This document shows, in pieces, positions 1 to 64,000 of a stretch of DNA of 64,000 nt. Each line of letters starts with the position of its first letter. Position 1 is the stretch's first letter. The stretch is from Pseudomonas sp. JM0905a (GTDB taxonomy: Bacteria > Pseudomonadota > Gammaproteobacteria > Pseudomonadales > Pseudomonadaceae): assembly GCF_014700075.1 (NCBI RefSeq), contig NZ_JACXBU010000005.1, forward strand, positions 372,001 to 436,000, in the 5' to 3' direction. The translations under genes and the position numbers were made by a program. The notes under the pieces are model-generated. The model was not told the origin of the DNA, ran no database searches, and saw only the letters and a list, made by a program, of their open reading frames with translations.

Positions 1-1
1 C

Positions 2-1615
2 TTGTCCTTCCGCTACCTGGAACCGGACCAGTACAAGCAGATCGCCAAGCTGCTCCACGAGCGCCGCCTCGACCGCGAGCAGTACATCGCCGACGTGATG
101 AAACAGCTGCGCGAGGAACTGGCCGCCACCGGCATCAAGGCAGACATCAGCGGCCGCGCCAAGCACATCTATTCCATCTGGCGGAAGATGCAGCGCAAGG
201 GCCTGCAGTTCAGCCAGATCTATGACGTGCGTGCGGTACGGGTGCTGGTACCCGAGTTGCGCGATTGCTACACCGCGCTGGGTATCGTGCACACCCTCTG
301 GCGGCACATTCCCAAGGAATTCGACGACTACATCGCCAACCCCAAGGAGAACGGCTACCGCTCCCTGCACACGGCGGTGATCGGTCCGGACGGCAAGGTG
401 CTGGAGGTGCAGATCCGCACCCACGCCATGCACGAGGAAGCCGAGCTCGGAGTCTGCGCCCACTGGCGTTACAAGGGCACCGACGTCAAGTCGAGCTCCG
501 ACCACTACGAAGAAAAGATCGCCTGGCTGCGCCAGGTGCTCGAATGGCACGAGGAACTGGGCGATATTGGCGGCCTGGCCGAGCAGCTACGGGTGGATAT
601 CGAGCCCGACCGGGTCTACGTCTTCACCCCCGATGGCCACGCCATCGACCTGCCCAAGGGTGCCACGCCGTTGGATTTTGCCTATCGTGTGCACACCGAG
701 ATCGGCCACAACTGCCGGGGCGCCAAGGTCAACGGCCGCATTGTGCCGCTGAACTACGGGCTGCAGACCGGCGAGCAGGTGGAGATCATCACCGGCAAGC
801 AGGGCGCGCCCAGCCGCGACTGGCTCAACCCGAACCTGGGCTACATCACCACCTCCCGGGCGCGGGCGAAGATCGTCCACTGGTTCAAGCTGCAGGCCCG
901 CGACCAGAACGTCGCCGCCGGCAAGGCCATGCTCGAGCGCGAACTGTCGCGCCTGGCGTTGCCGCCGGTGGACTTCGAGAAGCTGGCCGAGAAGTGCAAC
1001 CTGCGCACAGCCGAGGACATGCACGCGGCCCTGGGTGCCGGCGACCTGCGCCTGGCCCACGTGGTCAACTGCGCCCAGGCGCTGGTGGAGCCGGAACGTG
1101 GCCACAGCGAACAACTGGAGCTGATCCCGCGCAAGGCCTCCCATCACAAGCCGGGCAAGCGCGGCGACGTGCAGATCCAGGGCGTGGGCAACCTGCTCAC
1201 GCAGATGGCCGGCTGCTGCCAACCGCTGCCGGGGGACCCCATCGTGGGTTACATCACCCTCGGCCGCGGCGTCAGCATCCACCGCCAGGACTGCCCTTCG
1301 GCGCTGCAATTGGCCGGTCGCGAGCCGGAGCGGATGATCCAGGTCAGCTGGGGTCCGGTACCGGTGCAGACCTATCCGGTGGACATCATCATCCGCGCCT
1401 ACGACCGTTCCGGCCTGCTGCGTGACGTCTCCCAGGTACTGCTCAACGAGCGCATCAACGTGCTGGCGGTTAATACCCGCTCGAACAAGGAAGACAACAC
1501 CGCCGCCATGCTGCTGACCATCGAGATTCCGGGGCTGGATGCGCTGGGCCGGTTGCTGGCGCGTATCTCCCAGTTGCCGAATATCATCGAAGCCCGCCGC
1601 AACCGGGCTGCCTGA
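2..1615 (+). CDS. relA: RelA (p)ppGpp synthetase, 5'-truncated by window edge
   Basis: C-terminal 537 residues of the ribosome-associated alarmone synthetase that makes (p)ppGpp during amino-acid starvation. The reading frame is open through the left edge, so the start and the N-terminal pseudo-hydrolase domain are outside; the full protein in the family is about 740-750 residues. In order along the fragment: the rest of the synthetase domain (ENGYRSLHTAV near residue 116), a TGS domain (about 203-265, beginning RVYVFTPDG), a helical linker, the Cys/His zinc-finger-like segment (CCQPLPGD near 404 through HRQDCP), and a C-terminal ACT domain from about 458. TGS plus ACT and the mazG neighbour fit RelA; SpoT has the same layout but a different usual neighbourhood. 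Confidence 0.97.
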   Translation: MSFRYLEPDQYKQIAKLLHERRLDREQYIADVMKQLREELAATGIKADISGRAKHIYSIWRKMQRKGLQFSQIYDVRAVRVLVPELRDCYTALGIVHTLWRHIPKEFDDYIANPKENGYRSLHTAVIGPDGKVLEVQIRTHAMHEEAELGVCAHWRYKGTDVKSSSDHYEEKIAWLRQVLEWHEELGDIGGLAEQLRVDIEPDRVYVFTPDGHAIDLPKGATPLDFAYRVHTEIGHNCRGAKVNGRIVPLNYGLQTGEQVEIITGKQGAPSRDWLNPNLGYITTSRARAKIVHWFKLQARDQNVAAGKAMLERELSRLALPPVDFEKLAEKCNLRTAEDMHAALGAGDLRLAHVVNCAQALVEPERGHSEQLELIPRKASHHKPGKRGDVQIQGVGNLLTQMAGCCQPLPGDPIVGYITLGRGVSIHRQDCPSALQLAGREPERMIQVSWGPVPVQTYPVDIIIRAYDRSGLLRDVSQVLLNERINVLAVNTRSNKEDNTAAMLLTIEIPGLDALGRLLARISQLPNIIEARRNRAA

Positions 1616-1616
1616 T

Positions 1617-1686
1617 GTAGGTTGGTCCGAGCCTGCGAGGCCCAACGTCCATGTTGGGCCTCGCTCCGCTCTGCACCAACCTGCGG
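1617..1686. repeat. REP-like nested inverted repeat between relA and mazG
   Basis: A nested stem: the outer arms GGTTGGT (1620-1626) and ACCAACC (1675-1681) enclose perfect 11-bp arms CGAGGCCCAAC (1636-1646) and GTTGGGCCTCG (1653-1663). The GTAGGTTGG start and intergenic position are typical of the small dispersed palindromes of Pseudomonas genomes. There is no T-run, so it is not a classical terminator. Confidence 0.7.
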
Positions 1687-1708
1687 ATGATCCCTACAGG
1701 ATTCCGTC

Positions 1709-2539
1709 ATGTACCAACTCAATGACCTGCTACACCTGATGGCCCGGTTGCGCGATCCGCAGTACGGCTGCCCCTGGGATCTGAAGCAGGACTACGCCAG
1801 TATCGTTCCGCACACGATCGAGGAAGCCTACGAGGTGGCTGATGCCATCGAGCGTGGCGACTTCGACCATCTGCCCGGTGAGCTCGGCGACCTGCTGTTC
1901 CAGGTGGTGTATTACAGCCAGCTGGCGAAGGAGGAGGGGCGCTTCGAGTTCGCCGGCGTGGTGGATGCCATCACTCGCAAGCTGGTCCGCCGCCATCCCC
2001 ACGTCTTTCCCGACGGCGACCTCTACGGCGCCCCGGACATGGCTCGTCTGGAAGAGGCTGCGATCAAGCAGCGCTGGGAGGAGATCAAGGCCGAGGAGCG
2101 CGCCGAAAAGGCCGCCGCGCCCGAGCAGCTTTCCTTGCTGGACGATGTGCCCACGGCGCTGCCGGCCCTGAGCCGAGCGGCCAAGCTGCAGAAGCGCGCC
2201 GCCCAGGTGGGCTTCGACTGGCCTGAGGCGTTGCCGGTGATCGACAAGCTGCGCGAGGAACTGGACGAGGTGCTGGAGGCCATGAGCGAGAACGACCCGC
2301 AGGCCATCGCCGACGAGGTGGGCGACCTGCTGTTCGTGGTGGTCAACCTGGCCCGCCACCTCAAGGTCGATCCGGAAACCGCGTTGCGCAGCGCCAATGG
2401 CAAGTTCGAACGGCGCTTCCGCTTTATCGAAGAGGCATTGCGCGAAGCGGGCCGTCCCATTGAAGATTGCACCCTGGAAGAACTGGATGCCCTCTGGGGC
2501 GAAGCCAAGAAACAGGAAAAACTCAGCCTTGGCTGTTAA
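1709..2539 (+). CDS. mazG: MazG nucleoside triphosphate pyrophosphohydrolase
   Basis: Hydrolyses NTPs and dNTPs to the monophosphate and pyrophosphate; in E. coli it is tied to control of (p)ppGpp levels and nucleotide-pool cleaning. 276 residues with two tandem MazG helical domains: the first carries TIEEAYEVADAI near residue 36 followed by GELGDLLFQ, the second carries KLREELDEVLEA near 184 followed by DEVGDLLFV. These acidic clusters are the Mg2+-binding EExxE/ExxD motifs. It starts 93 bp after relA on the same strand, the conserved relA-mazG pairing. Length is close to the E. coli protein (263 aa). Confidence 0.95.
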   Translation: MYQLNDLLHLMARLRDPQYGCPWDLKQDYASIVPHTIEEAYEVADAIERGDFDHLPGELGDLLFQVVYYSQLAKEEGRFEFAGVVDAITRKLVRRHPHVFPDGDLYGAPDMARLEEAAIKQRWEEIKAEERAEKAAAPEQLSLLDDVPTALPALSRAAKLQKRAAQVGFDWPEALPVIDKLREELDEVLEAMSENDPQAIADEVGDLLFVVVNLARHLKVDPETALRSANGKFERRFRFIEEALREAGRPIEDCTLEELDALWGEAKKQEKLSLGC

Positions 2540-2560
2540 TTCGAGAGATTGAACCCCGTC

Positions 2561-3100
2561 ATGAGCCTTTCCCTCCGCGACCAGCTGCTGAAAGCCGGGC
2601 TGGTGAATGAAAAGCAGGTCAAGCAGGCCGGCAAGCAGCAACAGAAGCAACAGCGCCTGGAGAAGAAAAACCAGGTCGAGAAGGATGACAGCCTGCGCCA
2701 GGCCGCCTTGCAGGCCCAGGCCGAGAAGGCCGCGCGCGACCAGGAGCTGAACCGTCAGCAACAGGAAAAGGCCGACCAGAAGGCCAGGGCTGCGCAGATC
2801 AAGCAACTGATCGAAAGCTCCCGCCTGCCGAAACTGACTACCGACGACTACTACAACTTCGTCGACGAGAAGAAGGTCAAGCGCTTGTCCGTCAACGCCA
2901 TGATGCGTGACAAGCTGAGCCGCGGCTCCCTCGCCATCGTCCGTCACGGCGGCGGTTACGAGGTGATCCCGCGTGATGCCGCCCTGCGCATCCAGGAGCG
3001 CGATCCCCGTCGCGTCGTGTTGCTCAATACCCAGGTGGAAGAGCCGGATGCCGACGATCCGTATGCGGCCTACAAGGTGCCGGACGACCTGATGTGGTGA
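2561..3100 (+). CDS. DUF2058 (YaiL-like) nucleoprotein/polysome-associated protein
   Basis: 179 residues from the ATG at 2561 (MSLSLRDQLLKAGL); an in-frame TTG at 2549 is less likely because the purine-rich GAGAG at 2543-2547 suits the ATG. The N-terminal third is a highly charged Lys/Gln/Glu-rich helix, probably a coiled coil (about residues 20-80). The C-terminal half (YYNFVDEKKVKRL onward, with a conserved Gly-Gly-Tyr-Glu turn) is the DUF2058 core. E. coli YaiL is the namesake; its molecular function is not established. It follows mazG by 21 bp and is probably co-transcribed, ending in the hairpin at 3108-3130. Confidence 0.85.
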   Translation: MSLSLRDQLLKAGLVNEKQVKQAGKQQQKQQRLEKKNQVEKDDSLRQAALQAQAEKAARDQELNRQQQEKADQKARAAQIKQLIESSRLPKLTTDDYYNFVDEKKVKRLSVNAMMRDKLSRGSLAIVRHGGGYEVIPRDAALRIQERDPRRVVLLNTQVEEPDADDPYAAYKVPDDLMW

Positions 3101-3107
3101 TGTAAAG

Positions 3108-3130
3108 AAACCGGGCCTTGGCCCGGTTTT
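3108..3130 (+). terminator. Rho-independent terminator after the DUF2058 gene
   Basis: CCGGGCC (3111-3117) pairs with GGCCCGG (3120-3126) and is followed by TTTTCTTTT; an A-rich 5' flank allows stem extension. Confidence 0.85.
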
Positions 3131-3147
3131 CTTTTGGGTGTCCCTCC

Positions 3148-3202
3148 GAGTCCTGCAGCAGCCTACGGCAGGACTCCGTCCTGCATGGCGAATGAATTCG
3201 CC
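3148..3202. repeat. Two small intergenic hairpins
   Basis: Perfect arms GAGTCCTGC (3148-3156) and GCAGGACTC (3168-3176), then GGCGAAT (3187-3193) and ATTCGCC (3196-3202). The second, with its GCGAATTCGCCCC-type core, resembles the hairpin after purC at 54297-54328, so both may belong to one family of Pseudomonas intergenic palindromes. Confidence 0.5.
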
Positions 3203-3243
3203 CCCACAGTTTCAGTCCGTATCCCGGGTGAAATCCGAGGCAC

Positions 3244-3519
3244 TCAGCAGATCTGATTTCCCAACAATACCCGCCCGAAACTCGCGCCTTCCGTCAACGG
3301 CGTGATCGCCGTGATCTGGTCCAGGCGCAAGCGTTCCTGACCGCCCTCGTTCTGCACGATGAGGAACTCTTCCTTGTCCGGCGTCGTCAGGGTGGTCATG
3401 GCGCGGGCATCGAGGCGGGCGCCGCCGGCCAGTTCGATATGCAGCTGGTAGCGATGCAGGCAGGCGATCTCGATGTAGTCGTATAGGTCGCAGGAAAGCG
3501 GCAGGTATTCCTCGGACAT
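3244..3519 (-). CDS. rof: Rho-binding antiterminator (Rof/YaeO family)
   Basis: 91 residues, starting at MSEEYLPLSCDLYDYIE; GAGGAAA lies about 6 bases upstream of this ATG, favouring it over the upstream in-frame start at 3588. The pattern CDxYDxxExACxHxxxLxxEL, then a C-terminal strand ending in ERLRLDQITAI, matches E. coli Rof, a small beta-barrel that binds Rho and blocks its RNA loading. It stands alone between two terminators. Identification is from motif similarity only. Confidence 0.85.
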   Translation of the reverse strand: MSEEYLPLSCDLYDYIEIACLHRYQLHIELAGGARLDARAMTTLTTPDKEEFLIVQNEGGQERLRLDQITAITPLTEGASFGRVLLGNQIC

Positions 3520-3649
3520 GGCGGTTTCCTCTGCGGCGAGTCGGATGTTCAGCATAGGCGTTGTCGGCGCGCCCTGGCCTTCTCTCAAGTATCAGCCTGT
3601 TTCGCCTTTCCTGGGCCTCACCTTGGTTCGGCGGCTTTTCTGCGGGCAC

Positions 3650-3674
3650 AAAAAACCGGGCGCTGGGCCCGGTT
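3650..3674 (-). terminator. Terminator of the purM-purN-DUF3108 operon
   Basis: Read on the minus strand, GGCCC and a GC stem (3656-3672) are followed by a TTTTTT run; it lies just past the stop codon of the DUF3108 gene. Confidence 0.75.
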
Positions 3675-3690
3675 CTTCGTGGGGGAGGTG

Positions 3691-4407
3691 TTACTCCGGC
3701 AGGCCTTCTACCGGCTTGCCGTTCACCGAGCCCTCTTTGAGCATGATCTGGTATTCCTTGCCGTCCTTCTCCACCTGGTGCAGGCGGACCAGCAGGTAGT
3801 CCCAGTCCTTGGCGAACCAGAGCACGGTCTTGCGGCTGCTCTGGGTGGGATCGCGCACGCGCTCGACCTTGATGGCATCCACCAGGCCGGCCTTGGTGCG
3901 CACGCGCTCCTCGCCCAGCACACGGAAGTCATAGGTCTCGACCTCGTCGCCGTCGATCACCTGGTAGCTCATGCTCTTCTTGCCGTCGGCGACGTCATGC
4001 TGGAGCACCAACTGGTAGGTGGATTTGTCTTGCATGCCACGGTTCAGTGGCAGGCGCACCTGATTACCGCGGTCATTGCCGATGATCTGCTTCTGGGCCC
4101 AGTCGAAGTCGAATTCCACCTGCTTGCTCTTGCCCAGGCCGCTACGGCTGAAGCGGTAGGTCAGGGGCAGGAAGGCGTTGCTCTCGACGCGGAAGGTGCT
4201 CACTTCGCTCAGGCTGGCCACCAGCATGGAAGCCTCGAAGTCCAGTTCCCAGCGGCCATTGTCGAGCTGTTTGAGGCTGCGACCGGCAGTGCCACTGACG
4301 GGCAGCTGTTTCCAGTCGGCGGTGTAGCTGGCCTCGAAGGGTTTCAGCTCGGCCGCGACAGTGGGCAGGGTGAAAAGGGCGAGGAGCAACAACAAGGCAC
4401 GACGCAT
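3691..4407 (-). CDS. DUF3108 secreted/periplasmic protein
   Basis: 238 residues with a Sec signal peptide (MRRALLLLLALFTLPTVAA, cleavage near residue 19). The mature protein begins ELKPFEASYTADWKQLPVSG, the usual start of the DUF3108 beta-rich fold. No catalytic motif is evident and the function is unknown. It starts 11 bp after purN on the same strand and ends at the terminator at 3650-3674, so it is the last gene of the purM-purN operon, a pairing seen across Pseudomonas. Confidence 0.85.
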   Translation of the reverse strand: MRRALLLLLALFTLPTVAAELKPFEASYTADWKQLPVSGTAGRSLKQLDNGRWELDFEASMLVASLSEVSTFRVESNAFLPLTYRFSRSGLGKSKQVEFDFDWAQKQIIGNDRGNQVRLPLNRGMQDKSTYQLVLQHDVADGKKSMSYQVIDGDEVETYDFRVLGEERVRTKAGLVDAIKVERVRDPTQSSRKTVLWFAKDWDYLLVRLHQVEKDGKEYQIMLKEGSVNGKPVEGLPE

Positions 4408-4418
4408 TGGCGAATCTC

Positions 4419-5069
4419 CTAGTTACGCAGTTGTTGCCCCGACGGGGGCAACGCTTGTCCATCCAGTTCGGCGCCGTCCTGGCCCAGGCGCAGTCTGCCT
4501 TCGGCAAACCAGCGCATGGCCAGCGGATAAATGCGGTGTTCCTGTACATGAACCCGCTGCGCCAGGCTTTCCGGCGTGTCGTCCGACTCTACCGGGATCA
4601 AGGCCTGTACCACCAGAGGGCCGCCATCGAGTTCTTCGGTGACGAAGTGCACGCTGCAGCCATGCTCGGAATCGCCGGCTTCCAGCGCGCGCTGGTGGGT
4701 GTGCAAGCCCTTGTACTTCGGCAACAGCGAGGGATGAATGTTCAGCAGGCGCCCCTGGTAGTGGCGCACGAAGCCGGGCGTGAGGATTCGCATGAATCCC
4801 GCCAGCACTACCAGTTGCGGTTTGTAGGCATCGATGACTTCGATCAGGGCGGCGTCGAAGGCCTCGCGATCTGCGTAGGCCTTGTGGTCCAGTACTCGGG
4901 TATCGATGCCAGCCTTCCGGGCCCGCTCCAGCCCGAAGGCATCGGCGCGGTTGGAAATCACCGCGCGGATACGGGCCGGATGGTCGTCGCCGGTGATGCT
5001 GTCGATCAGCGCCTGCAGGTTGCTGCCAGAGCCGGAGATCAGCACCACCACATCACAGCGTGCAGCCAT
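4419..5069 (-). CDS. purN: Phosphoribosylglycinamide formyltransferase (GART)
   Basis: Transfers the formyl group of 10-formyl-THF to GAR, the third step of purine synthesis. 216 residues. Motifs seen: phosphate-binding GSGSNLQAL near the N-terminus, NIHPSLLPKYKG with the catalytic Asn and His in the middle, and ELDGG holding the catalytic Asp. The start codon overlaps the purM stop by one base (TGATG), indicating translational coupling. Typical length for the family. Confidence 0.97.
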   Translation of the reverse strand: MAARCDVVVLISGSGSNLQALIDSITGDDHPARIRAVISNRADAFGLERARKAGIDTRVLDHKAYADREAFDAALIEVIDAYKPQLVVLAGFMRILTPGFVRHYQGRLLNIHPSLLPKYKGLHTHQRALEAGDSEHGCSVHFVTEELDGGPLVVQALIPVESDDTPESLAQRVHVQEHRIYPLAMRWFAEGRLRLGQDGAELDGQALPPSGQQLRN

Positions 5070-6127
5070 CAGTGGCTCTTCAGGTTGTTCAGTACGACGC
5101 GCTGGGCACCCTCGGCGGCCGCGGCGATTTCACCGATGACCCAGGGCTGCTCGCCGGCGGCGCGCAGGACCTTGAGCGCGGCGTCGGCCTGCTCCGGCGC
5201 AACGCAGATGACCATGCCCACGCCGCAGTTCAGCACGCGGTGCATCTCGGTTTCGTCGACGTTGCCTTGTTCCTGCAGCCAGTCGAAGACCGCCGGACGT
5301 TGCCAGCTGGCGACGTCGATCACAGCCTGGGCGTTGTCCGGCAGGACGCGCGGGATGTTGTCCAGCAGGCCACCGCCAGTGATGTGGGCCATGGCCTTCA
5401 CTGCACCGGTTTCCTTGATCAGCTGCAGCAGCGGCTTGACGTAGATGCGGGTCGGGGCCATCAGCAGATCGGCCAGAGGTTTGCCGTCGAGCTGGACCTG
5501 CTCGATGTCGACGCCGCTGACTTCGATGATCTTGCGGATCAGCGAGTAGCCGTTGGAGTGCGGGCCGGAGGAGGGCAGGGCGATCAGGGTGTCGCCGGTG
5601 CGGACCTTGGAGCCGTCGATGATCTCGGCCTTTTCCACAACGCCGACGCAGAAGCCGGCCAGGTCGTAGTCTTCGCCTTCGTACATGCCGGGCATTTCGG
5701 CAGTCTCGCCGCCCACCAGGGAGCAGCCGGCCAGTTCGCAGCCGGCACCGATGCCGGTGACCACGGTGGCGGCCACGTCAACATTGAGCTTGCCGGTGGC
5801 GTAGTAGTCGAGGAAGAACAGCGGCTCGGCGCCGCAGACCACCAGGTCGTTCACGCACATGGCGACCAGGTCCTGGCCGATGCTGTCGTGCTTATTCAGG
5901 TTCAGCGCCAGGCGCAGCTTGGTGCCGACGCCGTCGGTGCCGGACACCAGGACCGGCTGCTTGTAGCCGGCCGGGATCTCGCAGAGGGCGCCGAAGCCAC
6001 CCAGGCCGCCCATCACTTCCGGGCGCGCGGTGCGCTTGGCCACGCCTTTGATGCGTTCGACCAGGGCTTCACCAGCGTCGATGTCTACACCGGCGTCCTT
6101 GTAGCTCAGGGAGGGTTGCTTGCTCAT
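5069..6127 (-). CDS. purM: Phosphoribosylformylglycinamidine cyclo-ligase (AIR synthetase)
   Basis: Converts FGAM to AIR with ATP, the fifth purine step. 352 residues starting [19 protein letters not shown]; the frame stays open further upstream to 6373 but that stretch lacks family similarity. Seen: the glycine-rich [11 protein letters not shown], the ATP-site [21 protein letters not shown], and the conserved [13 protein letters not shown]. First gene of the purM-purN-DUF3108 operon, divergent from the DUF2066 gene with about 230 bp between them. Confidence 0.97.
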
Positions 6128-6355
6128 AAATCCAGGCCTATAGGGGGAAATTCGAGGATCGACCGGCAAGTCTGGCTGCCGGTTTGCGAAGGCGCGCGAT
6201 TTTATCAGGCTTGCCCGGTAGCGGCCATCGGCAGCGGTCGGCCCCGGTGAAAAGAACCAGAAAACACGCGCGTTGCCCCGGGGCAGACGGCTGATTAAGG
6301 TATAGCCCTTCGAATGCGGCCTATGCTGCACCTGTTTTCCTACAGAGATTCCACC

Positions 6356-7396
6356 ATGCGCCTGCTCGCTCAAGCTGTACTGCTCTGCCTGACGTTGTTC
6401 GGCCTTTCGGTCCAGGCCGAGACGGTCAACAACCTCTATCAGGTTCGTGAACCTGTCACTTCGCAGCAGCCGGAGGAGCGCAGCCAGGCCCTGGTGCGCG
6501 CCCTGGAAACCCTGGTGCTGCGCCTGTCCGGGGACGCCAAGGCCGCCCAGAGCCCGGCTCTGGAAACAGTGCGCAAGGACCCGCAGCAGCTCATCAGTCA
6601 GTACGGCTATGAAGGCCAGGTGCTAGTAGTGGACTTCGACCCCATCACCACCGAGCGCACCCTGCGCCAGGCCGGTATCCCGCTGTGGAGCCCCAATCGT
6701 CCGGCCATCCTGGCCTGGTGGCTGAACCATTCCGGTGAAGGCAGCAACAGTCTGGTAGGTGACGGCCAGGAAGCCGCAACGCCCCTGCGTCAGGCGGCAC
6801 AGAACCGCGGCCTGCCGCTGCGCCTGCCGCTCGCGGACCTCGAAGAGCAATTGCTGGCGACGCCCGAGCAACTGACGTCCGCCCAGCCCGGTGCGCTGAC
6901 CCAGGCGTCCGAGCGCTACGGCGCCGACGCCCTGCTGGCAGTCGATGCCAGCGAGGCTGACGGCAAGTGGCAGGCGCAATGGCGCCTGTGGCTGGGCGAC
7001 AGCCGTGAGCAGGGCACCGCGGAAGGCGCTGACAGTGCCGCGCTGGCCGATGCCGTGATGTCTGCGGTGAGCCAGCGTCTGGCAACGCGCTTCGTGGTGG
7101 CGCCCGGTGCCGGACAGAACCTGGAGATTGAGGTGCAGGGTGCCAATCTGGCCCGCTATGCCGAGCTGTCGCGCCTGCTGGAACCCTTCGGCGCCCGCCT
7201 GCTCAAGGTCGAGGGTGACCGACTTGAGTACCAGGTCAGCGCCAGCCCCGAGCAGTTGCGTGCCCAGTTGGCCCTGGCCGGGCTCCAGGAAGCGCCGCCC
7301 GAGGCCCCGGCCGCTCCGGCTCCTTCCGCCGATCCCCAGGCCGCTCCGGCGCCCCAGGTGGTGCCGCGCAACAACGTGCTGCGTTTCCGCTGGTAG
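6356..7396 (+). CDS. DUF2066 secreted protein
   Basis: 346 residues from the ATG at 6356, which gives a clean signal peptide ([21 protein letters not shown], cleaved near 21); the longer frame from 6314 would bury it. The N-terminal half has the DUF2066 pattern ([19 protein letters not shown]). The C-terminus is a Pro/Ala-rich low-complexity tail (about residues 310-335) ending NNVLRFRW. Function unknown. It heads a plus-strand cluster with the phosphatidyltransferase, permease and hda genes, as in other pseudomonads. Confidence 0.8.
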
Positions 7397-7434
7397 CGGG
7401 CGTAAACTGGCGGCCTACCCGGATCGGGGATGTC

Positions 7435-7983
7435 ATGCACCAGTTGCCCAACCTGTTGACTCTGCTGCGCCTGGCACTGGTTCTTCCCATTGCCGGGCTG
7501 CTGCTGTCCGATCGGCATGGCCAGGCGCTGGTGCTGTTCGCCATCGCGGGTGGTTCCGATGCCCTGGACGGTTTCCTCGCCCGGCGTTTCGGCTGGATCA
7601 GCCGCTTCGGCTCCCTGTTCGACCCCCTGGCCGACAAGCTTCTGCTGGTGACCAGCTTCATCTGCCTGACCATCACCCAGGTACTGCCCCTGTGGCTGAC
7701 GCTGGTGGTATTCCTGCGGGATCTTGTGATCCTGCTGGGAGCCGGGCTGTTCCGCGTGATGGCCGGACCGGCGGAGTTCTCACCGAGCCGGCTGGGCAAG
7801 TTGACTACGCTGCTGCAGATGCTGCTGGTCCTCTGTCTGCTGCTGGAACTCAGCCAGGCGCCGGCCCTGGCATCGCTGCGCTGGCCGCTGATCTGGCTGG
7901 TACTGGTGGTGACGCTGTGCAGTTGGGCCCAGTACGTCTGGGATTGGGGACGGAAATATCGCTACGCAAGGATGAGGGCCTGA
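7435..7983 (+). CDS. CDP-alcohol phosphatidyltransferase family membrane enzyme
   Basis: 182-residue integral membrane protein with the family signature D-x2-D-G-x2-A-R-x8-G-x3-D-x3-D, read here as DALDGFLARRFGWISRFG then FDPLAD. Such enzymes transfer a phosphatidyl group from CDP-diacylglycerol to an alcohol. About five hydrophobic segments; the C-terminus is basic (RKYRYARMRA). The substrate cannot be read from the sequence; the housekeeping PgsA usually sits elsewhere next to uvrC, so this is a paralogue. It is followed at 1 bp by the permease gene. Confidence 0.88.
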   Translation: MHQLPNLLTLLRLALVLPIAGLLLSDRHGQALVLFAIAGGSDALDGFLARRFGWISRFGSLFDPLADKLLLVTSFICLTITQVLPLWLTLVVFLRDLVILLGAGLFRVMAGPAEFSPSRLGKLTTLLQMLLVLCLLLELSQAPALASLRWPLIWLVLVVTLCSWAQYVWDWGRKYRYARMRA

Positions 7984-7984
7984 C

Positions 7985-9079
7985 ATGACCGATTCGCGCC
8001 GCTGGCTCTGGCTGGGCGGTTTCCTGTTCCTGGGGTGGCTGCTTTATCAGCTGAACCCCGTTCTCTCGCCCTTCCTGATGGGCATGCTGTTCGCCTACCT
8101 CGGCGACCCTCTGGTGGACCGCCTGGAGCGGCTGGGCCTGTCGCGCACCTGGGGCGTGGTGCTGGTATTCGGCCTGTTCGGCCTGATTGTCCTGGCTCTA
8201 TTGCTGGTGCTGCTGCCCATGCTCGGCCGCCAGCTGTTCCGCCTGTACGAAGTGGCACCGCAGATGCTCGACTGGCTGCAGCAGAGTGCTCTGCCCTGGG
8301 CCCAGGCCCAGTTTGGCCTTCCCGGCGACTTCTGGCGTGTCGACCGGCTAAAGGCGGTGATCACCGGCCATCTTGGCCAGACCACCGATATCGCTGGCTC
8401 CCTGCTGGCAAGCGTCACTGCATCCGGCCTGGCGCTGCTGGGCTGGTTGGGCAACCTGTTGCTGATCCCGGTGGTGGGCTTCTATCTGCTGCGCGACTGG
8501 GATCTGATGGTGGCCAAACTCCGCGGCCTGCTGCCGCGCAACCGCGAATCCTATGTAGTTGGACTGGTGGGGGAATGCCACGAAGTGCTGGGTGCATTCC
8601 TGCGTGGCCAGTTGCTGGTGATGCTGGCGCTGGGGCTGATCTACGCCGTCGGCCTGATGCTGGTGGGGCTGGACCTGGGCTTGCTGATCGGCCTGCTGGC
8701 AGGACTGGCCAGCATCGTGCCGTACATGGGTTTCGTGGTCGGCTTCGGTGCCGCGCTGGTTGCGGCACTCTTTCAGTTCGGCGGTTTCGAACTCTATCCG
8801 CTGATCGGCGTCGTAGCCGTATTCACCGTGGGGCAATTGCTCGAAGGTATGCTGCTGACCCCGCTGCTGGTGGGCGATCGCATCGGACTTCACCCGGTAG
8901 CGGTGATCTTTGCGATACTTGCCGGCGGCCAGCTGTTTGGCTTCACCGGCGTGCTGCTGGCCCTGCCCGTGGCGGCGATCATCATGGTTTTGCTGCGCCA
9001 TGCGCATGATTTCTATAAACTTTCCGACCTTTACGGACAGTCGAGTAGCGGTCCCGACGACCCTCCCAGTACGGCATGA
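7985..9079 (+). CDS. AI-2E family transporter (PerM-like permease)
   Basis: 364 residues with about eight membrane segments and the AI-2E exporter family layout: an N-terminal pair, an amphipathic soluble stretch (about 85-140), then GNLLLIPVVGFYLLRDWD, GLIYAVGLMLVGL and the C-terminal SIVPYMGF ... HPVAVIFAILAGGQLFG. Some family members export autoinducer-2, others act in antiporter-like roles; the substrate here is unknown. The stop overlaps the hda start by 4 bp (ATGA), so the two are translationally coupled, a conserved perM-hda pairing. Confidence 0.88.
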   Translation: MTDSRRWLWLGGFLFLGWLLYQLNPVLSPFLMGMLFAYLGDPLVDRLERLGLSRTWGVVLVFGLFGLIVLALLLVLLPMLGRQLFRLYEVAPQMLDWLQQSALPWAQAQFGLPGDFWRVDRLKAVITGHLGQTTDIAGSLLASVTASGLALLGWLGNLLLIPVVGFYLLRDWDLMVAKLRGLLPRNRESYVVGLVGECHEVLGAFLRGQLLVMLALGLIYAVGLMLVGLDLGLLIGLLAGLASIVPYMGFVVGFGAALVAALFQFGGFELYPLIGVVAVFTVGQLLEGMLLTPLLVGDRIGLHPVAVIFAILAGGQLFGFTGVLLALPVAAIIMVLLRHAHDFYKLSDLYGQSSSGPDDPPSTA

Positions 9080-9780
9080 CACCGATCCAGCTTCCCCTGA
9101 GTGTGCGTCTGCGTGACGACGCCACCTTCGCCAACTTCTATCCCGGCGCCAATGCCGCGGCCCTCGGCTATGTCGAGCGCCTGTGCGAGCCCGATGCCGG
9201 CTGGACCGAAAGCCTGATCTACCTCTGGGGCGGCGAGGGTGCGGGACGCAGTCATCTGCTCCAGGCCGCTTGCCTGCGCTTCGAGCAGCGCGACGAGCAG
9301 GCCATCTATCTGCCCATGGATGAACTGGTGCACTACGGCCCCGAAGTCTTCGACAACCTGGAGCAGTGTGAGCTGGTGTGTCTGGACGACCTGCATGCCC
9401 TGGCCGGGCGTCCGGAGTGGGAAGAAGGGCTGTTCCACCTGTTCAACCGTCTGCGCGACGCCGGCCGCAAGCTGCTGCTGTCGGCCAGCAAGTCGCCTCG
9501 CGAACTCGGTGTGAAGCTGCCGGACCTTAAATCGCGCCTGACCCTGGCGCTGGTGTTCCAGCTGCATGCGCTGTCCGACGAGGACAAGCTCCGTGCCCTG
9601 CAGCTGCGCGCTTCGCGTCGTGGCTTGCATCTGACCGACGAAGTGGGGCGCTTCATCCTCACCCGTGGTCCGCGCAGCATGAACCTGCTGTTCGACCTGC
9701 TGGACATCCTCGATCAGGCTTCGCTACAGGCCCAGCGCAAGCTGACCATTCCGTTCCTCAAGGAAATTTTCGGCTGGTAG
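9076..9780 (+). CDS. hda: DnaA regulatory inactivator Hda
   Basis: Works with the loaded sliding clamp to stimulate ATP hydrolysis by DnaA and so prevents re-initiation. 234 residues; the N-terminal QLPLSVRL matches the clamp-binding motif (QL[SP]LP-type), followed by a DnaA-type AAA+ domain with a Walker A-like GGEGAGRSHLL (near residue 53), Walker B-like LVCLDDLHAL, and the C-terminal box ending FLKEIFGW. Overlaps the upstream permease gene by 4 bp and ends at a strong terminator. Confidence 0.95.
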   Translation: MTPIQLPLSVRLRDDATFANFYPGANAAALGYVERLCEPDAGWTESLIYLWGGEGAGRSHLLQAACLRFEQRDEQAIYLPMDELVHYGPEVFDNLEQCELVCLDDLHALAGRPEWEEGLFHLFNRLRDAGRKLLLSASKSPRELGVKLPDLKSRLTLALVFQLHALSDEDKLRALQLRASRRGLHLTDEVGRFILTRGPRSMNLLFDLLDILDQASLQAQRKLTIPFLKEIFGW

Positions 9781-9800
9781 CCCGCATTTCCAGTCAGACG

Positions 9801-9850
9801 CCCAGCAATGAAAAAGCCCGGATCGAAGTCCGGGCTTTTTCATTGCTGGG
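9801..9850. terminator. Bidirectional terminator with 22-bp perfect arms
   Basis: CCCAGCAATGAAAAAGCCCG starts a 22-base arm (9801-9822) exactly complementary to 9829-9850, with loop TCGAAG. A and T runs flank the GC core on both strands, serving hda (plus) and the converging DUF2069 gene (minus). Confidence 0.95.
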
Positions 9851-9856
9851 TGGGAA

Positions 9857-11212
<1,356 letters not shown>

Positions 11213-11336
11213 GTCGGGGGTCGCATGGGCTTGGTCGAGGCGGCTATTCTAACCGCGTCGTGGTGCCCGCCTGAACCGTGTGCCGCGCTTGCGGTCTGCT
11301 GAGCCGGGCCGGGTCGATCAGAATCAAGGAGATGGA

Positions 11337-12557
11337 ATGCGCCAACGCCTCACCGACATCGTCGAATTCTGGCGCTTCCTGCTACAGCGGTTCATTGCCG
11401 ATCGTGGCACCAACAGCGCTGCGGCCCTGACTTACACCAGCTTGTTCGCTGTGGTGCCGATGATGACGGTGACCTTCACCATGCTCTCGGCCATACCGGC
11501 GTTCCAGGGCACGGGCGAGCAGATCCAGAGCTTCATCTTCCACAATTTCGTTCCGTCCACCGGGGAAACCCTGCAGGAGTACCTGCGTGGCTTCACGGTG
11601 CAGGCGCGGCACCTGACCTGGGTTGGTGTCGGTCTGCTGGTGGTGACCGCCTTCATGATGCTGGTCACCATCGAGAAGGCCTTCAACACCATCTGGCGGG
11701 TGCGTCAGCCGCGTCGGGGCGTCTCCAGCTTCCTCCTCTACTGGGCGATCCTCAGTCTTGGCCCGCTGCTCTTGGGCGCCGGTTTCGCCGTCAGTACCTA
11801 CATTACCTCGCTATCGCTGATTTCCGGTCTGGATGCGCTGATTGGCGCCAAGACCCTGCTCAGCTTCACGCCTCTGTTCTCCAGCATCGCGGCTTTCACC
11901 CTGATCTATGCGGCGGTGCCCAACGCCCGGGTGCCGGTGCGCCATGCCCTGGCGGGAGGTGTCTTCACCGCGTTGCTGTTCGAGGCGGCCAAGGCGCTGT
12001 TTGGCCTCTATGTCAGCTTCTTCCCCGGCTACCAGCTGATTTATGGCGCCTTCGCGACGGTGCCGTTGTTCCTACTGTGGATCTACCTCTCCTGGGTGAT
12101 CGTGCTGTTCGGCGCTGAACTCGTGTGCAACCTTTCCACACCCTGGCACTGGCGTCGCCGTGCGCTGCCCCGCCTGCTGGTGCTGCTGGGCATCCTGCGG
12201 GTATTCCACGACCGCCAGATGCGCGGCATGCCGGTGCGCCACCTGGACGTACAGCGTGCCGGCTGGCACCTGCCGGAGTATGAGTGGCTGGAAATGCTGG
12301 AGCTGCTGGAAGCCCAGCACCTGGTCTGCCGTGCCAGTGGAGGTTCCTGGGTACTCTGCCGTGATCTAGGCGGCTACAGTTTCCACCAATTGCTCGTCCA
12401 TATACCCTGGCCCCTGCCACGGCTGGGGCAGTTGCCCGAGCATCTGGACGAAGCGTGGTATCCGCCGCTGCGCAAGGCGCTGGAGCTGCTTCAGGAAGAG
12501 CAGCAAGCCTTGTTCGGTGGCAGCCTGGCGCAATGGCTCAAGCCGGGAAACGACTGA
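11337..12557 (+). CDS. YihY/BrkB (formerly Rbn) family membrane protein
   Basis: 406 residues from ATG 11337, with AAGGA six bases upstream; the longer frame from 11280 lacks a ribosome site. An N-terminal domain of about six membrane segments (to about residue 275) carries family motifs [18 protein letters not shown] and [15 protein letters not shown]. It is followed by a soluble winged-helix-like region (about 290-406, [19 protein letters not shown]). Older annotations call this ribonuclease BN, an assignment since withdrawn for this family. Function unsettled. Confidence 0.9.
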
Positions 12558-12572
12558 CAAAAATTGTCAGTC
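12552..12572. repeat. Perfect inverted repeat over the yihY stop codon
   Basis: GACTGACAA (12552-12560) and TTGTCAGTC (12564-12572) around AAA. It lacks a terminal T-run; it may be an mRNA 3'-end hairpin or an operator for the small downstream gene. Confidence 0.55.
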
Positions 12573-12694
12573 AGCCGGTGAGTGAACCAGGCGAACCCCG
12601 GCGCGGTCCATGCAGTAGCAGGCCGCGGTGATTGGCATGTTTATGGCACTGACAAGGAAGAGGCCATCAAAACGATGGCCAGGGGATGAAAGCG

Positions 12695-12886
12695 ATGGGT
12701 ACCGCGAAAGACAAGCTGATTCACTTGCACGAGCGCGCACCGCAACGGGCGCTCGAGGGATTGAACCGGGTGACCGGGCTGAAATTCCGTCACTGGCCAG
12801 AATCCCTGGCCCCGCTGACTGTGCATGAGGAGCAGGACGAAACCGAGCGGCCGGCCCTTGAGGGCAATCGCGCTCTACCAGGCTGA
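12695..12886 (+). CDS. Small hypothetical protein (63 aa)
   Basis: MGTAKDKLIHLHERAPQRAL start at 12695, with AGGGG nine bases upstream. Highly charged, no signal or membrane segment, rich in His/Arg then Glu at the C-terminus. A perfect hairpin (GGCCATC 12662-12668 with GATGGCC 12674-12680) sits directly before the ribosome site and could control translation. The stop lies inside a 16-bp palindrome (12883-12898) that also holds the stop of the converging gene. No family recognised; support is start context and position only. Confidence 0.5.
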   Translation: MGTAKDKLIHLHERAPQRALEGLNRVTGLKFRHWPESLAPLTVHEEQDETERPALEGNRALPG

Positions 12887-12894
12887 AACCGGTT

Positions 12895-13284
12895 TCAGGC
12901 GCGGACTTGACGATTGGCCGGCTCGGCCAGTTCCACCGCTTGCACGAAGAGTTCTTCCACCAGCAGCCCCTTGATAGGAACGGCGGAGCGCAGGCGCACC
13001 TGCATCTGTTCGATCTTTTGCTTGAACGGCAGGCGGGCGACGCCCGACAGCAGGATCTTGCCCTTGGGGTTGAGCCTGCCGTGATCCACTGCAACCTCGC
13101 GGCGCTGGCTGCCATCCATGTAGACCACCATCAGGGACACCGGCAGGTCCGTCATGCCGGGCAGGTGCAGCCAGGCCGCCACATTGAAGTCCGCCACCCG
13201 ACCGTCGAAGGCAGTGAGGGTGGAGCGGGCGACTTCGACGACGCGGGCAGGAACCGGGCCGATCAGGCTGTCGTGCTGTTGCAT
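12895..13284 (-). CDS. Conserved hypothetical protein, possibly PilZ-like
   Basis: 129 residues from MQQHDSLIGPVPARVVEVAR. Predominantly beta and amphipathic, with no signal peptide. The middle (NVAAWLHLPGMTDLPVSLMV then GRLNPKGKILLSGVARLP) looks like a small beta-barrel that ends in a helix (IKGLLVEELFVQAVELAE). No classical RxxxR or DxSxxG pair is present, so I do not assign PilZ. The frame stays open upstream to 13566 but without a better start. Confidence 0.6.
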   Translation of the reverse strand: MQQHDSLIGPVPARVVEVARSTLTAFDGRVADFNVAAWLHLPGMTDLPVSLMVVYMDGSQRREVAVDHGRLNPKGKILLSGVARLPFKQKIEQMQVRLRSAVPIKGLLVEELFVQAVELAEPANRQVRA

Positions 13285-13405
13285 GGGGCATCCAGGCTGG
13301 AAAGGGTACGTTCGTACCGGTGGTATTCGATTATAAGCAGCCAATCCCATGCGAACTGTGCGCCTTGGCCGCCGGCTGGCGTGACCCGCCTCGCAGTTTG
13401 ACCAC

Positions 13406-14812
13406 TCAGGCAAGCTGCAGGGGATAGCGAGCCACCAATGAGGTGCAGAGGTTGGGCGCCGGTAGCGGGACAATGGCCTGATTGTGGACGCTGGCCAGTT
13501 GCAGCCAGAGATTTTCCCCTTCAACGAACTGCTTGCCTGGTAGCCAAAGACCGTGATGCCAGCCATTGCCGGGCTCGGGCGTGCTTTGCAGGACGCCGGG
13601 GTGTGTTTGGGCGCTGGGTGCGCGGCGCAGCCAGACCGGGCGAGGCAGGCCCTTGAGGTAGCGGACGCCGAGGTGCAGGCCCTCGGTGTTCTGGTAACGC
13701 CAGCGCACCAGCGCGAGAACCGGTGTGCTTTGGGTTTGCACCAGCACCAGTTGGCCTACCGGCAACTGGCTCGCCAGGTCGCCCTGGCAGAGGAGGCGGG
13801 CACCGCCGGGGCTGGCATCGAGCATCTGGGCACCAGAGCGACCGGGGTGCTGTGTCAGCAGGTCGGCATGGATGGAGCTCAGGCCCACCACCAGCTGGCA
13901 GCTGCCGGCCTGTTCGGTGCGGGGATGGCGGCGTTGCTGGCGTCCCAGCCAGTGCTGGCGGACCCTCTCCAGGAGTTCGTGCTCGCTCTCGCTGCGCAGG
14001 GGCGAGGGTTCATGCAGCGCGATCAGCAAGGCACCCAATTCAAAGCGGCGCAGATAGGTATTGGCGCCATCGGGGGGCTGGTCCAGCGGCAGACAGGGTT
14101 GGGACTCGGTCAGGTCGACGGTCGGGCTGCCGTTCTCGTCGTTCTCGTCCCACGGCAGCAGTCGCGCAAGACCGGCGATTGGCGCCAGGGCGCCGAAGAG
14201 AAGCGGGCATTCGCCTTCGCTCAGGTGAAAGGGATTGCTCAGGGCAAGCAGCAGCATCTGCTGGTAGAGCCCCCGCAGAGTATTGGCCGGCGTGGGGCGG
14301 AAGGCGGCGGCAACCGGTTCGTCCAGGCACTGCTGGTGTTCGCCGATCCAGTACAGCAGATGGCTGTCGCGCCAGAGTCCTGGGCTCGGCTCCTGATAGC
14401 GCTGGTAGTGGCGCAGCTGGGTCTGGGCAAGAAAGTGCTGGGCCATGTACAGGCACCAGGCCAGATGCGGGCGCGATGGCTGGTGGCCCTGGAGAATCTG
14501 CAGCAACAAGCGTTTGAAGCCGCAGGCCAGCTCGTTGCAGAGCTTGACGAAGAGGTCGGATGGCGCAGCCCGGTCCTGGGTGGCCAGGGTGTAGTAGCGG
14601 AACTCCTCGCTGAAGTTTTGCAGCACGCGCTGCCTTTCGAGTAAGGTCAGAGCGCTGCGGTTGAGCTTGAGCAAATGAGCCAGGAGCTGCTGCAGGGCAC
14701 TATCCTGAGGGAGTTGGCGCGCTTGTGCGAGGAGCGTCGGCACGCTTGCCAGTGGAGTGCTGTTCTCTTCCAGGATGTCCGGCACTTCCAGGCGCAAGGC
14801 ATCCAGCGTCAT
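13406..14812 (-). CDS. Large cytosolic protein with a C-terminal PilZ-like segment
   Basis: 468 residues, no signal or membrane segments. The N-terminal two thirds are helical and Leu/Gln-rich (for example LLAHLLKLNRSALTLLERQR). The last third contains RRHPR (about 305) and, some 40 residues on, LDASPGGARL, resembling the RxxxR and DxSxxG pair by which PilZ domains bind c-di-GMP; the spacing is looser than in typical PilZ domains. A diguanylate cyclase gene lies 8 kb away. Treat c-di-GMP binding as a hypothesis. It is divergent from the TlpA-like gene with 30 bp between starts. Confidence 0.6.
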   Translation of the reverse strand: MTLDALRLEVPDILEENSTPLASVPTLLAQARQLPQDSALQQLLAHLLKLNRSALTLLERQRVLQNFSEEFRYYTLATQDRAAPSDLFVKLCNELACGFKRLLLQILQGHQPSRPHLAWCLYMAQHFLAQTQLRHYQRYQEPSPGLWRDSHLLYWIGEHQQCLDEPVAAAFRPTPANTLRGLYQQMLLLALSNPFHLSEGECPLLFGALAPIAGLARLLPWDENDENGSPTVDLTESQPCLPLDQPPDGANTYLRRFELGALLIALHEPSPLRSESEHELLERVRQHWLGRQQRRHPRTEQAGSCQLVVGLSSIHADLLTQHPGRSGAQMLDASPGGARLLCQGDLASQLPVGQLVLVQTQSTPVLALVRWRYQNTEGLHLGVRYLKGLPRPVWLRRAPSAQTHPGVLQSTPEPGNGWHHGLWLPGKQFVEGENLWLQLASVHNQAIVPLPAPNLCTSLVARYPLQLA

Positions 14813-14842
14813 ATCAACCCCGCGTACACGAGGACCGAATGC

Positions 14843-15322
14843 ATGGGATCGCGACTCCAGGCTGTAATAGGGGTGTTCGCTCTGATGGGTGTCGGCCTGC
14901 TCCTGGCCAGCTGCTCAGACGACGTGGGCGTCGATCAGCATGGGCAGAAGGTAACGGTTGAGCGCCTCGAAGGCCAGTGGCTCGTCATCAATTACTGGGC
15001 GGAGTGGTGCGCACCTTGCCGCACGGAAATCCCTGAACTGAACGCCTTTGCAGAGCAACAGAAGGACAAGGGCGTGAAAGTGCTGGGCGTCAATTTCGAC
15101 GGTCTGCAGGGCGATGAGCTGGGCCAGGCCACGCAGAAGATGGGCATCCAGTTCACCGTACTGGCGGAGGACCCGTCCAAGCGCTACGAGCTGCCCCGGA
15201 GCGAGGCATTGCCCGTCACCTACATCATCGATGCTCAGGGGAAACTGCGGGAGCGCCTGATGGGTGAGCAAACCGCTGCCGGCCTGACCGCCCGCCTCGA
15301 AGAACTGCGCAAGGGGGGCTAG
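14843..15322 (+). CDS. TlpA-like thioredoxin-fold lipoprotein
   Basis: 159 residues from ATG 14843. Lipoprotein signal with lipobox LLASC (Cys near residue 24), so the protein is anchored to a membrane facing the periplasm. The thioredoxin fold carries the active site WAEWCAPCRTEIPE and the cis-Pro region EALPVTYIID. Such proteins reduce periplasmic disulfides, for example in cytochrome c maturation; the partner is not indicated. It is followed 4 bp later by the acylphosphatase gene. Confidence 0.9.
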   Translation: MGSRLQAVIGVFALMGVGLLLASCSDDVGVDQHGQKVTVERLEGQWLVINYWAEWCAPCRTEIPELNAFAEQQKDKGVKVLGVNFDGLQGDELGQATQKMGIQFTVLAEDPSKRYELPRSEALPVTYIIDAQGKLRERLMGEQTAAGLTARLEELRKGG

Positions 15323-15326
15323 AAGC

Positions 15327-15602
15327 ATGGCGAGAATCTGTCTGCACGGCTACGTGAGCGGCAAGGTCCAGGGTGTCTATTACCGCCAGTCGACCCAGGA
15401 ACAGGCTGACCGCCTGGAGCTGGATGGCTGGGTACGCAACCTGGCGGATGGCCGGGTCGAGGTGCTCCTGGAGGGGGAGGAAGACGCTGTGCGCGAATTG
15501 GCCGGCTGGCTTGAACAGGGGCCTGCCGAGGCGAAGGTGGCCGGCGTTGAGCTTCAGGAACAACCGCTGCAGGGAATTACCGGCTTCATCGTGCGGCGCT
15601 GA
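15327..15602 (+). CDS. acyP: Acylphosphatase
   Basis: 91 residues, the normal length. Hydrolyses carboxyl-phosphate bonds such as in 1,3-bisphosphoglycerate and acetyl phosphate. The signature GKVQGVYYRQSTQ holds the catalytic Arg and GWVRNLADGRVEV the catalytic Asn. Likely co-transcribed with the thioredoxin-like gene just upstream. Confidence 0.95.
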   Translation: MARICLHGYVSGKVQGVYYRQSTQEQADRLELDGWVRNLADGRVEVLLEGEEDAVRELAGWLEQGPAEAKVAGVELQEQPLQGITGFIVRR

Positions 15603-15644
15603 TGCCGCGAGACGGGAGCGAGACTCGCTCGCTCCCGGATTCAC

Positions 15645-16601
15645 TCAGTCCGAATCGCCCGGGTCGGCCGCCAGGCGCCCGGCATCCTTCATCAGCGACT
15701 GGAGAAACTCCTGCTGCAGTTCCGGATCGTTGCGGGTCAGCTCGATCAGGCTCTGCTCCAGTTCGCTGGCTTCTTCTTCCAGGCCTAGTTCCGACAGGCG
15801 CTTGACGCGATGGACCCACTGCGGGACTTCATCGTCCTCCAGGTCTTCGAAGATCAGCGAATGGGCTTCCGCCAGCTTTCCGCGCAGGGTGTGGCTGATG
15901 CCCAGGGTGGCGTCGGCTCGGGCGCTGTCGGTGGGATCTTCGACGCTCAGCTGCAACTTGCCGATGCGGCTGACGTCCTGATCGGCAAAGGGACCGTCCA
16001 GTAGATTGAGGCGCAGGATGCCATTGCGATCAGTGAGCAGCTCATGGGTGTGGTTGCCCAGCTTGACCAGCACCGGACGCTCCGCCCAGGGCGTGCTGGA
16101 ATATTCCATGCGCTTGTCCATCTGCTTCTCGTCGAGGCTGGCCAGGTTCTGTTCGGAACGGCCGTTGGATTCGACGTTCATTGCCGGGTTGAGGCCGGCG
16201 AAGCCATAGCTGATCCAGTCCTTGGTGGCGGTGTCTGGCAGACTGCCGAGCAGTACGACATTGAGCACATTGGCGCCGACGCCAGCGACCACCGCTACCG
16301 CACCCAGCGGAACCTCGTAGAGTTCCCGCCAGGGCTGGTAGGGGGTGTAGCGGTCGTAGTGACGGCTGACCTCGAACTCGGTGACTTCGAAGGTCTTCTG
16401 CTCGTTGATGCGGACGCGTCGTTGCGGCAGTTCCAGGACCTGGGGATCACCCACCTCGATCTGTAGGCTGTGACTGAGCAATTTGCGCTCGACTCGCTCC
16501 TCATGCTCGCTGCGTTGCGGCAAATGGTTGGCACAACCGCTGACGAAGAGGGCGCCGCACAAGGCGGCGCCGGCCAGGTAATGGGAACTGCGCTTGGACA
16601 T
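15645..16601 (-). CDS. Hypothetical lipoprotein
   Basis: 318 residues with lipobox LFVSGC (Cys near residue 23). An Arg/Glu-rich stretch follows, then a probable membrane or hydrophobic hairpin (GAVAVVAGVGANVLNVVLLG, about 100-119), and a C-terminal helical tail rich in acidic residues (about 250-318). No domain recognised. Eight bp downstream of proS on the same strand; the same neighbour is present in other pseudomonads. Confidence 0.78.
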   Translation of the reverse strand: MSKRSSHYLAGAALCGALFVSGCANHLPQRSEHEERVERKLLSHSLQIEVGDPQVLELPQRRVRINEQKTFEVTEFEVSRHYDRYTPYQPWRELYEVPLGAVAVVAGVGANVLNVVLLGSLPDTATKDWISYGFAGLNPAMNVESNGRSEQNLASLDEKQMDKRMEYSSTPWAERPVLVKLGNHTHELLTDRNGILRLNLLDGPFADQDVSRIGKLQLSVEDPTDSARADATLGISHTLRGKLAEAHSLIFEDLEDDEVPQWVHRVKRLSELGLEEEASELEQSLIELTRNDPELQQEFLQSLMKDAGRLAADPGDSD

Positions 16602-16609
16602 TTTCTCGA

Positions 16610-18325
16610 TCAGCGATTCACGCGGGCAGTGATGAAGGACAGAACCTCAGTGACCGCTACAGCCTGGTTGTCGGTCTCGCGGCGGTTCTTGTATTCCAGG
16701 TTGCCTTCGGCCAGGCCACGCTCGCTCACCACGATGCGGTGCGGAATGCCGATCAGCTCCATGTCGGCGAACTTCACGCCGGGGCTGGTCTTCTTGTCAC
16801 GGTCGTCCAGCAGCACGTCGACGCCCGCAGCGCGCAGTTCAGCGTAGAGCTTGTCGGTCGCTTCCTTGACTGCCGGGGTCTCGTACTTGAGCGGCACCAG
16901 GGCGACCTGGAAGGGCGCCAGGGCCTCTGGCCAGAGGATGCCGCGCTCGTCGTAGTTCTGCTCGATGGCGGCGGCCACCACGCGGGATACGCCGATGCCG
17001 TAGCAGCCCATGATCAGGGTCACCGGCTTGCCTTGCTCGCTCAGTACGCTCAGCTTCATGGCTTCGCTGTACTTGGTGCCCAGCTGGAAGATGTGGCCCA
17101 CTTCGATGCCGCGCTTGATCACCAGGGTGCCCTTACCGTCCGGGCTCGGGTCGCCAGCGACCACGTTGCGCAGGTCGGCGACTTCCGGCAGCGGCAGGTC
17201 GCGCTCCCAGTTCACGCCGAAGTAGTGCTTGTCGTCGATGTTGGCGCCGATGGCGAAGTCGCTCATAAGGGCCACGGAACGGTCGACCACGCAGGTCAGC
17301 GGTAGGTTCAGCGGGCCGAGGGAGCCGGCACCGGCGCCGATGGCCTGGCGCAGTTCGGCTTCGCTGGCGAACACCAGCGGGTTGGCGATCTGGGGCAGGT
17401 TGGCAGCCTTGATTTCGTTCAGTTCGTGGTCGCCACGAATGATCAACGCCACCAGGGTGCCTTCCTCGGCGCCGTGGACCACCAGGGTCTTGATGGTCTT
17501 CTCGATCGCAATACCGAAGTTTTCCACCAGATCGGCGATGGTCTTGGTGTTCGGGGTGTCGACCAGCTTCAGCTCCTGGCTCGGTGCGGGACGCGCGGTC
17601 TCGCGGGGCAGGGCTTCGGCCTTCTCGACGTTTGCGGCGTAATCGGAGCTGTCGCTGAAGGCGATGTCGTCTTCACCGGACTCGGCCAGCACGTGGAATT
17701 CGTGGGAACCGGTGCCGCCGATGGAGCCGGTGTCGGCCAGTACGGGGCGGAAATCCAGGCCCAAGCGGCTGAACACGTTGCAGTACGCCTGGTGCATGCG
17801 GTCGTAGGTTTCCTGCAGCGACTCCTGGTTCATGTGGAAGGAGTAGGCATCCTTCATCACGAACTCGCGGCCGCGCATCAGGCCGAAGCGCGGACGAATC
17901 TCGTCACGGAACTTGGTCTGGATCTGGTAGAAGTTGAGCGGCAGCTGCTTGTAGCTGTTCAGCTCATTGCGCGCCATGTCGGTGATGACTTCTTCGTGGG
18001 TCGGGCCGACGCAGAACTCGCGCTCATGGCGATCCTTCAGGCGCAGCAGCTCGGGGCCGTACTGCTGCCAACGACCGGACTCCTGCCACAGTTCGGCAGG
18101 CTGCACGGCGGGCATCAATACTTCCAGCGCACCAGCGGCATTCATCTCTTCGCGGACCACCGCCTCGACCTTGCGCAGAACACGCAGGCCCATTGGCAGC
18201 CAGGTGTAGAGGCCGGAAGCGAGCTTGCGGATCATGCCGGCGCGCAGCAGCAACTGGTGGCTGATCACCACGGCATCGGTGGGGGTTTCCTTGAGGGTAG
18301 ACAGCAGGTACTGACTGGTACGCAT
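16610..18325 (-). CDS. proS: Prolyl-tRNA synthetase (bacterial type with INS domain)
   Basis: 571 residues from [13 protein letters not shown]; the upstream extension to 18370 has no family match. Class II motif 1 near [17 protein letters not shown], motif 2 in the [21 protein letters not shown] segment, and motif 3 with [12 protein letters not shown]. The editing (INS) insertion lies between motifs 2 and 3 (about 225-400), including [20 protein letters not shown]. Charges tRNA-Pro and edits Ala-tRNA-Pro. Confidence 0.97.
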
Positions 18326-18432
18326 GTTTGGCCGTTTTGTCGGTTGCGATGGGTTTGAATGGCTCGGCATTGTACGGCGCTGATCAAGTGGCGTACAGGA
18401 TTGTGGTCCGGCAGAGCGAGGAGGGCGACGTA

Positions 18433-18852
18433 GTGGGTCTGACAGCGGAGCAGGTAGAGGCGCTCATTCGCAATGGGGTACCGATGGCGGAAGACATCGA
18501 CCTGCGGGTCGAGCGGATGGACGAACAGGGAGCGCTGGCGCGCGTGCCCTTCCAGCCCAGGTTGGTGCGACCGGGAGGAACCTTGTCCGGTCCGACAATC
18601 ATGGCGCTGGCGGACGCCGCCATGTACGCGGTTGTGTTGGGTCGTCTGGGGAAAGTCGAAATGGCGGTGACATCCAACTTGAATATCAACTTCCTGGCCA
18701 GACCCAGGCCGGTGGATCTACTTGCCGAGGCGCATATTCTTAAGCTGGGGCGGCGTCAAGCAGTATGTGAAGTTTCACTTTATTCACACGGGGCGGAAGA
18801 GGATCTCGTTGCCCATGTGACTGGCACTTATTCGCTGCCATTGATTGATTAA
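18433..18852 (+). CDS. Hotdog-fold acyl-CoA thioesterase (PaaI/YigI-like)
   Basis: 139 residues from GTG 18433, chosen because GAGGAGG lies about nine bases upstream; the open frame runs back to 18328 without a ribosome site. The hotdog core reads [20 protein letters not shown], the usual helix that carries the catalytic acidic residue, then [11 protein letters not shown]. Divergent from proS. The acyl substrate cannot be inferred. Confidence 0.85.
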
Positions 18853-18910
18853 AGCTTGAGCAGATGCTTGGTGGAAATTTGATCGACTCAGGAGTCAATT
18901 TCTTTCGCCC

Positions 18911-18943
18911 AAAAAGAAACCCGGCCTAGGCCGGGTTTCTTTT
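18911..18943. terminator. Bidirectional terminator between thioesterase and oprD
   Basis: AAGAAACCCGGCC pairs with GGCCGGGTTTCTT around a TA centre at 18926-18927, followed by TTTT on the plus strand and by T-rich sequence on the minus strand. Confidence 0.9.
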
Positions 18944-18968
18944 ATCACTTACGTATTCGCGAGGGATA

Positions 18969-20306
18969 TTACAGGATATCCAGCGGGTACTCGGTGATTA
19001 CGCGGATTTCGTCGTTCGCGGTACCGCCAGCGGAGCCGAAGAAGGCCATGTCGCTGTTGGCGCGCCAGCTGGCGTGACGAATGCGGATGGACAGGTCTTT
19101 GGCAGCACCTTCCTGAACCACGTATTTGGCTTCGATGTCGCGTTCCCATTCCTTGCCGTCTTCACCGATTGCACCAGCGAAGGCGCCGTTCGGGTCAGCC
19201 TTGGTGCCGTCAACGTCGTCGCCGGTGATGTAGCGAGCCATGAAGCTCAGGCCGGGTACGCCGAACTCAGCCATGTTCAGGTCGTAGCGAACCTGGATGG
19301 ACTTCTCGTTCGGGCCGTTGAAGTCAGAGTATTGAACCGAGTTGGCCAGGAAGATGGAGTCGCCGGAGTTCTGGCCGTCCATCGAGATGTAGTCGAAAGG
19401 CTCGTCGCCGTTCACTTTCTGGTAGGCCAGGGTGAACTTGTGGGCGCCCAGGGAGTAGGCGGCGGCAGCGGACCAGGCGGTGGTATCCAGGTCGCCAGCG
19501 ATGGCGTCGCCCTTGTCGGTGGTGCGGTAGACGTTGAAGTCCAGGTTCAGAGCTTGGCTGTCGCTGAAAGGAATGTTCCAGTTCAGGTTGCCGTAGTACT
19601 GACGCCAGATGTCTTCCAGCTCGGCACCGTACAGGCTGGCGCTGACGTTGTCGGTGAAGGAGTAGGAGCCGCCTACGTAGTCAGCGCTGTTGCTAGCGAG
19701 GCCGGTGTAGGTGGTGGTGATTTCGCCGTGGCGGTTGGTGGAGGCGCTGCCGTCACGGATGGAAGTGAAGTGGCCAGCGTCAACGTTCAGGCCTTCGATT
19801 TCGCTGCTGGTCAGCTGGAAGCCTTCAGCGGAGCCCGGGAACAGGCGAGCGGTACCGGTGGCGAATACCGGAGCGGTCGGGAACAGGTTGCCGTACTTCA
19901 GCTGGGTGTTGGAGATCTGCGCTTTGACAGCGCCGCCAGCGTAGGAGTAGTCGTCCTGGGAACGGCCGTCGGAGCCGGTCGGGAGCAGGCCGGTACCGTT
20001 GGTGCCGTTGCCGCTGTCCAGTTTCAGACCCAGCATGCCGTGGGCATCAACACCGAAGCCTACGGTGCCTTGGGTAAAGCCGGACTCGTACATGGCGCTG
20101 ATGCCATGGGCCCATTCTTTACGATAGTTCTGGCTGGTGTTCGGGTTGTTACGGAAGTCACGGTAGAAGAAGAAGTTCTTGTTCAGCAGAGTCAGATTGC
20201 TGTCTTCTACGAAGCCCTTGGACTCTTCCTGGGCGCTGGCGAATGCCAACTGCATGCTACCGGCGGTCACGGCCAGAGCCAGTGCGCTCCACTTCATCAC
20301 TTGCAT
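18969..20306 (-). CDS. oprD: OprD-family outer-membrane porin
   Basis: 445 residues with signal peptide (cleavage after about residue 23, ...QLAFA). Mature part is an 18-strand OprD-type barrel: recurring blocks such as YESGFTQGTVGFGVDAHG, DDYSYAGGAVK, SASLYGAELEDIWRQYY, GDSIFLANSVQYSDFNGP and a C-terminal strand ending YPLDIL. OprD takes up basic amino acids and is the carbapenem entry route in P. aeruginosa. Similarity to that OprD and the same position after proS support orthology; the substrate of this copy is inferred. GGAG lies eight bases before the start. Confidence 0.9.
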   Translation of the reverse strand: MQVMKWSALALAVTAGSMQLAFASAQEESKGFVEDSNLTLLNKNFFFYRDFRNNPNTSQNYRKEWAHGISAMYESGFTQGTVGFGVDAHGMLGLKLDSGNGTNGTGLLPTGSDGRSQDDYSYAGGAVKAQISNTQLKYGNLFPTAPVFATGTARLFPGSAEGFQLTSSEIEGLNVDAGHFTSIRDGSASTNRHGEITTTYTGLASNSADYVGGSYSFTDNVSASLYGAELEDIWRQYYGNLNWNIPFSDSQALNLDFNVYRTTDKGDAIAGDLDTTAWSAAAAYSLGAHKFTLAYQKVNGDEPFDYISMDGQNSGDSIFLANSVQYSDFNGPNEKSIQVRYDLNMAEFGVPGLSFMARYITGDDVDGTKADPNGAFAGAIGEDGKEWERDIEAKYVVQEGAAKDLSIRIRHASWRANSDMAFFGSAGGTANDEIRVITEYPLDIL

Positions 20307-21008
20307 TGTGATTGCTCCTTTGGTTTTGAAGATTCTCGCCGCTTTCTTTATTGATTGAAGGCGGTTCTTTCTTTTTGTGTCGGCGCTAACTTATAGCACG
20401 GCGACAATATTGGCGATAGTTGAAACCTAGTCCTTACGATTTCTTCACAGTGCTGTCGCAAATCGAGAAGAAGTGTGTCGCATATCTATAGGTTCGCTCT
20501 TGCATCCCTTCAACCCCTATGTATCCGAGGCACGGTGCGAGTGGGCGTCCATTGGATTCGTTCCCGTTCCCGCGTGTGACCTGACACCAGCTAAGCAACA
20601 AACGTGCACAAACGACCAAGTATGGAAAGAAAACTGGCGTTTGCCACTGGATGCGCTCATTGGCGCTCTTCCAATGCCTGATCCACGTATGTCTGATACG
20701 AAAAACCACTGCCCTGAAATGAGGCATTTTGCGCGCCGGATGGCTATTGACAGGCATTGCCTGAGCGTTCTGGGAAAGCCTCTAACCCGTGTTGTGGCAG
20801 GCGCTGCGTAACCCCAGTGTGGCGGTAGGTAACGAAATGTTAATCGTGCGCGATCCTGGTGCGCGTGGTGACGAAGGCTTCCTTTATATGAGTCGATGAG
20901 CGAGTTCCGCTCGCCGCGAGCCTTGGCTATGCTGCGCGCCCCTGTGCCGGTCGTTCGGTCGGGGGTGCTAATCTCGAATTCCCTACAGTCCGAACAGGAG
21001 AGGCCAGC
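20307..21008. other. 700-bp intergenic region between oprD and the HIT gene
   Basis: Less GC-rich than its flanks. It should hold the oprD promoter and leader (TATAAG about 90 bp before the oprD start is a possible -10) and the HIT promoter. Open frames here (for example 20473-20811 plus, 20434-20757 minus) lack ribosome sites and family similarity. I see no tRNA, no clear terminator and no recognisable regulator site. Confidence 0.6.
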
Positions 21009-21434
21009 ATGTTCGCCCTGGACCCAAGACTTCAGCAGGACACCCTGCCCATCGGTGATTTTCCCCTGTGCCGGCTGCTGTTGATGAATGACGCCCAATA
21101 CCCCTGGTTCATTCTCGTGCCGCGTCGCGAAGAGGTCAGCGAGATGTTCCAGCTCGGGGCTGACGAGCAGCGCCAACTCTGGCAGGAAACCACTTTCCTG
21201 GCCGAGACCCTCAAGGACACCTTCGGCGCCGATAAGATGAACGTCGCAACCCTCGGCAATGTGGTCAGCCAGTTGCACATGCATGTGATCGTGCGCCGTC
21301 GCGAGGATGCGGCCTGGCCGTCGCCGGTCTGGGGACGTCATCCGGCGGTGGCCTACTCGGCCGAGCAGGTGGCTGCCATTCGCGCCAAGCTGCGCTTGGT
21401 GCTGGCCGATGATTTCCGCTTCGTGGAGGAGTGA
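21009..21434 (+). CDS. HIT-domain hydrolase
   Basis: 141 residues. HIT proteins hydrolyse or transfer nucleoside phosphates via a central His. Motif QLHMHVIVRR replaces the first His of HxHxHxx by Gln, the usual form in this proteobacterial subgroup, and keeps the catalytic middle His. It is followed 3 bp later by slyX, a conserved two-gene unit. Confidence 0.9.
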   Translation: MFALDPRLQQDTLPIGDFPLCRLLLMNDAQYPWFILVPRREEVSEMFQLGADEQRQLWQETTFLAETLKDTFGADKMNVATLGNVVSQLHMHVIVRRREDAAWPSPVWGRHPAVAYSAEQVAAIRAKLRLVLADDFRFVEE

Positions 21435-21437
21435 GCC

Positions 21438-21644
21438 ATGAGTCTGGAAATGCGCATCGCTGACCTGGAGAGCCGGCTGGCGTTCCAGGACGACACCATC
21501 CAGACCCTCAACGACATCCTGGTCGAACAGCGGCGTCTGGTGGATCGCCTGCAACTCCAGGTGACGGCCCTGGCCAGGCGCCAGGAAGAGCTCCTCAGCC
21601 AGTTCGGGTCGAACGAAGATGAGGCGCCGCCGCCTCACTATTGA
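21438..21644 (+). CDS. slyX: SlyX family protein
   Basis: 68 residues, almost entirely one coiled coil ([20 protein letters not shown] onward) with the conserved C-terminal PPHY. Function unknown; the name comes from its position near slyD in E. coli. Co-transcribed with the HIT gene and ended by the terminator at 21654-21682. Confidence 0.92.
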
Positions 21645-21653
21645 GCACGAAAG

Positions 21654-21682
21654 AAAAAGCCCGCCGATTGGCGGGCTTTTTT
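21654..21682. terminator. Bidirectional terminator after slyX
   Basis: AGCCCGCC, loop GATT, GGCGGGCT, with five A before and six T after. Confidence 0.93.
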
Positions 21683-21692
21683 CCATCTTGCT

Positions 21693-22310
21693 TTAGCGTC
21701 GGCTGGGGAGCGCGGCAATCACGTCTTCTGCCTGCAGGCCTTTGTCTCGCTGGATAACCGAGAACTCCACGCGCTGTCCCTCGATAAGCACGCGGTGGCC
21801 TTCCCCGCGAATGGCGCGGAAGTGCACGAAGATGTCATCCCCGGAGTCGCGGGAGATGAATCCGAAGCCCTTGGACGTGTTGAACCACTTCACCGTGCCG
21901 GTTTCGCGGTTGGACATGTCCTGGGGCAGCGGCGGCGCCTGGGTCACCTTGCGTAGGTTGATGGCCAGGTGCAGGGCAACGGCGACGATCACGGTCAGGA
22001 GGCTGACGAGGATGGCCGGTTGAGTACCGATCTCGGGCATCGGCGCGAGGAGGATCAGCGTTTGCAAGATCACCGCCAGGACCAGCAGGGCGGAGACGAG
22101 GGTCTGCAGCTGGTTGTGCAATCCCTTGGCCCAGGCCGGAACCACTGGTGCCAGCAGCAGGTTGAGCAGACCGAAGAAGGCCAGGTAAAGGGCTTCGGGT
22201 TGTTGCAGGTAGGGCAGGGCGTCGGCGCGCAGGCTAGGAATGAAGGACAGCAATAAAGCGGCAGCGCCCGTCAACAGATGGACGATTTTCAGCATGTTCA
22301 ATGGATTCAC
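21693..22310 (-). CDS. Membrane-anchored cold-shock-domain protein
   Basis: 205 residues. The N-terminal ~120 residues form four hydrophobic segments (about 8-24, 40-56, 68-88 and 98-116). The C-terminal 70 residues are a cold-shock domain ([19 protein letters not shown] with RNP1, then DIFVHFRAI with RNP2). This places a nucleic-acid-binding domain at the cytoplasmic face of the membrane, if topology is as predicted. The start may instead be the ATG five codons downstream (MLKIVHLL). The protein is conserved at this position in pseudomonads; its target is unknown. Confidence 0.88.
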
Positions 22311-22446
22311 CTTGGAAACGGAATCTCAGACGGAAAAGAGCCGGTACATGCGGGATGAAAAGGGCATGGAGTCGGCCTATGCCGCAGGTCACAGGTCGAC
22401 TTGCGGCACCGGCTGTATTTAACAGCAAAGGACAGGGCTACTCAAA

Positions 22447-23514
22447 TCAAGCGGTTAGCGCTGCTTCAGGGGCTGCGGGATGCACCTGGTTGCGGCCATT
22501 TCGCTTGGCCTGGTAGAGGGCGTCGTCGGCTCGGGTGATGAGACTTTCGAGGGTGTCGCCGGGTTCCGCGAGGGCGAGGCCGAAGCTTGCGGTGATGGTG
22601 TCGAGTACTTGATCCGTGCGGCGGACCTTCACGCGCAGCGCCTGCATTTTATTGCGCAGTTGCTCGGCGAAGGTGCGGGCTGTGTCCAGGTTCTGACAGT
22701 CACGCAACAACACGCAGAATTCTTCCCCGCCGTAACGACCCGCCATGCCGCGAGGTGGTAGCAGTTCCCGCAGTAGCTGGCCGACGTGCTGGAGCACGCG
22801 ATCTCCGAGCGGATGGCCGAACTGGTCGTTGAATTGCTTGAAGTGGTCGATATCCAGCATTACTAGCGCGAGGCCCTCCTGGCCGTTCCTCAGGGACTGT
22901 TCCAGCAGGCGGGTGAAGGCCTGGCGGTTGAATACCTGGGTCAGGCCATCCAGCGTGGCAGCCAGCTGTGCACGCTCCAGCTGGTTACGCAGGTGTTGGA
23001 TTTCCGCTTGGGCGGCCTGCAGGCGATAGAGGAATTGCTCCTGCTGTTCCTGCATCAGCTGGGTGCTTTCCTGCAAGTGGTTCAGCACGCTGGGGAGGTC
23101 GTCGATGATGGGCTCATGGAGCGCGGCCAATCCGGCCGTCAGGCTGCTCTGGTACGCCTGGCTGCCACTGACGCTGCGACTGACATCGCCCTCGATGTCA
23201 TCCACCAGGTCGATGACCTGCTGCTGCCCCTGGCGCGCTTCCTCGAGCTCACCACGGATGATGTACTCGCGAAACAGCTTGAGGGCCGAATCCGGGGGGA
23301 AGACGTCGAAGTCGTTGGTGATCTTGTCCAGGCGGCGATTGAGATCCGGTTCCATGCCCTTGCTGTAGGTGTACCAGAGGGCGTAATGCACCGGGTTCGG
23401 CGGAATGGAATGACGCACCATGTGAGGTACGGCCTGCTTGAGCAGGTCGGCGGCCTCACGGGTTTCTTCGGGGAAAAGCTCAAGCAGCGACGGATGTTTC
23501 GGAGGCTGGCTCAT
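22447..23514 (-). CDS. GGDEF diguanylate cyclase
   Basis: 355 residues from ATG 23514 (MSQPPKHPSLLELF); a GTG three codons upstream is possible. N-terminal helical region (about 1-160) without a recognised sensor, a coiled coil (HLQESTQLMQEQQEQFLYRL) and a C-terminal GGDEF domain with active-site RYGGEEF and IDHFKQFNDQFGHPLGD, so it should make c-di-GMP. No clear RxxD inhibitory site four or five residues before GGEEF, where the sequence is PPRGMAGR. No membrane segment. Confidence 0.9.
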   Translation of the reverse strand: MSQPPKHPSLLELFPEETREAADLLKQAVPHMVRHSIPPNPVHYALWYTYSKGMEPDLNRRLDKITNDFDVFPPDSALKLFREYIIRGELEEARQGQQQVIDLVDDIEGDVSRSVSGSQAYQSSLTAGLAALHEPIIDDLPSVLNHLQESTQLMQEQQEQFLYRLQAAQAEIQHLRNQLERAQLAATLDGLTQVFNRQAFTRLLEQSLRNGQEGLALVMLDIDHFKQFNDQFGHPLGDRVLQHVGQLLRELLPPRGMAGRYGGEEFCVLLRDCQNLDTARTFAEQLRNKMQALRVKVRRTDQVLDTITASFGLALAEPGDTLESLITRADDALYQAKRNGRNQVHPAAPEAALTA

Positions 23515-23579
23515 GCACTTCACTGTGGAGGGATGTCGAATTGCCAGAGCATAGATCAGGCGGGCTGTCGCGCATAGCG

Positions 23580-23605
23580 AAAGGCCCGGTTTCCCGGGCC
23601 TTTTT
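23580..23605. terminator. Terminator downstream of dps
   Basis: AAGGCCCGG / CCGGGCCTT with loop TTTC. The T-run is longer on the plus strand (TTTTT) than on the minus strand, but the hairpin directly follows the dps stop. Confidence 0.7.
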
Positions 23606-23619
23606 GAAAAGCCTGAAGG

Positions 23620-24090
23620 TCAGGCTGCGAGCAGGCTGCGGAGCATCCACGCGGTTTTTTCGTGGACTTGCATGCGCTGGGTCAGCAAGTCGGCAGTGGG
23701 CTCGTCGCTGACCTTGTCCAGCAGCGGGAAAATGCCACGGGCAGTGCGGACTACCGCCTCCTGGCCCTGCACCAGTTGTTTGATCATATCTTCGGCGGCC
23801 GGCACGCCTTCTTCTTCCTTGATGGAGGACAGGCGGGCGTAGGCGGCATAGGTGCCGGGGGCTGCGAAGCCCAGAGCGCGGATACGCTCGGCGATGGAGT
23901 CAACCGCCAGGGCGAGTTCGTTGTACTGGCCTTCGAACATCAGGTGCAGGGTGTTGAACATCGGCCCGGTGACGTTCCAGTGGAAATTGTGGGTCTTGAG
24001 ATAGAGGGTGTAGGTGTCGGCCAGCAGGCGGGACAGGCCCTCTGCGATGGCTGCGCGATCCTGTTCCGCGATTCCGATGTTGATTTCCAT
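23620..24090 (-). CDS. dps: Dps-family DNA-binding ferritin-like protein
   Basis: 156 residues from [19 protein letters not shown], with AGGAG upstream. Forms a dodecamer that oxidises and stores iron and protects DNA. The ferroxidase site at the subunit interface is visible as [14 protein letters not shown] followed by [19 protein letters not shown] (His, His, Asp, Glu ligands). The short N-terminus lacks a Lys/Arg-rich DNA-binding tail, so DNA binding may be weak. Confidence 0.95.
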
Positions 24091-24224
24091 ACCAGTTCTC
24101 CTCTCGGTAGCTTGTGGCCCGGACCGGGCCCGTGATGGGAAAAGCCTACCACGGGCCGGGTACTGGTCAGCCTTGTCTTCTATCAATGAATGCAATGCTC
24201 AGAAGTTATTGGTCATAGCTGGGT

Positions 24225-25043
24225 TCATTTCTTATTCAGCAGTTTGCCCAGTAGTCGCGGGTAGCTGGCGGGCAGTAAACGCTGCAGGTGGTCGAGGAAG
24301 CGGGCATCGGCGCCGACCATGATGCGCGGCTGTCCGGCCTGCATGCCCTTGATGATGACCTGCGCCGCCTGCTGTGCCGAGGTGCGCGCCAGTTTGTCGA
24401 AATGGACGGCCGCCTTGGTCGCATCTGTCTTGCCATCGATACCCCGATAGAAGCGTGCCGAGCGTGCGATATTGGTGCGGATGCCGCCTGGATGAACGCA
24501 GCTGACCTTGATGGCGGTGCCGCAGAGTTCCTGTCGCAGTGCTTCGGTGAAGCCTCGAACCGCAAACTTGCTGGCATTGTAGGCACCCTGGGTGGGCATG
24601 CTGACGATGCCGAAGATGCTCGATACGTTGACGATATGCCCTTCGCCCTGCTTCAGCAGGTGAGGAAGGAAGGCCTTGGTGCCGTGGACCACGCCCCAGA
24701 AGTTGATGCCCATCAGCCATTCGAAATCGTCGTAGCGCAACTCGGCGATGGTCTGGGAAACCGCCACGCCGGCGTTGTTGATCACGAGATCGGTTCGCCC
24801 GTGTCGGGCCTGTACGCTGTCGGCGAAGGCGTGAACAGCCTCGCGATTGGAGACGTCCAGCGTGTGGGTCGATAGTTGCAGGCCTTCGCGGCGCAGTTGC
24901 GTAGCGGTGGCTTCGAGACCGTCGGTGTCGATATCGGCTAGGGCCAGATGGCAACCCATGTCTGCCAACTGGTGGGCGAGGGCGCGGCCGATGCCGGATC
25001 CCGCTCCCGTGATGACTGCGACTTTCCCTGCTAGCGATTGCAT
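24225..25043 (-). CDS. Short-chain dehydrogenase/reductase
   Basis: 272 residues from MQSLAGKVAVITGAGSGIG; GGAGTGGAG lies just upstream. Rossmann NAD(P) motif TGAGSGIG, structural NNAG, catalytic Ser in VNVSSIFG, and catalytic YNASK. An Asp after the second strand (LALADID) favours NAD over NADP. Substrate unknown. As I remember it, this gene is absent between dps and aspS in P. aeruginosa, so it may be a lineage-specific insertion. Confidence 0.9.
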   Translation of the reverse strand: MQSLAGKVAVITGAGSGIGRALAHQLADMGCHLALADIDTDGLEATATQLRREGLQLSTHTLDVSNREAVHAFADSVQARHGRTDLVINNAGVAVSQTIAELRYDDFEWLMGINFWGVVHGTKAFLPHLLKQGEGHIVNVSSIFGIVSMPTQGAYNASKFAVRGFTEALRQELCGTAIKVSCVHPGGIRTNIARSARFYRGIDGKTDATKAAVHFDKLARTSAQQAAQVIIKGMQAGQPRIMVGADARFLDHLQRLLPASYPRLLGKLLNKK

Positions 25044-25315
25044 CTCCACTCCTTCCTTGTGTGCCACGTGTCCGTCCGTCGGGCGAGTGCAGGCGAGCTT
25101 AGACACAGCCCTGTGGCCCAGCAAGCGAACCCGCGCTCAGTTGGCGCGTTGAGCGAGGCGGGGAGGGCGGCTGCGCGGTGACAATTTACGCTATATAATC
25201 CCGCTCTTTGCCGCGAACCCCGGCCTGTCCGGCAGGGGGTTGCACCGCCGCCGGATGCTCCGTCGCCTCAGGGCGGGCGGACGAATTCACGACTCAAGAG
25301 AAGCGAAACACGACC

Positions 25316-27091
25316 ATGATGCGCAGCCACTATTGCGGCCAACTGAACGAGAGCCTGGACGGCCAGGAAGTCACCCTCTGCGGTTGGGTACACCGCCGCC
25401 GCGACCACGGCGGGGTCATTTTCCTCGATATCCGTGACCGCGAAGGCCTGGCCCAGGTGGTGTTCGACCCGGATCGCGAAGAAACCTTCGCCCGTGCCGA
25501 CCGTGTCCGCAGCGAATTCGTGGTCAAGATCACCGGCAAAGTCCGCCTGCGTCCGGAAGGCGCGCGCAACGCCAACATGGCTTCCGGTGCCATCGAAGTG
25601 CTGGGTTACGAACTGGAAGTCCTGAACCAGGCTGAAACCCCGCCGTTCCCGCTGGACGAATACTCCGACGTGGGCGAAGAAACCCGCCTGCGCTACCGCT
25701 TCATCGACCTGCGTCGCCCGGAAATGGCTGCCAAGCTGAAGCTGCGCGCGCGCATCACCAGCAGCATCCGCCGCTACCTGGACGAGAACGGCTTCCTCGA
25801 CGTGGAAACCCCGATCCTGGGTCGCCCGACTCCGGAAGGCGCACGGGACTACCTGGTGCCGAGCCGCACCTACCCGGGCCACTTCTTCGCCCTGCCGCAG
25901 TCGCCCCAGCTGTTCAAGCAGCTGCTGATGGTGGCCGGCTTCGACCGCTACTACCAGATTGCCAAGTGCTTCCGCGACGAAGACCTGCGTGCCGACCGCC
26001 AGCCGGAATTCACTCAGATCGATATCGAGACCAGCTTCCTGGAAGAAAGCGACATCATCGAAATCACCGAGAAGATGGTGCGTCAGCTGTTCAAGGAAGT
26101 GCTGGACGTCGAGTTCGACGAGTTCCCGCACATGCCGTTCGAAGAAGCCATGCGCCGCTACGGCTCCGACAAGCCGGATCTGCGTATCCCGCTGGAACTG
26201 GTCGATGTAGCCGACCAACTGAAGGGCGTGGAATTCAAGGTGTTCTCTGGTCCGGCCAACGATCCGAAAGGCCGTGTCGCAGCCCTGCGCGTGCCGGGCG
26301 CCGCGTCCATGCCGCGCAGCCAGATCGACGATTACACCAAGTTCGTCGGCATCTATGGCGCCAAGGGCCTGGCCTACATCAAGGTCAACGAGCGCGCCAA
26401 GGGCGTCGAAGGCCTGCAGTCGCCGATCGTCAAGTTCATCCCCGAAGAGAACCTCAACGTGATCCTCGACCGCGTTGGCGCGGTTGATGGCGACATCGTG
26501 TTCTTCGGCGCCGACAAGGCCAAGATCGTCTGCGACGCCCTGGGCGCCCTGCGCATCAAGGTCGGCCATGATCTCAAGCTGCTCACCAAGGAGTGGGCAC
26601 CGATGTGGGTCGTGGACTTCCCAATGTTCGAAGAGAACGATGACGGCAGCCTGACTTCGCTGCACCACCCGTTCACCTCGCCCAAGTGCTCTCCGCAGGA
26701 GCTGGAAGCCAATCCGGCCGCCGCGCTGTCCCGCGCCTACGACATGGTGCTCAACGGCACCGAACTGGGCGGCGGTTCCATCCGTATCCACGACAAGTCC
26801 ATGCAGCAGGCGGTATTCCGCGTACTGGGCATCGACGATGCGGAGCAGGAAGAGAAGTTCGGCTTCCTCCTCGATGCGCTCAAGTACGGCGCACCGCCGC
26901 ACGGTGGCCTGGCCTTCGGCCTGGATCGCCTGGTGATGCTGATGACCGGCGCTTCGTCGATCCGCGAAGTGATCGCCTTCCCGAAAACCCAGAGCGCCGG
27001 CGACGTCATGACCCAGGCGCCGGGCACTGTGGACGCCAAGGCCCTGCGCGAGCTGAACATTCGCCTGCGCGAACAGGCCAAGGCCGAGTAA
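25316..27091 (+). CDS. aspS: Aspartyl-tRNA synthetase (probably non-discriminating Asp/Asn)
   Basis: 591 residues from [15 protein letters not shown]-terminal OB-fold anticodon domain ([20 protein letters not shown]), class II core with motif 2 ([18 protein letters not shown]), the bacterial GAD insertion domain (about 290-420), and motif 3 [11 protein letters not shown]. Pseudomonads that lack AsnRS use an AspRS that charges both tRNA-Asp and tRNA-Asn, which GatCAB then amidates; whether that holds here cannot be read from this gene. It heads the aspS-yebC-ruvCAB block. Confidence 0.97.
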
Positions 27092-27153
27092 TCAGAACCA
27101 ACCCGAGACGGCGCCACAGGGCGCCGTCCGTTATAGAGAGTACGGAGTGAGTT

Positions 27154-27903
27154 ATGGCTGGTCATTCGAAATGGGCCAACATCAAGCACCGCAAGGAACG
27201 CCAGGACGCCAAGCGCGGCAAGATCTTCACCAAGCTCATTCGTGAGCTGACCGTTGCCGCCAAGCATGGTGGTGGCAATCCGGCGGACAACCCGCGTCTG
27301 CGTCTGGCTGTGGACAAAGCGCTGACCGCGAACATGACCCGCGACACCATCGATCGCGCCATCGCCCGTGGTGCCGGCTCCAACGAAGCCGACAACATGG
27401 TCGAACTCAGCTACGAAGGTTACGCACCGAGCGGCGTGGCGATCATCATCGAAGCCATGACCGACAACCGTAACCGCACCGCGGCCGAAGTGCGTCATGC
27501 CTTCAGCAAGTGCGGCGGCAACCTGGGTACCGATGGTTCGGTGGCCTACATGTTCGACCGCAAGGGCCAGATCAGCTACGCCCCGGGCGTGAACGAAGAA
27601 GCCCTGATGGAAGCAGCCCTGGAAGCTGGCGCTGATGACGTCGTGGCTGACGAAGACGGCTCTGTCGAGGTCTACACCACCTTTGCTGACTTCCTCTCGG
27701 TGAACGAGGCCCTGACCGCCGCCGGTTTCAAGGGCGACGAGGCCGAAGTGGCGATGATCCCGTCGATCACTGCCCCCATCACCGATCTGGAAACCGCTCA
27801 GAAGGTGATGAAGCTGATCGACATGCTGGAAGACCTGGACGATGTCCAGAACGTCTACCACAACGCTGAGATCTCGGACGAGATCATGGAACAGCTCGGC
27901 TGA
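27154..27903 (+). CDS. yebC: YebC/PmpR family transcription/translation regulator
   Basis: 249 residues, typical three-domain YebC protein: [20 protein letters not shown] start, [21 protein letters not shown] in the middle. In P. aeruginosa the orthologue (PmpR) represses the pqsR quorum-sensing regulator; YebC proteins elsewhere also help ribosomes through proline stretches. It lies between aspS and ruvC as in most gammaproteobacteria and is followed by a terminator, so ruvC has its own promoter or reads through. Confidence 0.95.
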
Positions 27904-27920
27904 GAACTGGCGTGATCCGA

Positions 27921-27957
27921 AAGCCGGAAGTCGCCCCGAGCGCTTCCGGCTTTTTTG
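27921..27957 (+). terminator. Terminator between yebC and ruvC
   Basis: AAGCCGGAAG (27921-27930) pairs with CTTCCGGCTT (27943-27952), then TTTTT. Confidence 0.9.
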
Positions 27958-28039
27958 TTGGCGGGCGGCTCCGTATACTCGCGGCTGGATAAATAGACAG
28001 TGTGCCGGTCTCGCGCCGGCCTGTGGAGTTGGCGGCTGC

Positions 28040-28564
28040 ATGACCCTGATTCTTGGTATCGACCCCGGTTCGCGCATCACCGGCTACGGCGTGGTTCGTG
28101 ACACCGGGCGTGGCTGCGAGTACGTCGCCTCGGGCTGCATCCGTACCGGCGCCGGCGCATTGCACGAGCGCCTGCAGATCGTCTTTCGCGGTGTCAGTGA
28201 AGTCATTCGCTCCTATGGGCCGGTGACCATGGGCATCGAACAGGTGTTCATGGCACGTAATGCCGATTCCGCCCTCAAGCTGGGGCAGGCCCGTGGCGCT
28301 GCCATAGTTGCGGCAGCCGAGGCGGGACTCGAGATCGCCGAATACACCGCCAGCCAAGTCAAGCAGGCGATCGCCGGGACCGGCGGTGCCGACAAGCAGC
28401 AGGTGCAGATGATGGTGATGCACCTGCTCAAGCTGGTGCAGAAACCTCAGATCGACGCCTCGGACGCCCTGGCTATCGCCCTGTGTCATGCGCACCACCG
28501 GCAGAGCCTGATTCCCCATGGACTGGCCACCGCCAAGCGGCGCGGCGGCCGTCTCCGTTTGTAA
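28040..28564 (+). CDS. ruvC: Holliday junction resolvase RuvC
   Basis: 174 residues from [17 protein letters not shown]. Dimeric RNase H-fold endonuclease that cuts Holliday junctions. The acidic metal-binding residues are seen in GIDPGS, MGIEQVF and the C-terminal DASDALAIA. The start at 28040 is the family start; an open frame reaching back into yebC is not coding. Confidence 0.97.
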
Positions 28565-28585
28565 TCAATTCAAAGGACGCTATTC

Positions 28586-29191
28586 GTGATTGGACGCCTG
28601 CGCGGCAACCTGGCGGAAAAGCAACCGCCGCACCTGATTCTCGACGTCAACGGTGTTGGCTACGAGCTGGAAGTGCCCATGACCACCCTCTATCGCCTGC
28701 CGTCGGTGGGGGAGCCGGTGACCCTGCACACCCATCTGGTGGTGCGCGAGGATGCTCATCTGCTCTATGGCTTCTTCGAAAAGCGTGAGCGCGAGCTGTT
28801 CCGAGAGCTGATCCGCCTGAACGGCGTTGGTCCGAAACTGGCCCTGGCGCTGATGTCCGGCCTGGAGGTGGATGAGCTGGTGCGCTGCGTGCAGGCCCAG
28901 GACACCTCCACCCTGGTGAAGATTCCAGGCGTGGGCAAGAAGACCGCCGAGCGCCTGCTGGTGGAGCTCAAGGACCGCTTCAAGGCCTGGGAAAGCATGC
29001 CGGCCATCGCCACCCTGGTGGTCGAACCCCGGGTTGGCGTGGCAGTCTCCAGTGCGGAGAATGACGCCCTGGCTGCGCTGATTGCCCTCGGCTTCAAGCC
29101 CCAGGAAGCCAGTCGCGCGGTCTCCGCCATCAAGGAAGACGGGCTGTCCAGTGAAGAAATGATCCGCCGCGCCCTGAAAGGAATGGTGTAA
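28586..29191 (+). CDS. ruvA: Holliday junction branch-migration protein RuvA
   Basis: 201 residues from a GTG start ([12 protein letters not shown]). Tetramer that binds the four-way junction. OB-fold N-terminal domain, tandem helix-hairpin-helix motifs ([15 protein letters not shown] and [16 protein letters not shown]), and a C-terminal domain III (about 145-201) that contacts RuvB. 21 bp after ruvC. Confidence 0.97.
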
Positions 29192-29197
29192 GTCCGC

Positions 29198-30250
29198 ATG
29201 ATCGAAGCCGACCGCCTCATCACTGCCAGCAGCCGCGACCGCGACGAGCAACTGGACCGTGCCATTCGTCCACTGCGGCTGGCCGATTACATCGGGCAAC
29301 CGGTGGTGCGCGAGCAGATGGAACTATTCATCCAGGCTGCCAAGGGGCGCAGCGAGGCCCTCGACCATACTCTGATCTTCGGCCCGCCGGGCCTCGGCAA
29401 GACGACCCTGGCGAACATCATCGCCAGCGAGATGGGCGTGGCCATCAAGAGCACCTCCGGCCCGGTACTGGAGCGGCCTGGCGATCTCGCGGCACTGCTG
29501 ACCAACCTGGAAGCTGGCGACGTGCTTTTCGTCGACGAAATCCACCGCCTCTCACCCATCGTCGAAGAGGTGCTCTACCCGGCGATGGAGGACTTCCAGC
29601 TCGACATCATGATCGGTGAAGGCCCGGCAGCCCGTTCGATCAAGCTGGACCTGCCGCCCTTCACCCTGGTTGGTGCCACCACCCGTGCGGGCATGCTGAC
29701 CAACCCGCTGCGCGACCGCTTCGGCATCGTCCAGCGCCTGGAGTTCTACAGCACCCAGGACCTGGCGACCATCGTCGCCCGTTCCGCCGGCATCCTCGGA
29801 TTGCAGATCGAGCCCGAGGGCGCCTTCGAGATCGCGCGACGTGCCCGCGGCACGCCGCGTATCGCCAACCGCCTGTTGCGCCGGGTGCGGGACTTCGCAG
29901 AGGTTCGTGGCGAGGGGCACATCACCCGCATCATCGCCGACAATGCGCTGAACCTGCTGGACGTCGATGAACGTGGCTTCGACCACCAGGACCGACGTCT
30001 ACTGCTCACGATGATCGACAAGTTCGATGGCGGTCCGGTGGGGATCGATAACCTGGCGGCGGCGATCAGCGAAGAACGCCATACGATCGAAGACGTTCTC
30101 GAGCCCTATCTGATCCAGCAGGGCTACATCATGCGGACGCCGAGGGGGAGGGTGGTCACCCGTCATGCCTACTTACACTTCGGGCTGAACCTGCCCAAAC
30201 GTATGGCGGACAATCCGACCGCCGATTTGTTCGGTTCGGGTGACGATTAG
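29198..30250 (+). CDS. ruvB: Holliday junction DNA helicase RuvB
   Basis: 350 residues, AAA+ motor that drives branch migration with RuvA. Walker [13 protein letters not shown], Walker [11 protein letters not shown], sensor 1 GATTRAG, arginine-finger region GPAARS, and the C-terminal winged helix ([13 protein letters not shown]). Six bp after ruvA; SOS control of ruvAB in enterics is not evident here, as no LexA box is seen upstream. Confidence 0.97.
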
Positions 30251-30342
30251 ACGCTTCCGTTGTCGAAGCGCTCGGCAAGGATGCGGCCATGAAAAAACAG
30301 TTGCCTCGCCGGATTGGCAACCTTAGGAGTAAGCACTAGAGT

Positions 30343-30789
30343 ATGCGCGCGCAAAATGGGGCCCAGCCGTTCCGGCATCGCTGTCGTGTCTATTACGAGG
30401 ACACCGATGCGGGCGGAATCGTCTACTACGTCAATTACCTCAAGTTCATGGAGCGGGCTCGAACCGAGCGTCTGCGCAGTCTGGGCTTTGCCCAGTCCGA
30501 GCTGGCCGGGGAGAACCTGCTGTTCGTCGTGCATTCGGCCGAGGCGCGCTATGTGGCGCCTGCGAAGCTGGACGACGAGCTGAACGTCAGTGCCGAAGTA
30601 ATGGAGTTGAACCGTGCGAGCCTGCGTTTTCGTCAACAGGTCAGGCGCGCCTCCGATGATGCATTGCTATGCGAAGGGCAATTCCTGATTGCCTGTGTAC
30701 GTGCCGACAGTTTGAAACCCCGGGCGATTCCCGAAGCGCTGCGTGAAGCCTTCGCCGCCGACCCGGGTCTATTCCCAGCAGGAGATTAA
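30343..30789 (+). CDS. ybgC: YbgC-type acyl-CoA thioesterase (Tol-Pal associated)
   Basis: 148 residues, hotdog fold. Catalytic Asp lies in [24 protein letters not shown]. First gene of the ybgC-tolQRAB-pal-cpoB envelope operon; in E. coli it interacts with phospholipid-synthesis proteins, its role in Tol-Pal being unclear. Stop codon 2 bp before the tolQ GTG. Confidence 0.95.
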
Positions 30790-30791
30790 GC

Positions 30792-31487
30792 GTGGAAGCC
30801 AACGTCGTCGACCATACCTCCATGTGGAGCCTGATCAGCAACGCCAGTATCGTGGTGCAGCTGGTCATGCTGACCCTAGTGGCCGCATCGGTCACCTCCT
30901 GGATCATGATTTTCCAGCGCAGCAACATGCTGCGTGCCGCCAAGAAGTCCCTGGAGACTTTCGAAGAGCGCTTCTGGTCCGGTATCGACCTGTCCAAGCT
31001 GTACCGCCAGGCGGGCAGCAACCCGGACCCGGATTGCGGCGTGGAGCAGATCTTCCGTGCCGGCTTCAAGGAGTTCTCTCGTCTGCGCCAGCAAGCCGGC
31101 GTCGACCCGGATGCGGTGATGGAAGGTGTTGCCCGTGCCATGCGCGTGGCCATCTCCCGTGAGGAAGAGAAGCTCGAGCAAAGCCTGCCGTTCCTCGCCA
31201 CCGTCGGTTCCACCAGCCCGTACATCGGCCTGTTCGGTACCGTGTGGGGCATCATGAACTCCTTCCGCGGCCTGGCCCAGGTACAGCAGGCGACCCTGGC
31301 CACCGTGGCCCCCGGCATCGCCGAGGCCCTGATCGCTACTGCGATCGGCCTGTTCGCCGCGATCCCGGCCGTTATCGCCTACAACCGCTTCGCCGCTCGC
31401 GGTGAAACCCTTGTCGGCCGCTACTACACCTTCGCCGACGAGTTCCAGGCCATCCTGCACCGCAAGGTGCATACCAGCGACGAGTAA
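30792..31487 (+). CDS. tolQ: Tol-Pal system inner-membrane protein TolQ
   Basis: 231 residues from a GTG start ([15 protein letters not shown]). Three membrane helices in the MotA/TolQ/ExbB pattern: about 15-40, then after a cytoplasmic loop [14 protein letters not shown] and [21 protein letters not shown]. With TolR it uses the proton gradient to energise TolA for outer-membrane constriction at division. Confidence 0.97.
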
Positions 31488-31521
31488 GTCGCCGGGACCC
31501 TGACAGGAAAGGTTTCAAGCA

Positions 31522-31980
31522 ATGGCCAGAATCCGCCAAAAACGCAAACCGGTCGCCGAGATGAACGTCGTGCCTTACATCGACGTCATGCTCGTGCTGC
31601 TGGTGATCTTCATGGTCACCGCGCCCATGCTCAACCAGGGCGTCAAGGTCGACCTGCCGAAGGTCTCCAGCGAAGCCCTGCCGCAGGACAACAATGCCCG
31701 CGTCCTGACCATCTCCATCAAGGCCGACAAGTCCTACTACTGGAACATGGGCGAAGAGGTGCAGACCGACCAGACCCGCAAGAGCGAGACCTCGGTTTCC
31801 CTCGACCAGCTGGTCCAGGCGGCCTCCGGCATCATGGCCGAGAACAGCCGCCAGGGTAAGACCGTGCAGGTCTTCGTCCGTGGCGACAAAACGGTCGACT
31901 ACGGCGCCGTGATGGCCGTGATGGGCGGCCTGCAGAAAGCTGGCGTGGCCAACGTCGGGCTGATCACCGAGGCGCCCTGA
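31522..31980 (+). CDS. tolR: Tol-Pal system protein TolR
   Basis: 152 residues. One N-terminal membrane helix with the proton-relay Asp ([17 protein letters not shown]), then a periplasmic domain like ExbD. The stop shares its last base with the tolA start (TGATG), so the genes are coupled. Confidence 0.97.
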
Positions 31981-33020
31981 TGCAGCAGCAGAGCGAACGC
32001 TCCTCCTCGGAAAGCTACTTCTGGCCGACCATCTGGGCCGTGTCCCTGCACGCCCTGATGTTCGGCATGCTGTTCGTCAGCTTTGCCTTCACCCCGGAAT
32101 TGCCGCCTTCCCGGCCGATCGTGCAGGCCACCCTGTACCAGCTCAAATCCCAGAGCCAGGCCACTACCCAGACCAACCAGAAGATCGCCGGCGAGAAGAA
32201 GCAGACCACTGCTCCTCAGTATGAGACCGAGCAGCTGGAGCAGAAGAAGGCCGAGGAACAGAAGGTAGCGGCGGCAGCCAAAGCGGCGGAACAAAAGAAA
32301 GCCGAGGAGGCTCGAAAGGCCGACGAAGCGGCGAAGAAGGCTGAGGAAGCCAAGCAGTTAGCTGAAGCCAAGAAAGCTGAAGAGGCGAAAAAGGTCGAAG
32401 AGAAGAAGCAGGCCGATTTCGCCAAGAAGAAAGCCGAAGAGGAAGCCAAGAAAAAGGCGGCCGAAGAGGCGAAGAAAAAAGCCGCTGAAGAGGCCAAGAA
32501 AAAGGCCGCGGAAGAGGCGAAGAAGAAGGCGACAGCTGAGGCGGCGAAGAAAAAGGCCGCGGAAGAAGCCAAGAAGAAGGCTGCTGCTGACGCTGCGAAG
32601 AAGAAATCGGCAGAGCAAGCCAAGCGCAAGGCTGCCGAGGACAAGAAAGCTGCGGCCCTGGCCGAGCTGCTGTCCGAGGATGTGGGGCACCAGCAGGCCC
32701 TGGCTGACGAGGTCGGTGACCAGGTTGCAGGCAGCCTCGATGACTTGATCATCAAGCTGGTCAGCGAGCAGTGGCGCCGTCCGCCATCGGCACGTAATGG
32801 CATGAGCGTAGAGGTACTGATCGAGATGCTGCCTGACGGCACCATCACCAACGCCAGTGTCACCCGCTCCAGCGGCGATGCGCCCTTCGACAGCTCGGCC
32901 GTGAGTGCGGTCCGCAGCGTTGGCCGCATCCCCGAAATGCAACAATTGGACCGCGCTACCTTTGACCAGATGTACAGGCAGCGCCGCATCATCTTCAAAC
33001 CGGAGGATTTAGGTCTGTGA
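31980..33020 (+). CDS. tolA: Tol-Pal system protein TolA
   Basis: 346 residues. One N-terminal membrane helix (about 15-38), then a long alpha-helical spacer (about 80-235) of Ala/Lys/Glu repeats of the form AEEAKKKA in tandem, and a C-terminal globular domain III (about 245-346: [19 protein letters not shown] through FKPEDLGL) that contacts TolB, Pal and colicin/phage proteins. The near-identical codon repeats in the spacer make length variation between strains likely. Confidence 0.96.
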
Positions 33021-34321
33021 AAACCCTGATTCGTATCGTCCTGATCGGAGTCGCCATGCTGACCGGCTCCGTCCAGGCCGCCGACCCGCTGGTGATCACC
33101 AGCGGTACCGACCGGGCGACCCCGATCGCCGTGGTGCCCTTTGGCTGGCAGGGCGGCACCGTGCTGCCCACCGACATTTCCGAAGTCGTCGGCAATGACC
33201 TGCGCAACTCCGGTTACTTCGAGCCGATCCCGCGCCAGAACATGATCAGCCTGCCGACCCAGGCCAGCGAAGTGATCTTCCGCGACTGGAAGGCCCTGGG
33301 CGCCCAGTACGTGCTGGTGGGCAGCGTCGTTCCGGCCGGTGGCCGCCTGCAGGTGCAGTTCGCCCTGTTCAACGTCACCACCGAACAGCAGGTCATGGCT
33401 GGCAATGTCAGCGGCTCCACCGACCAACTGCGTGACATGGCGCACTACATCGCCGACCAGTCGTTCGAAAAACTCACCGGCATCAAGGGTGCATTCTCCA
33501 CCCGCATGCTCTACGTGACCGCAGAGCGTTTCTCGGTGAACAACACCCGCTACACCCTGCAGCGTTCCGACTATGACGGCCAGCGCGCCGTGACCCTGCT
33601 GCAGTCCCGTGAGCCGATCCTGTCGCCGCGCTATGCGCCGGATGGCCGTCGCATTGCCTACGTGTCCTTCGAGCAGAAGCGTCCGCGGATCTTCGTCCAG
33701 CACATCGACACCGGCCGCCGCGAGCAGATCACCAACTTCGAAGGTCTGAACGGTGCTCCGGCCTGGTCACCGGAAGGCAATCGCCTTGCGTTCGTGCTGT
33801 CTCGCGATGGCAACCCGGAGATCTACGTGATGGACCTGGGCAGCCGCCAGATGCGTCGCGTGACGAACAATATGGCGATTGACACCGAGCCCTTCTGGGG
33901 CGCCGATGGCCAGACCATCTATTTCACCTCGGATCGTGCCGGCAAGCCGCAGATCTACAAGGCCAACATCAACGGTGGCGAGCCTCAGCGCGTAACCTTC
34001 GTGGGTAACTACAACGCCAACCCGAAACTATCGGCTGACGAGAAGATGCTGGTGATGATCCACCGTCAGGACGGCTTCACCAACTTCAAGGTGGCCGCCC
34101 AGGATCTGACCCGCTCGGGCAGTGCTCCGCGCATCCTTTCCGGCACCACGCTGGACGACTCTCCCACTGTTGCGCCTAATGGCACCATGCTAATCTACGC
34201 AACTCGCCAGCAGGGGGGCGGCGTGCTGATGCTCGTGTCTACAAACGGGCGCGTACGAGTCCCGATTCCCACAGTTCAGGGCGACATTCGCGAACCGTCC
34301 TGGTCGCCGTACCTGAACTGA
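33017..34321 (+). CDS. tolB: Tol-Pal system periplasmic beta-propeller TolB
   Basis: 434 residues from a GTG overlapping the tolA stop by 4 bp. Signal peptide ([21 protein letters not shown]). An N-terminal alpha/beta domain, then a six-bladed propeller from about 200, with repeated [21 protein letters not shown]-like blades. TolB shuttles between Pal and TolA. Confidence 0.97.
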
Positions 34322-34378
34322 AGCGGTCCTTAAAAATACCTTTGCTAAACACACCTGGGGTTCATTAGGAGTTACATG

Positions 34379-34876
34379 ATGGAAATGCTGAAATTCGGCA
34401 AATTTGCCGCTCTCGCTCTGGCTATGGCCGTAGCTGTTGGTTGCTCGTCCAAAGGCGGCGAAGGCACTGGCGAAGGCGCCGTTGACCCGAACGCTGGCTA
34501 CAACGCCGGTGGTAGCGGTGTAGATGGCAGCATGAGCGAAGAAGCCGCTCTGCGTGCTATCACCACCTTCTACTTCGAGTACGACAGCTCCGACCTGAAG
34601 CCGGAAGCCATGCGCGCTCTGGACGTACACGCCAAGGACCTGAAAGCCAACGGCAACCGCGTTGTCCTGGAAGGCCACACCGACGAGCGTGGTACCCGTG
34701 AGTACAACATGGCTCTGGGCGAGCGTCGTGCCAAGGCCGTTCAGCGCTACCTGGTTCTGCAGGGCGTTTCCCCGGCTCAGCTGGAACTGGTTTCCTACGG
34801 CGAAGAGCGTCCGGTTGCCACTGGCAACGACGAGCAGTCCTGGGCGCAAAACCGCCGCGTAGAACTGCGTAAGTAA
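34379..34876 (+). CDS. pal: Peptidoglycan-associated lipoprotein Pal (OprL)
   Basis: 165 residues from [16 protein letters not shown]; an ATG one codon upstream is in frame, but AGGAG at 34367-34371 spaces better to 34379. Lipobox VAVGC, a Gly/Glu-rich linker, then an OmpA-like peptidoglycan-binding domain ([35 protein letters not shown]). It anchors the outer membrane to peptidoglycan. Nearly the same as P. aeruginosa OprL as I remember it. Confidence 0.97.
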
Positions 34877-34882
34877 TTCGCT

Positions 34883-35707
34883 ATGCGCAAGTCCAGTCGT
34901 GCTCTGACTTTCCTGGCCCTCTCCGGTCTGCCGTTCGCGGCGCTGGCTGAGGTTCCCGTGGTGGACAACGACGCCGGTTACGGCGGCAGTTATCCGCCGG
35001 CCGGTTACGGTACGACTGGCGCTGCCTACGCCGGGACAGGGGCCCCCGCGGCCCCCGTCTCTGCGCAGGGCGAGCTGTTCATGCAGCTCCAACAGATGCA
35101 GGAAGAGATCACTCGCCTGCGTGGCATGCTCGAGGAGCAGCAGTACGAAATCCAGCGCCTGAAGCAGGAAAGCCTGGAGCGTTACCAGGACCTCGATCGC
35201 CGCCTTTCCGGTGGTGCCGCCGCTGGCGCACCGGTAGCCCCGAATTCCCCTGCCGCTGGCGCACCCGCTGCCAACGGCGCTCCCGCAGCTCCCGCGCAGC
35301 AACCGGCTGCCAGCAGCGAGCCGGGTGACCCTGCGAAAGAAAAGCTCTACTACGACGCTGCCTTCGACCTGATCAAGCAGAAAGACTTCGACAAGGCCAG
35401 CCAGGCCTTCAACGCCTTCCTGCGCAAGTACCCCAACAGCCAGTACGCTGGCAACGCGCAGTACTGGCTGGGCGAAGTGAACCTCGCCAAGGGCGATCTG
35501 CAAGGTGCCAGCCAGGCCTTTGCCCGTGTCGGCCAGGCCTACCCGCAGCACCCGAAGGTGCCGGACTCCCTGTACAAGCTGGCGGATGTCGAGCAGCGCC
35601 TGGGCAATACCGACAAGGCCAAGACGATCCTCCAGCAGGTCATCAGCCAGTTCCCGGGCAGCTCGGCCGCCCAGCTGGCACAGCGCGACCTGCAGCGCCT
35701 GCCCTGA
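34883..35707 (+). CDS. cpoB: Cell-division coordinator CpoB (YbgF)
   Basis: 274 residues: signal peptide (cleaved near residue 20, ...FAALA), a coiled-coil trimerisation segment (FMQLQQMQEEITRLRGMLEE), a Pro/Ala-rich linker (about 112-150) and a C-terminal TPR domain (LYYDAAFDLIKQKDFDKASQ onward). CpoB couples Tol-Pal to PBP1b during septation. Last gene of the operon, ended by the terminator at 35728-35755. Confidence 0.95.
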   Translation: MRKSSRALTFLALSGLPFAALAEVPVVDNDAGYGGSYPPAGYGTTGAAYAGTGAPAAPVSAQGELFMQLQQMQEEITRLRGMLEEQQYEIQRLKQESLERYQDLDRRLSGGAAAGAPVAPNSPAAGAPAANGAPAAPAQQPAASSEPGDPAKEKLYYDAAFDLIKQKDFDKASQAFNAFLRKYPNSQYAGNAQYWLGEVNLAKGDLQGASQAFARVGQAYPQHPKVPDSLYKLADVEQRLGNTDKAKTILQQVISQFPGSSAAQLAQRDLQRLP

Positions 35708-35727
35708 TCCCGGACTTCCGGTTCACG

Positions 35728-35755
35728 AAAACCCGCGCCAGTCGCGGGTTTTTTC
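35728..35755 (+). terminator. Terminator of the tol-pal operon
   Basis: ACCCGCG (35731-35737) and CGCGGGT (35743-35749) followed by six T. Confidence 0.9.
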
Positions 35756-35833
35756 GTTAGAATCGCCGACCTCCAATCTTCAATCCCGCAACGGAGGCGG
35801 ATGGCCTGTTTAGCCGTCACGCCCGTGGCTGAT

Positions 35834-36481
35834 ATGCATCAAACCCTGCGAATTACCGAGATTTTCTACTCGTTGCAGGGGGAAACACGTACCGCCGGCC
35901 TGCCGACGGTCTTCGTGCGCCTGACCGGCTGCCCCCTGCGTTGTCAGTACTGCGACACCGCCTATGCCTTCAGTGGTGGTGAGCTTATGGCGCTCGACGC
36001 CATCCTCGAACGCGTCGCTGGCTACAAGCCCCGCTACATCTGCGTCACCGGTGGTGAACCGCTGGCCCAGCCCAATTGCATCCCGCTGCTGCAGCGTCTG
36101 TGCGATGCCGGCTACGAGGTTTCCATCGAGACCAGCGGCGCCCTTGACGTGTCCGCGGTGGATCCGCGAGTGAGCAAGGTGGTCGACCTCAAGACCCCGG
36201 GCTCCGCCGAAGTCGGCCGCAATCGCTACGAGAACATTGCCCACCTGACGGCCAACGATCAGGTGAAGTTCGTCATCTGCTCCCGTGAGGACTATGACTG
36301 GGCTGTGTCCAAGCTGATCGAATACCGCCTGGATCAGCGTGCGGGTGAGGTGCTGTTCTCGCCCAGCCACAAGGAAGTCAGCGCCCGCGACCTGGCTGAC
36401 TGGATCGTGGCCGACAACCTGCCCGTGCGCCTGCAACTGCAGTTGCACAAGATCCTCTGGAATGACGAGCCAGGTCACTGA
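35834..36481 (+). CDS. queE: 7-carboxy-7-deazaguanine synthase QueE
   Basis: Radical SAM enzyme in the queuosine/7-deazaguanine pathway, converting CPH4 to CDG. 215 residues from [18 protein letters not shown], the family start; an in-frame ATG at 35801 with GGAGG close by would add 11 residues. The cluster motif CPLRCQYC (CX3CX2C) and GGEPLAQPN are present. Followed by queC, so this is a small preQ0 synthesis unit. Confidence 0.95.
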
Positions 36482-36549
36482 TCCGGCACGACTTCACCTT
36501 GCCTGCCTGCGCATGGCGTGCGCGACAGGCTGATTTCGAGGGATATCCC

Positions 36550-37224
36550 ATGAGCGAGAAGAAAGCGGTCATCCTGTTGTCCGGTGGCCTGGACTCGGCC
36601 ACCGTGGTCGCCCTGGCACGGGCCGAGGGCTACGCCTGCTACACCATGAGTTTCGATTACGGCCAGCGCCATCGCGCCGAGCTGCAGGCGGCGGAGCGTG
36701 TTGCCCGCCAGCTGGGTGTGGTGGAGCACAAGGTGATTGGACTCAACCTCAACGGCATTGGTGGTTCGGCACTGACCGACACCTCCATCGACGTTCCCGA
36801 GAGCCCGACCGAAGGCATCCCGGTGACCTATGTGCCGGCACGCAATACGGTGTTCCTGTCGCTGGCCCTGGGCTGGGCGGAGGTGCTCGGTGCGCGCGAT
36901 ATCTTCATCGGCGTCAACGCCGTGGATTACTCCGGCTACCCGGATTGCCGCCCGGAGTTCGTCGAGGCTTTCGAGCGGATGGCCAACCTGGCCACCAAGG
37001 CCGGTGTAGAAGGGGATGGCTTCCGCATCCAGGCGCCACTGCAGAACCTGAGCAAGGCCGAGATCGTCCAGGCAGGCGTGCGTCACGGCGTCGATTACGG
37101 GCTCACTGTTTCCTGCTATCAGGCGGATGACGAAGGCCGTGCTTGCGGCAAATGCGACAGCTGCCGACTGCGTGCGGCGGGCTTCGTGGCAGCTGGCGTC
37201 GAGGACCCAACGCGCTATCAGTAA
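36550..37224 (+). CDS. queC: 7-cyano-7-deazaguanine (preQ0) synthase QueC
   Basis: 224 residues from [24 protein letters not shown] lies about eight bases upstream. ATP PP-loop SGGLDSAT, and a C-terminal zinc site with Cys in VSCYQ and [10 protein letters not shown]. Makes preQ0 from the QueE product, ATP and ammonia. Confidence 0.96.
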
Positions 37225-37242
37225 AATTTTTTCACAGAGGTG

Positions 37243-37270
37243 TTGAATTCCTGAATAAAATCAGTATCAT
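37243..37270 (+). promoter_or_regulatory. tRNA-Lys promoter
   Basis: TTGAAT (37243-37248), 16-bp spacer, TATCAT (37265-37270), then a GC-rich GCGCC discriminator before the tRNA, the discriminator type of stringently controlled stable-RNA promoters. Confidence 0.65.
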
Positions 37271-37282
37271 GCGCCTCGCGTT

Positions 37283-37358
37283 GGGTCGTTAGCTCAGTCG
37301 GTAGAGCAGTTGGCTTTTAACCAATTGGTCGTAGGTTCGAATCCTACACGACCCACCA
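37283..37358 (+). tRNA. tRNA-Lys (anticodon TTT)
   Basis: 76 nt including an encoded CCA. Acceptor GGGTCGT pairs with ACGACCC, D-arm AGCTCAGTCGGTAGAGC, anticodon loop CTTTTAA, T-arm GTAGG TTCGAAT CCTAC. Confidence 0.98.
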
Positions 37359-37372
37359 AATTTGTAAGATCG

Positions 37373-37404
37373 AAAAGCCCACCTGGAATCAGGTGGGCTT
37401 TTTT
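37373..37404. terminator. Terminator after tRNA-Lys, shared with the converging kinase operon
   Basis: AAGCCCACCTG, loop GAAT, CAGGTGGGCTT followed by TTTT; AAAA on the other side makes it bidirectional. Confidence 0.93.
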
Positions 37405-37438
37405 GTTTCCGCTTTGGCATCGCCTGCTGCGGCGGCGC

Positions 37439-38584
37439 TCAAGCGTCGAGCGGCATGGAGATGGTCAGCGTCGTGCCCCCGCCCGGGGTGCTGGAGATGC
37501 CGATCTCCCCGCCCAGCATACCGATGCGTTCCTTCATGCCGGCCAGCCCGAAGGAGTCCGCCTTGTGGCATTCCGGCATGCCGATGCCGTTGTCCCCGAT
37601 GCGTAGCTGCAATCGCTGCTCGCCCTGTTCCAGTTCCACCTGTACCTGCGTTGCCTGTGCGTGCCGGATGACGTTGGACAGCGCTTCCTGAACGATCCGG
37701 AACAACGTGGTCGCCCGCTTGTCGTCCTGATCCGCGTGAAAATCGTCACCCCGGACCTGCAACGTGCAGGCGATGCCGGTGCGCTGGCGGAACTCTTCGA
37801 GCTGCCATTCGATGGCCGCCTGCAGGCCCAGGTCGAGCACCGGCGGGCGCAGGTCGTTGATGATCGCGCGCACGCTGCGGATGGCGGTGTCGATGTGATT
37901 CATCGCATCGCTGATCCTCTCCTTGAGGTCCTCGGGCAGTATTTCCGCACGCTCCTGCAGCAGGGAAACATCCATCCGCAAGGCCAGGAGGCTCTGCCCC
38001 AGCTGATCGTGGACCTCGCGTGCGATGCGCTTGCGCTCTTCCTCCTTGATCTGCTCCTCGTAATTGGCGAGGTCGCGCAGTTGCCGCTTCGATTCGAGGA
38101 GTTCCTCGGCCTGCAGCGCCAGCTTGCGTTGCAGGTAGAAGAGATCGACGAATACGCGGACCTTGGCGCGCAGTACTTCGGGCAGGATCGGCGAAAAGAT
38201 GAAATCCACCGCGCCTGAGCCATAGCCACGAATCCGCTCGGCATCCGAACCGACCTCCGCCGTGATGATGATGATGGGGGTGTGCGCCGATTTCGGACGG
38301 CCATGAATGAGGCTGGCGGTTTCGAACCCGTCCATCCCCGGCATTCGAGCGTCCAGCAGGATGACGGCGAAATCCCGTTGCAACAGCAGGCGCAGGGCAT
38401 CCCGTCCCGAGGAGGCGGTGCTGATGTCCAGGCCCAGGTCCGCCAGCACGGCCGCGAGTGCGGTGAGCTTGGCCGGGTTGTCATCCACCAACAGGATGGA
38501 TGCCGGCACTCCGTCAGGGGGTGTTAGTTGGCGACGTTGGGCTCCTTCCCGGAATACGGGTGTTTCTCGCTGGTCGGTTCCCAT
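37439..38584 (-). CDS. Receiver-fused NarL-type histidine kinase
   Basis: 381 residues. N-terminal receiver domain (about 28-145: ILLVDDNPAKL, phospho-acceptor in VILLDARMPGMDG), a helical linker, a HisKA_3 dimerisation box (KRIAREVHDQLGQSLLALRM, phospho-His in VHDQ) and a HATPase_c domain (GDNGIGMP, GLAGMKERIGMLGG, SSTPGGGTTLTI). No membrane segment, so the signal arrives through phosphorylation of its receiver or a partner. 36 bp downstream of the giant hybrid kinase on the same strand, so probably one operon. HisKA_3 kinases pair with LuxR/NarL regulators such as the divergent one at 43201. Confidence 0.9.
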   Translation of the reverse strand: MGTDQRETPVFREGAQRRQLTPPDGVPASILLVDDNPAKLTALAAVLADLGLDISTASSGRDALRLLLQRDFAVILLDARMPGMDGFETASLIHGRPKSAHTPIIIITAEVGSDAERIRGYGSGAVDFIFSPILPEVLRAKVRVFVDLFYLQRKLALQAEELLESKRQLRDLANYEEQIKEEERKRIAREVHDQLGQSLLALRMDVSLLQERAEILPEDLKERISDAMNHIDTAIRSVRAIINDLRPPVLDLGLQAAIEWQLEEFRQRTGIACTLQVRGDDFHADQDDKRATTLFRIVQEALSNVIRHAQATQVQVELEQGEQRLQLRIGDNGIGMPECHKADSFGLAGMKERIGMLGGEIGISSTPGGGTTLTISMPLDA

Positions 38585-38620
38585 CTCGGATACCTGCCCT
38601 TACCTGTGGCTCGCAGGGTT

Positions 38621-41600
38621 TCAGCGATAGAGCCACTTACGTATCAATGACAGGAGCTGCTCGGTATTCACCGGTTTGCTCACATAGTCCGACGCCCCGG
38701 CGTCGATGCATTTCTCCCGGTCGCCCTTCATCGCCTTGGCGGTCAGCGCGATCATGGGCAAGGCTTCGAACTGCTTGTGTTGGCGTATCTGGCGCATGGT
38801 CTCGAAGCCATCCATCTCCGGCATCATGATGTCCATCAGCACGATGTCGATGTCCGGGTTCTGCTGCAGGCATTCAATGGCGGCTCGGCCGTTTTCCGCC
38901 GACATCACCTGCATGCGATTGGCCTCGAGCACGCTGGTCAGGGCGAAGATGTTCCGCACATCGTCATCCACCACCAGGGCCTTGCGGCCCTCCAGGTTCT
39001 CCGAGGCCTTGTGCAGGCGTTCCAGCACCCTGCGCTGTGGCTCGCGCAAGTCTGAGGCGGCCCGGTGCAGGAACAGGGTCGCTTCATCGAGCATGCGTTC
39101 CAGCGACCGGACTTCCTTGATCACTCCACGATTGATTACCGCGCCCAGACGCCTGCGCGCCGCCCGGCTGAGGTCTTCGCCGCCGAAAACAATGATCGGC
39201 AGGTCGCGGGTCGTATCCTTCTCCCGCAATGCTTCGAGCAATTCGATCCCTTGGGCGCCGCTGGACTCCAGCCCCACCACCAGGCAGTCGAAGCGTTTCC
39301 GTGCCAACCGCTTCAAGGCCTCATCAACGACTACCGCTTCCAATTGCACATTGCCGTCGCCGAGTAGGTCGAGAATCCGCGCGCGCTGGCCCTCGTCACT
39401 CTCGACGATCAGCAGGTTCCTGCCCTTGCGCAGGGAGTGCTTCACCAGTGCGGCGAGCGCCTGCCGGGCGTCGCTCTCCGACAAGGGTTTGACCTGGTAG
39501 CTGAAGGCGCCCAGGCGTCGACCCTGCACGTGCTTGTCCTCGTTGGCGACGACCAGCACCGGAATGTGCCGGGTGGCGAGCCGGAGCTTGATCTGTTCGA
39601 GCACCAGCCAGCCGTCGATGTCGGGGACATCCAGGTCGAGGACGATGGCCGCCGGGGCGAAGCGCTCGATCAGTTCCATCGCGTCGGCGCCACGGGGGCT
39701 GACCACCCCCTTGAAGCCCTGTTGGCGACCGGTGGTGAGCCAGGTGGCGATGAGGAGCGCATCCGCGCCGAGAATCAGCAACACGCGGTCCCCGGGTTGT
39801 ACTGACTCACGGTCATCGGTTGTCTGGGGCGCCTGAGTCAGCAGTGGCGGTGGTGCCACGGAACCGGCAGTGATCAGCGGCTCCTCGGGTAATTGCTTGC
39901 TCACCTCGTGGGCCCGTACCGGAACGAACAGGGCAAAGCTGCTGCCCTTGCCGGTCTCGCTGTGGAGCAGTTTCAGCTCGCCGCCCAGCAGTCGTGCCAG
40001 TTCACGGCTGATCGACAGGCCGAGGCCAGTGCCGCCATATTTGCGCGACGTGCCGGTATCGGCCTGCTGGAAGGCTTCGAAAATGATGCCCTGCTTGTCG
40101 GCGGAGATGCCGATGCCTGAGTCGGTGACCACGAACGCTACCGCCGAGCCCGCTTCATTCAGCTCGGAATGGTCCTCGCTCCAGCCGGAGATGGCGGGAG
40201 CGATGCTGAGGCTGACACCTCCGCTATCGGTGAACTTGAAGGCATTGGACAGCAGGTTCTTGATCACCTGCAGCAGGCGCTTGTTGTCGGTCCAGATTCG
40301 GGAGGGCAGGGTGGGGGCCAGATCGATGGAGAAGGTCAGGCCGCGACTCTCCGCAACAGGGCGGAAGGTGCGTTCGAGCTGATGGTGCAGGTCGGAGAAC
40401 AGGGTTTCGTCGAGCTCCAGGGTGACGGTGCCGGACTCGATCTTGGACAGGTAGAGAATCTCGTCGATCAGTTCCAAGAGATCCTTGCCCGCGCCGTGGA
40501 TGGTCCGGGCGTATTCCACCTGCTTGTGCGTCAAGTTGCGTTCGGTGTTTTCGCTCAACTGCTGGGCCAGGATCAGCAGGCTGTTCAGCGGCGTACGCAG
40601 CTCGTGGGACATGCTGGAGAGGAACTCGGACTTGTAGCGGGAGGTCCGCATCAGCTGCTCGGCCTTTTCCTCCAGCGACAACTTGGTGGTCTCCACTTCG
40701 CGGTTCTTGCTCTCGACTTCGGCCTTCTGTTCCTCCAGCAGGCGCGCTTTGTATTCCAGCTCTTCGTTGGTCTGTTTCAGCTCTTCCTGCTGGCTTCGCA
40801 GTTCCTTGGCCAGCGACTGCGACTGGGCCAGCAATTGCTCGGTGCGCATGTTGGCTTCGATGGTGTTGAGGACGATGCCGATGGATTCGGCGAGCTGTTC
40901 GAGGAAGTGCTGGTGGATGGTGCTGTAGGCGGTGAGCGAGGCCATTTCGACCACGGCCTTCACCTTGTCCTCGAAGAGAATCGGCAGCACGACGATGTTC
41001 CGCGGTGCGGCGGCGCCCAGGCCGGAGGAAATGGCCACGTAGCTGCTGGGAACCTCCGTTAGCAGAATCCGCCGTTTCTCGTAGGCGCACTGTCCCACCA
41101 GGCCTTCGCCGAGGCGCCATTCGTCGTTGACGTTGATGTTTTCCTTGAAGGCGTAGGTGGACAGCAGCTTGAGCTTTGGCGCCTCGGGCGGGGCCTCGGT
41201 CATCATGTAGAAGACCCCGTGCTGGGCCTCGATCAGCGGCGCCAACTCGGACAGCACCAGGCTGGCGACGGCGTACAGATCGCGCTGGCCCTGGAGCAGG
41301 CGGGTGAATTTCGCCAGGTTCGCCTTCAGCCAGACCTGTTCCGCGTTCTGCCGCGTGGTTTCGCGCAGGTTGCGGATCATCTCGTTGACGTTGTCCTTCA
41401 GCTCCGCCACTTCGCCCTTGGCTTCCACCTGCACTTCGCGGGTCAGGTCGCCTTTGGTCACGGCGGTGGCCACATCGGCGATGGCGCGCACCTGGCTGGT
41501 CAGGTTGGCGGCCAGGCCGTTGACGTTATCGGTGAGGTCACGCCAGGTACCGGCGGCGCCGGGCACGTTGGCCTGGCCCCCCAGCTTGCCCTCGACGCCC

Positions 41601-42919
41601 ACCTCCCGCGCCACCGACGTGACCTGCTCGGAGAACAGCGCCAGGGTGTCGGTCATGTCGTTGATGGTGTCGGCCAGCTCGGCGATCTCGCCCTTGGCCT
41701 CCAGGGTGAGCTTCTTCTTCATGTCGCCGTTGGCCACCGCGGTCACTACCTTGGCGATGCCGCGCACCTGGTTGGTCAGGTTGGCGGCCATGAAATTTAC
41801 GTTCTGGGTCAGGTCCTTCCAGGTTCCCGATACCCCGACCACCTGCGCCTGGCCGCCGAGCTTGCCCTCGCTGCCCACCTCGCGGGCCACCCGCGTCACC
41901 TCGTCGGCAAGGTTGGAAAGTTGGTCGACCATGGTGTTGATGGTGTTTTTCAGCTCGACGATCTCGCCCTTGGCTTCCACGCTGATCTTGCGGCCGAGAT
42001 CGCCCTTGGCTACGGCCGTGGTCACGTCGGCGATGTTGCGTACCTGGTTGGTGAGGTTGGCGGCCATGCTGTTCACCGAGTCGGTGAGGGCCTTCCAGGT
42101 ACCGCCGACGCCCGTCACGGTGGCCTGGCCGCCCAGCTTGCCATCGGTGCCCACTTCACGGGCCACCCGCGTCACCTCGTCAGCGAAGGTGGAGAGCTGG
42201 TCGATCATGGTGTTGACGGTGTTCTTCAGTTCGAGGATCTCGCCCTTGGCTTCCACCGTGATCTTCTTGCCGAGGTCGCCGCGTGCCACGGCCGTGGTCA
42301 CGTCGGCGATGTTGCGCACCTGGTTGGTGAGGTTGGCGGCCATGCGGTTGACCGAGTCGGTCAGGTCGCTCCAGGTCCCGGAAACGCCCGGAACTTTGGC
42401 CTGGCCGCCCAGGATGCCTTCGGTGCCGACTTCGCGCGCTACGCGAGTCACCTCGGCGGTGAAGGCGCCGAGGCGCGTCACCATGGTGTTCACCGTCTCC
42501 GCCGATTTGAGGAACTGCCCTTTCAGCTTCTGGCCGTCGAACTCCGTGGGCATCCGCTGGCGCAGGTCGCCGTCAGCCACCGAACCGATGACTCGGGTCA
42601 TCTCGCTCATGGGGCTGATCAGGTCATTGGTGAGTGCATTGCTCGACTCGGCGATGGTGCGCCAGGAACCCCGAAGCATCGGCAGCTGGATGCGCTCGTG
42701 GACCTTGCCCTGCTTGCCCACCAGGCGTGCCACGCGTTCGAGCTCGCCGACGGTATCGGCGGCCACGTCGATGATCTCGTTGAGCGTGTCGGCGACCTTG
42801 CCTGGCGTCCCTGTCCAGTCGTCCGGCATGCGCACCCTGAAATCGCCCTTGCGAAATGCCCTGAGGGTCGCGAGCAAGGTCGCCAGGTCCAGTGTTTCGG
42901 GTGGCGTCTCTCTAGCCAT
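38621..42919 (-). CDS. Poly-HAMP hybrid histidine kinase (Nik1/Os-1 group III-like)
   Basis: 1432 residues from [16 protein letters not shown] (GGAG seven bases upstream; the frame is open to 43051). No membrane segment. Six HAMP units in the first ~540 residues, of which four are 92-residue repeats ([39 protein letters not shown], ...). Then a GAF domain (about 545-690), a coiled coil, HisKA with [10 protein letters not shown] (His near 771), HATPase (NLLSNAFKF near 893) and three receivers. REC1 has an acceptor Asp near 1097, REC2 is degenerate ([10 protein letters not shown]), and REC3 has [12 protein letters not shown] near 1361. The layout of cytosolic 92-residue HAMP repeats matches fungal osmosensing kinases. 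Confidence 0.9.
41376..42479 (-). repeat. Four tandem 276-bp repeats coding HAMP units
   Basis: The anchor CTGG(T/C)TGGT(G/C)AGGTTGGCGG recurs with exact 276-bp spacing, starting at 41492, 41768, 42044 and 42320. Each unit encodes 92 residues of the hybrid kinase. Confidence 0.88.
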
Positions 42920-43200
42920 GGTCTGCTCCGCCAGGATCGATGTCGGACATGAATCCTTCTCCCGGAGCGTTTCGCGTCGGCAGGATGCGCTGGCGCCAGG
43001 GTGGAGCCGCCCCGGACTGGAACTCACCCGGGACGGTGCCCGTGTGCGCATCCTGAAAATATAGCTGCCGGGCAGGGCGGGCGCGGGGAACGGCGGTTTC
43101 GCCGCCCGGCGGTGCTGCTTGCCGGGTACCGGCCGCAGGGATAGTGTGAAATGTCGGTAAAGCTGAATGTGCAGGGCAGATGCCTGCCTAGAGGCGTCAG

Positions 43201-43842
43201 ATGAATGACCGCAGAACCAGGGTTCTCCTGGTGGACGACCACAGCATTGTGCGCAGCGGCGTGCGGCGCATGCTGGAAACTGCCGGCGAGATCGATGTCA
43301 CCGGAGAAGCGGAATCCGCCCAGGAAGCGATGCGGCTGATCCAGGCCCAGGAGTTCGATGTCGCAGTGGTGGACATCAGCCTGCCCGACAAGAGCGGCCT
43401 GCATCTGCTGCGCATGATGCGTACCGAGAAGCCCGGCATGGCGGTGCTGATGCTCAGCATGCACTCGATCGAGGCCTATGCCCTGCGCGCCATCAAGCAG
43501 GGCGCCGCAGGCTATCTCACCAAGGATATCTCGGCGTCCACCCTGGTCGATGCGGTGCGCAAGGCATCCCAGGGCGGCAAGCACGTTACCCCGGAACTGG
43601 CGGAAAAACTCCTCAACGCCATTGGCAATGGCGGCGCTGCCCCCCACGAATCCCTGTCGGATCGGGAGCTTGAAGTGCTGAAGCTGCTCGCGTCGGGGGA
43701 GCGGATCGTCCGTATCGCCGAGCTCCTCCATCTGAGCCCGAGCACCGTCACGACCTACCGCGCGCGCATCCTGGAAAAGACCGGGTTGGACAGCAACGCC
43801 AAGCTGGCGCGCTATGCCCTCGAAAATGGCCTGCTGACCTAA
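43201..43842 (+). CDS. NarL/LuxR-type response regulator
   Basis: 213 residues. Receiver domain (VLLVDDHSIVRSGV, acceptor Asp in VAVVDISLPDKSG, GYLTKDIS with the conserved Lys) and a C-terminal LuxR helix-turn-helix (LSDRELEVLKLLASGERIVRIAELLHL, then SPSTVTTYRARIL). Divergent from the hybrid-kinase operon across a 280-bp gap; the HisKA_3 kinase at 37439 is the likely phosphodonor. Confidence 0.92.
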   Translation: MNDRRTRVLLVDDHSIVRSGVRRMLETAGEIDVTGEAESAQEAMRLIQAQEFDVAVVDISLPDKSGLHLLRMMRTEKPGMAVLMLSMHSIEAYALRAIKQGAAGYLTKDISASTLVDAVRKASQGGKHVTPELAEKLLNAIGNGGAAPHESLSDRELEVLKLLASGERIVRIAELLHLSPSTVTTYRARILEKTGLDSNAKLARYALENGLLT

Positions 43843-44221
43843 GGCTCAAGCCTGGCCTATCCGTTCAAGCGCGACGTCCTGTAGTCGAACCCCTACACGC
43901 CATTGGCTGATTGCACGACAACAGGTGCGCGCTAACGACGATACCTGCATTTGCGCAGCTTCCGCATAGTTGCCCCCATTGCCGAATCCCGTAGCTGGTG
44001 GGACGGGACCCATCAGCAACCTTGAACTATTACCTATCGAATGGGGGTTGATCATGCAGTCCATCAATGAAGGACCCTTGCCCGAATCGGGTAAGAGCGC
44101 CGCCGGCCGATGAACACGGCTCACCCTGACAGAACCCGGCACCGAATCGACGGACAGTCCGTCTCTCGATCGCTGCCACTTCGTCGCCACGAAGCTTTTT
44201 GCCTAGTGAGGTCAACGAATC
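43843..44221. other. 380-bp intergenic region after the response regulator
   Basis: No gene supported. A perfect 7-bp inverted repeat GACGGAC-A-GTCCGTC lies at 44149-44163, about 60 bp before the next gene, and could be an operator. A 19-codon frame from 44054 has no support beyond being open. Confidence 0.5.
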
Positions 44222-45262
44222 ATGGAACCTATTATCAAAGAACACGAACTCATGGTCGTGCTCCGACATGTCATGTCGCACGGCCTCATTACCTTGCTCG
44301 CGGTCGCCATCGCTTTCACCGCGCCGGACGTAGCCCGTTTCATCCTCTTCGAGTGGTGGCCGAGGGTGGAGCTGGACTCGAATCTTCTGCTGGCCACGGA
44401 AATCGGCCTCGCATCCACGCTGATGCTGCTGTTCACCCTGGGCAAGAGCGCCTGGGACAGCCGCCATCGCATGGCCAGCGCCAGGGAGGCGGCCTTGCTG
44501 TTCGCACGAACCCCGGGCAAGAAAGGGACCTGGCTGTCCGGTTTGCAGGAGCGGAGCCTGCTGCGCTCATTACCGACGGCGCGTGATGCATCCGTCCTGT
44601 CGCTTACCGGCTACGAAACGCTGACGTCCCCGAACAGCCTGCTGAAGGACGTGATCAACCACGCCTACGAGATACGCGTGATGCTGCTCAACCCCTGCAG
44701 TGAGGCTGCGCGCCGACGCCTGGCCACGTTGCCTGGGGCCTGCACGGTTGCCAGCTTCCAGCGGGAACTGTCGGCCAGTATCGAATTCCTCAAGTCCTGC
44801 CGGAAGCGGGGCAAGAAGGTCACGCTCAAGTTCTACGACCAGGACCCTTTCTGGAAGGTGGTGGTACTCGATGACCGCGTCTGGGTCCAGCACTGCCACA
44901 GCGGCCGCGAGATCAGGGAACAACCGGAATACGTGTTCGGCCGGCATCACGCCGATCCGAGCCAGGGACTGTTCGTGCCGTTCTTCACCTACTTCCTGCA
45001 GAAGTGGAACGAGCCGGACCACTGGGAATATGACTTCGATACCGCCGAGTTGGTGAAGCGCAACGCCACCACCGGAATCGAGACCGATCGGATTCGGCTC
45101 GAACTTCAAGCGAAGGATTCGGAAACGCCGACACCGAAAGTGCCGGGTTCGTCCTCAGCCGCGCTGATACATGCGCCAGTGAAACTGTTCGGCACCAGGG
45201 TTGGGCCAGATGTGGGACGTCCTGCCTGGAACGCGTCAATGAATAAGCAAGCTGGAGGATGA
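44222..45262 (+). CDS. Unrecognised membrane-anchored protein of the signalling locus
   Basis: 346 residues with two N-terminal hydrophobic helices (about 20-42 and 55-76) and a cytosolic domain of about 240 residues. The segment TLKFYDQDPFWKVVVLDDRVWVQHC, and VMLLNPCSEAARRRLATLPG before it, recall phospholipase-D-like/helix-sheet proteins in which a short strand precedes an Asp-Asp turn, but no HxKxxxxD motif is present. The C-terminus is hydrophilic and probably disordered. GTGAGG lies nine bases before the start. It is followed after 3 bp by a small membrane-protein gene. Function unknown; a target or output of the adjacent kinase is only a guess. Confidence 0.6.
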   Translation: MEPIIKEHELMVVLRHVMSHGLITLLAVAIAFTAPDVARFILFEWWPRVELDSNLLLATEIGLASTLMLLFTLGKSAWDSRHRMASAREAALLFARTPGKKGTWLSGLQERSLLRSLPTARDASVLSLTGYETLTSPNSLLKDVINHAYEIRVMLLNPCSEAARRRLATLPGACTVASFQRELSASIEFLKSCRKRGKKVTLKFYDQDPFWKVVVLDDRVWVQHCHSGREIREQPEYVFGRHHADPSQGLFVPFFTYFLQKWNEPDHWEYDFDTAELVKRNATTGIETDRIRLELQAKDSETPTPKVPGSSSAALIHAPVKLFGTRVGPDVGRPAWNASMNKQAGG

Positions 45263-45265
45263 ACA

Positions 45266-45559
45266 ATGGGTTATTGGCTGTGTGCCCTGCTGTGGGGTTT
45301 GGTGCTGTTGGAGGAGATCCAGTGCATGCCAATCCGGGAGTGGAAAGCCGATGGCATGAGTAAGGTGCTCCTGTTGCGGCGAACCAGGACCAGCAACGCG
45401 TACCTGCTGGCTCTGGCGGCGGGCGCGATGTGCCTGTCCATCGAGTTCTCACTGATGCTGGGAAATCAGAGCGATTTTGACTTCGACCAGTTGGTCGCTC
45501 TGGCGAGTGTGATTTTTGGAGGGTATTTGGCCAAGGTTTGCATGAAGGGACAGCGATAG
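45266..45559 (+). CDS. Small membrane protein (97 aa)
   Basis: Three hydrophobic segments (about 2-18, 43-62 and 74-92). Its ribosome site GGAGG lies inside the end of the preceding gene, eight bases before the ATG, so the two are translationally coupled and probably act together. No family recognised. Confidence 0.6.
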   Translation: MGYWLCALLWGLVLLEEIQCMPIREWKADGMSKVLLLRRTRTSNAYLLALAAGAMCLSIEFSLMLGNQSDFDFDQLVALASVIFGGYLAKVCMKGQR

Positions 45560-45934
45560 GCCTGTTGTTTTGCAAGACGGCCACGCCCGGGGGAGCCCGG
45601 AACTGGTCGAGTGGGTGTTGATGTTGGGACTTCGGGAGTCCCTGGGACCGTGCCAGCGCGGAGCGCGCCAGGTCAGGTGAAGGGAGTGATACAGGCGTAG
45701 CTGGTCCAGGCCTGCCTTTTCGAGGCGGGCCTTTTTATTGCCTGTTTTCAGGGGATGAAGGCAGGTAAATGAGAAGGAGAAATGTTACCGGGGCAGGGGA
45801 CGGACGGTGATTGTCAGGGTTGTCCCGGAGCCGCCAAATCTGCGTTATGATCCGCGCCCTCTCCTGCTGGCGTCTGAGCCAGAAGGGGCGGGTGTACAAT
45901 GTCTTTGCGCCACGCGCTCGCAGGTTCAGCTCCC
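45560..45934. other. Structured intergenic region ending in a terminator; possible sRNA, nadA promoter
   Basis: 375 bp. The first 180 bp are rich in perfect short hairpins, for example GGGACT (45626-45631) with AGTCCC (45637-45642), and GCGC stems around 45657-45668, closed by CCTGGGACC (45641-45649) against GGTCCAGG (45703-45710). The segment ends at the terminator below. The remaining part should contain the nadA promoter (TATGAT at 45846). Confidence 0.45.
45706..45737 (+). terminator. Terminator upstream of nadA
   Basis: AGGCCTGCC and GGCGGGCCT pair with one mismatch around TTTTCGA, followed by TTTTT. Confidence 0.75.
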
Positions 45935-46993
45935 ATGACACAGCTTTCCGAACGCTTCCTGGTCCAGGCCCATCTTGCCGCCAAGCAGCCCAAACAGCTG
46001 ACGGCCGAGGAGGAGGCGCATTACCGTGCCGCCATTGCCGCCGAACTGAAGGCGCGCGACGCCGTGCTGGTCGCCCACTACTACTGCGATCCGGTGATCC
46101 AGGCGCTGGCCGAGGAAACCGGCGGCTGCGTTTCCGACTCCCTGGAAATGGCCCGTTTCGGCAACCAGCATTCGGCGCAGACCGTGGTCGTTGCCGGTGT
46201 GCGTTTCATGGGTGAGACGGCCAAGATCCTCAATCCGGAAAAACGCGTGCTGATGCCCACCCTGGAAGCCACCTGCTCCCTGGACCTGGGTTGCCCGGTG
46301 GATGAGTTCTCCGCCTTCTGCGACCAGCATCCCGAACGCACCGTGGTGGTCTACGCCAATACCTCGGCGGCCGTGAAGGCCCGCGCTGACTGGGTGGTGA
46401 CTTCCAGCTGCGCCCTGGAGATCGTGGAGAGCCTGATGGACAACGGCGAAACCATCATCTGGGCGCCGGACCAGCACCTGGGCCGCTACATCCAGCGTGA
46501 AACCGGCGCTGACATGCTGCTCTGGGACGGTGCCTGCATCGTTCACGAGGAGTTCAAGGCCAAGCAGTTGGAAGACATGAAGGCCCTGTACCCCGATGCC
46601 GCGGTACTGGTGCACCCGGAATCCCCAGAGGCGGTGATCGAACTGGCCGACGCGGTCGGTTCCACCAGCCAGCTGATCAAGGCCGCGCAGACCCTGCCGA
46701 ACAAGACCTTCATCGTCGCCACCGACCGCGGCATCTTCTACAAGATGCAGCAGCTGTGCCCGGACAAGCAGTTCATCGAAGCGCCCACCGCCGGCAACGG
46801 CGCGGCCTGCCGCAGCTGCGCCCACTGCCCGTGGATGGCGATGAACACCCTGGAGCGCACCCTGCAGTGCCTGCGTGAAGGCACCAACGAGATCTTCGTC
46901 GAGCCGGCCCTGATCCCGCGTGCGGTGAAGCCGCTCAAGCGCATGCTGGACTTCACCCAGGCTGCACGCCTCAAGCAGGCCGGCAACGCCTGA
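45935..46993 (+). CDS. nadA: Quinolinate synthase A
   Basis: 352 residues from [15 protein letters not shown]; an in-frame ATG at 45899 is not favoured by family length. Condenses iminoaspartate with DHAP to quinolinate in NAD synthesis, using a 4Fe-4S cluster. Cluster and active-site Cys lie in [23 protein letters not shown] and [24 protein letters not shown] is the conserved N-terminal motif. Confidence 0.97.
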
Positions 46994-47004
46994 TTCCCGC
47001 CCAG

Positions 47005-47035
47005 AAAAAAAGCCCGGACCAGTCCGGGCTTTTTC
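47005..47035. terminator. Bidirectional terminator between nadA and the M48 protease gene
   Basis: AAAGCCCGGA, loop CCAG, TCCGGGCTTTTT, with seven A on the 5' side. Confidence 0.94.
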
Positions 47036-47050
47036 GTTTTCGGGGGCTGA

Positions 47051-48484
47051 TCAGCGCATCATCTGCTTGACCATCTGCTGCTCCTGGATCAGCTCCTGCT
47101 GACGGGCGTCGATGCGCGCAGCCAGTGGGAAGTTGCTGCCGGCGCGACGCTTGGCAAAGCCCAACTGCTCGATCGCCTGGTCGAAGTCTCCCACCAGGGC
47201 GAAGTACTCGGCGCGAGCCTGGTGCAAGCCGATGGTGTTGCCGGCCAGGCCGCGGACTTCGGCCACCTGGTACCAGACATCCGGGTCGTTCGGCCGGCTT
47301 TTCAGCAGGCCGTCGAGCACCTTCTCGGCGTCCTTCGGCTTGTTCTGCTTGAGCAGCAGGTCGCTGCGCATCTGTTTCAGCGGATAGTTGTTGGGGTACT
47401 GGGCGAGCAGCCGGTCGACGCGTTGCTGGGCTTCGGCCAGACGGTTGGCGGTGATGTCCAGATCCACCTGGCCCAGGTTGTAGACGATCTCGTTCGGCGC
47501 CTTGGCCAGCAGGGGCGCAAGATTATCCCGAGCCTGGTTGAGCTGGCCGCCCTTGATCTGGGCGATGGCCAGGCCATAGCGGGCCGCATCCAGTTTCGGG
47601 TCTTCGTCGAGCATCGCGCGGAAGCGCTTGGCGGCTATCCCCGGGGTTTCCTCGAACATCAGCTGCACGCGGGCGCGCATCAACTGGTAGCGCAGGCTGT
47701 TCTCGACACCTCCGGGCGGCAGCTGCTCGGCGCGGTTGCGGGTGTCGGCGATACGGTTCTCGGTCACCGGGTGGGTGAGGAGGAATTCCGGCGGCTTGGC
47801 GTCATAGCGGTACTGACGCATCAGGCGCTCGAACATGCGCGGCATGGCGCGGGGGTCATAGCCGGCCTTTTCCAGGTTGAGCAGGCCGATACGGTCGGCT
47901 TCCTGTTCGTTCTGCCGGGAGAAGCGGCGCTGTTCCTGGATGGCCGCAGCCTGGGTGCCCATGATCGCGGCCATGCCGGCATCACCGGCACCGGCCGCGG
48001 CAGCGACGATACCCGCCAGCATCGCTGCCATCACCGGCACTTGCATGCGCTGCTGGGCCTCGACGCCACGGGCGAAGTGGCGTTGGGACAAGTGCGCCAG
48101 TTCGTGGGCCAGTACCGAGGCGTATTCGGCTTCGGTGGGCGCATAGAGGAAGAGGCCGCCGTTGACGCCGATGATTCCGCCCGGCGCGGCGAATGCGTTC
48201 AACTGGGGGCTGTTGAGCAGGACGAACTCCAGGCGCCGGTCCTGCAGCTGGCTGGTCTCGGCCAGGCGATAGACGCTGGATTCCACGTAGTCCTTGAGCT
48301 GCGGGTCATCGAGTTGCGGCACCTGGCCGCGCAGCAGACTCAGCCAGGCGCGGCCGAGTTGGTGTTCCTGTTCCGGGGAAACGATGGAAGAGCTGGAGTC
48401 CCCAAGCGAAGGCAGGTCGTCAGCCATGACGGGTGTAGCGAGGAAGCAGGCAAGCGTCAGCAGAGTAGGGCGCAGAAGATTCAT
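47051..48484 (-). CDS. Periplasmic M48 metalloprotease with TPR (BepA/YfgC-like)
   Basis: 477 residues. Signal peptide (cleavage after ...ATPVMA, near 21), M48 domain with zinc motif HELAHLSQRH (near 137) and the third ligand region NEQEADRIGL, then TPR-like repeats from about 300 to the end. BepA in E. coli degrades or assists stalled LptD and other outer-membrane proteins. Convergent with nadA. Confidence 0.92.
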   Translation of the reverse strand: MNLLRPTLLTLACFLATPVMADDLPSLGDSSSSIVSPEQEHQLGRAWLSLLRGQVPQLDDPQLKDYVESSVYRLAETSQLQDRRLEFVLLNSPQLNAFAAPGGIIGVNGGLFLYAPTEAEYASVLAHELAHLSQRHFARGVEAQQRMQVPVMAAMLAGIVAAAAGAGDAGMAAIMGTQAAAIQEQRRFSRQNEQEADRIGLLNLEKAGYDPRAMPRMFERLMRQYRYDAKPPEFLLTHPVTENRIADTRNRAEQLPPGGVENSLRYQLMRARVQLMFEETPGIAAKRFRAMLDEDPKLDAARYGLAIAQIKGGQLNQARDNLAPLLAKAPNEIVYNLGQVDLDITANRLAEAQQRVDRLLAQYPNNYPLKQMRSDLLLKQNKPKDAEKVLDGLLKSRPNDPDVWYQVAEVRGLAGNTIGLHQARAEYFALVGDFDQAIEQLGFAKRRAGSNFPLAARIDARQQELIQEQQMVKQMMR

Positions 48485-48641
48485 GCACTGGGCTCGTTGG
48501 CGGCAAAGGCCTAAATGTAGCCTCCAGCAGCGCCGGCTGGCCAGCGGCGCTCTGCCTTCGGTATCCTAACCGTCCGCTCAAGTATTACCGCCCCGCGACC
48601 TTCCCGAGCGAGCCGCCAGGCACCTTTCCCGGAGAACCACC

Positions 48642-48893
48642 ATGACTGACACCGCCAGTCGAGCCGAAGCCTTCGACGTCGAGCTGGATGCCAGCGGCCT
48701 CAATTGCCCCTTGCCTCTGCTCAAAGCCAAGCTCGAACTCAACCGGCTGCCCAGTGGCGCGGTGCTCAAGGTGATCGCCACCGATGCCGGTTCCCAGCGA
48801 GATTTCCGTGCCTTTGCGCAACTGGCTGGGCACCAGTTGTTGCGAGAAGAGGTCGAAGACGGCGTATTCCGCTACTGGCTGCGAAAAGCCTGA
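48642..48893 (+). CDS. tusA: TusA-family sulfurtransferase
   Basis: 83 residues. The CPxP signature is read in SGLNCPLPLLKAKLELN; the first Cys carries the persulfide that is passed on for tRNA thiolation or molybdenum-cofactor work. Followed after 37 bp by an AI-2E family gene, the same order as in P. aeruginosa. Confidence 0.93.
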   Translation: MTDTASRAEAFDVELDASGLNCPLPLLKAKLELNRLPSGAVLKVIATDAGSQRDFRAFAQLAGHQLLREEVEDGVFRYWLRKA

Positions 48894-48930
48894 CACAGGA
48901 CCCGCACGGCGGGCCATCCAAGGAACTCTG

Positions 48931-50004
48931 ATGCTCAAGGTGCTTCGCGATTGGGTCCAGCGCTACTTCTCGGATGAAGAAGCCGTGGTGCTGGCCGTGT
49001 TTCTGGTTCTCGGTTTCACCGCTGTCCTCACCCTCGGCAACATGCTCGCGCCCGTGCTGGCCGGGATGGTGCTGGCCTTCCTCATGCAGGGTCTGGTCAA
49101 TCTGCTGGAGCGCCTGCGGTTGCCGCAGACCTTCGCCGTCTGGGTCGTTTTCACCCTCTTCATCAGCGCCCTGGCGCTGATCCTCGGCGTCCTGATGCCG
49201 CTGCTCTGGCAGCAGGTCAGCACGCTGTTCAAAGAACTGCCGGGCATGCTCGCGGAATGGCAGTCGCTGCTGTTGCTCCTGCCCGAGCGCTACCCCCATG
49301 TCGTGACCGACGAGCAGGTGCTGAGGGCCATCGAAGTCACTCGCAACGAAGTGGCCAAGTTCGGCCAGTGGGCGCTGACCTTCTCCCTCTCCAGCCTGCC
49401 GCTGTTGGTCAACATCCTGATCTACCTAGTGCTGGTGCCGATCCTGGTGTTCTTCTTCCTCAAGGACCGGGAGCTGATCGGGCGCTGGCTCAGTGGCTAC
49501 CTGCCCAGCGAGCGGGGGCTGATGACCCAGGTCTGGGACGAGGTGAACATCCAGATCGCCAACTACATTCGCGGCAAGGTGATCGAGATCGTCATCTGCG
49601 GCGGAGTCACTTACGTGGCCTTCGTCTGGCTGGGGCTCAACTACGCAGCGCTGCTGGCCTTGCTGGTGGGACTTTCGGTGGTGGTGCCCTACATCGGCGC
49701 GGTGGTGGTGACGGTGCCGGTGGCGCTGATCACGCTGTTCCAGTGGGGCTGGAGCGACCAGTTCATCTACCTGATGGTGGTCTACACCGTGATCCAGACC
49801 CTGGACGGCAATGTGCTGGTGCCGCTGCTGTTCTCCGAGGCGGTGAATCTGCACCCGGTGGCGATCATCTGCGCCGTGCTGCTGTTCGGCGGGCTCTGGG
49901 GCTTCTGGGGCGTGTTCTTCGCCATTCCGCTGGCCACCCTGTTCAAGGCCGTGCTGGACGCCTGGCCCCGCGCAGGCCCCGGGAATGCAGCCGCAGGGGG
50001 ATAG
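48931..50004 (+). CDS. AI-2E family transporter (second copy in the window)
   Basis: 357 residues from MLKVLRDWVQRYFSDEEAV; AAGGA lies about ten bases upstream. About eight membrane segments with family blocks LVPILVFFFLKDRELIG, VVVPYIGAVVVTVP and NLHPVAIICAVLLFGGLWGFWG. Related to the permease at 7985 but clearly diverged. Substrate unknown. Ends at the terminator at 50042-50067. Confidence 0.88.
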   Translation: MLKVLRDWVQRYFSDEEAVVLAVFLVLGFTAVLTLGNMLAPVLAGMVLAFLMQGLVNLLERLRLPQTFAVWVVFTLFISALALILGVLMPLLWQQVSTLFKELPGMLAEWQSLLLLLPERYPHVVTDEQVLRAIEVTRNEVAKFGQWALTFSLSSLPLLVNILIYLVLVPILVFFFLKDRELIGRWLSGYLPSERGLMTQVWDEVNIQIANYIRGKVIEIVICGGVTYVAFVWLGLNYAALLALLVGLSVVVPYIGAVVVTVPVALITLFQWGWSDQFIYLMVVYTVIQTLDGNVLVPLLFSEAVNLHPVAIICAVLLFGGLWGFWGVFFAIPLATLFKAVLDAWPRAGPGNAAAGG

Positions 50005-50041
50005 ACCTGTCGTTCGGGCTGTACCTATCTACCGCCCAATA

Positions 50042-50067
50042 AAAAAGGCCGCAATTGCGGCCTTTTC
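50042..50067. terminator. Bidirectional terminator, 24-bp perfect palindrome
   Basis: AAAAGGCCGCAA / TTGCGGCCTTTT with no loop bases left over, between the converging permease and bcp genes. Confidence 0.93.
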
Positions 50068-50080
50068 CATTTGAGGGCAA

Positions 50081-50554
50081 TCAGCCCTTGTTCAGCGCCT
50101 GGGCGGCGGCGAGCACCGCATCCACGTGGCCCGGAACCTTCACACCGCGCCATTCCTCGCGCAGCACGCCGTCGGTGCCGATCAGGAAGGTGCTGCGGTC
50201 AACGCCCATGTATTCCTTGCCGTAGAGCTTTTTCAGCTTGATCACGTCGAACAGCTGGCAGAGGGATTCGTCCTTGTCGGAGATCAGCTCGAAGGGGAAT
50301 TCCTGCTTGCACTTGAAGTTCTCGTGGGACTTCATGCCATCGCGGGAGACGCCGAAGATCAGGGTGTTCGCCGCCAGGAAGGCCTGGTGTTGGTCGCGGA
50401 AGCCCTGGCCTTCGGTGGTGCAGCCGGGGGTGCTGTCCTTCGGATAGAAATACAGCACGACCTGCTTGCCCTTGAGGGCAGACAGGCTGACTTCCACGCC
50501 GCTGGTGGCCTGGGCGGTGAAATCGGCGACGGGCTGGTTCAGGGAAACGGCCAT
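50081..50554 (-). CDS. bcp: Thiol peroxidase Bcp (PrxQ family)
   Basis: 157 residues. The peroxidatic Cys lies in DSTPGCTTEGQGF. The nearby resolving Cys five residues on in E. coli Bcp is absent; the only other Cys residues are in FKCKQEF and SLCQLF, so recycling must use one of these or an outside thiol. It precedes dapA divergently and follows gcvR on the same strand. Confidence 0.93.
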   Translation of the reverse strand: MAVSLNQPVADFTAQATSGVEVSLSALKGKQVVLYFYPKDSTPGCTTEGQGFRDQHQAFLAANTLIFGVSRDGMKSHENFKCKQEFPFELISDKDESLCQLFDVIKLKKLYGKEYMGVDRSTFLIGTDGVLREEWRGVKVPGHVDAVLAAAQALNKG

Positions 50555-50567
50555 GTTTCGGGACTCC

Positions 50568-51125
50568 TCAGGGATGTTGCGGACGCCAGGGCTCGATCAG
50601 GGCATCCAGGTTCAGGGCGTCGGCGAAGTCCAGGAACTGGTCGCGCAGCCAGCTGATCTGGGTGCCCGCGGGCAGGGTCACGGTGATGGTGGCATTGAGC
50701 ATGGTGCTGCCGGTCTGCGGTGCCTGGTAGGTATCGCAGGTGAGGTTTTCCAGCTCGACGCGGTGGTCGATGAAGAACTGGCACAACTCGTTGAGGATGT
50801 CCGGGCGATAGGCGGCGCTGACATAGGCCACGTAGGGCAGGGCCTGGGGACGAATCTCCATGGCGTGGCTGCGGGTCATGTTGGCGGTGAAGCCATGGCG
50901 CTTGGACAGGGCCGACACACCCGACTCCAGGCGCGCCAGGCCATCCCAGCTGCCGGAAATCTGCAGCACCAGGGCGCTGAATTCGCCGTGGCGGGTCAGA
51001 CGGCTGCTGACCACGGCGCAGCGGTTTTCCTGGCTGGCTCGGCACAGCACGTTGGTCAGCTCCATCGGATTGCGGCCCAGGGCACTGATCAAGAGGAACT
51101 GTTCGCGGGGCGGGGTGGTGGACAT
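50568..51125 (-). CDS. gcvR: Glycine cleavage system repressor-like ACT protein
   Basis: 185 residues built from two ACT domains: FLLISALGRNPMELTNVLCR and, after ANMTRSHAMEIRP, YRPDILNELCQFFIDHRVELENL. GcvR in E. coli binds glycine and blocks GcvA. The gene is 13 bp upstream of bcp in the same operon, a conserved pairing. The start fits: MSTTPPREQ. Confidence 0.88.
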   Translation of the reverse strand: MSTTPPREQFLLISALGRNPMELTNVLCRASQENRCAVVSSRLTRHGEFSALVLQISGSWDGLARLESGVSALSKRHGFTANMTRSHAMEIRPQALPYVAYVSAAYRPDILNELCQFFIDHRVELENLTCDTYQAPQTGSTMLNATITVTLPAGTQISWLRDQFLDFADALNLDALIEPWRPQHP

Positions 51126-51303
51126 GCAGCATTCCTAAAACGAGGGGAAGGCGGCCAGGGCCGCGCTGTTCAAACGGGGAAGGTTAGCGAAAAGCGCCGC
51201 CGAGGGAAATGCCGTAACCGCCTGACGGCGCTTGCGTTCACCTTGTGCAAGGCCAGAGCCGACAGTACCATTACGGCTCTCTTTTTCCGGCAGGAGCGGT
51301 TGC

Positions 51304-52182
51304 ATGATTGCGGGCAGTATGGTGGCACTGGTTACGCCCATGGATGCGCAGGGTCAATTGGACTGGGACAGCCTTTCCAAGCTCGTTGACTTCCATCTTC
51401 AAGAGGGCACCAACGCCATAGTCGCCGTCGGCACCACGGGCGAGTCTGCCACGCTGGATGTCACCGAGCATGTCGAAGTGATCCGCCGAGTGGTCGACCA
51501 AGTCAATGGCCGCATCCCGGTGATCGCCGGTACCGGTGGCAATTCCACCCGTGAGTCCGTCGAACTCACCGCCGCCGCCAAGCAAGTCGGCGCCGATGCC
51601 TGCCTGCTGGTGACCCCGTACTACAACAAGCCGACCCAGGAAGGCCTGTACCAGCACTTCCGCCACATCGCCGAATCCGTGGCCATCCCGCAGATCCTCT
51701 ACAACGTACCGGGCCGCACCGTGTGCGACATGCTGCCGGAAACCGTCGAGCGCCTGTCGAAGATCAGCAACATCATCGGCATCAAGGAAGCCACCGGCGA
51801 CCTGCAGCGCGGCCAGGAAGTACTGAACCGCGTCAGCAAGGATTTCCTCGTCTACTCCGGTGACGACGCCACTGCCGTCGAGCTGATGCTGATGGGCGGC
51901 AAGGGCAACATCTCGGTAACCGCCAACGTCGCTCCGCGCGCCATGGCCGACCTCTGCGCCGCCGCCATGCGTGGCGAGGCCGAAGCCGCCCGCGCCATCA
52001 ACGACAAGCTGATGCCGCTGCACAAGGCTCTGTTCATCGAGTCCAACCCGATCCCCGTGAAGTTCGCCCTGCACGAAATGGGTCTGATCCCGGACGGCAT
52101 CCGCCTACCGCTGACCTGGCTCAGCCCGCGTTGCCACGAGCCTCTGCGTCAAGCCATGCGCCAGACCGGCGTACTGGCCTAA
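51304..52182 (+). CDS. dapA: 4-hydroxy-tetrahydrodipicolinate synthase
   Basis: 292 residues from [17 protein letters not shown] (AGGAG upstream). Condenses pyruvate and aspartate semialdehyde, the first committed step to lysine and diaminopimelate. TIM barrel with [11 protein letters not shown] (Thr pair), ILYNVPGRT (Tyr and Arg) and the Schiff-base Lys in [10 protein letters not shown]. Followed 19 bp later by bamC. Confidence 0.97.
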
Positions 52183-52201
52183 TTCCAAGGAAACAATCCG
52201 C

Positions 52202-53320
52202 ATGAAGCGACTGGCCGGACTCTCCGCACTCGCCCTGATCATTTCCAGCACCAGCGGTTGCGGCTGGCTCTGGGGCCAAGATGGCTACTTCCGCGACCGC
52301 GGCAGCGACTATCTCGAATCGCGCCAGACTGCACCCATGCAGCTTCCGCCGAATGTCGACGCCAAGCGCCTCGACCCGCTGCTGCCGGTGCCGATGAACG
52401 TCGCCGACAGCCGCGCCGAAGGCGAATTCGACGTACCGCGCCCGCAGGCCCTCCAGGCCAAGGGCGAAGTCAGCGACTACAGCCTGCAGAAGAGCGGCGA
52501 CTCTCGCTGGGTAGTTGCCCAGCGCGTACCGGCTGAAGTCTGGCCGGTCGCCCGCCAGTTCTTCGAGGACGGCGGCTTCCGCATCGCGGACGAGCGTCCG
52601 CAGACCGGCGAATTCAGCACCGACTGGCAGCGCCTCGACCAGCTCTCCGGTCCCCTGGCCCGTCGCCTGGGTAGCCGCGTCAGCGGTGTCGAACCGGACA
52701 GCGAAATCCGCGCCCGTGTGCGAATCGAGCCGGGTGTGCAGCGCAACACCAGTGAAATCTTCGTGCTGACCACCTCCCGTCCGGCCGGCAGCACTGCCGA
52801 CACCGGCTGGCCGAGCCGCTCCGACAGCCCGAGCCTGGAAGCCGCACTGCTGGATGAAATGCTTGCCAGCATGGCGCGCAGCTCCGAACAGGGCGGTTCC
52901 GTGTCCCTGCTCGCCGCTCGCGACTTCGACGCCCCGAGCCGCGTGACCCTATCCGAAGACGGTAACGGCAACCCCATGCTCAGCCTCGGCGCCGACTTCG
53001 ACCGTTCCTGGTCCAGTGTCGGCCGCGCCCTGGAAACCGCCGACGTCCGCGTCGACGACCTCAACCGCAGCCTGGGCGTCTACTACATCAACCTCGCCGA
53101 AGGCGCCGTGAAGAAAGACGAGAAGCCCGGTTTCTTCGCCAGCCTGTGGGGCAGCGACCCCAGCGAGGAAGAGATCGAAGCCCGCGCCGAGCGTTACCAG
53201 GTTCGCCTGACCCGCGTCGGCGAGAGCGTGCAGGTCACCGTGGAGAAGGACATCAACACCGTGGCCCCCGCCGAAGTGGCGCGCCGCGTGCTGACCCTGA
53301 TCCAGGAAAACCTCGGCTAA
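52202..53320 (+). CDS. bamC: Outer-membrane assembly lipoprotein BamC
   Basis: 372 residues. Lipobox in IISSTSGC (Cys near 20). Extended N-terminal segment that contacts BamD, then two helix-grip domains (about 95-215 and 255-372). Accessory part of the BAM complex for beta-barrel insertion. Same operon position after dapA as in E. coli and pseudomonads. Confidence 0.93.
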
Positions 53321-53363
53321 GAGCAAGAGGTACGCCGCACCGCGGCGGATCGTGGAAACAACA

Positions 53364-53386
53364 AGGCGAAACCCCCGGGTTTCGCC
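53364..53386. repeat. Perfect hairpin between bamC and purC
   Basis: AGGCGAAACCC and GGGTTTCGCCT around CC, 30 bp before purC. It is followed by GTTTCGTTT, so it may terminate the dapA-bamC message or attenuate purC. Confidence 0.65.
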
Positions 53387-53415
53387 TGTTTCGTTTGATA
53401 AAGGCGGAAAACGAC

Positions 53416-54285
53416 ATGAGCACACCCACCACCCTCAGCCTGAAGAAGATCTACTCGGGTAAGGTCCGTGACCTTTACGAAATCGACGACAAGCGCATGC
53501 TGATGGTCGCCACTGATCGCCTTTCCGCGTTCGACGTGATCCTTGAGCAGCCGATTCCCGACAAGGGCAAGATTCTCACCGCCATCTCCAACTTCTGGTT
53601 CGACAAGCTCCAGGCCGTCGTGCCCAACCACTTCACCGGCGACAAGGTCGAAGACGTGGTTCCTGCCGCCGAACTGCCGCTGGTGGAAGGCCGCGCCGTG
53701 GTCGCCAAGCGCCTGAAACCCGTGGCCGTCGAAGCCATCGTGCGTGGCTACATCGTTGGCTCCGGCTGGAAGGAATACCAGAAGACCGGCACCGTCTGCG
53801 GCATCCAGCTCCCGGCCGGCCTGAAGGAAGCCTCCAAGCTCCCGCAACCCATCTTCACCCCCTCGACCAAGGCCGCCGTCGGCGACCACGACGAGAACAT
53901 CTCCTTCGAGCAGTGCGAAGCCATCATCGGCAAGGAACTGGCCGCCAAGGTCCGTGACACCGCCATTGCCCTGTACACCACCGCCGTCGAATACGCCGCC
54001 ACCCGCGGCATCATCATCGCCGACACCAAGTTCGAGTTCGGCATCGACGAAGACGGCACCCTGACTCTGATGGACGAAGTACTGACCCCCGACTCCAGCC
54101 GCTTCTGGCCGGTGGAAAGCTACGTTGAAGGCAAGAACCCGCCGAGCTTTGACAAGCAGTTCGTCCGCGACTGGCTGGAATCCACCGGCTGGAACAAGGA
54201 ACCGCCGGCGCCCGCCGTGCCCGCCGAAGTCGCGCAGAAGACCGCCGACAAGTACCGCGAAGCCCTGACCAAGCTGACCTCCTGA
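53416..54285 (+). CDS. purC: SAICAR synthetase, long (ADE1-like) form
   Basis: 289 residues from [20 protein letters not shown]. Joins aspartate to CAIR, a purine step. ATP and substrate motifs [36 protein letters not shown] and [21 protein letters not shown] are present. Most pseudomonads, as I recall, have at this locus a PurC of about 236 residues starting MEKREELYRGKAKS; this one belongs to the longer class typical of yeast Ade1 and some bacteria, so it may be a replacement. Confidence 0.95.
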
Positions 54286-54296
54286 TCGCTCCACCC

Positions 54297-54328
54297 GGAA
54301 TTCGCCCCTCCCTGTAGGGGCGAATTCC
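54297..54328 (+). terminator. Hairpin with 13-bp perfect arms after purC
   Basis: GGAATTCGCCCCT (54297-54309) pairs with AGGGGCGAATTCC (54316-54328) around CCCTGT. Only TT follows, so it may be a transcript-end hairpin or a dispersed palindrome rather than a full intrinsic terminator. Confidence 0.6.
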
Positions 54329-54403
54329 TTCACCAAGGCTGTGCGGCGCCCCCTCTCGCACCGCAACCATCTGAAACCACGCGAAAAAATCTCCCCGACG
54401 GGC

Positions 54404-54432
54404 TTCGCCAATGGCCTTTCAGCTGGTATCAT
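54404..54432 (+). promoter_or_regulatory. Probable tRNA-Ser promoter
   Basis: TATCAT at 54427-54432 with a GCGCGCC discriminator, the same -10 and discriminator as the tRNA-Lys promoter; a weak -35 TTCGCC lies 17 bp upstream. Confidence 0.5.
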
Positions 54433-54443
54433 GCGCGCCGTTC

Positions 54444-54533
54444 GGGAAGATGCCGGAGTGGCCGAACGGGACGGATTCGAAATCCGTTGTGTCAGCAATG
54501 GCACCTAGGGTTCAAATCCCTATCTTCCCGCCA
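54444..54533 (+). tRNA. tRNA-Ser (anticodon CGA)
   Basis: 90 nt with encoded CCA and the long variable arm expected of tRNA-Ser. Acceptor GGGAAGA pairs with TCTTCCC, anticodon in GATTCGAAATCC, T-arm TAGGG TTCAAAT CCCTA. Its 3' end is the integration site of the element to the right. Confidence 0.97.
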
Positions 54534-54536
54534 TAT
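54515..54536. repeat. att site 1 (within tRNA-Ser 3' end)
   Basis: 22 bp beginning AATCCCTATCTTCCCGCC, identical to 58997-59018. After one mismatch, a further 15 bp (CAGAAAAGCCCCGCA) also match. Confidence 0.92.
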
Positions 54537-54539
54537 TCA

Positions 54540-54575
54540 GAAAAGCCCCGCAAATCAATGGTTTGCGGGGCTTTT
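54540..54575. terminator. tRNA-Ser terminator, left copy
   Basis: AAAAGCCCCGCAAA and TTTGCGGGGCTTTTT around TCAATGG. Confidence 0.93.
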
Positions 54576-54585
54576 TGTTTATGCG

Positions 54586-54607
54586 TTGTACGTAGCCGTT
54601 GTACGTA
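54586..54607. repeat. Paired TTGTACGTA repeats, left end
   Basis: TTGTACGTA at 54586-54594 and 54599-54607, a 13-bp period. Likely arm-type binding sites for the integrase, matched by the right-end pair. Confidence 0.7.
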
Positions 54608-54624
54608 CTTGGCAGGGCGGCCAC

Positions 54625-54705
54625 CTAAATCGCTTCCAGCAGCCCCACGTCGTCGTTCCGTGTGTTGTTTGCCCGTGTGCTGACAGCGTGCCCTTCGAAG
54701 TCTTG
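54625..54705 (-). pseudogene. 3' fragment of an SRAP (YedK) gene
   Basis: Minus-strand translation ending at TAG 54625 reads DFEGHAVSTRANNTRNDD then VGLLEAI, which aligns with the C-termini of the full SRAP proteins at 59077 (FTAYAVSTLVNNPRNDD) and 61071 (FTGHAVSTRVNSAQNDD). Upstream of that the similarity stops, so only about 27 codons remain. The fragment sits after the tRNA terminator in the same place as the 3' end of the SRAP gene after att site 2. Confidence 0.85.
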
Positions 54706-54750
54706 GCAACCGGGTACACTGACAGCCTTGGACCTCTACAAGCGACAAGA

Positions 54751-54942
54751 ATGGACGGGGAAATTGTTCTGGCAGGGATCACCGCCGCTATCTGGCTAAT
54801 GCACATGGGCCTGATTGCTGCCGTCAACTACACCGGCAATGCAGACGAAGAAATTAGCGTGAAACTGGTGAAGGGGCTTGTGCTTGCGACTGTTGCCACT
54901 ACCGCTTGCTTTGCCCTGTATCTGGTGATGACGCTCCCGTAG
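54751..54942 (+). CDS. Small two-helix membrane protein
   Basis: 63 residues, MDGEIVLAGITAAIWLMHMG start. Two hydrophobic helices (about 4-24 and 40-60) separated by a short acidic loop. The ribosome site is weak (ACAAG). Not recognised; a cargo gene of the element if real. Confidence 0.5.
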   Translation: MDGEIVLAGITAAIWLMHMGLIAAVNYTGNADEEISVKLVKGLVLATVATTACFALYLVMTLP

Positions 54943-54973
54943 CGTTCACCGTCCACGGGAAACTTGCCGCACG

Positions 54974-55198
54974 CTAGGCCTTAGTCTGACAGCACCCATG
55001 TTGCTGCTGGATAGGTGGGCAAGGTACAGAACCGAACGAACAGAACACGCAGCAGTCACCCGGCTTAGGCCGTAGCAGTGCCTTGCATTGGTTGCACTCG
55101 TAGAAGAACTGGCAAGCGTCCGTTGGCATGGTTTCCTGCTGGGCATGGCCACAATGTGGGCACGTCAACACGGATTCGAGGAATACGGGGATGCTCAT
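54974..55198 (-). CDS. GDCCVxC domain-containing protein
   Basis: 74 residues with eleven Cys. An N-terminal zinc-ribbon-like CPHCGHAQ and ECNQCKALLRP, then the diagnostic GDCCVFCSFGSVPCPPIQ. The family takes its name from this motif, and some homologues encode selenocysteine in it; it is often carried on mobile elements with heavy-metal genes. Function unknown. No mer or other metal gene is seen in this element. Confidence 0.85.
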   Translation of the reverse strand: MSIPVFLESVLTCPHCGHAQQETMPTDACQFFYECNQCKALLRPKPGDCCVFCSFGSVPCPPIQQQHGCCQTKA

Positions 55199-55835
55199 GA
55201 ATACCCGTGGGCTTCAACGAACTGTACGGGGGAAGAAGGGCCACCACGGGTGCGGGACGTGTTGCTCGTCCGCTGGATGGGGGAGGTGATCCGTGGTGGC
55301 CAAACACCTTATCTTAGCGAAGTGCCATTCGCACGGCCTCGAAGGTGACAAACGGACACGCACTGGGGAGTATTGAATAAGTCTGCGAAGCCGCCTGAAT
55401 CAGCGTAGGGTGAAAGATGCCCGTCGGAGTTCGGGTGCCAAAAAGGCCCCAACCTCTTCCTTGGAGGGGAGACAGAAGCCTTTAGTGCTTCTCGCGGAAG
55501 GAGAGTGAGGTATTGCGGCACGAGACCTCCTCCGCACCCCCCGCAATGCCTCCCTTTTTCGGCATGCTCTGCCTCACTCCCCATTTTATTTTTAATCTCC
55601 CTCCCCAGCGTTTCAACTTGCCCCCCAATTTTTCAGACTGGCACCTACCGGGGGTGTTCTTTTTCGGGCTGGATGTTCCGAGAGCGTTTCCCCGTTCGAT
55701 TTTCGGACCGCTTAACAGGCGGCGACACCGCCATTCTGAAAGCTCCGGTTCGGAACCACTAATATCTGAGCGGCCTTGAAAGGCCATACACGACGCGGAA
55801 CATTCAGCACGCTCCACCACACTAGAAACAACAAA
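55199..55835. other. 640-bp gene-poor stretch in the element
   Basis: No supported gene: open frames on both strands lack ribosome sites and protein-like composition. Plus strand 55540-55640 is strongly pyrimidine-rich. A role as an origin, a transfer site or a spacer cannot be decided. Confidence 0.5.
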
Positions 55836-55851
55836 GCCGCCCGTGGGCGGC
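55829..55851 (-). terminator. Terminator of the resolvase gene
   Basis: Minus strand: GCCGCCC-AC-GGGCGGC followed by TTTGTTGTTT. Confidence 0.8.
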
Positions 55852-55868
55852 CTGTCTGGCGGCTGGAA

Positions 55869-56438
55869 TCACTTGTTCCAGTGTCGTTTCACCGTGGCGA
55901 TCCCTATGTCCATCTTGGCGGCGACTTGGCTCTGAGTGAGTCCGGCAGCCTTATGGGCTTGAACGGCGGCAGTTGTGTTCGTAGCCACTGGGCGACCTAG
56001 TTTCTTCCCTTCCGCCTTCGCCCGGCTCAATGCTTCTTTGGTGCGTTCCCGGATGCGATCCCGCTCGAATGCTGCAACGGCGGCCAGCACTGTCAGTTGG
56101 AGCTTACCTGCGGCACTGGTGAGATCCACGCCATCAAGGTCGAGACTCTTCACGTGGATGCTACGGGAGGCCAGCATTTCGATGGTGGCGAGTACGTCTT
56201 GCACGTCACGGCCAAGTCGATCCAGCTTCAGCACCACAAGCGAATCCCCGGTTTCCATCCGATCAACCATCTTGGCGAACTCGGGACGCTGAAGGGCTGG
56301 CGTACCCCCGGAGATTTGTTCGGAAAACCAGCGTTGCGGCTGAATGTCGAAGCCTTTCTGCTGGAGGGCGAGCAACTGGTTATCAGTGGTTTGCTCGTGG
56401 GTGGAGACTCGACCGTATGCGAACGTCCGGCTCATCAT
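55869..56438 (-). CDS. Serine recombinase (resolvase/invertase family)
   Basis: 189 residues from MMSRTFAYGRVSTHEQ; AGGG sits just before the paired ATGs. The catalytic Ser lies in GRVSTHEQ, the active-site Arg residues in KLDRLGRDVQDV and ERDRIRERTKE, and a C-terminal helix-turn-helix in GLTQSQVAAKMDIGIATVKRHW. Small serine recombinases resolve or invert DNA between res-type sites. No obvious inverted target segment is seen next to it. Confidence 0.92.
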   Translation of the reverse strand: MMSRTFAYGRVSTHEQTTDNQLLALQQKGFDIQPQRWFSEQISGGTPALQRPEFAKMVDRMETGDSLVVLKLDRLGRDVQDVLATIEMLASRSIHVKSLDLDGVDLTSAAGKLQLTVLAAVAAFERDRIRERTKEALSRAKAEGKKLGRPVATNTTAAVQAHKAAGLTQSQVAAKMDIGIATVKRHWNK

Positions 56439-56566
56439 GATCCCTGCTGGTGTCATTTAAGGTGGGATCATTATGGTTTGGCATCATAAACCTGTAAACC
56501 CATACTTGATGATACTAGCCTGACTGCCCGATAGCTGGTATCAACAAACGGTCGATTGATGGTCCG

Positions 56567-57040
56567 TCATTCTACTTCGGCTACGGCTGCTCGCATTTCC
56601 TTGTAGCGTTCTTCGTTTATCAGGCCGTATCGGTTTACCTTCTCCTTCCCGAAGAAGTAGTTGAGGTCGTGCGGCTTGTGCTTGCGGATTGATCCGGCGG
56701 ATTTCTCGGCCTTGGCTTGGGAATAGGGGCGTTTTATCACGTTCACTGGCTTGCTGAACTTTCTTTCGGCCCATTCGATCAGCTCCGGGGTTTTCTGCGT
56801 GGTCAGCACTGACAACCATGCCTGCGTCGTACGCCCCTCCGCCTTCAAGGCCAGTCGAATCAAGAACGGCTGATCTGGAAATTTACGACCAAGGCCCTGC
56901 CTGAACTTGGCGGCATCCTCGATCAGATGAATGCTGTCGTCGATGTCTTTGTAGAAGACGGAATACTGGTGTGTCCAGATGCCTGCCAGTAGCCGATCCA
57001 CGTACTTACGTTTGGTCTTGTCTTCGCTGGTCTCAGTCAT
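56567..57040 (-). CDS. Unrecognised element protein (157 aa)
   Basis: MTETSEDKTKRKYVDRLLAG start. Soluble, basic, with aromatic-rich patches (HQYSVFYKDIDDSIHLIED) and a Lys-rich middle (KAEKSAGSIRKHKPHDLNYF). No motif that I can name. It lies between the resolvase and integrase genes on the same strand, so may belong to element maintenance. Confidence 0.6.
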   Translation of the reverse strand: MTETSEDKTKRKYVDRLLAGIWTHQYSVFYKDIDDSIHLIEDAAKFRQGLGRKFPDQPFLIRLALKAEGRTTQAWLSVLTTQKTPELIEWAERKFSKPVNVIKRPYSQAKAEKSAGSIRKHKPHDLNYFFGKEKVNRYGLINEERYKEMRAAVAEVE

Positions 57041-57351
57041 TCCTACTGCCCTTACTACTGATCGAACATCTCTTCCTATACTGCGACGGCCTCGCCGCTT
57101 CATTCGCCCGGCCTGAAATGGCTGCGTCCAGCGCCAGCATTGACGCGGCCTGCACCATGCCGGACGGGAAAGCCTACCGGAATTTACCCTTTTTTACATT
57201 ACTTGTGCGGTAACAGGAGTGAGGAGCTGCCGTGCTTGGCAACGCCGAAAGGCAAGTCGCATGAAACGTGGTTTCTGACTGTTTGGTCAATTTAAGGTGA
57301 CGGTTAAGCAAGGTAGCATCATGCCTGTTAACCTGTTGTTTTAAAACGATT
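57041..57351. other. 310-bp spacer between the unknown gene and the integrase
   Basis: Lower GC than the flanks, with T-rich runs (CCCTTTTTTAC near 57187). It may carry the promoter of the unknown gene and the integrase transcript end. No gene seen. Confidence 0.45.
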
Positions 57352-58893
57352 TTACGCGCCTTGTTTGCTCGTGTGAGCATCGTTGCGGTTGGGTGCTGGG
57401 GTAGTATGGGTGGTAACTTGAACGTTGCGTGTGGGGCTTCCTAGGAGGTTTAAGCGTAGTTTCATGATGGCTTGGGCCTTCTGCTTCATGCTCGGCCCTT
57501 GGGAGTACACGTCGAACGTCACCGTGCCGGTTTCATGACCGACGATGGCGGCGAGCGTGATTCCTGCCACGTCTGCCCGGTGTAGCTCCGTGATGAAAAA
57601 CATACGGATGCTGTGGAAAACGTGCTGTCGCCCGTACTGCATGGCGGTCTTCAATCTGCCGAATGCCTTGGAGTACAGATCGGAGCGAACACCGTATTTG
57701 TTCCCGTCCGTGCTGGGCAACAGGTAGCCGTCTTTTGAAGCTGCTGCCAGCCGCTCTACCAATCCGGCAATGTCGGAATGGATGGGAATTTCGCGGATGC
57801 CAGCTTCTGTCTTGGAATCCTTAACGGACAAGGCGGGGATGCCGTCCACTGTGATTACGTCCTCTATCCGAAGCTGACAAAGTTCCTCGATACGGGCTCC
57901 GGTGTAGGCACCCAAGGTGATGAGGTTGGGGAGGTGGGCGTTCTTCCCGTCCTTGGCAGCCGCATACAGTTCGGCAAGCTCTTCTAGGGTGAATGCCTTT
58001 CGTTTGGCATCGGCGGCAGCTTTCCCTCGTAGCACGGGCATCGTGTGATCTTCGAATGGGTTCGGCTTACCCTTGTAGTCCTCCCGCCAGCGAGCGTCGT
58101 ACTTAATCGCCCATTGCCAGAATTGGCTACCAGCCCAGACATACTGCTTCTTTGTCTTCGGCTGGACGGTGAGGGAGTCCAGCCACGTCGCCACTGTGTC
58201 GAAGTTGAGCGGCGATCCTTCGGCAGCCAAGTAGGCGGACAGCACGGCCAGCTTACTAGCTTGGATATCGAGGGACTTCTTACCAAGCCCCTGCCGCTCC
58301 CCGAATGCCCGGAACGCTTCCAGACGGGCAGAAGTGAGCGGGGACTTTGGTTTGTACGAACTGGGGTCTTCGATGATTTCGGATAGCTCGGATGACTGGC
58401 TTGGTTGGAAGGTGTACTGGTGCTGCCACACAAGCCCCAGAGCCTTGTGGAGAGCTGCTGCCATCTCATCTTCAAGATGGAGCTCACCAGCCACCCTATC
58501 CCGTTCGGTTCGGGGAGCCTCGGGAAGACCGTTGTCGCGGATGAGGCGTGTAATCATTTCCGAGATAGTTGGAGGTGGGGCGATAGGAAGACTTGGTGCC
58601 GGGACGCCAATGATCTTCGCCTTGTTGTGTTGTTTAATCTGGTCGATCAAGGCGACGTCGGCTGCGAACTTTTCTTGCCAGCCTTCTGGAAGCTGACGGG
58701 CTGTTCGGGCGGCCTTGATATCGGCTTTCCACTGGATCAGATAGGGGAGGCGGAGCCTCATGGCATCGTTACGGTCGGAGGTGCCCAGCGACTTCGACAG
58801 AATGCGGCGACCGCCGAACGCTGATTGCACGTCTTTCGGGATGGCCATACGGACGTGATAGACGCCGCCTTGTCTTTCGAGATTGTCCGCCAT
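57352..58893 (-). CDS. Tyrosine integrase of the tRNA-Ser element
   Basis: 513 residues, MADNLERQGGVYHVRMAIPK start, an N-terminal DUF6538-type segment followed by a core-binding SAM-like domain (about 190-280) and a C-terminal catalytic domain. Catalytic residues: Arg in TGARIEELCQL, Lys in KDSKTEAG, His-x-x-Arg in FHSIRMFFI, His in VGHETGT and Tyr in FDVYSQG. It should integrate at the tRNA-Ser site 100 bp from its start. The C-terminal Thr/Pro-rich tail is unusual. Confidence 0.94.
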   Translation of the reverse strand: MADNLERQGGVYHVRMAIPKDVQSAFGGRRILSKSLGTSDRNDAMRLRLPYLIQWKADIKAARTARQLPEGWQEKFAADVALIDQIKQHNKAKIIGVPAPSLPIAPPPTISEMITRLIRDNGLPEAPRTERDRVAGELHLEDEMAAALHKALGLVWQHQYTFQPSQSSELSEIIEDPSSYKPKSPLTSARLEAFRAFGERQGLGKKSLDIQASKLAVLSAYLAAEGSPLNFDTVATWLDSLTVQPKTKKQYVWAGSQFWQWAIKYDARWREDYKGKPNPFEDHTMPVLRGKAAADAKRKAFTLEELAELYAAAKDGKNAHLPNLITLGAYTGARIEELCQLRIEDVITVDGIPALSVKDSKTEAGIREIPIHSDIAGLVERLAAASKDGYLLPSTDGNKYGVRSDLYSKAFGRLKTAMQYGRQHVFHSIRMFFITELHRADVAGITLAAIVGHETGTVTFDVYSQGPSMKQKAQAIMKLRLNLLGSPTRNVQVTTHTTPAPNRNDAHTSKQGA

Positions 58894-58915
58894 CGCGGGG
58901 GCTCCGGGAGGTTGG

Positions 58916-58937
58916 TTGTACGTAGAAATTGTACGTA
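58916..58937. repeat. Paired TTGTACGTA repeats, right end
   Basis: TTGTACGTA at 58916-58924 and 58929-58937, the same 13-bp period as the left pair. A fifth copy lies outside att site 2 at 59067-59075. Confidence 0.7.
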
Positions 58938-58996
58938 AAACCTAGGGAGGTGCCCAGAGCTACAGCGTTTCATGGGCTTGAATGTCGTAATCTGAT

Positions 58997-59018
58997 AATC
59001 CCTATCTTCCCGCCATAT
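58997..59018. repeat. att site 2 (right end of the element)
   Basis: Copy of the 22-bp tRNA-Ser 3' end of 54515-54536 without the rest of the tRNA. Confidence 0.92.
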
Positions 59019-59022
59019 CCAG

Positions 59023-59056
59023 AAAAGCCCCGCAGTCGAAAGCCTGCGGGGCTTTT
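59023..59056. terminator. tRNA-Ser terminator, second copy
   Basis: AAAAGCCCCGCAG and CTGCGGGGCTTTT around TCGAAAGC; it now serves the SRAP gene converging on it. Confidence 0.92.
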
Positions 59057-59076
59057 TGTTTGTGCGTTGTACGTAG

Positions 59077-59748
59077 CTACACGGGCTCCAGCAACCTCGC
59101 GTCGTCATTTCGTGGGTTGTTCACAAGCGTGCTTACCGCATATGCCGTGAATTCGTGACGGGCGTTGGCAATCATCGCTTTCACATTCATCTCGGGCGTA
59201 CTGAACGACAGCCACCATTCGAATTGCTCAGGGCGAAGCACGACGGGCATCCGGCTGTGAATCTGGGCGACGACGTGGGCGGGGGCGGACGATTTCGTGA
59301 GCACTGCACAGGACGTTACGAACTGGCCGTCCGGGGCCTCCCATTCGCTCCACAGGCCAGCAAGGGCCAGCACGTCGTCGCTGTCTGCGTCGTGGATGAA
59401 ATAGGGTTGTTTGTCGCCTTGCACGTCCTGCCACTCATACCAGCCCCTGGCCGGCATGATGCACCGGAACTTCCGTAGGCCTTTCCGCCATATCGGCTTT
59501 TGGTCGGCTTCTTCACTGCGCGCATTGAACGAAAACGCGGGGAGCTTGGGCTGCCTCCACCACGGCGGGATCAGACCCCACCGCGCGCCGATCACTTCCG
59601 GCTCGCCAAAGTCGCTCATCCTCACCATCGGCACGTTTGTCGTCGGGGATACGTTAAAGCTCTGAACCCAGCGTCCCGAATTGTGGGCCCCGATGTGCCA
59701 GAAGCGTTCAATCGCCCAATCTGCCGGAGAAACGTACCGACCACACAT
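59077..59748 (-). CDS. SRAP (YedK/HMCES) abasic-site DNA-protein-crosslink protein, copy A
   Basis: 223 residues from MCGRYVSPADWAIERF. The enzyme shields abasic sites in single-stranded DNA by crosslinking through Cys2. All key residues are present: Cys2, the Asn and Arg of SFNARSEE, Glu in GWYEW and His in IHSRMPVVL. The stop codon follows TTGTACGTA and the tRNA-type terminator. It lies between att sites 2 and 3, so it may be part of a neighbouring insertion. Confidence 0.93.
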   Translation of the reverse strand: MCGRYVSPADWAIERFWHIGAHNSGRWVQSFNVSPTTNVPMVRMSDFGEPEVIGARWGLIPPWWRQPKLPAFSFNARSEEADQKPIWRKGLRKFRCIMPARGWYEWQDVQGDKQPYFIHDADSDDVLALAGLWSEWEAPDGQFVTSCAVLTKSSAPAHVVAQIHSRMPVVLRPEQFEWWLSFSTPEMNVKAMIANARHEFTAYAVSTLVNNPRNDDARLLEPV

Positions 59749-60114
59749 GATCGCCCCCTGTCCTGGCAAGGGGCAGCACTCGCGCCAAGTTCCCTGTCCC
59801 GATGCCGGAGGGAATATCTAGGGGAGAGGCCACTACGGACAGTGGAGGGCCGATGCTCATGAGCAAGCATTGCCCGCAACAACCTCCCCCTGAAGATTCA
59901 GATTAGCTGGCACAGTTACATGCACCGTGGTAGGTGACAGGAGGGGGCGTTTTCTCCGACCAATCCTTTGCCCGGCCCCGCCGCAAAAACAGTCCCAAAT
60001 TGATCGGGTTTGTGATGCAACGAGCCGCCCGTCAGCGGGATTCAACCGCCATCTTCCCGCAGTACATGAAAAGCCCCGCGAACCACTGGCCGCGGGGCTT
60101 TTGCTTTCAGGGGC
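59749..60114. other. Intergenic stretch with a third att-like copy
   Basis: 366 bp without a gene. The left part should hold the SRAP-A promoter. The right end holds the decayed tRNA-Ser 3' end and terminator (see next entry). Confidence 0.5.
60041..60102. repeat. Degenerate third copy of tRNA-Ser end plus terminator
   Basis: TTCAACCGCCATCTTCCCGC (60041-60060) resembles the tRNA-Ser T-loop and 3' end, with ATCTTCCCGC exact. Seven bases later comes GAAAAGCCCCGC and a terminator (AAAAGCCCCGCG 60069-60080 with CGCGGGGCTTTT 60091-60102), the same order and nearly the same spacing as att sites 1 and 2. The terminator is certain; the att origin is inferred. Confidence 0.6.
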
Positions 60115-60501
60115 TCAGGAGTTGGAGCAGAACATTGCCGCATTGATCAGCCGGCCCTTGTCCTGCCAGGCGTTGCGCTGGAAGACGGAGAATTGCTTCT
60201 GTCCCTGGCCGTCGGAGAGTTCGACCAACCCTGAAGCCTCGTTTGGGTCGGTGCTGCCGACGAAGAGGAGGGTCTTGCCGTTCTCTTCCGAGGTGAAAGT
60301 CTCGGCGTCGTGCCGAATGCCATCTTTCACGCAGTTCACGTAGTCGGAATTGGCCCGACTGGTGACGCCGGACGTACCGTCCCGGCTGCTTCTGATATCG
60401 GGGTTTTGCGCACAGCCTGTTGCGATCAGCAGGGTGGAAAGGATCAGGACACTGCCGCCGAGGAATGAAGCTGAAGGGTTGCCAGGGTGGGTTGTTTTCA
60501 T
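60115..60501 (-). CDS. Hypothetical lipoprotein
   Basis: 128 residues from MKTTHPGNPSASFLGG. Lipobox LIATGC (Cys near 27). Mature part is short and hydrophilic with two further Cys (NCVKDG and MFCSNS) that could form a disulfide. No domain recognised. The frame is open upstream to 60774, but the lipoprotein signal fixes the start. Confidence 0.75.
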   Translation of the reverse strand: MKTTHPGNPSASFLGGSVLILSTLLIATGCAQNPDIRSSRDGTSGVTSRANSDYVNCVKDGIRHDAETFTSEENGKTLLFVGSTDPNEASGLVELSDGQGQKQFSVFQRNAWQDKGRLINAAMFCSNS

Positions 60502-60785
60502 GGCTGTTGCTCCAGGCTGGTGCATTTGGCTACCCGGCTTGTCGTCGGTTAGCCGTTGGGGCAGGGCGCCTGGGGGCGGAGGCCGTCGACGAAGGGGGGA
60601 CTCCTCCCCCGGTTGGCCACTGCCTGTGCCGAACAAGTGTATGCCGGCATCGGGCGAACGAAAGGGCGCTGGTCTTGAAGAGGGCCGCTTGCGACTCTGC
60701 GAGTGCCGTTCACCGGATTTCTCGTTCCTGGCTGGCGAGCTTGAGGTTGGTACGCTATTGCTAATCAAGTGCATCTGGAAGCGTG

Positions 60786-61046
60786 ATGCACCAGGAGCGA
60801 TTCGTGATCGAACCGGTTTACTGGGCGGAGCTGCGCCGGCTCTCGCTCAATGTTTCTGCCGCGCACATCGCCATGGTGGCTTTTCTGGAAGAAGCAGCAG
60901 TCCCTTGGTCGGATGACCAGATGATGGAGTTCGAGCGGTTATTGGTGGCTGAACGGATAGCCATCAGCGCGTACACGACTCTTTATTCGTATATCGACGT
61001 ACGCTCGTCGACGCCTGCCCGATTGCGACTGGTGGCCGGCGAGTAG
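60786..61046 (+). CDS. Small hypothetical protein (86 aa)
   Basis: MHQERFVIEPVYWAELRRLS start with GGAAG about seven bases upstream; a GTG one codon earlier is possible. Mostly helical, with acidic middle (SDDQMMEFERLL). No family recognised, but its codon use looks like that of its neighbours. Confidence 0.65.
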   Translation: MHQERFVIEPVYWAELRRLSLNVSAAHIAMVAFLEEAAVPWSDDQMMEFERLLVAERIAISAYTTLYSYIDVRSSTPARLRLVAGE

Positions 61047-61070
61047 ACCGCCTTCGACGGGACAGACCCT

Positions 61071-61772
61071 TCAGCAACCTGGCTCGGCAATCGCCTCGAT
61101 CAATCCCTCGTCATCGTTCTGTGCACTGTTCACCCGTGTGGAGACTGCATGCCCGGTGAAGTCATTGCGTGCCCGGGCGATGACCCGTTGCACCTGCTCG
61201 CCGGGCATTTCGGGGGCTAGCCACAAGGCGAACTGTTCCGGTGGCAGTATCACCGGCATGCGCTGGTGGATGCTGCGAATGGCCGGTGCGGCTTCCCGTG
61301 TGAGCAGGGCACACGACGTGATCGCCTGTCCTTCCGGACCGGTCCAGGTGGCCCACATGGCGGCCATGGCCAGGAGCGGGTCGTTCGGGCTGTAGAGGTA
61401 GTAGGGCTGGTGGACCAAGCGGCCGCTGGCGCTGCGCACCTGCTGATTCGGGTTCCACTCGTACCAGCCCTGGGCGGGCATCAGGCAGCGGTGGCTACAC
61501 AGGCTCTGGCGCCACAGGGGCTTGCCGGCGGCCTCTTCACTGCGGGCGAAGAAGGACATGGTTGGTGGCTTTGCCTCCTTCCACCAGGAGGGGATCAGGC
61601 CCCAGCGCGCCGGCACCAGTTCCAGCTCTCCCTGTTCGTCCAGGCGCAGCATCGGCACCTGGGTGGTGGGGGCCACATTGAAATTCTGGATCCAGCGCCC
61701 CGAGTCCCGCGCGCCGATCTGCCAGTAGTCTTCGATGGCGCGATCGGAGGGGCTGACATAGCGGCCGCACAT
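61071..61772 (-). CDS. SRAP (YedK/HMCES) protein, copy B, with altered active site
   Basis: 233 residues from MCGRYVSPSDRAIEDY. Keeps Cys2, the Arg, Glu (GWYEW) and His (HQRMPVILP) of the family, but the Asn before Ala-Arg is Phe (MSFFARSEE where copy A has SFNARSEE). It has a ten-residue insertion after GWYEWN. About 40-50% identical to copy A by eye. Its activity is uncertain because the Asn helps hold the abasic-site adduct in YedK. Confidence 0.92.
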   Translation of the reverse strand: MCGRYVSPSDRAIEDYWQIGARDSGRWIQNFNVAPTTQVPMLRLDEQGELELVPARWGLIPSWWKEAKPPTMSFFARSEEAAGKPLWRQSLCSHRCLMPAQGWYEWNPNQQVRSASGRLVHQPYYLYSPNDPLLAMAAMWATWTGPEGQAITSCALLTREAAPAIRSIHQRMPVILPPEQFALWLAPEMPGEQVQRVIARARNDFTGHAVSTRVNSAQNDDEGLIEAIAEPGC

Positions 61773-62055
61773 GGCTGGTTCCTGCATCGGGGAATGCCTT
61801 CAGCATAGAACCCGCACAGCTGCCATATGCGCTGGTGATATGAGGTGGCCATCTATTTGATGGCTATCCAGTGGCGTATCTCCGGCAATTGGCTGCGAAA
61901 AAGGCGACAAAGTGCACGTTTTTTACATGTGGTCGGAAGAACCGAATGACCTTGCGCCAGTCTCTTCTTTCAGGCCTGCACCCGAGGATGCCGTACAGGA
62001 CAGTGGCGCAATGCCACGGCAGGCCGCCTACAACCACTTCAAAAGGATTGAAGTC

Positions 62056-63669
62056 ATGACCCACAAGAACAACGTCAGACGTGTTGTTGGTTCCCTGATT
62101 CTCGCCGCTTCCACTTCCACCCTTGCCGCCCCAACGCCTGAAGGCGATGCCTTCGGCGATTACTGGAGTCCCGGCAAACCCAACCCCGCTCTCTGCAAAT
62201 CACCGGTGCTGGTCGGCACCCCCGTGGGCCTGCCGCGATGTCTGCAGGCGAGCAACGTGATGCAGCGCCTGCAGGAGCTGCAGGACATCGCCACCCTCAA
62301 CGATGGCAACCGCGCCGCCGGCCTGCCGGGCTACCAGGCCTCGATCGACTACGTGAAGCAGACCCTGGAGCGCGCCGGCTACCAGGTGCGGGTACAGCCA
62401 TTCCCCTTCACCGCCTACTTTCCCAAGGGGCCGGGCACTCTGCAGGCATTGACGCCGCAACCGGCGGAATACGTCTGGGAGGAGGACTTCACCTACCTGT
62501 CGCAGACAGATGCCGGAGACGTCAGCGCCCCGGTGGTGCCGGTGGACCTGTCCCTCGGTGCCGGCAACACCTCCACCAGCGGTTGCGAAACGGAGGATTT
62601 CGCCGGTTTTCCCAGTGGCGCCATCGCCCTGGTCCAGCGCGGCAGCTGCAACTTCGAGCTGAAGGCGGAGAACGCCGCAGCGGCTGGTGCGGCGGGCGTG
62701 ATCATCTTCAACCAGGGCAATACCGAGGAGCGCAAGGGCCTGGAAAACGTCACCCTGGGCGATACCTACGAGGGCGGTATCCCGGCACTGTTCGCCACCT
62801 ATGACAACGGCGTGGCCTGGTCCCAGACCCCCGGTCTGCAATTGCGCATGGTGGCGGACGTGATCCGCGAGAAGACGCAGACCTTCAACCTGGTGGCCGA
62901 AACCCGGCGCGGCGATCCGAAGAACGTGGTGATGGCCGGCGCGCACCTGGATTCGGTGTTCGAGGGCCCCGGCATCAATGACAACGGCTCGGGCAGCGCA
63001 GCGTTGCTGGAAATGGCCGTTCTGCTGCGCAAGGCGCACCCGCAGAACAAGGTACGTTTCGCTTGGTGGGGCGCGGAGGAGTCCGGGCTGGTGGGTTCGA
63101 CCTTCTACGTCAACAGCCTGAGTGATGAAGAGCGGAAGCAGATCAAGGCGTACCTGAATTTCGACATGATCGGTTCGCCGAACTTCGGCAACTTCATCTA
63201 TGACGGCGACGGCTCCTCCTTCGGCCTGCAGGGCCCGCCCGGCTCGGCTGCCATCGAGCGTCTGTTCGAGGCCTACTTCAAGCTGCGTGGCGAGCCTGCC
63301 GAAGGCACCCAGATCGACTTCCGCTCTGACTATGCGCAGTTCTTCGAGGTGGGCATTCCCTTCGGCGGCCTGTTCACCGGCGCCGAAGACATCAAGAGCG
63401 AAGAGCAGGCGCAGAAGTACGGCGGCGCCGCCGGCCAGCCCTTCGATCCCTGCTACCACCAAGGCTGCGACAACACCGCCAACATTGACCTGAACGCCCT
63501 GGAGATCAACGGGGACGCCATGGCCTTCGCCACCAGTTGGCTGTCGCTGTCGACGAAGATCATCGACGACGAGATCGCCGCGGCCGCCGAGCAGGCGAAG
63601 GGTGCCAAGACCCTGCGTGTGCAGTCGGTGCGTCAGTCCGAGCGCTGGGGTAATCACTTCGTGAAATGA
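62056..63669 (+). CDS. Secreted M28 aminopeptidase with PA domain (PaAP-like)
   Basis: 537 residues from MTHKNNVRRVVGSLIL, AAGGA upstream. Signal peptide cleaved near residue 24 (...STLAA). PA insertion domain (about 140-270: SGAIALVQRGSCNFELKAEN) inside an M28 zinc peptidase. Zinc and catalytic residues: GAHLDSV, GINDNGSGSA, GAEESG, NFDMIGSPN and YHQGCD. Closest in layout to P. aeruginosa leucine aminopeptidase PaAP (536 aa), a type II-secreted enzyme. Confidence 0.93.
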   Translation: MTHKNNVRRVVGSLILAASTSTLAAPTPEGDAFGDYWSPGKPNPALCKSPVLVGTPVGLPRCLQASNVMQRLQELQDIATLNDGNRAAGLPGYQASIDYVKQTLERAGYQVRVQPFPFTAYFPKGPGTLQALTPQPAEYVWEEDFTYLSQTDAGDVSAPVVPVDLSLGAGNTSTSGCETEDFAGFPSGAIALVQRGSCNFELKAENAAAAGAAGVIIFNQGNTEERKGLENVTLGDTYEGGIPALFATYDNGVAWSQTPGLQLRMVADVIREKTQTFNLVAETRRGDPKNVVMAGAHLDSVFEGPGINDNGSGSAALLEMAVLLRKAHPQNKVRFAWWGAEESGLVGSTFYVNSLSDEERKQIKAYLNFDMIGSPNFGNFIYDGDGSSFGLQGPPGSAAIERLFEAYFKLRGEPAEGTQIDFRSDYAQFFEVGIPFGGLFTGAEDIKSEEQAQKYGGAAGQPFDPCYHQGCDNTANIDLNALEINGDAMAFATSWLSLSTKIIDDEIAAAAEQAKGAKTLRVQSVRQSERWGNHFVK

Positions 63670-63682
63670 CGGAATGGCGGCG

Positions 63683-63720
63683 GGCCTGCGGAGCCTCGTG
63701 TTTTCGCAGGCCTTCCGTCT
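63683..63720 (+). terminator. Possible terminator after the aminopeptidase
   Basis: GGCCTGCG (63683-63690) and CGCAGGCC (63705-63712) with a 14-base loop, followed by TTCCGTCTTTTC. Weak. Confidence 0.45.
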
Positions 63721-63728
63721 TTTCTGAA

Positions 63729-63757
63729 TTGACCGTAGGAAGTCTCTGCGATTTACT
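63729..63757 (+). promoter_or_regulatory. Probable imuA promoter
   Basis: TTGACC (63729-63734), 17-bp spacer, TTTACT (63752-63757). The -10 overlaps the LexA box, as expected for repression. Confidence 0.5.
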
Positions 63758-63773
63758 GTATATAAATACAGTA
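63754..63773. promoter_or_regulatory. LexA (SOS) box
   Basis: TACTGTATATAAATACAGTA, which contains the consensus CTGT-N8-ACAG exactly with extra dyad symmetry. About 100 bp before imuA. Confidence 0.94.
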
Positions 63774-63791
63774 TTCGTAGGATTTCCCCTA

Positions 63792-63875
63792 ATGGCCTTG
63801 ATGATTGTTCCTGGCCCTTTCGGCAGCCCCGCCCCGGGGCTGCCGTTTTTCTCTTCTGGCAGTGAGTGGAGCTGA
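63792..63875 (+). CDS. Putative leader ORF (27 codons) upstream of imuA
   Basis: Open frame starting [20 protein letters not shown] and ending TGA at 63873-63875, whose A is the first base of the imuA ATG. It begins 18 bp after the LexA box and runs through the terminator hairpin at 63821-63850. The ribosome site is poor (CCCCTA), so translation is uncertain. Confidence 0.4.
   Translation: MALMIVPGPFGSPAPGLPFFSSGSEWS
63821..63850 (+). terminator. Intrinsic terminator between the LexA box and imuA
   Basis: CGGCAGCCCCG (63821-63831), loop CCC, CGGGGCTGCCG (63835-63845), then TTTTTCTC. Stem of 11 perfect base pairs. Confidence 0.85.
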
Positions 63876-64000
63876 TGGGCGCTGTCGTTGCCCTCGATGC
63901 CCTGCTCAATGAGCGGCGGGTCTGGAAAGGCCAGCCCGGCGCGCTGCCGTCCGATAGCGACCAACCCACCGGCCTTGCCGCCCTGGACCGGGTCCTGCCC
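63875..64000 (+). CDS. imuA: ImuA (SulA-like translesion mutagenesis protein), 3'-truncated by window edge
   Basis: First 42 codons: MGAVVALDALLNERRVWKGQ then PTGLAALDRVLP, the N-terminus of ImuA, a RecA/SulA-like protein that works with ImuB and DnaE2 in SOS mutagenesis. ATG at 63875 overlaps the stop of the leader frame by one base, with GTGGAG about seven bases upstream. A perfect LexA box lies upstream, and no lexA2 gene lies between it and imuA. Confidence 0.88.
   Translation, partial: MGAVVALDALLNERRVWKGQPGALPSDSDQPTGLAALDRVLP

Follow-up and report, generated by a model that had tools for sequence, protein, structure and literature searches.

A probable captured umuD start with an internal terminator-like hairpin as the predicted translation-gated leader of the SOS-controlled imuA operon in Pseudomonas

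Why should a short open reading frame (ORF) with a terminator-like hairpin inside it stand between a LexA box and imuA, the first gene of an error-prone repair operon? The question is raised by a locus of Pseudomonas sp. JM0905a, at the end of the 64,000-nt stretch of DNA that was analysed (here, the window). The order LexA box, 27-codon ORF, 11-bp hairpin within that ORF, TGATG and imuA, claimed in an earlier note on this DNA, is read directly in the sequence, where the following features are found:

63682 to 63713, + strand: terminator-like hairpin belonging to the co-directional gene upstream (aminopeptidase-like by translation), separate from the leader finding
63729 to 63734, + strand: TTGACC, possible -35 element; TTGAC is invariant in 13 of 13 aligned leaders
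63756 to 63771, + strand: LexA box CTGTATATAAATACAG, from direct reading and genus alignment; LexA binding is predicted
63777 to 63782, + strand: GTAGGA, possible ribosome-binding site of the leader ORF, in a conserved region; altered in L008 and L016
63792 to 63875, + strand: leader ORF, 27 codons plus TGA, ATG at 63792; its 5' end is homologous to umuD
63821 to 63845, + strand: terminator-like stem-loop in leader codons 10-18; 11 pairs, 10 of them G-C, loop of 3
63846 to 63855, + strand: U-tract TTTTTCTCTT, directly 3' of the stem-loop, in codons 19-22 of 27
63873 to 63877, + strand: TGATG, overlap of the leader stop (TGA, 63873-63875) with the imuA start (ATG, 63875-63877)
63875 to 64000, + strand: start of imuA; the window ends inside the gene, and the rest was read in the genome contig (L002)

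The LexA box agrees with the consensus CTGTN8ACAG and confirms the site given earlier as 63754-63773, a 20-mer that encloses the 16-nt box. Of the promoter claimed with it only the conserved TTGAC is visible, a sigma-70 promoter scan of the locus having found none (0.2 expected), and a minus-strand terminator is ruled out by the absence of a T-run on that side. The downstream gene is identified as imuA by the NCBIfam family NF033429 (219 bits, cut-off 150), no Pfam family being matched by its product, and it is followed in the genome contig by a gene with an IMS domain (imuB) and then by a long ORF read as dnaE2. The names recA, lexA, lexA2, dnaE2, aminopeptidase and SRAP-like neighbour derive from the reading of translations and not from family searches.

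The hairpin is rarely produced by base composition, since, of 20,000 dinucleotide shuffles of the 103-nt leader, 96 contained a stem of 9 bp or more followed by 6 or more T within 8 bases; a looser terminator scan of the surrounding 1.5 kb gave 3 hits for 1.6 expected, which alone is not significant. The same strict rule holds for 11 of the 13 distinct leaders of the genus, the exceptions being L015, with one mismatch, and L016, with a poorer U-tract, and hairpin energies across the 13 range from -16.2 to -23.6 kcal/mol.

Within the genus, a DNA search matched the leader region in 17 of 18 genomes, all except G004, and a covariance model built from leaders only (R1) recovered the element in 14 of the 18, with E-values of 9.2e-17 or better. 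A separate weak R1 match in G004 (E 1.1e-4) is taken as a chance terminator because no LexA box lies in the 60 bases upstream. Four genomes of the 18 lack the element or are not demonstrated to have it, and three of these have a coupled ORF and no hairpin (L017-L019, 18 codons ending in TGATG; the scan finds no hairpin). The best 80 of at least 479 loci were kept; the unoriented L106, L120, L124 and L125 were left out of the leader comparison, L106 being the same place as L009. In the 13 distinct sequences the LexA box, ORF, hairpin region and TGATG are all kept, and the ORF frame reaches the TGATG overlap in every one, in spite of length differences of minus one codon in L014 and plus three in L016, whose leader is identical to that of P. 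boanensis (L022). Pairwise identity amounts to 98% in the LexA box, 100% in TGATG, 98% in the U-tract and 88% and 93% in the stem arms, compared with 52% in the loop and 62% in the ORF tail, and to 86% and 90% in codons 1-9 and the untranslated leader, respectively. The comparison with relatives proposed in the earlier note has thus come out in favour of a kept frame, TGATG and hairpin, with tail codons that change freely.

The origin of the leader is indicated by its resemblance to the start of umuD. R1, applied to 298 genomes of the family, also matched umuD starts in other genera (G280, E 1.2e-6; G140, E 3.2e-4), and the reciprocal model R2, trained without any leader on 14 umuD starts, of which three come from viral contigs, gave 39 matches in 34 of 396 family genomes: 14 imuA leaders, 24 umuD starts and one lone terminator (E-values of both models come from a shortened calibration). 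All 14 hairpin-type leaders of the genus were found by R2, with per-genome E-values from 5.9e-9 to 1.4e-4 (1.4e-6 for the window), while 12 of the 24 umuD matches are so by construction, because they are the model's own training sequences. Among the matches listed, 20 of these 24 coincide with UmuD protein matches, the other four being truncated copies of umuD. Across 293 sampled genomes of the order, R2 matched the own genome only, and in 13 hairpin-free imuA loci it gave nothing convincing (best E 0.43).

At the peptide level, a profile HMM of 16 UmuD N-termini, chosen by motif, gave no more than 7.4 bits to any of 1176 background peptides; 12 of the 13 leader peptides exceeded this (11.2-18.8 bits), and L013 (7.2 bits) fell just short. 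When the HMM was instead built from 45 mixed UmuD N-termini, the best background score was 6.1 bits, and only 7 of the 13 leaders lay above it. The window's own leader appears as two of the background peptides, and both were left uncounted. Among the 48 umuD starts read in the family, 12 are of the ELPFFS type, and nine of these 12 carry a stem of 8 bp or more followed by 5 or more T within 8 bases. A terminator-like hairpin within the first 25 codons is present in 10 of the 48, nine times at the position seen in the leader and once, in L225, as a different, G-U-rich stem, and the remaining 38 have none. ELPFFS-type starts (L203-L208, L218, L220, L253) share with the leader the LexA box, the spacing, the N-terminal residues and the hairpin position: box and ATG are 36 nt apart in eight leaders (34 in L016) and 36-37 in eight umuD starts, and the hairpin starts 29 nt after the ATG in both groups (8 + 8). 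L250-L252 are repeats of L205, L218 and L220. The resemblance is lost beyond about codon 21, ahead of the UmuD cleavage region, and the leader runs only as far as imuA; in its 27 codons, with a diverging tail that lacks the GFPSPA region, there is no intact UmuD/S24 peptidase domain. The exact hairpin pattern occurs at three places in viral contigs, every one a umuD start, of which L253, MAKAFILGPIGSSAIELPFFSCHVP, resembles the L016 leader, MASVIVPGPIGSSLFELLSFYSC; no match was obtained in the phage records searched, and a plasmid search with the umuD 5' end returned one weak match, in a Vibrio umuD. On these comparisons, the most plausible reading is that imuA captured a truncated umuD start, together with its hairpin, as a leader. 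The earlier reading of the leader, right as to its layout, had missed both the umuD homology and the hairpin at the same place in umuD.

Some of the umuD matches have peculiarities of their own. The truncated copies L202 (match 1348-1446), L296, L297 and L298, in G140, G168, G172 and G152, respectively, end just after the GFPSPA codons, and in each case a similar TTTTCCCAT-A/G-T stretch comes next, pointing to a common site of insertion or rearrangement in umuD. The lone terminator (L299, G208:C12) is a GGGCAGCTC...GAGCTGCCC hairpin with a long T-run and without a umuD ORF, the sole R2 match outside umuD and leaders. The UmuD-like gene of the own genome (L249, G000:C41:275900-276200) has a weak 8-bp stem with ATTTTCGA in its first codons.

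Coupling of stop and start extends beyond the leaders with a hairpin. Among long leaders without lexA2, 36 of 44 distinct sequences have an ATG-started ORF of 11-48 codons that ends in TGATG or TAATG at imuA, and eight have no coupled ORF (L071, L080, L096, L154, L162, L163, L177, L178); this set excludes loci labelled lexA2, loci with less than 60 nt from box to imuA and loci without an exact CTGTN8ACAG, and the leaders shorter than 60 nt, from several genera and outside the count, have no coupled ORF. The sequences of the coupled ORFs differ between genera. In P. putida lexA2 is reported to be co-transcribed with imuABC (PMC5261740). Where other Pseudomonas have a lexA2-imuA-imuB-dnaE2 operon, the stop of lexA2 and the start of imuA share bases much as leader and imuA do here, as TGATG or TAATG in 61 of 68 loci labelled lexA2 by their C-terminal motif; at the present locus, by contrast, lexA2 is absent and a short ORF takes its place. 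When the leader tail was examined as a possible lexA2 relic, only L023, L013 and a few others stood out, null windows scoring as high in 0.6%, 1% and about 2% of cases, respectively. The stop-start arrangement is more widespread than the hairpin, the coupling itself being predicted. The g9 leaders of another genus (such as L032, L037 and L150) have coupled ORFs of 24-26 codons whose arginine-rich end (RRAHDRRRSPAGRP) is conserved, with a purine-rich GGGAGG shortly ahead of imuA and no terminator; the 48-codon coupled leader L031 (MAMCTISPGAIDRSAIRLPGCYSS...) is faintly UmuD-like, with an HMM score (4.4 bits) within background.

Whether the RNA structure itself is under selection may be judged from codons and pairs. 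A rule of 8 bp is satisfied by 12 of 13 leaders, and synonymous recoding with operon codon usage keeps the hairpin in 3-7% of recodings for these 12 and in 8-16% for the nine hairpin-bearing ELPFFS umuD starts. When eight of the 13 distinct leaders are aligned with nine of the 14 umuD starts, 97.4% of the cells form pairs and 13 carry changes in both partners, a number matched by none of 500 shuffles, which ignore ancestry; the number of further pair types is unremarkable, 412 of the 500 shuffles reaching it. The 14 umuD starts alone pair in 97.6% of cells, with three changed on both sides, and in the 13 leaders alone paired changes are modest (two pairs, one cell each), all these counts being uncorrected for shared ancestry. 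One pair change, from U-A to C-G, replaces Ser by Pro and Glu by Gly in the leader peptide and, since both encoded residues are altered, points to the pairing rather than the residues as what is kept. TTT stands at codon 19 in 12 of 13 leaders and TCT at codon 21 in 11 of 13, although in the operon stretches counted TTT makes up 7 of 52 Phe codons and TCT none of 75 Ser codons. A conserved functional tail peptide is rejected because codons 22-27 change residues freely, and the conservation of codons 1-9 is attributed to umuD ancestry.

Translation-coupled attenuation, proposed before the umuD origin was recognized, comes out of the kept frame, TGATG, stem and U-tract as the best-supported reading of the leader. 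Release of LexA would allow RNA polymerase to reach the terminator, some 60 nt beyond the start codon of the leader; a ribosome close behind it on the leader ORF would block the hairpin and favour readthrough, and on ending at the imuA start could re-initiate there, whereas lagging or failed leader translation would end the transcript after roughly 80-90 nt. Under this scheme, production of mutagenic repair proteins would be confined to SOS-induced cells still able to translate. Five of the 27 leader residues are proline and might, as a guess, slow the ribosome. Repression of an intrinsic terminator by a ribosome over or near it has been described (PMC4824070), and the pyrL hairpin is used likewise, slow proline-rich translation raising termination (PMC5021804). 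The umuD homology, the conserved stem and U-tract and the frame kept to TGATG are firm as sequence features; for the complete scheme, a umuD front of LexA box, ribosome site and about 21 codons joined to imuA, whose terminator would be silenced by the leader-translating ribosome, which is then delivered to imuA, we estimate a rough probability of 0.52.

The nearest known likeness is the pyrBI (pyrL) attenuator of E. coli, with an intrinsic terminator in a leader ORF that is suppressed there by a close ribosome (PMC4824070, PMC5021804). The imuA leader differs from it in its umuD derivation, its LexA promoter, the overlap of its stop with the next start and the lack of a U-run for nucleotide-dependent pausing ahead of the hairpin, the longest T run in 63773-63820 being 3. 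In the ampC attenuator of E. coli, a ribosome in the leader favours terminator readthrough without control codons. The same is predicted here, although the hairpin of the imuA leader lies within a full 27-codon ORF, itself coupled to the gene that follows. The control-codon run that precedes the terminator in attenuators of the trp/his type is missing: codons 1-10 contain no run for one amino acid, and the sole doublet, Phe-Phe, lies in the U-tract. With neither such a run nor a U-run before the hairpin, no sensed metabolite is indicated, and the minimum-energy fold, from single-sequence folding only, contains no competing antiterminator.

The leader may instead be a umuD relic that only feeds ribosomes to imuA through TGATG, its inherited hairpin stopping little transcription in vivo. 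The coupled ORFs that lack a hairpin, found in L017-L019 of this genus and in other members of the family, would fit this, as would a hairpin older than the fusion, already present in umuD; however, stem and U-tract are retained beside a drifting tail (62% identity), a TCT codon otherwise unused in the operon stretches persists at codon 21 in 11 of 13 leaders, and the U-A to C-G change kept the pair at the cost of both residues, and this explanation is considered unlikely, at something like one chance in four.

The conserved codons 1-9 and untranslated leader, together with the LexA-controlled RNA of about 80-90 nt with a strong terminator end that would result, might be taken to indicate a small SOS-induced RNA acting in trans, with imuA readthrough as a by-product, an alternative already raised in the earlier note. 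The conservation of codons 1-9 is nevertheless accounted for by umuD ancestry, Rfam gave four weak matches and none at gathering score (best VqmR, 19.2 of 76 bits), and there is no second copy of the element in the own genome (one full match and one weak partial, E 0.38), which makes a trans-acting role improbable. An even smaller chance is given to a hairpin that shields imuA from transcription of the upstream gene: a co-directional aminopeptidase-like gene does end 89-107 nt before the LexA box in nine of the 13 genus leaders, but eight of those nine already have an intervening terminator-like hairpin (weak in L016, none in L010), and the leader hairpin persists both in L008, whose neighbour appears divergent, and in three leaders with a different co-directional frame upstream of them (L009, L011, L013). 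The same hairpin is, moreover, found inside umuD ORFs.

If the terminator is indeed gated by translation of the leader, translation would be a second checkpoint on LexA control of error-prone repair, mutagenesis would require DNA damage and working translation together, and translation inhibitors are predicted to prevent the induced operon from being expressed even as RNA. A gene fragment would in that case survive as the regulatory leader of a different mutagenesis system, and for some umuD genes the data point to a predicted intragenic terminator. More tentatively, with the odds somewhat against it, a portable translation-gated terminator in the first 20 umuD codons may control both Pol V and ImuA-ImuB-DnaE2 in Pseudomonadaceae, sitting in umuD for the former and serving, as a captured umuD front, as the leader for the latter. 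Among the titles listed in searches of the open literature, none concerns an imuA leader or a umuD-internal terminator, so novelty is provisional, and the main text of an RNA 3'-end map of P. aeruginosa does not mention imuA or PA0671 (PMC8297930).

The hairpin leader does not appear to be a general SOS feature, judging from 10 of the 29 CTGTN8ACAG sites of the own genome. Of the 10, examined for terminator-like hairpins in the first 200 nt, only two (L187, L188) have one, both weak; the same scan found none at the genes read as recA, lexA and umuD, the weak umuD stem of L249 appearing under other limits. At L141 (G000:C22:543367), a 46-codon ORF (MSVSAPIRLPMPEQ...) comes after a LexA box, and a 103-aa ORF starts 195 nt downstream of that box; this may be a further SOS gene preceded by a small leader ORF.
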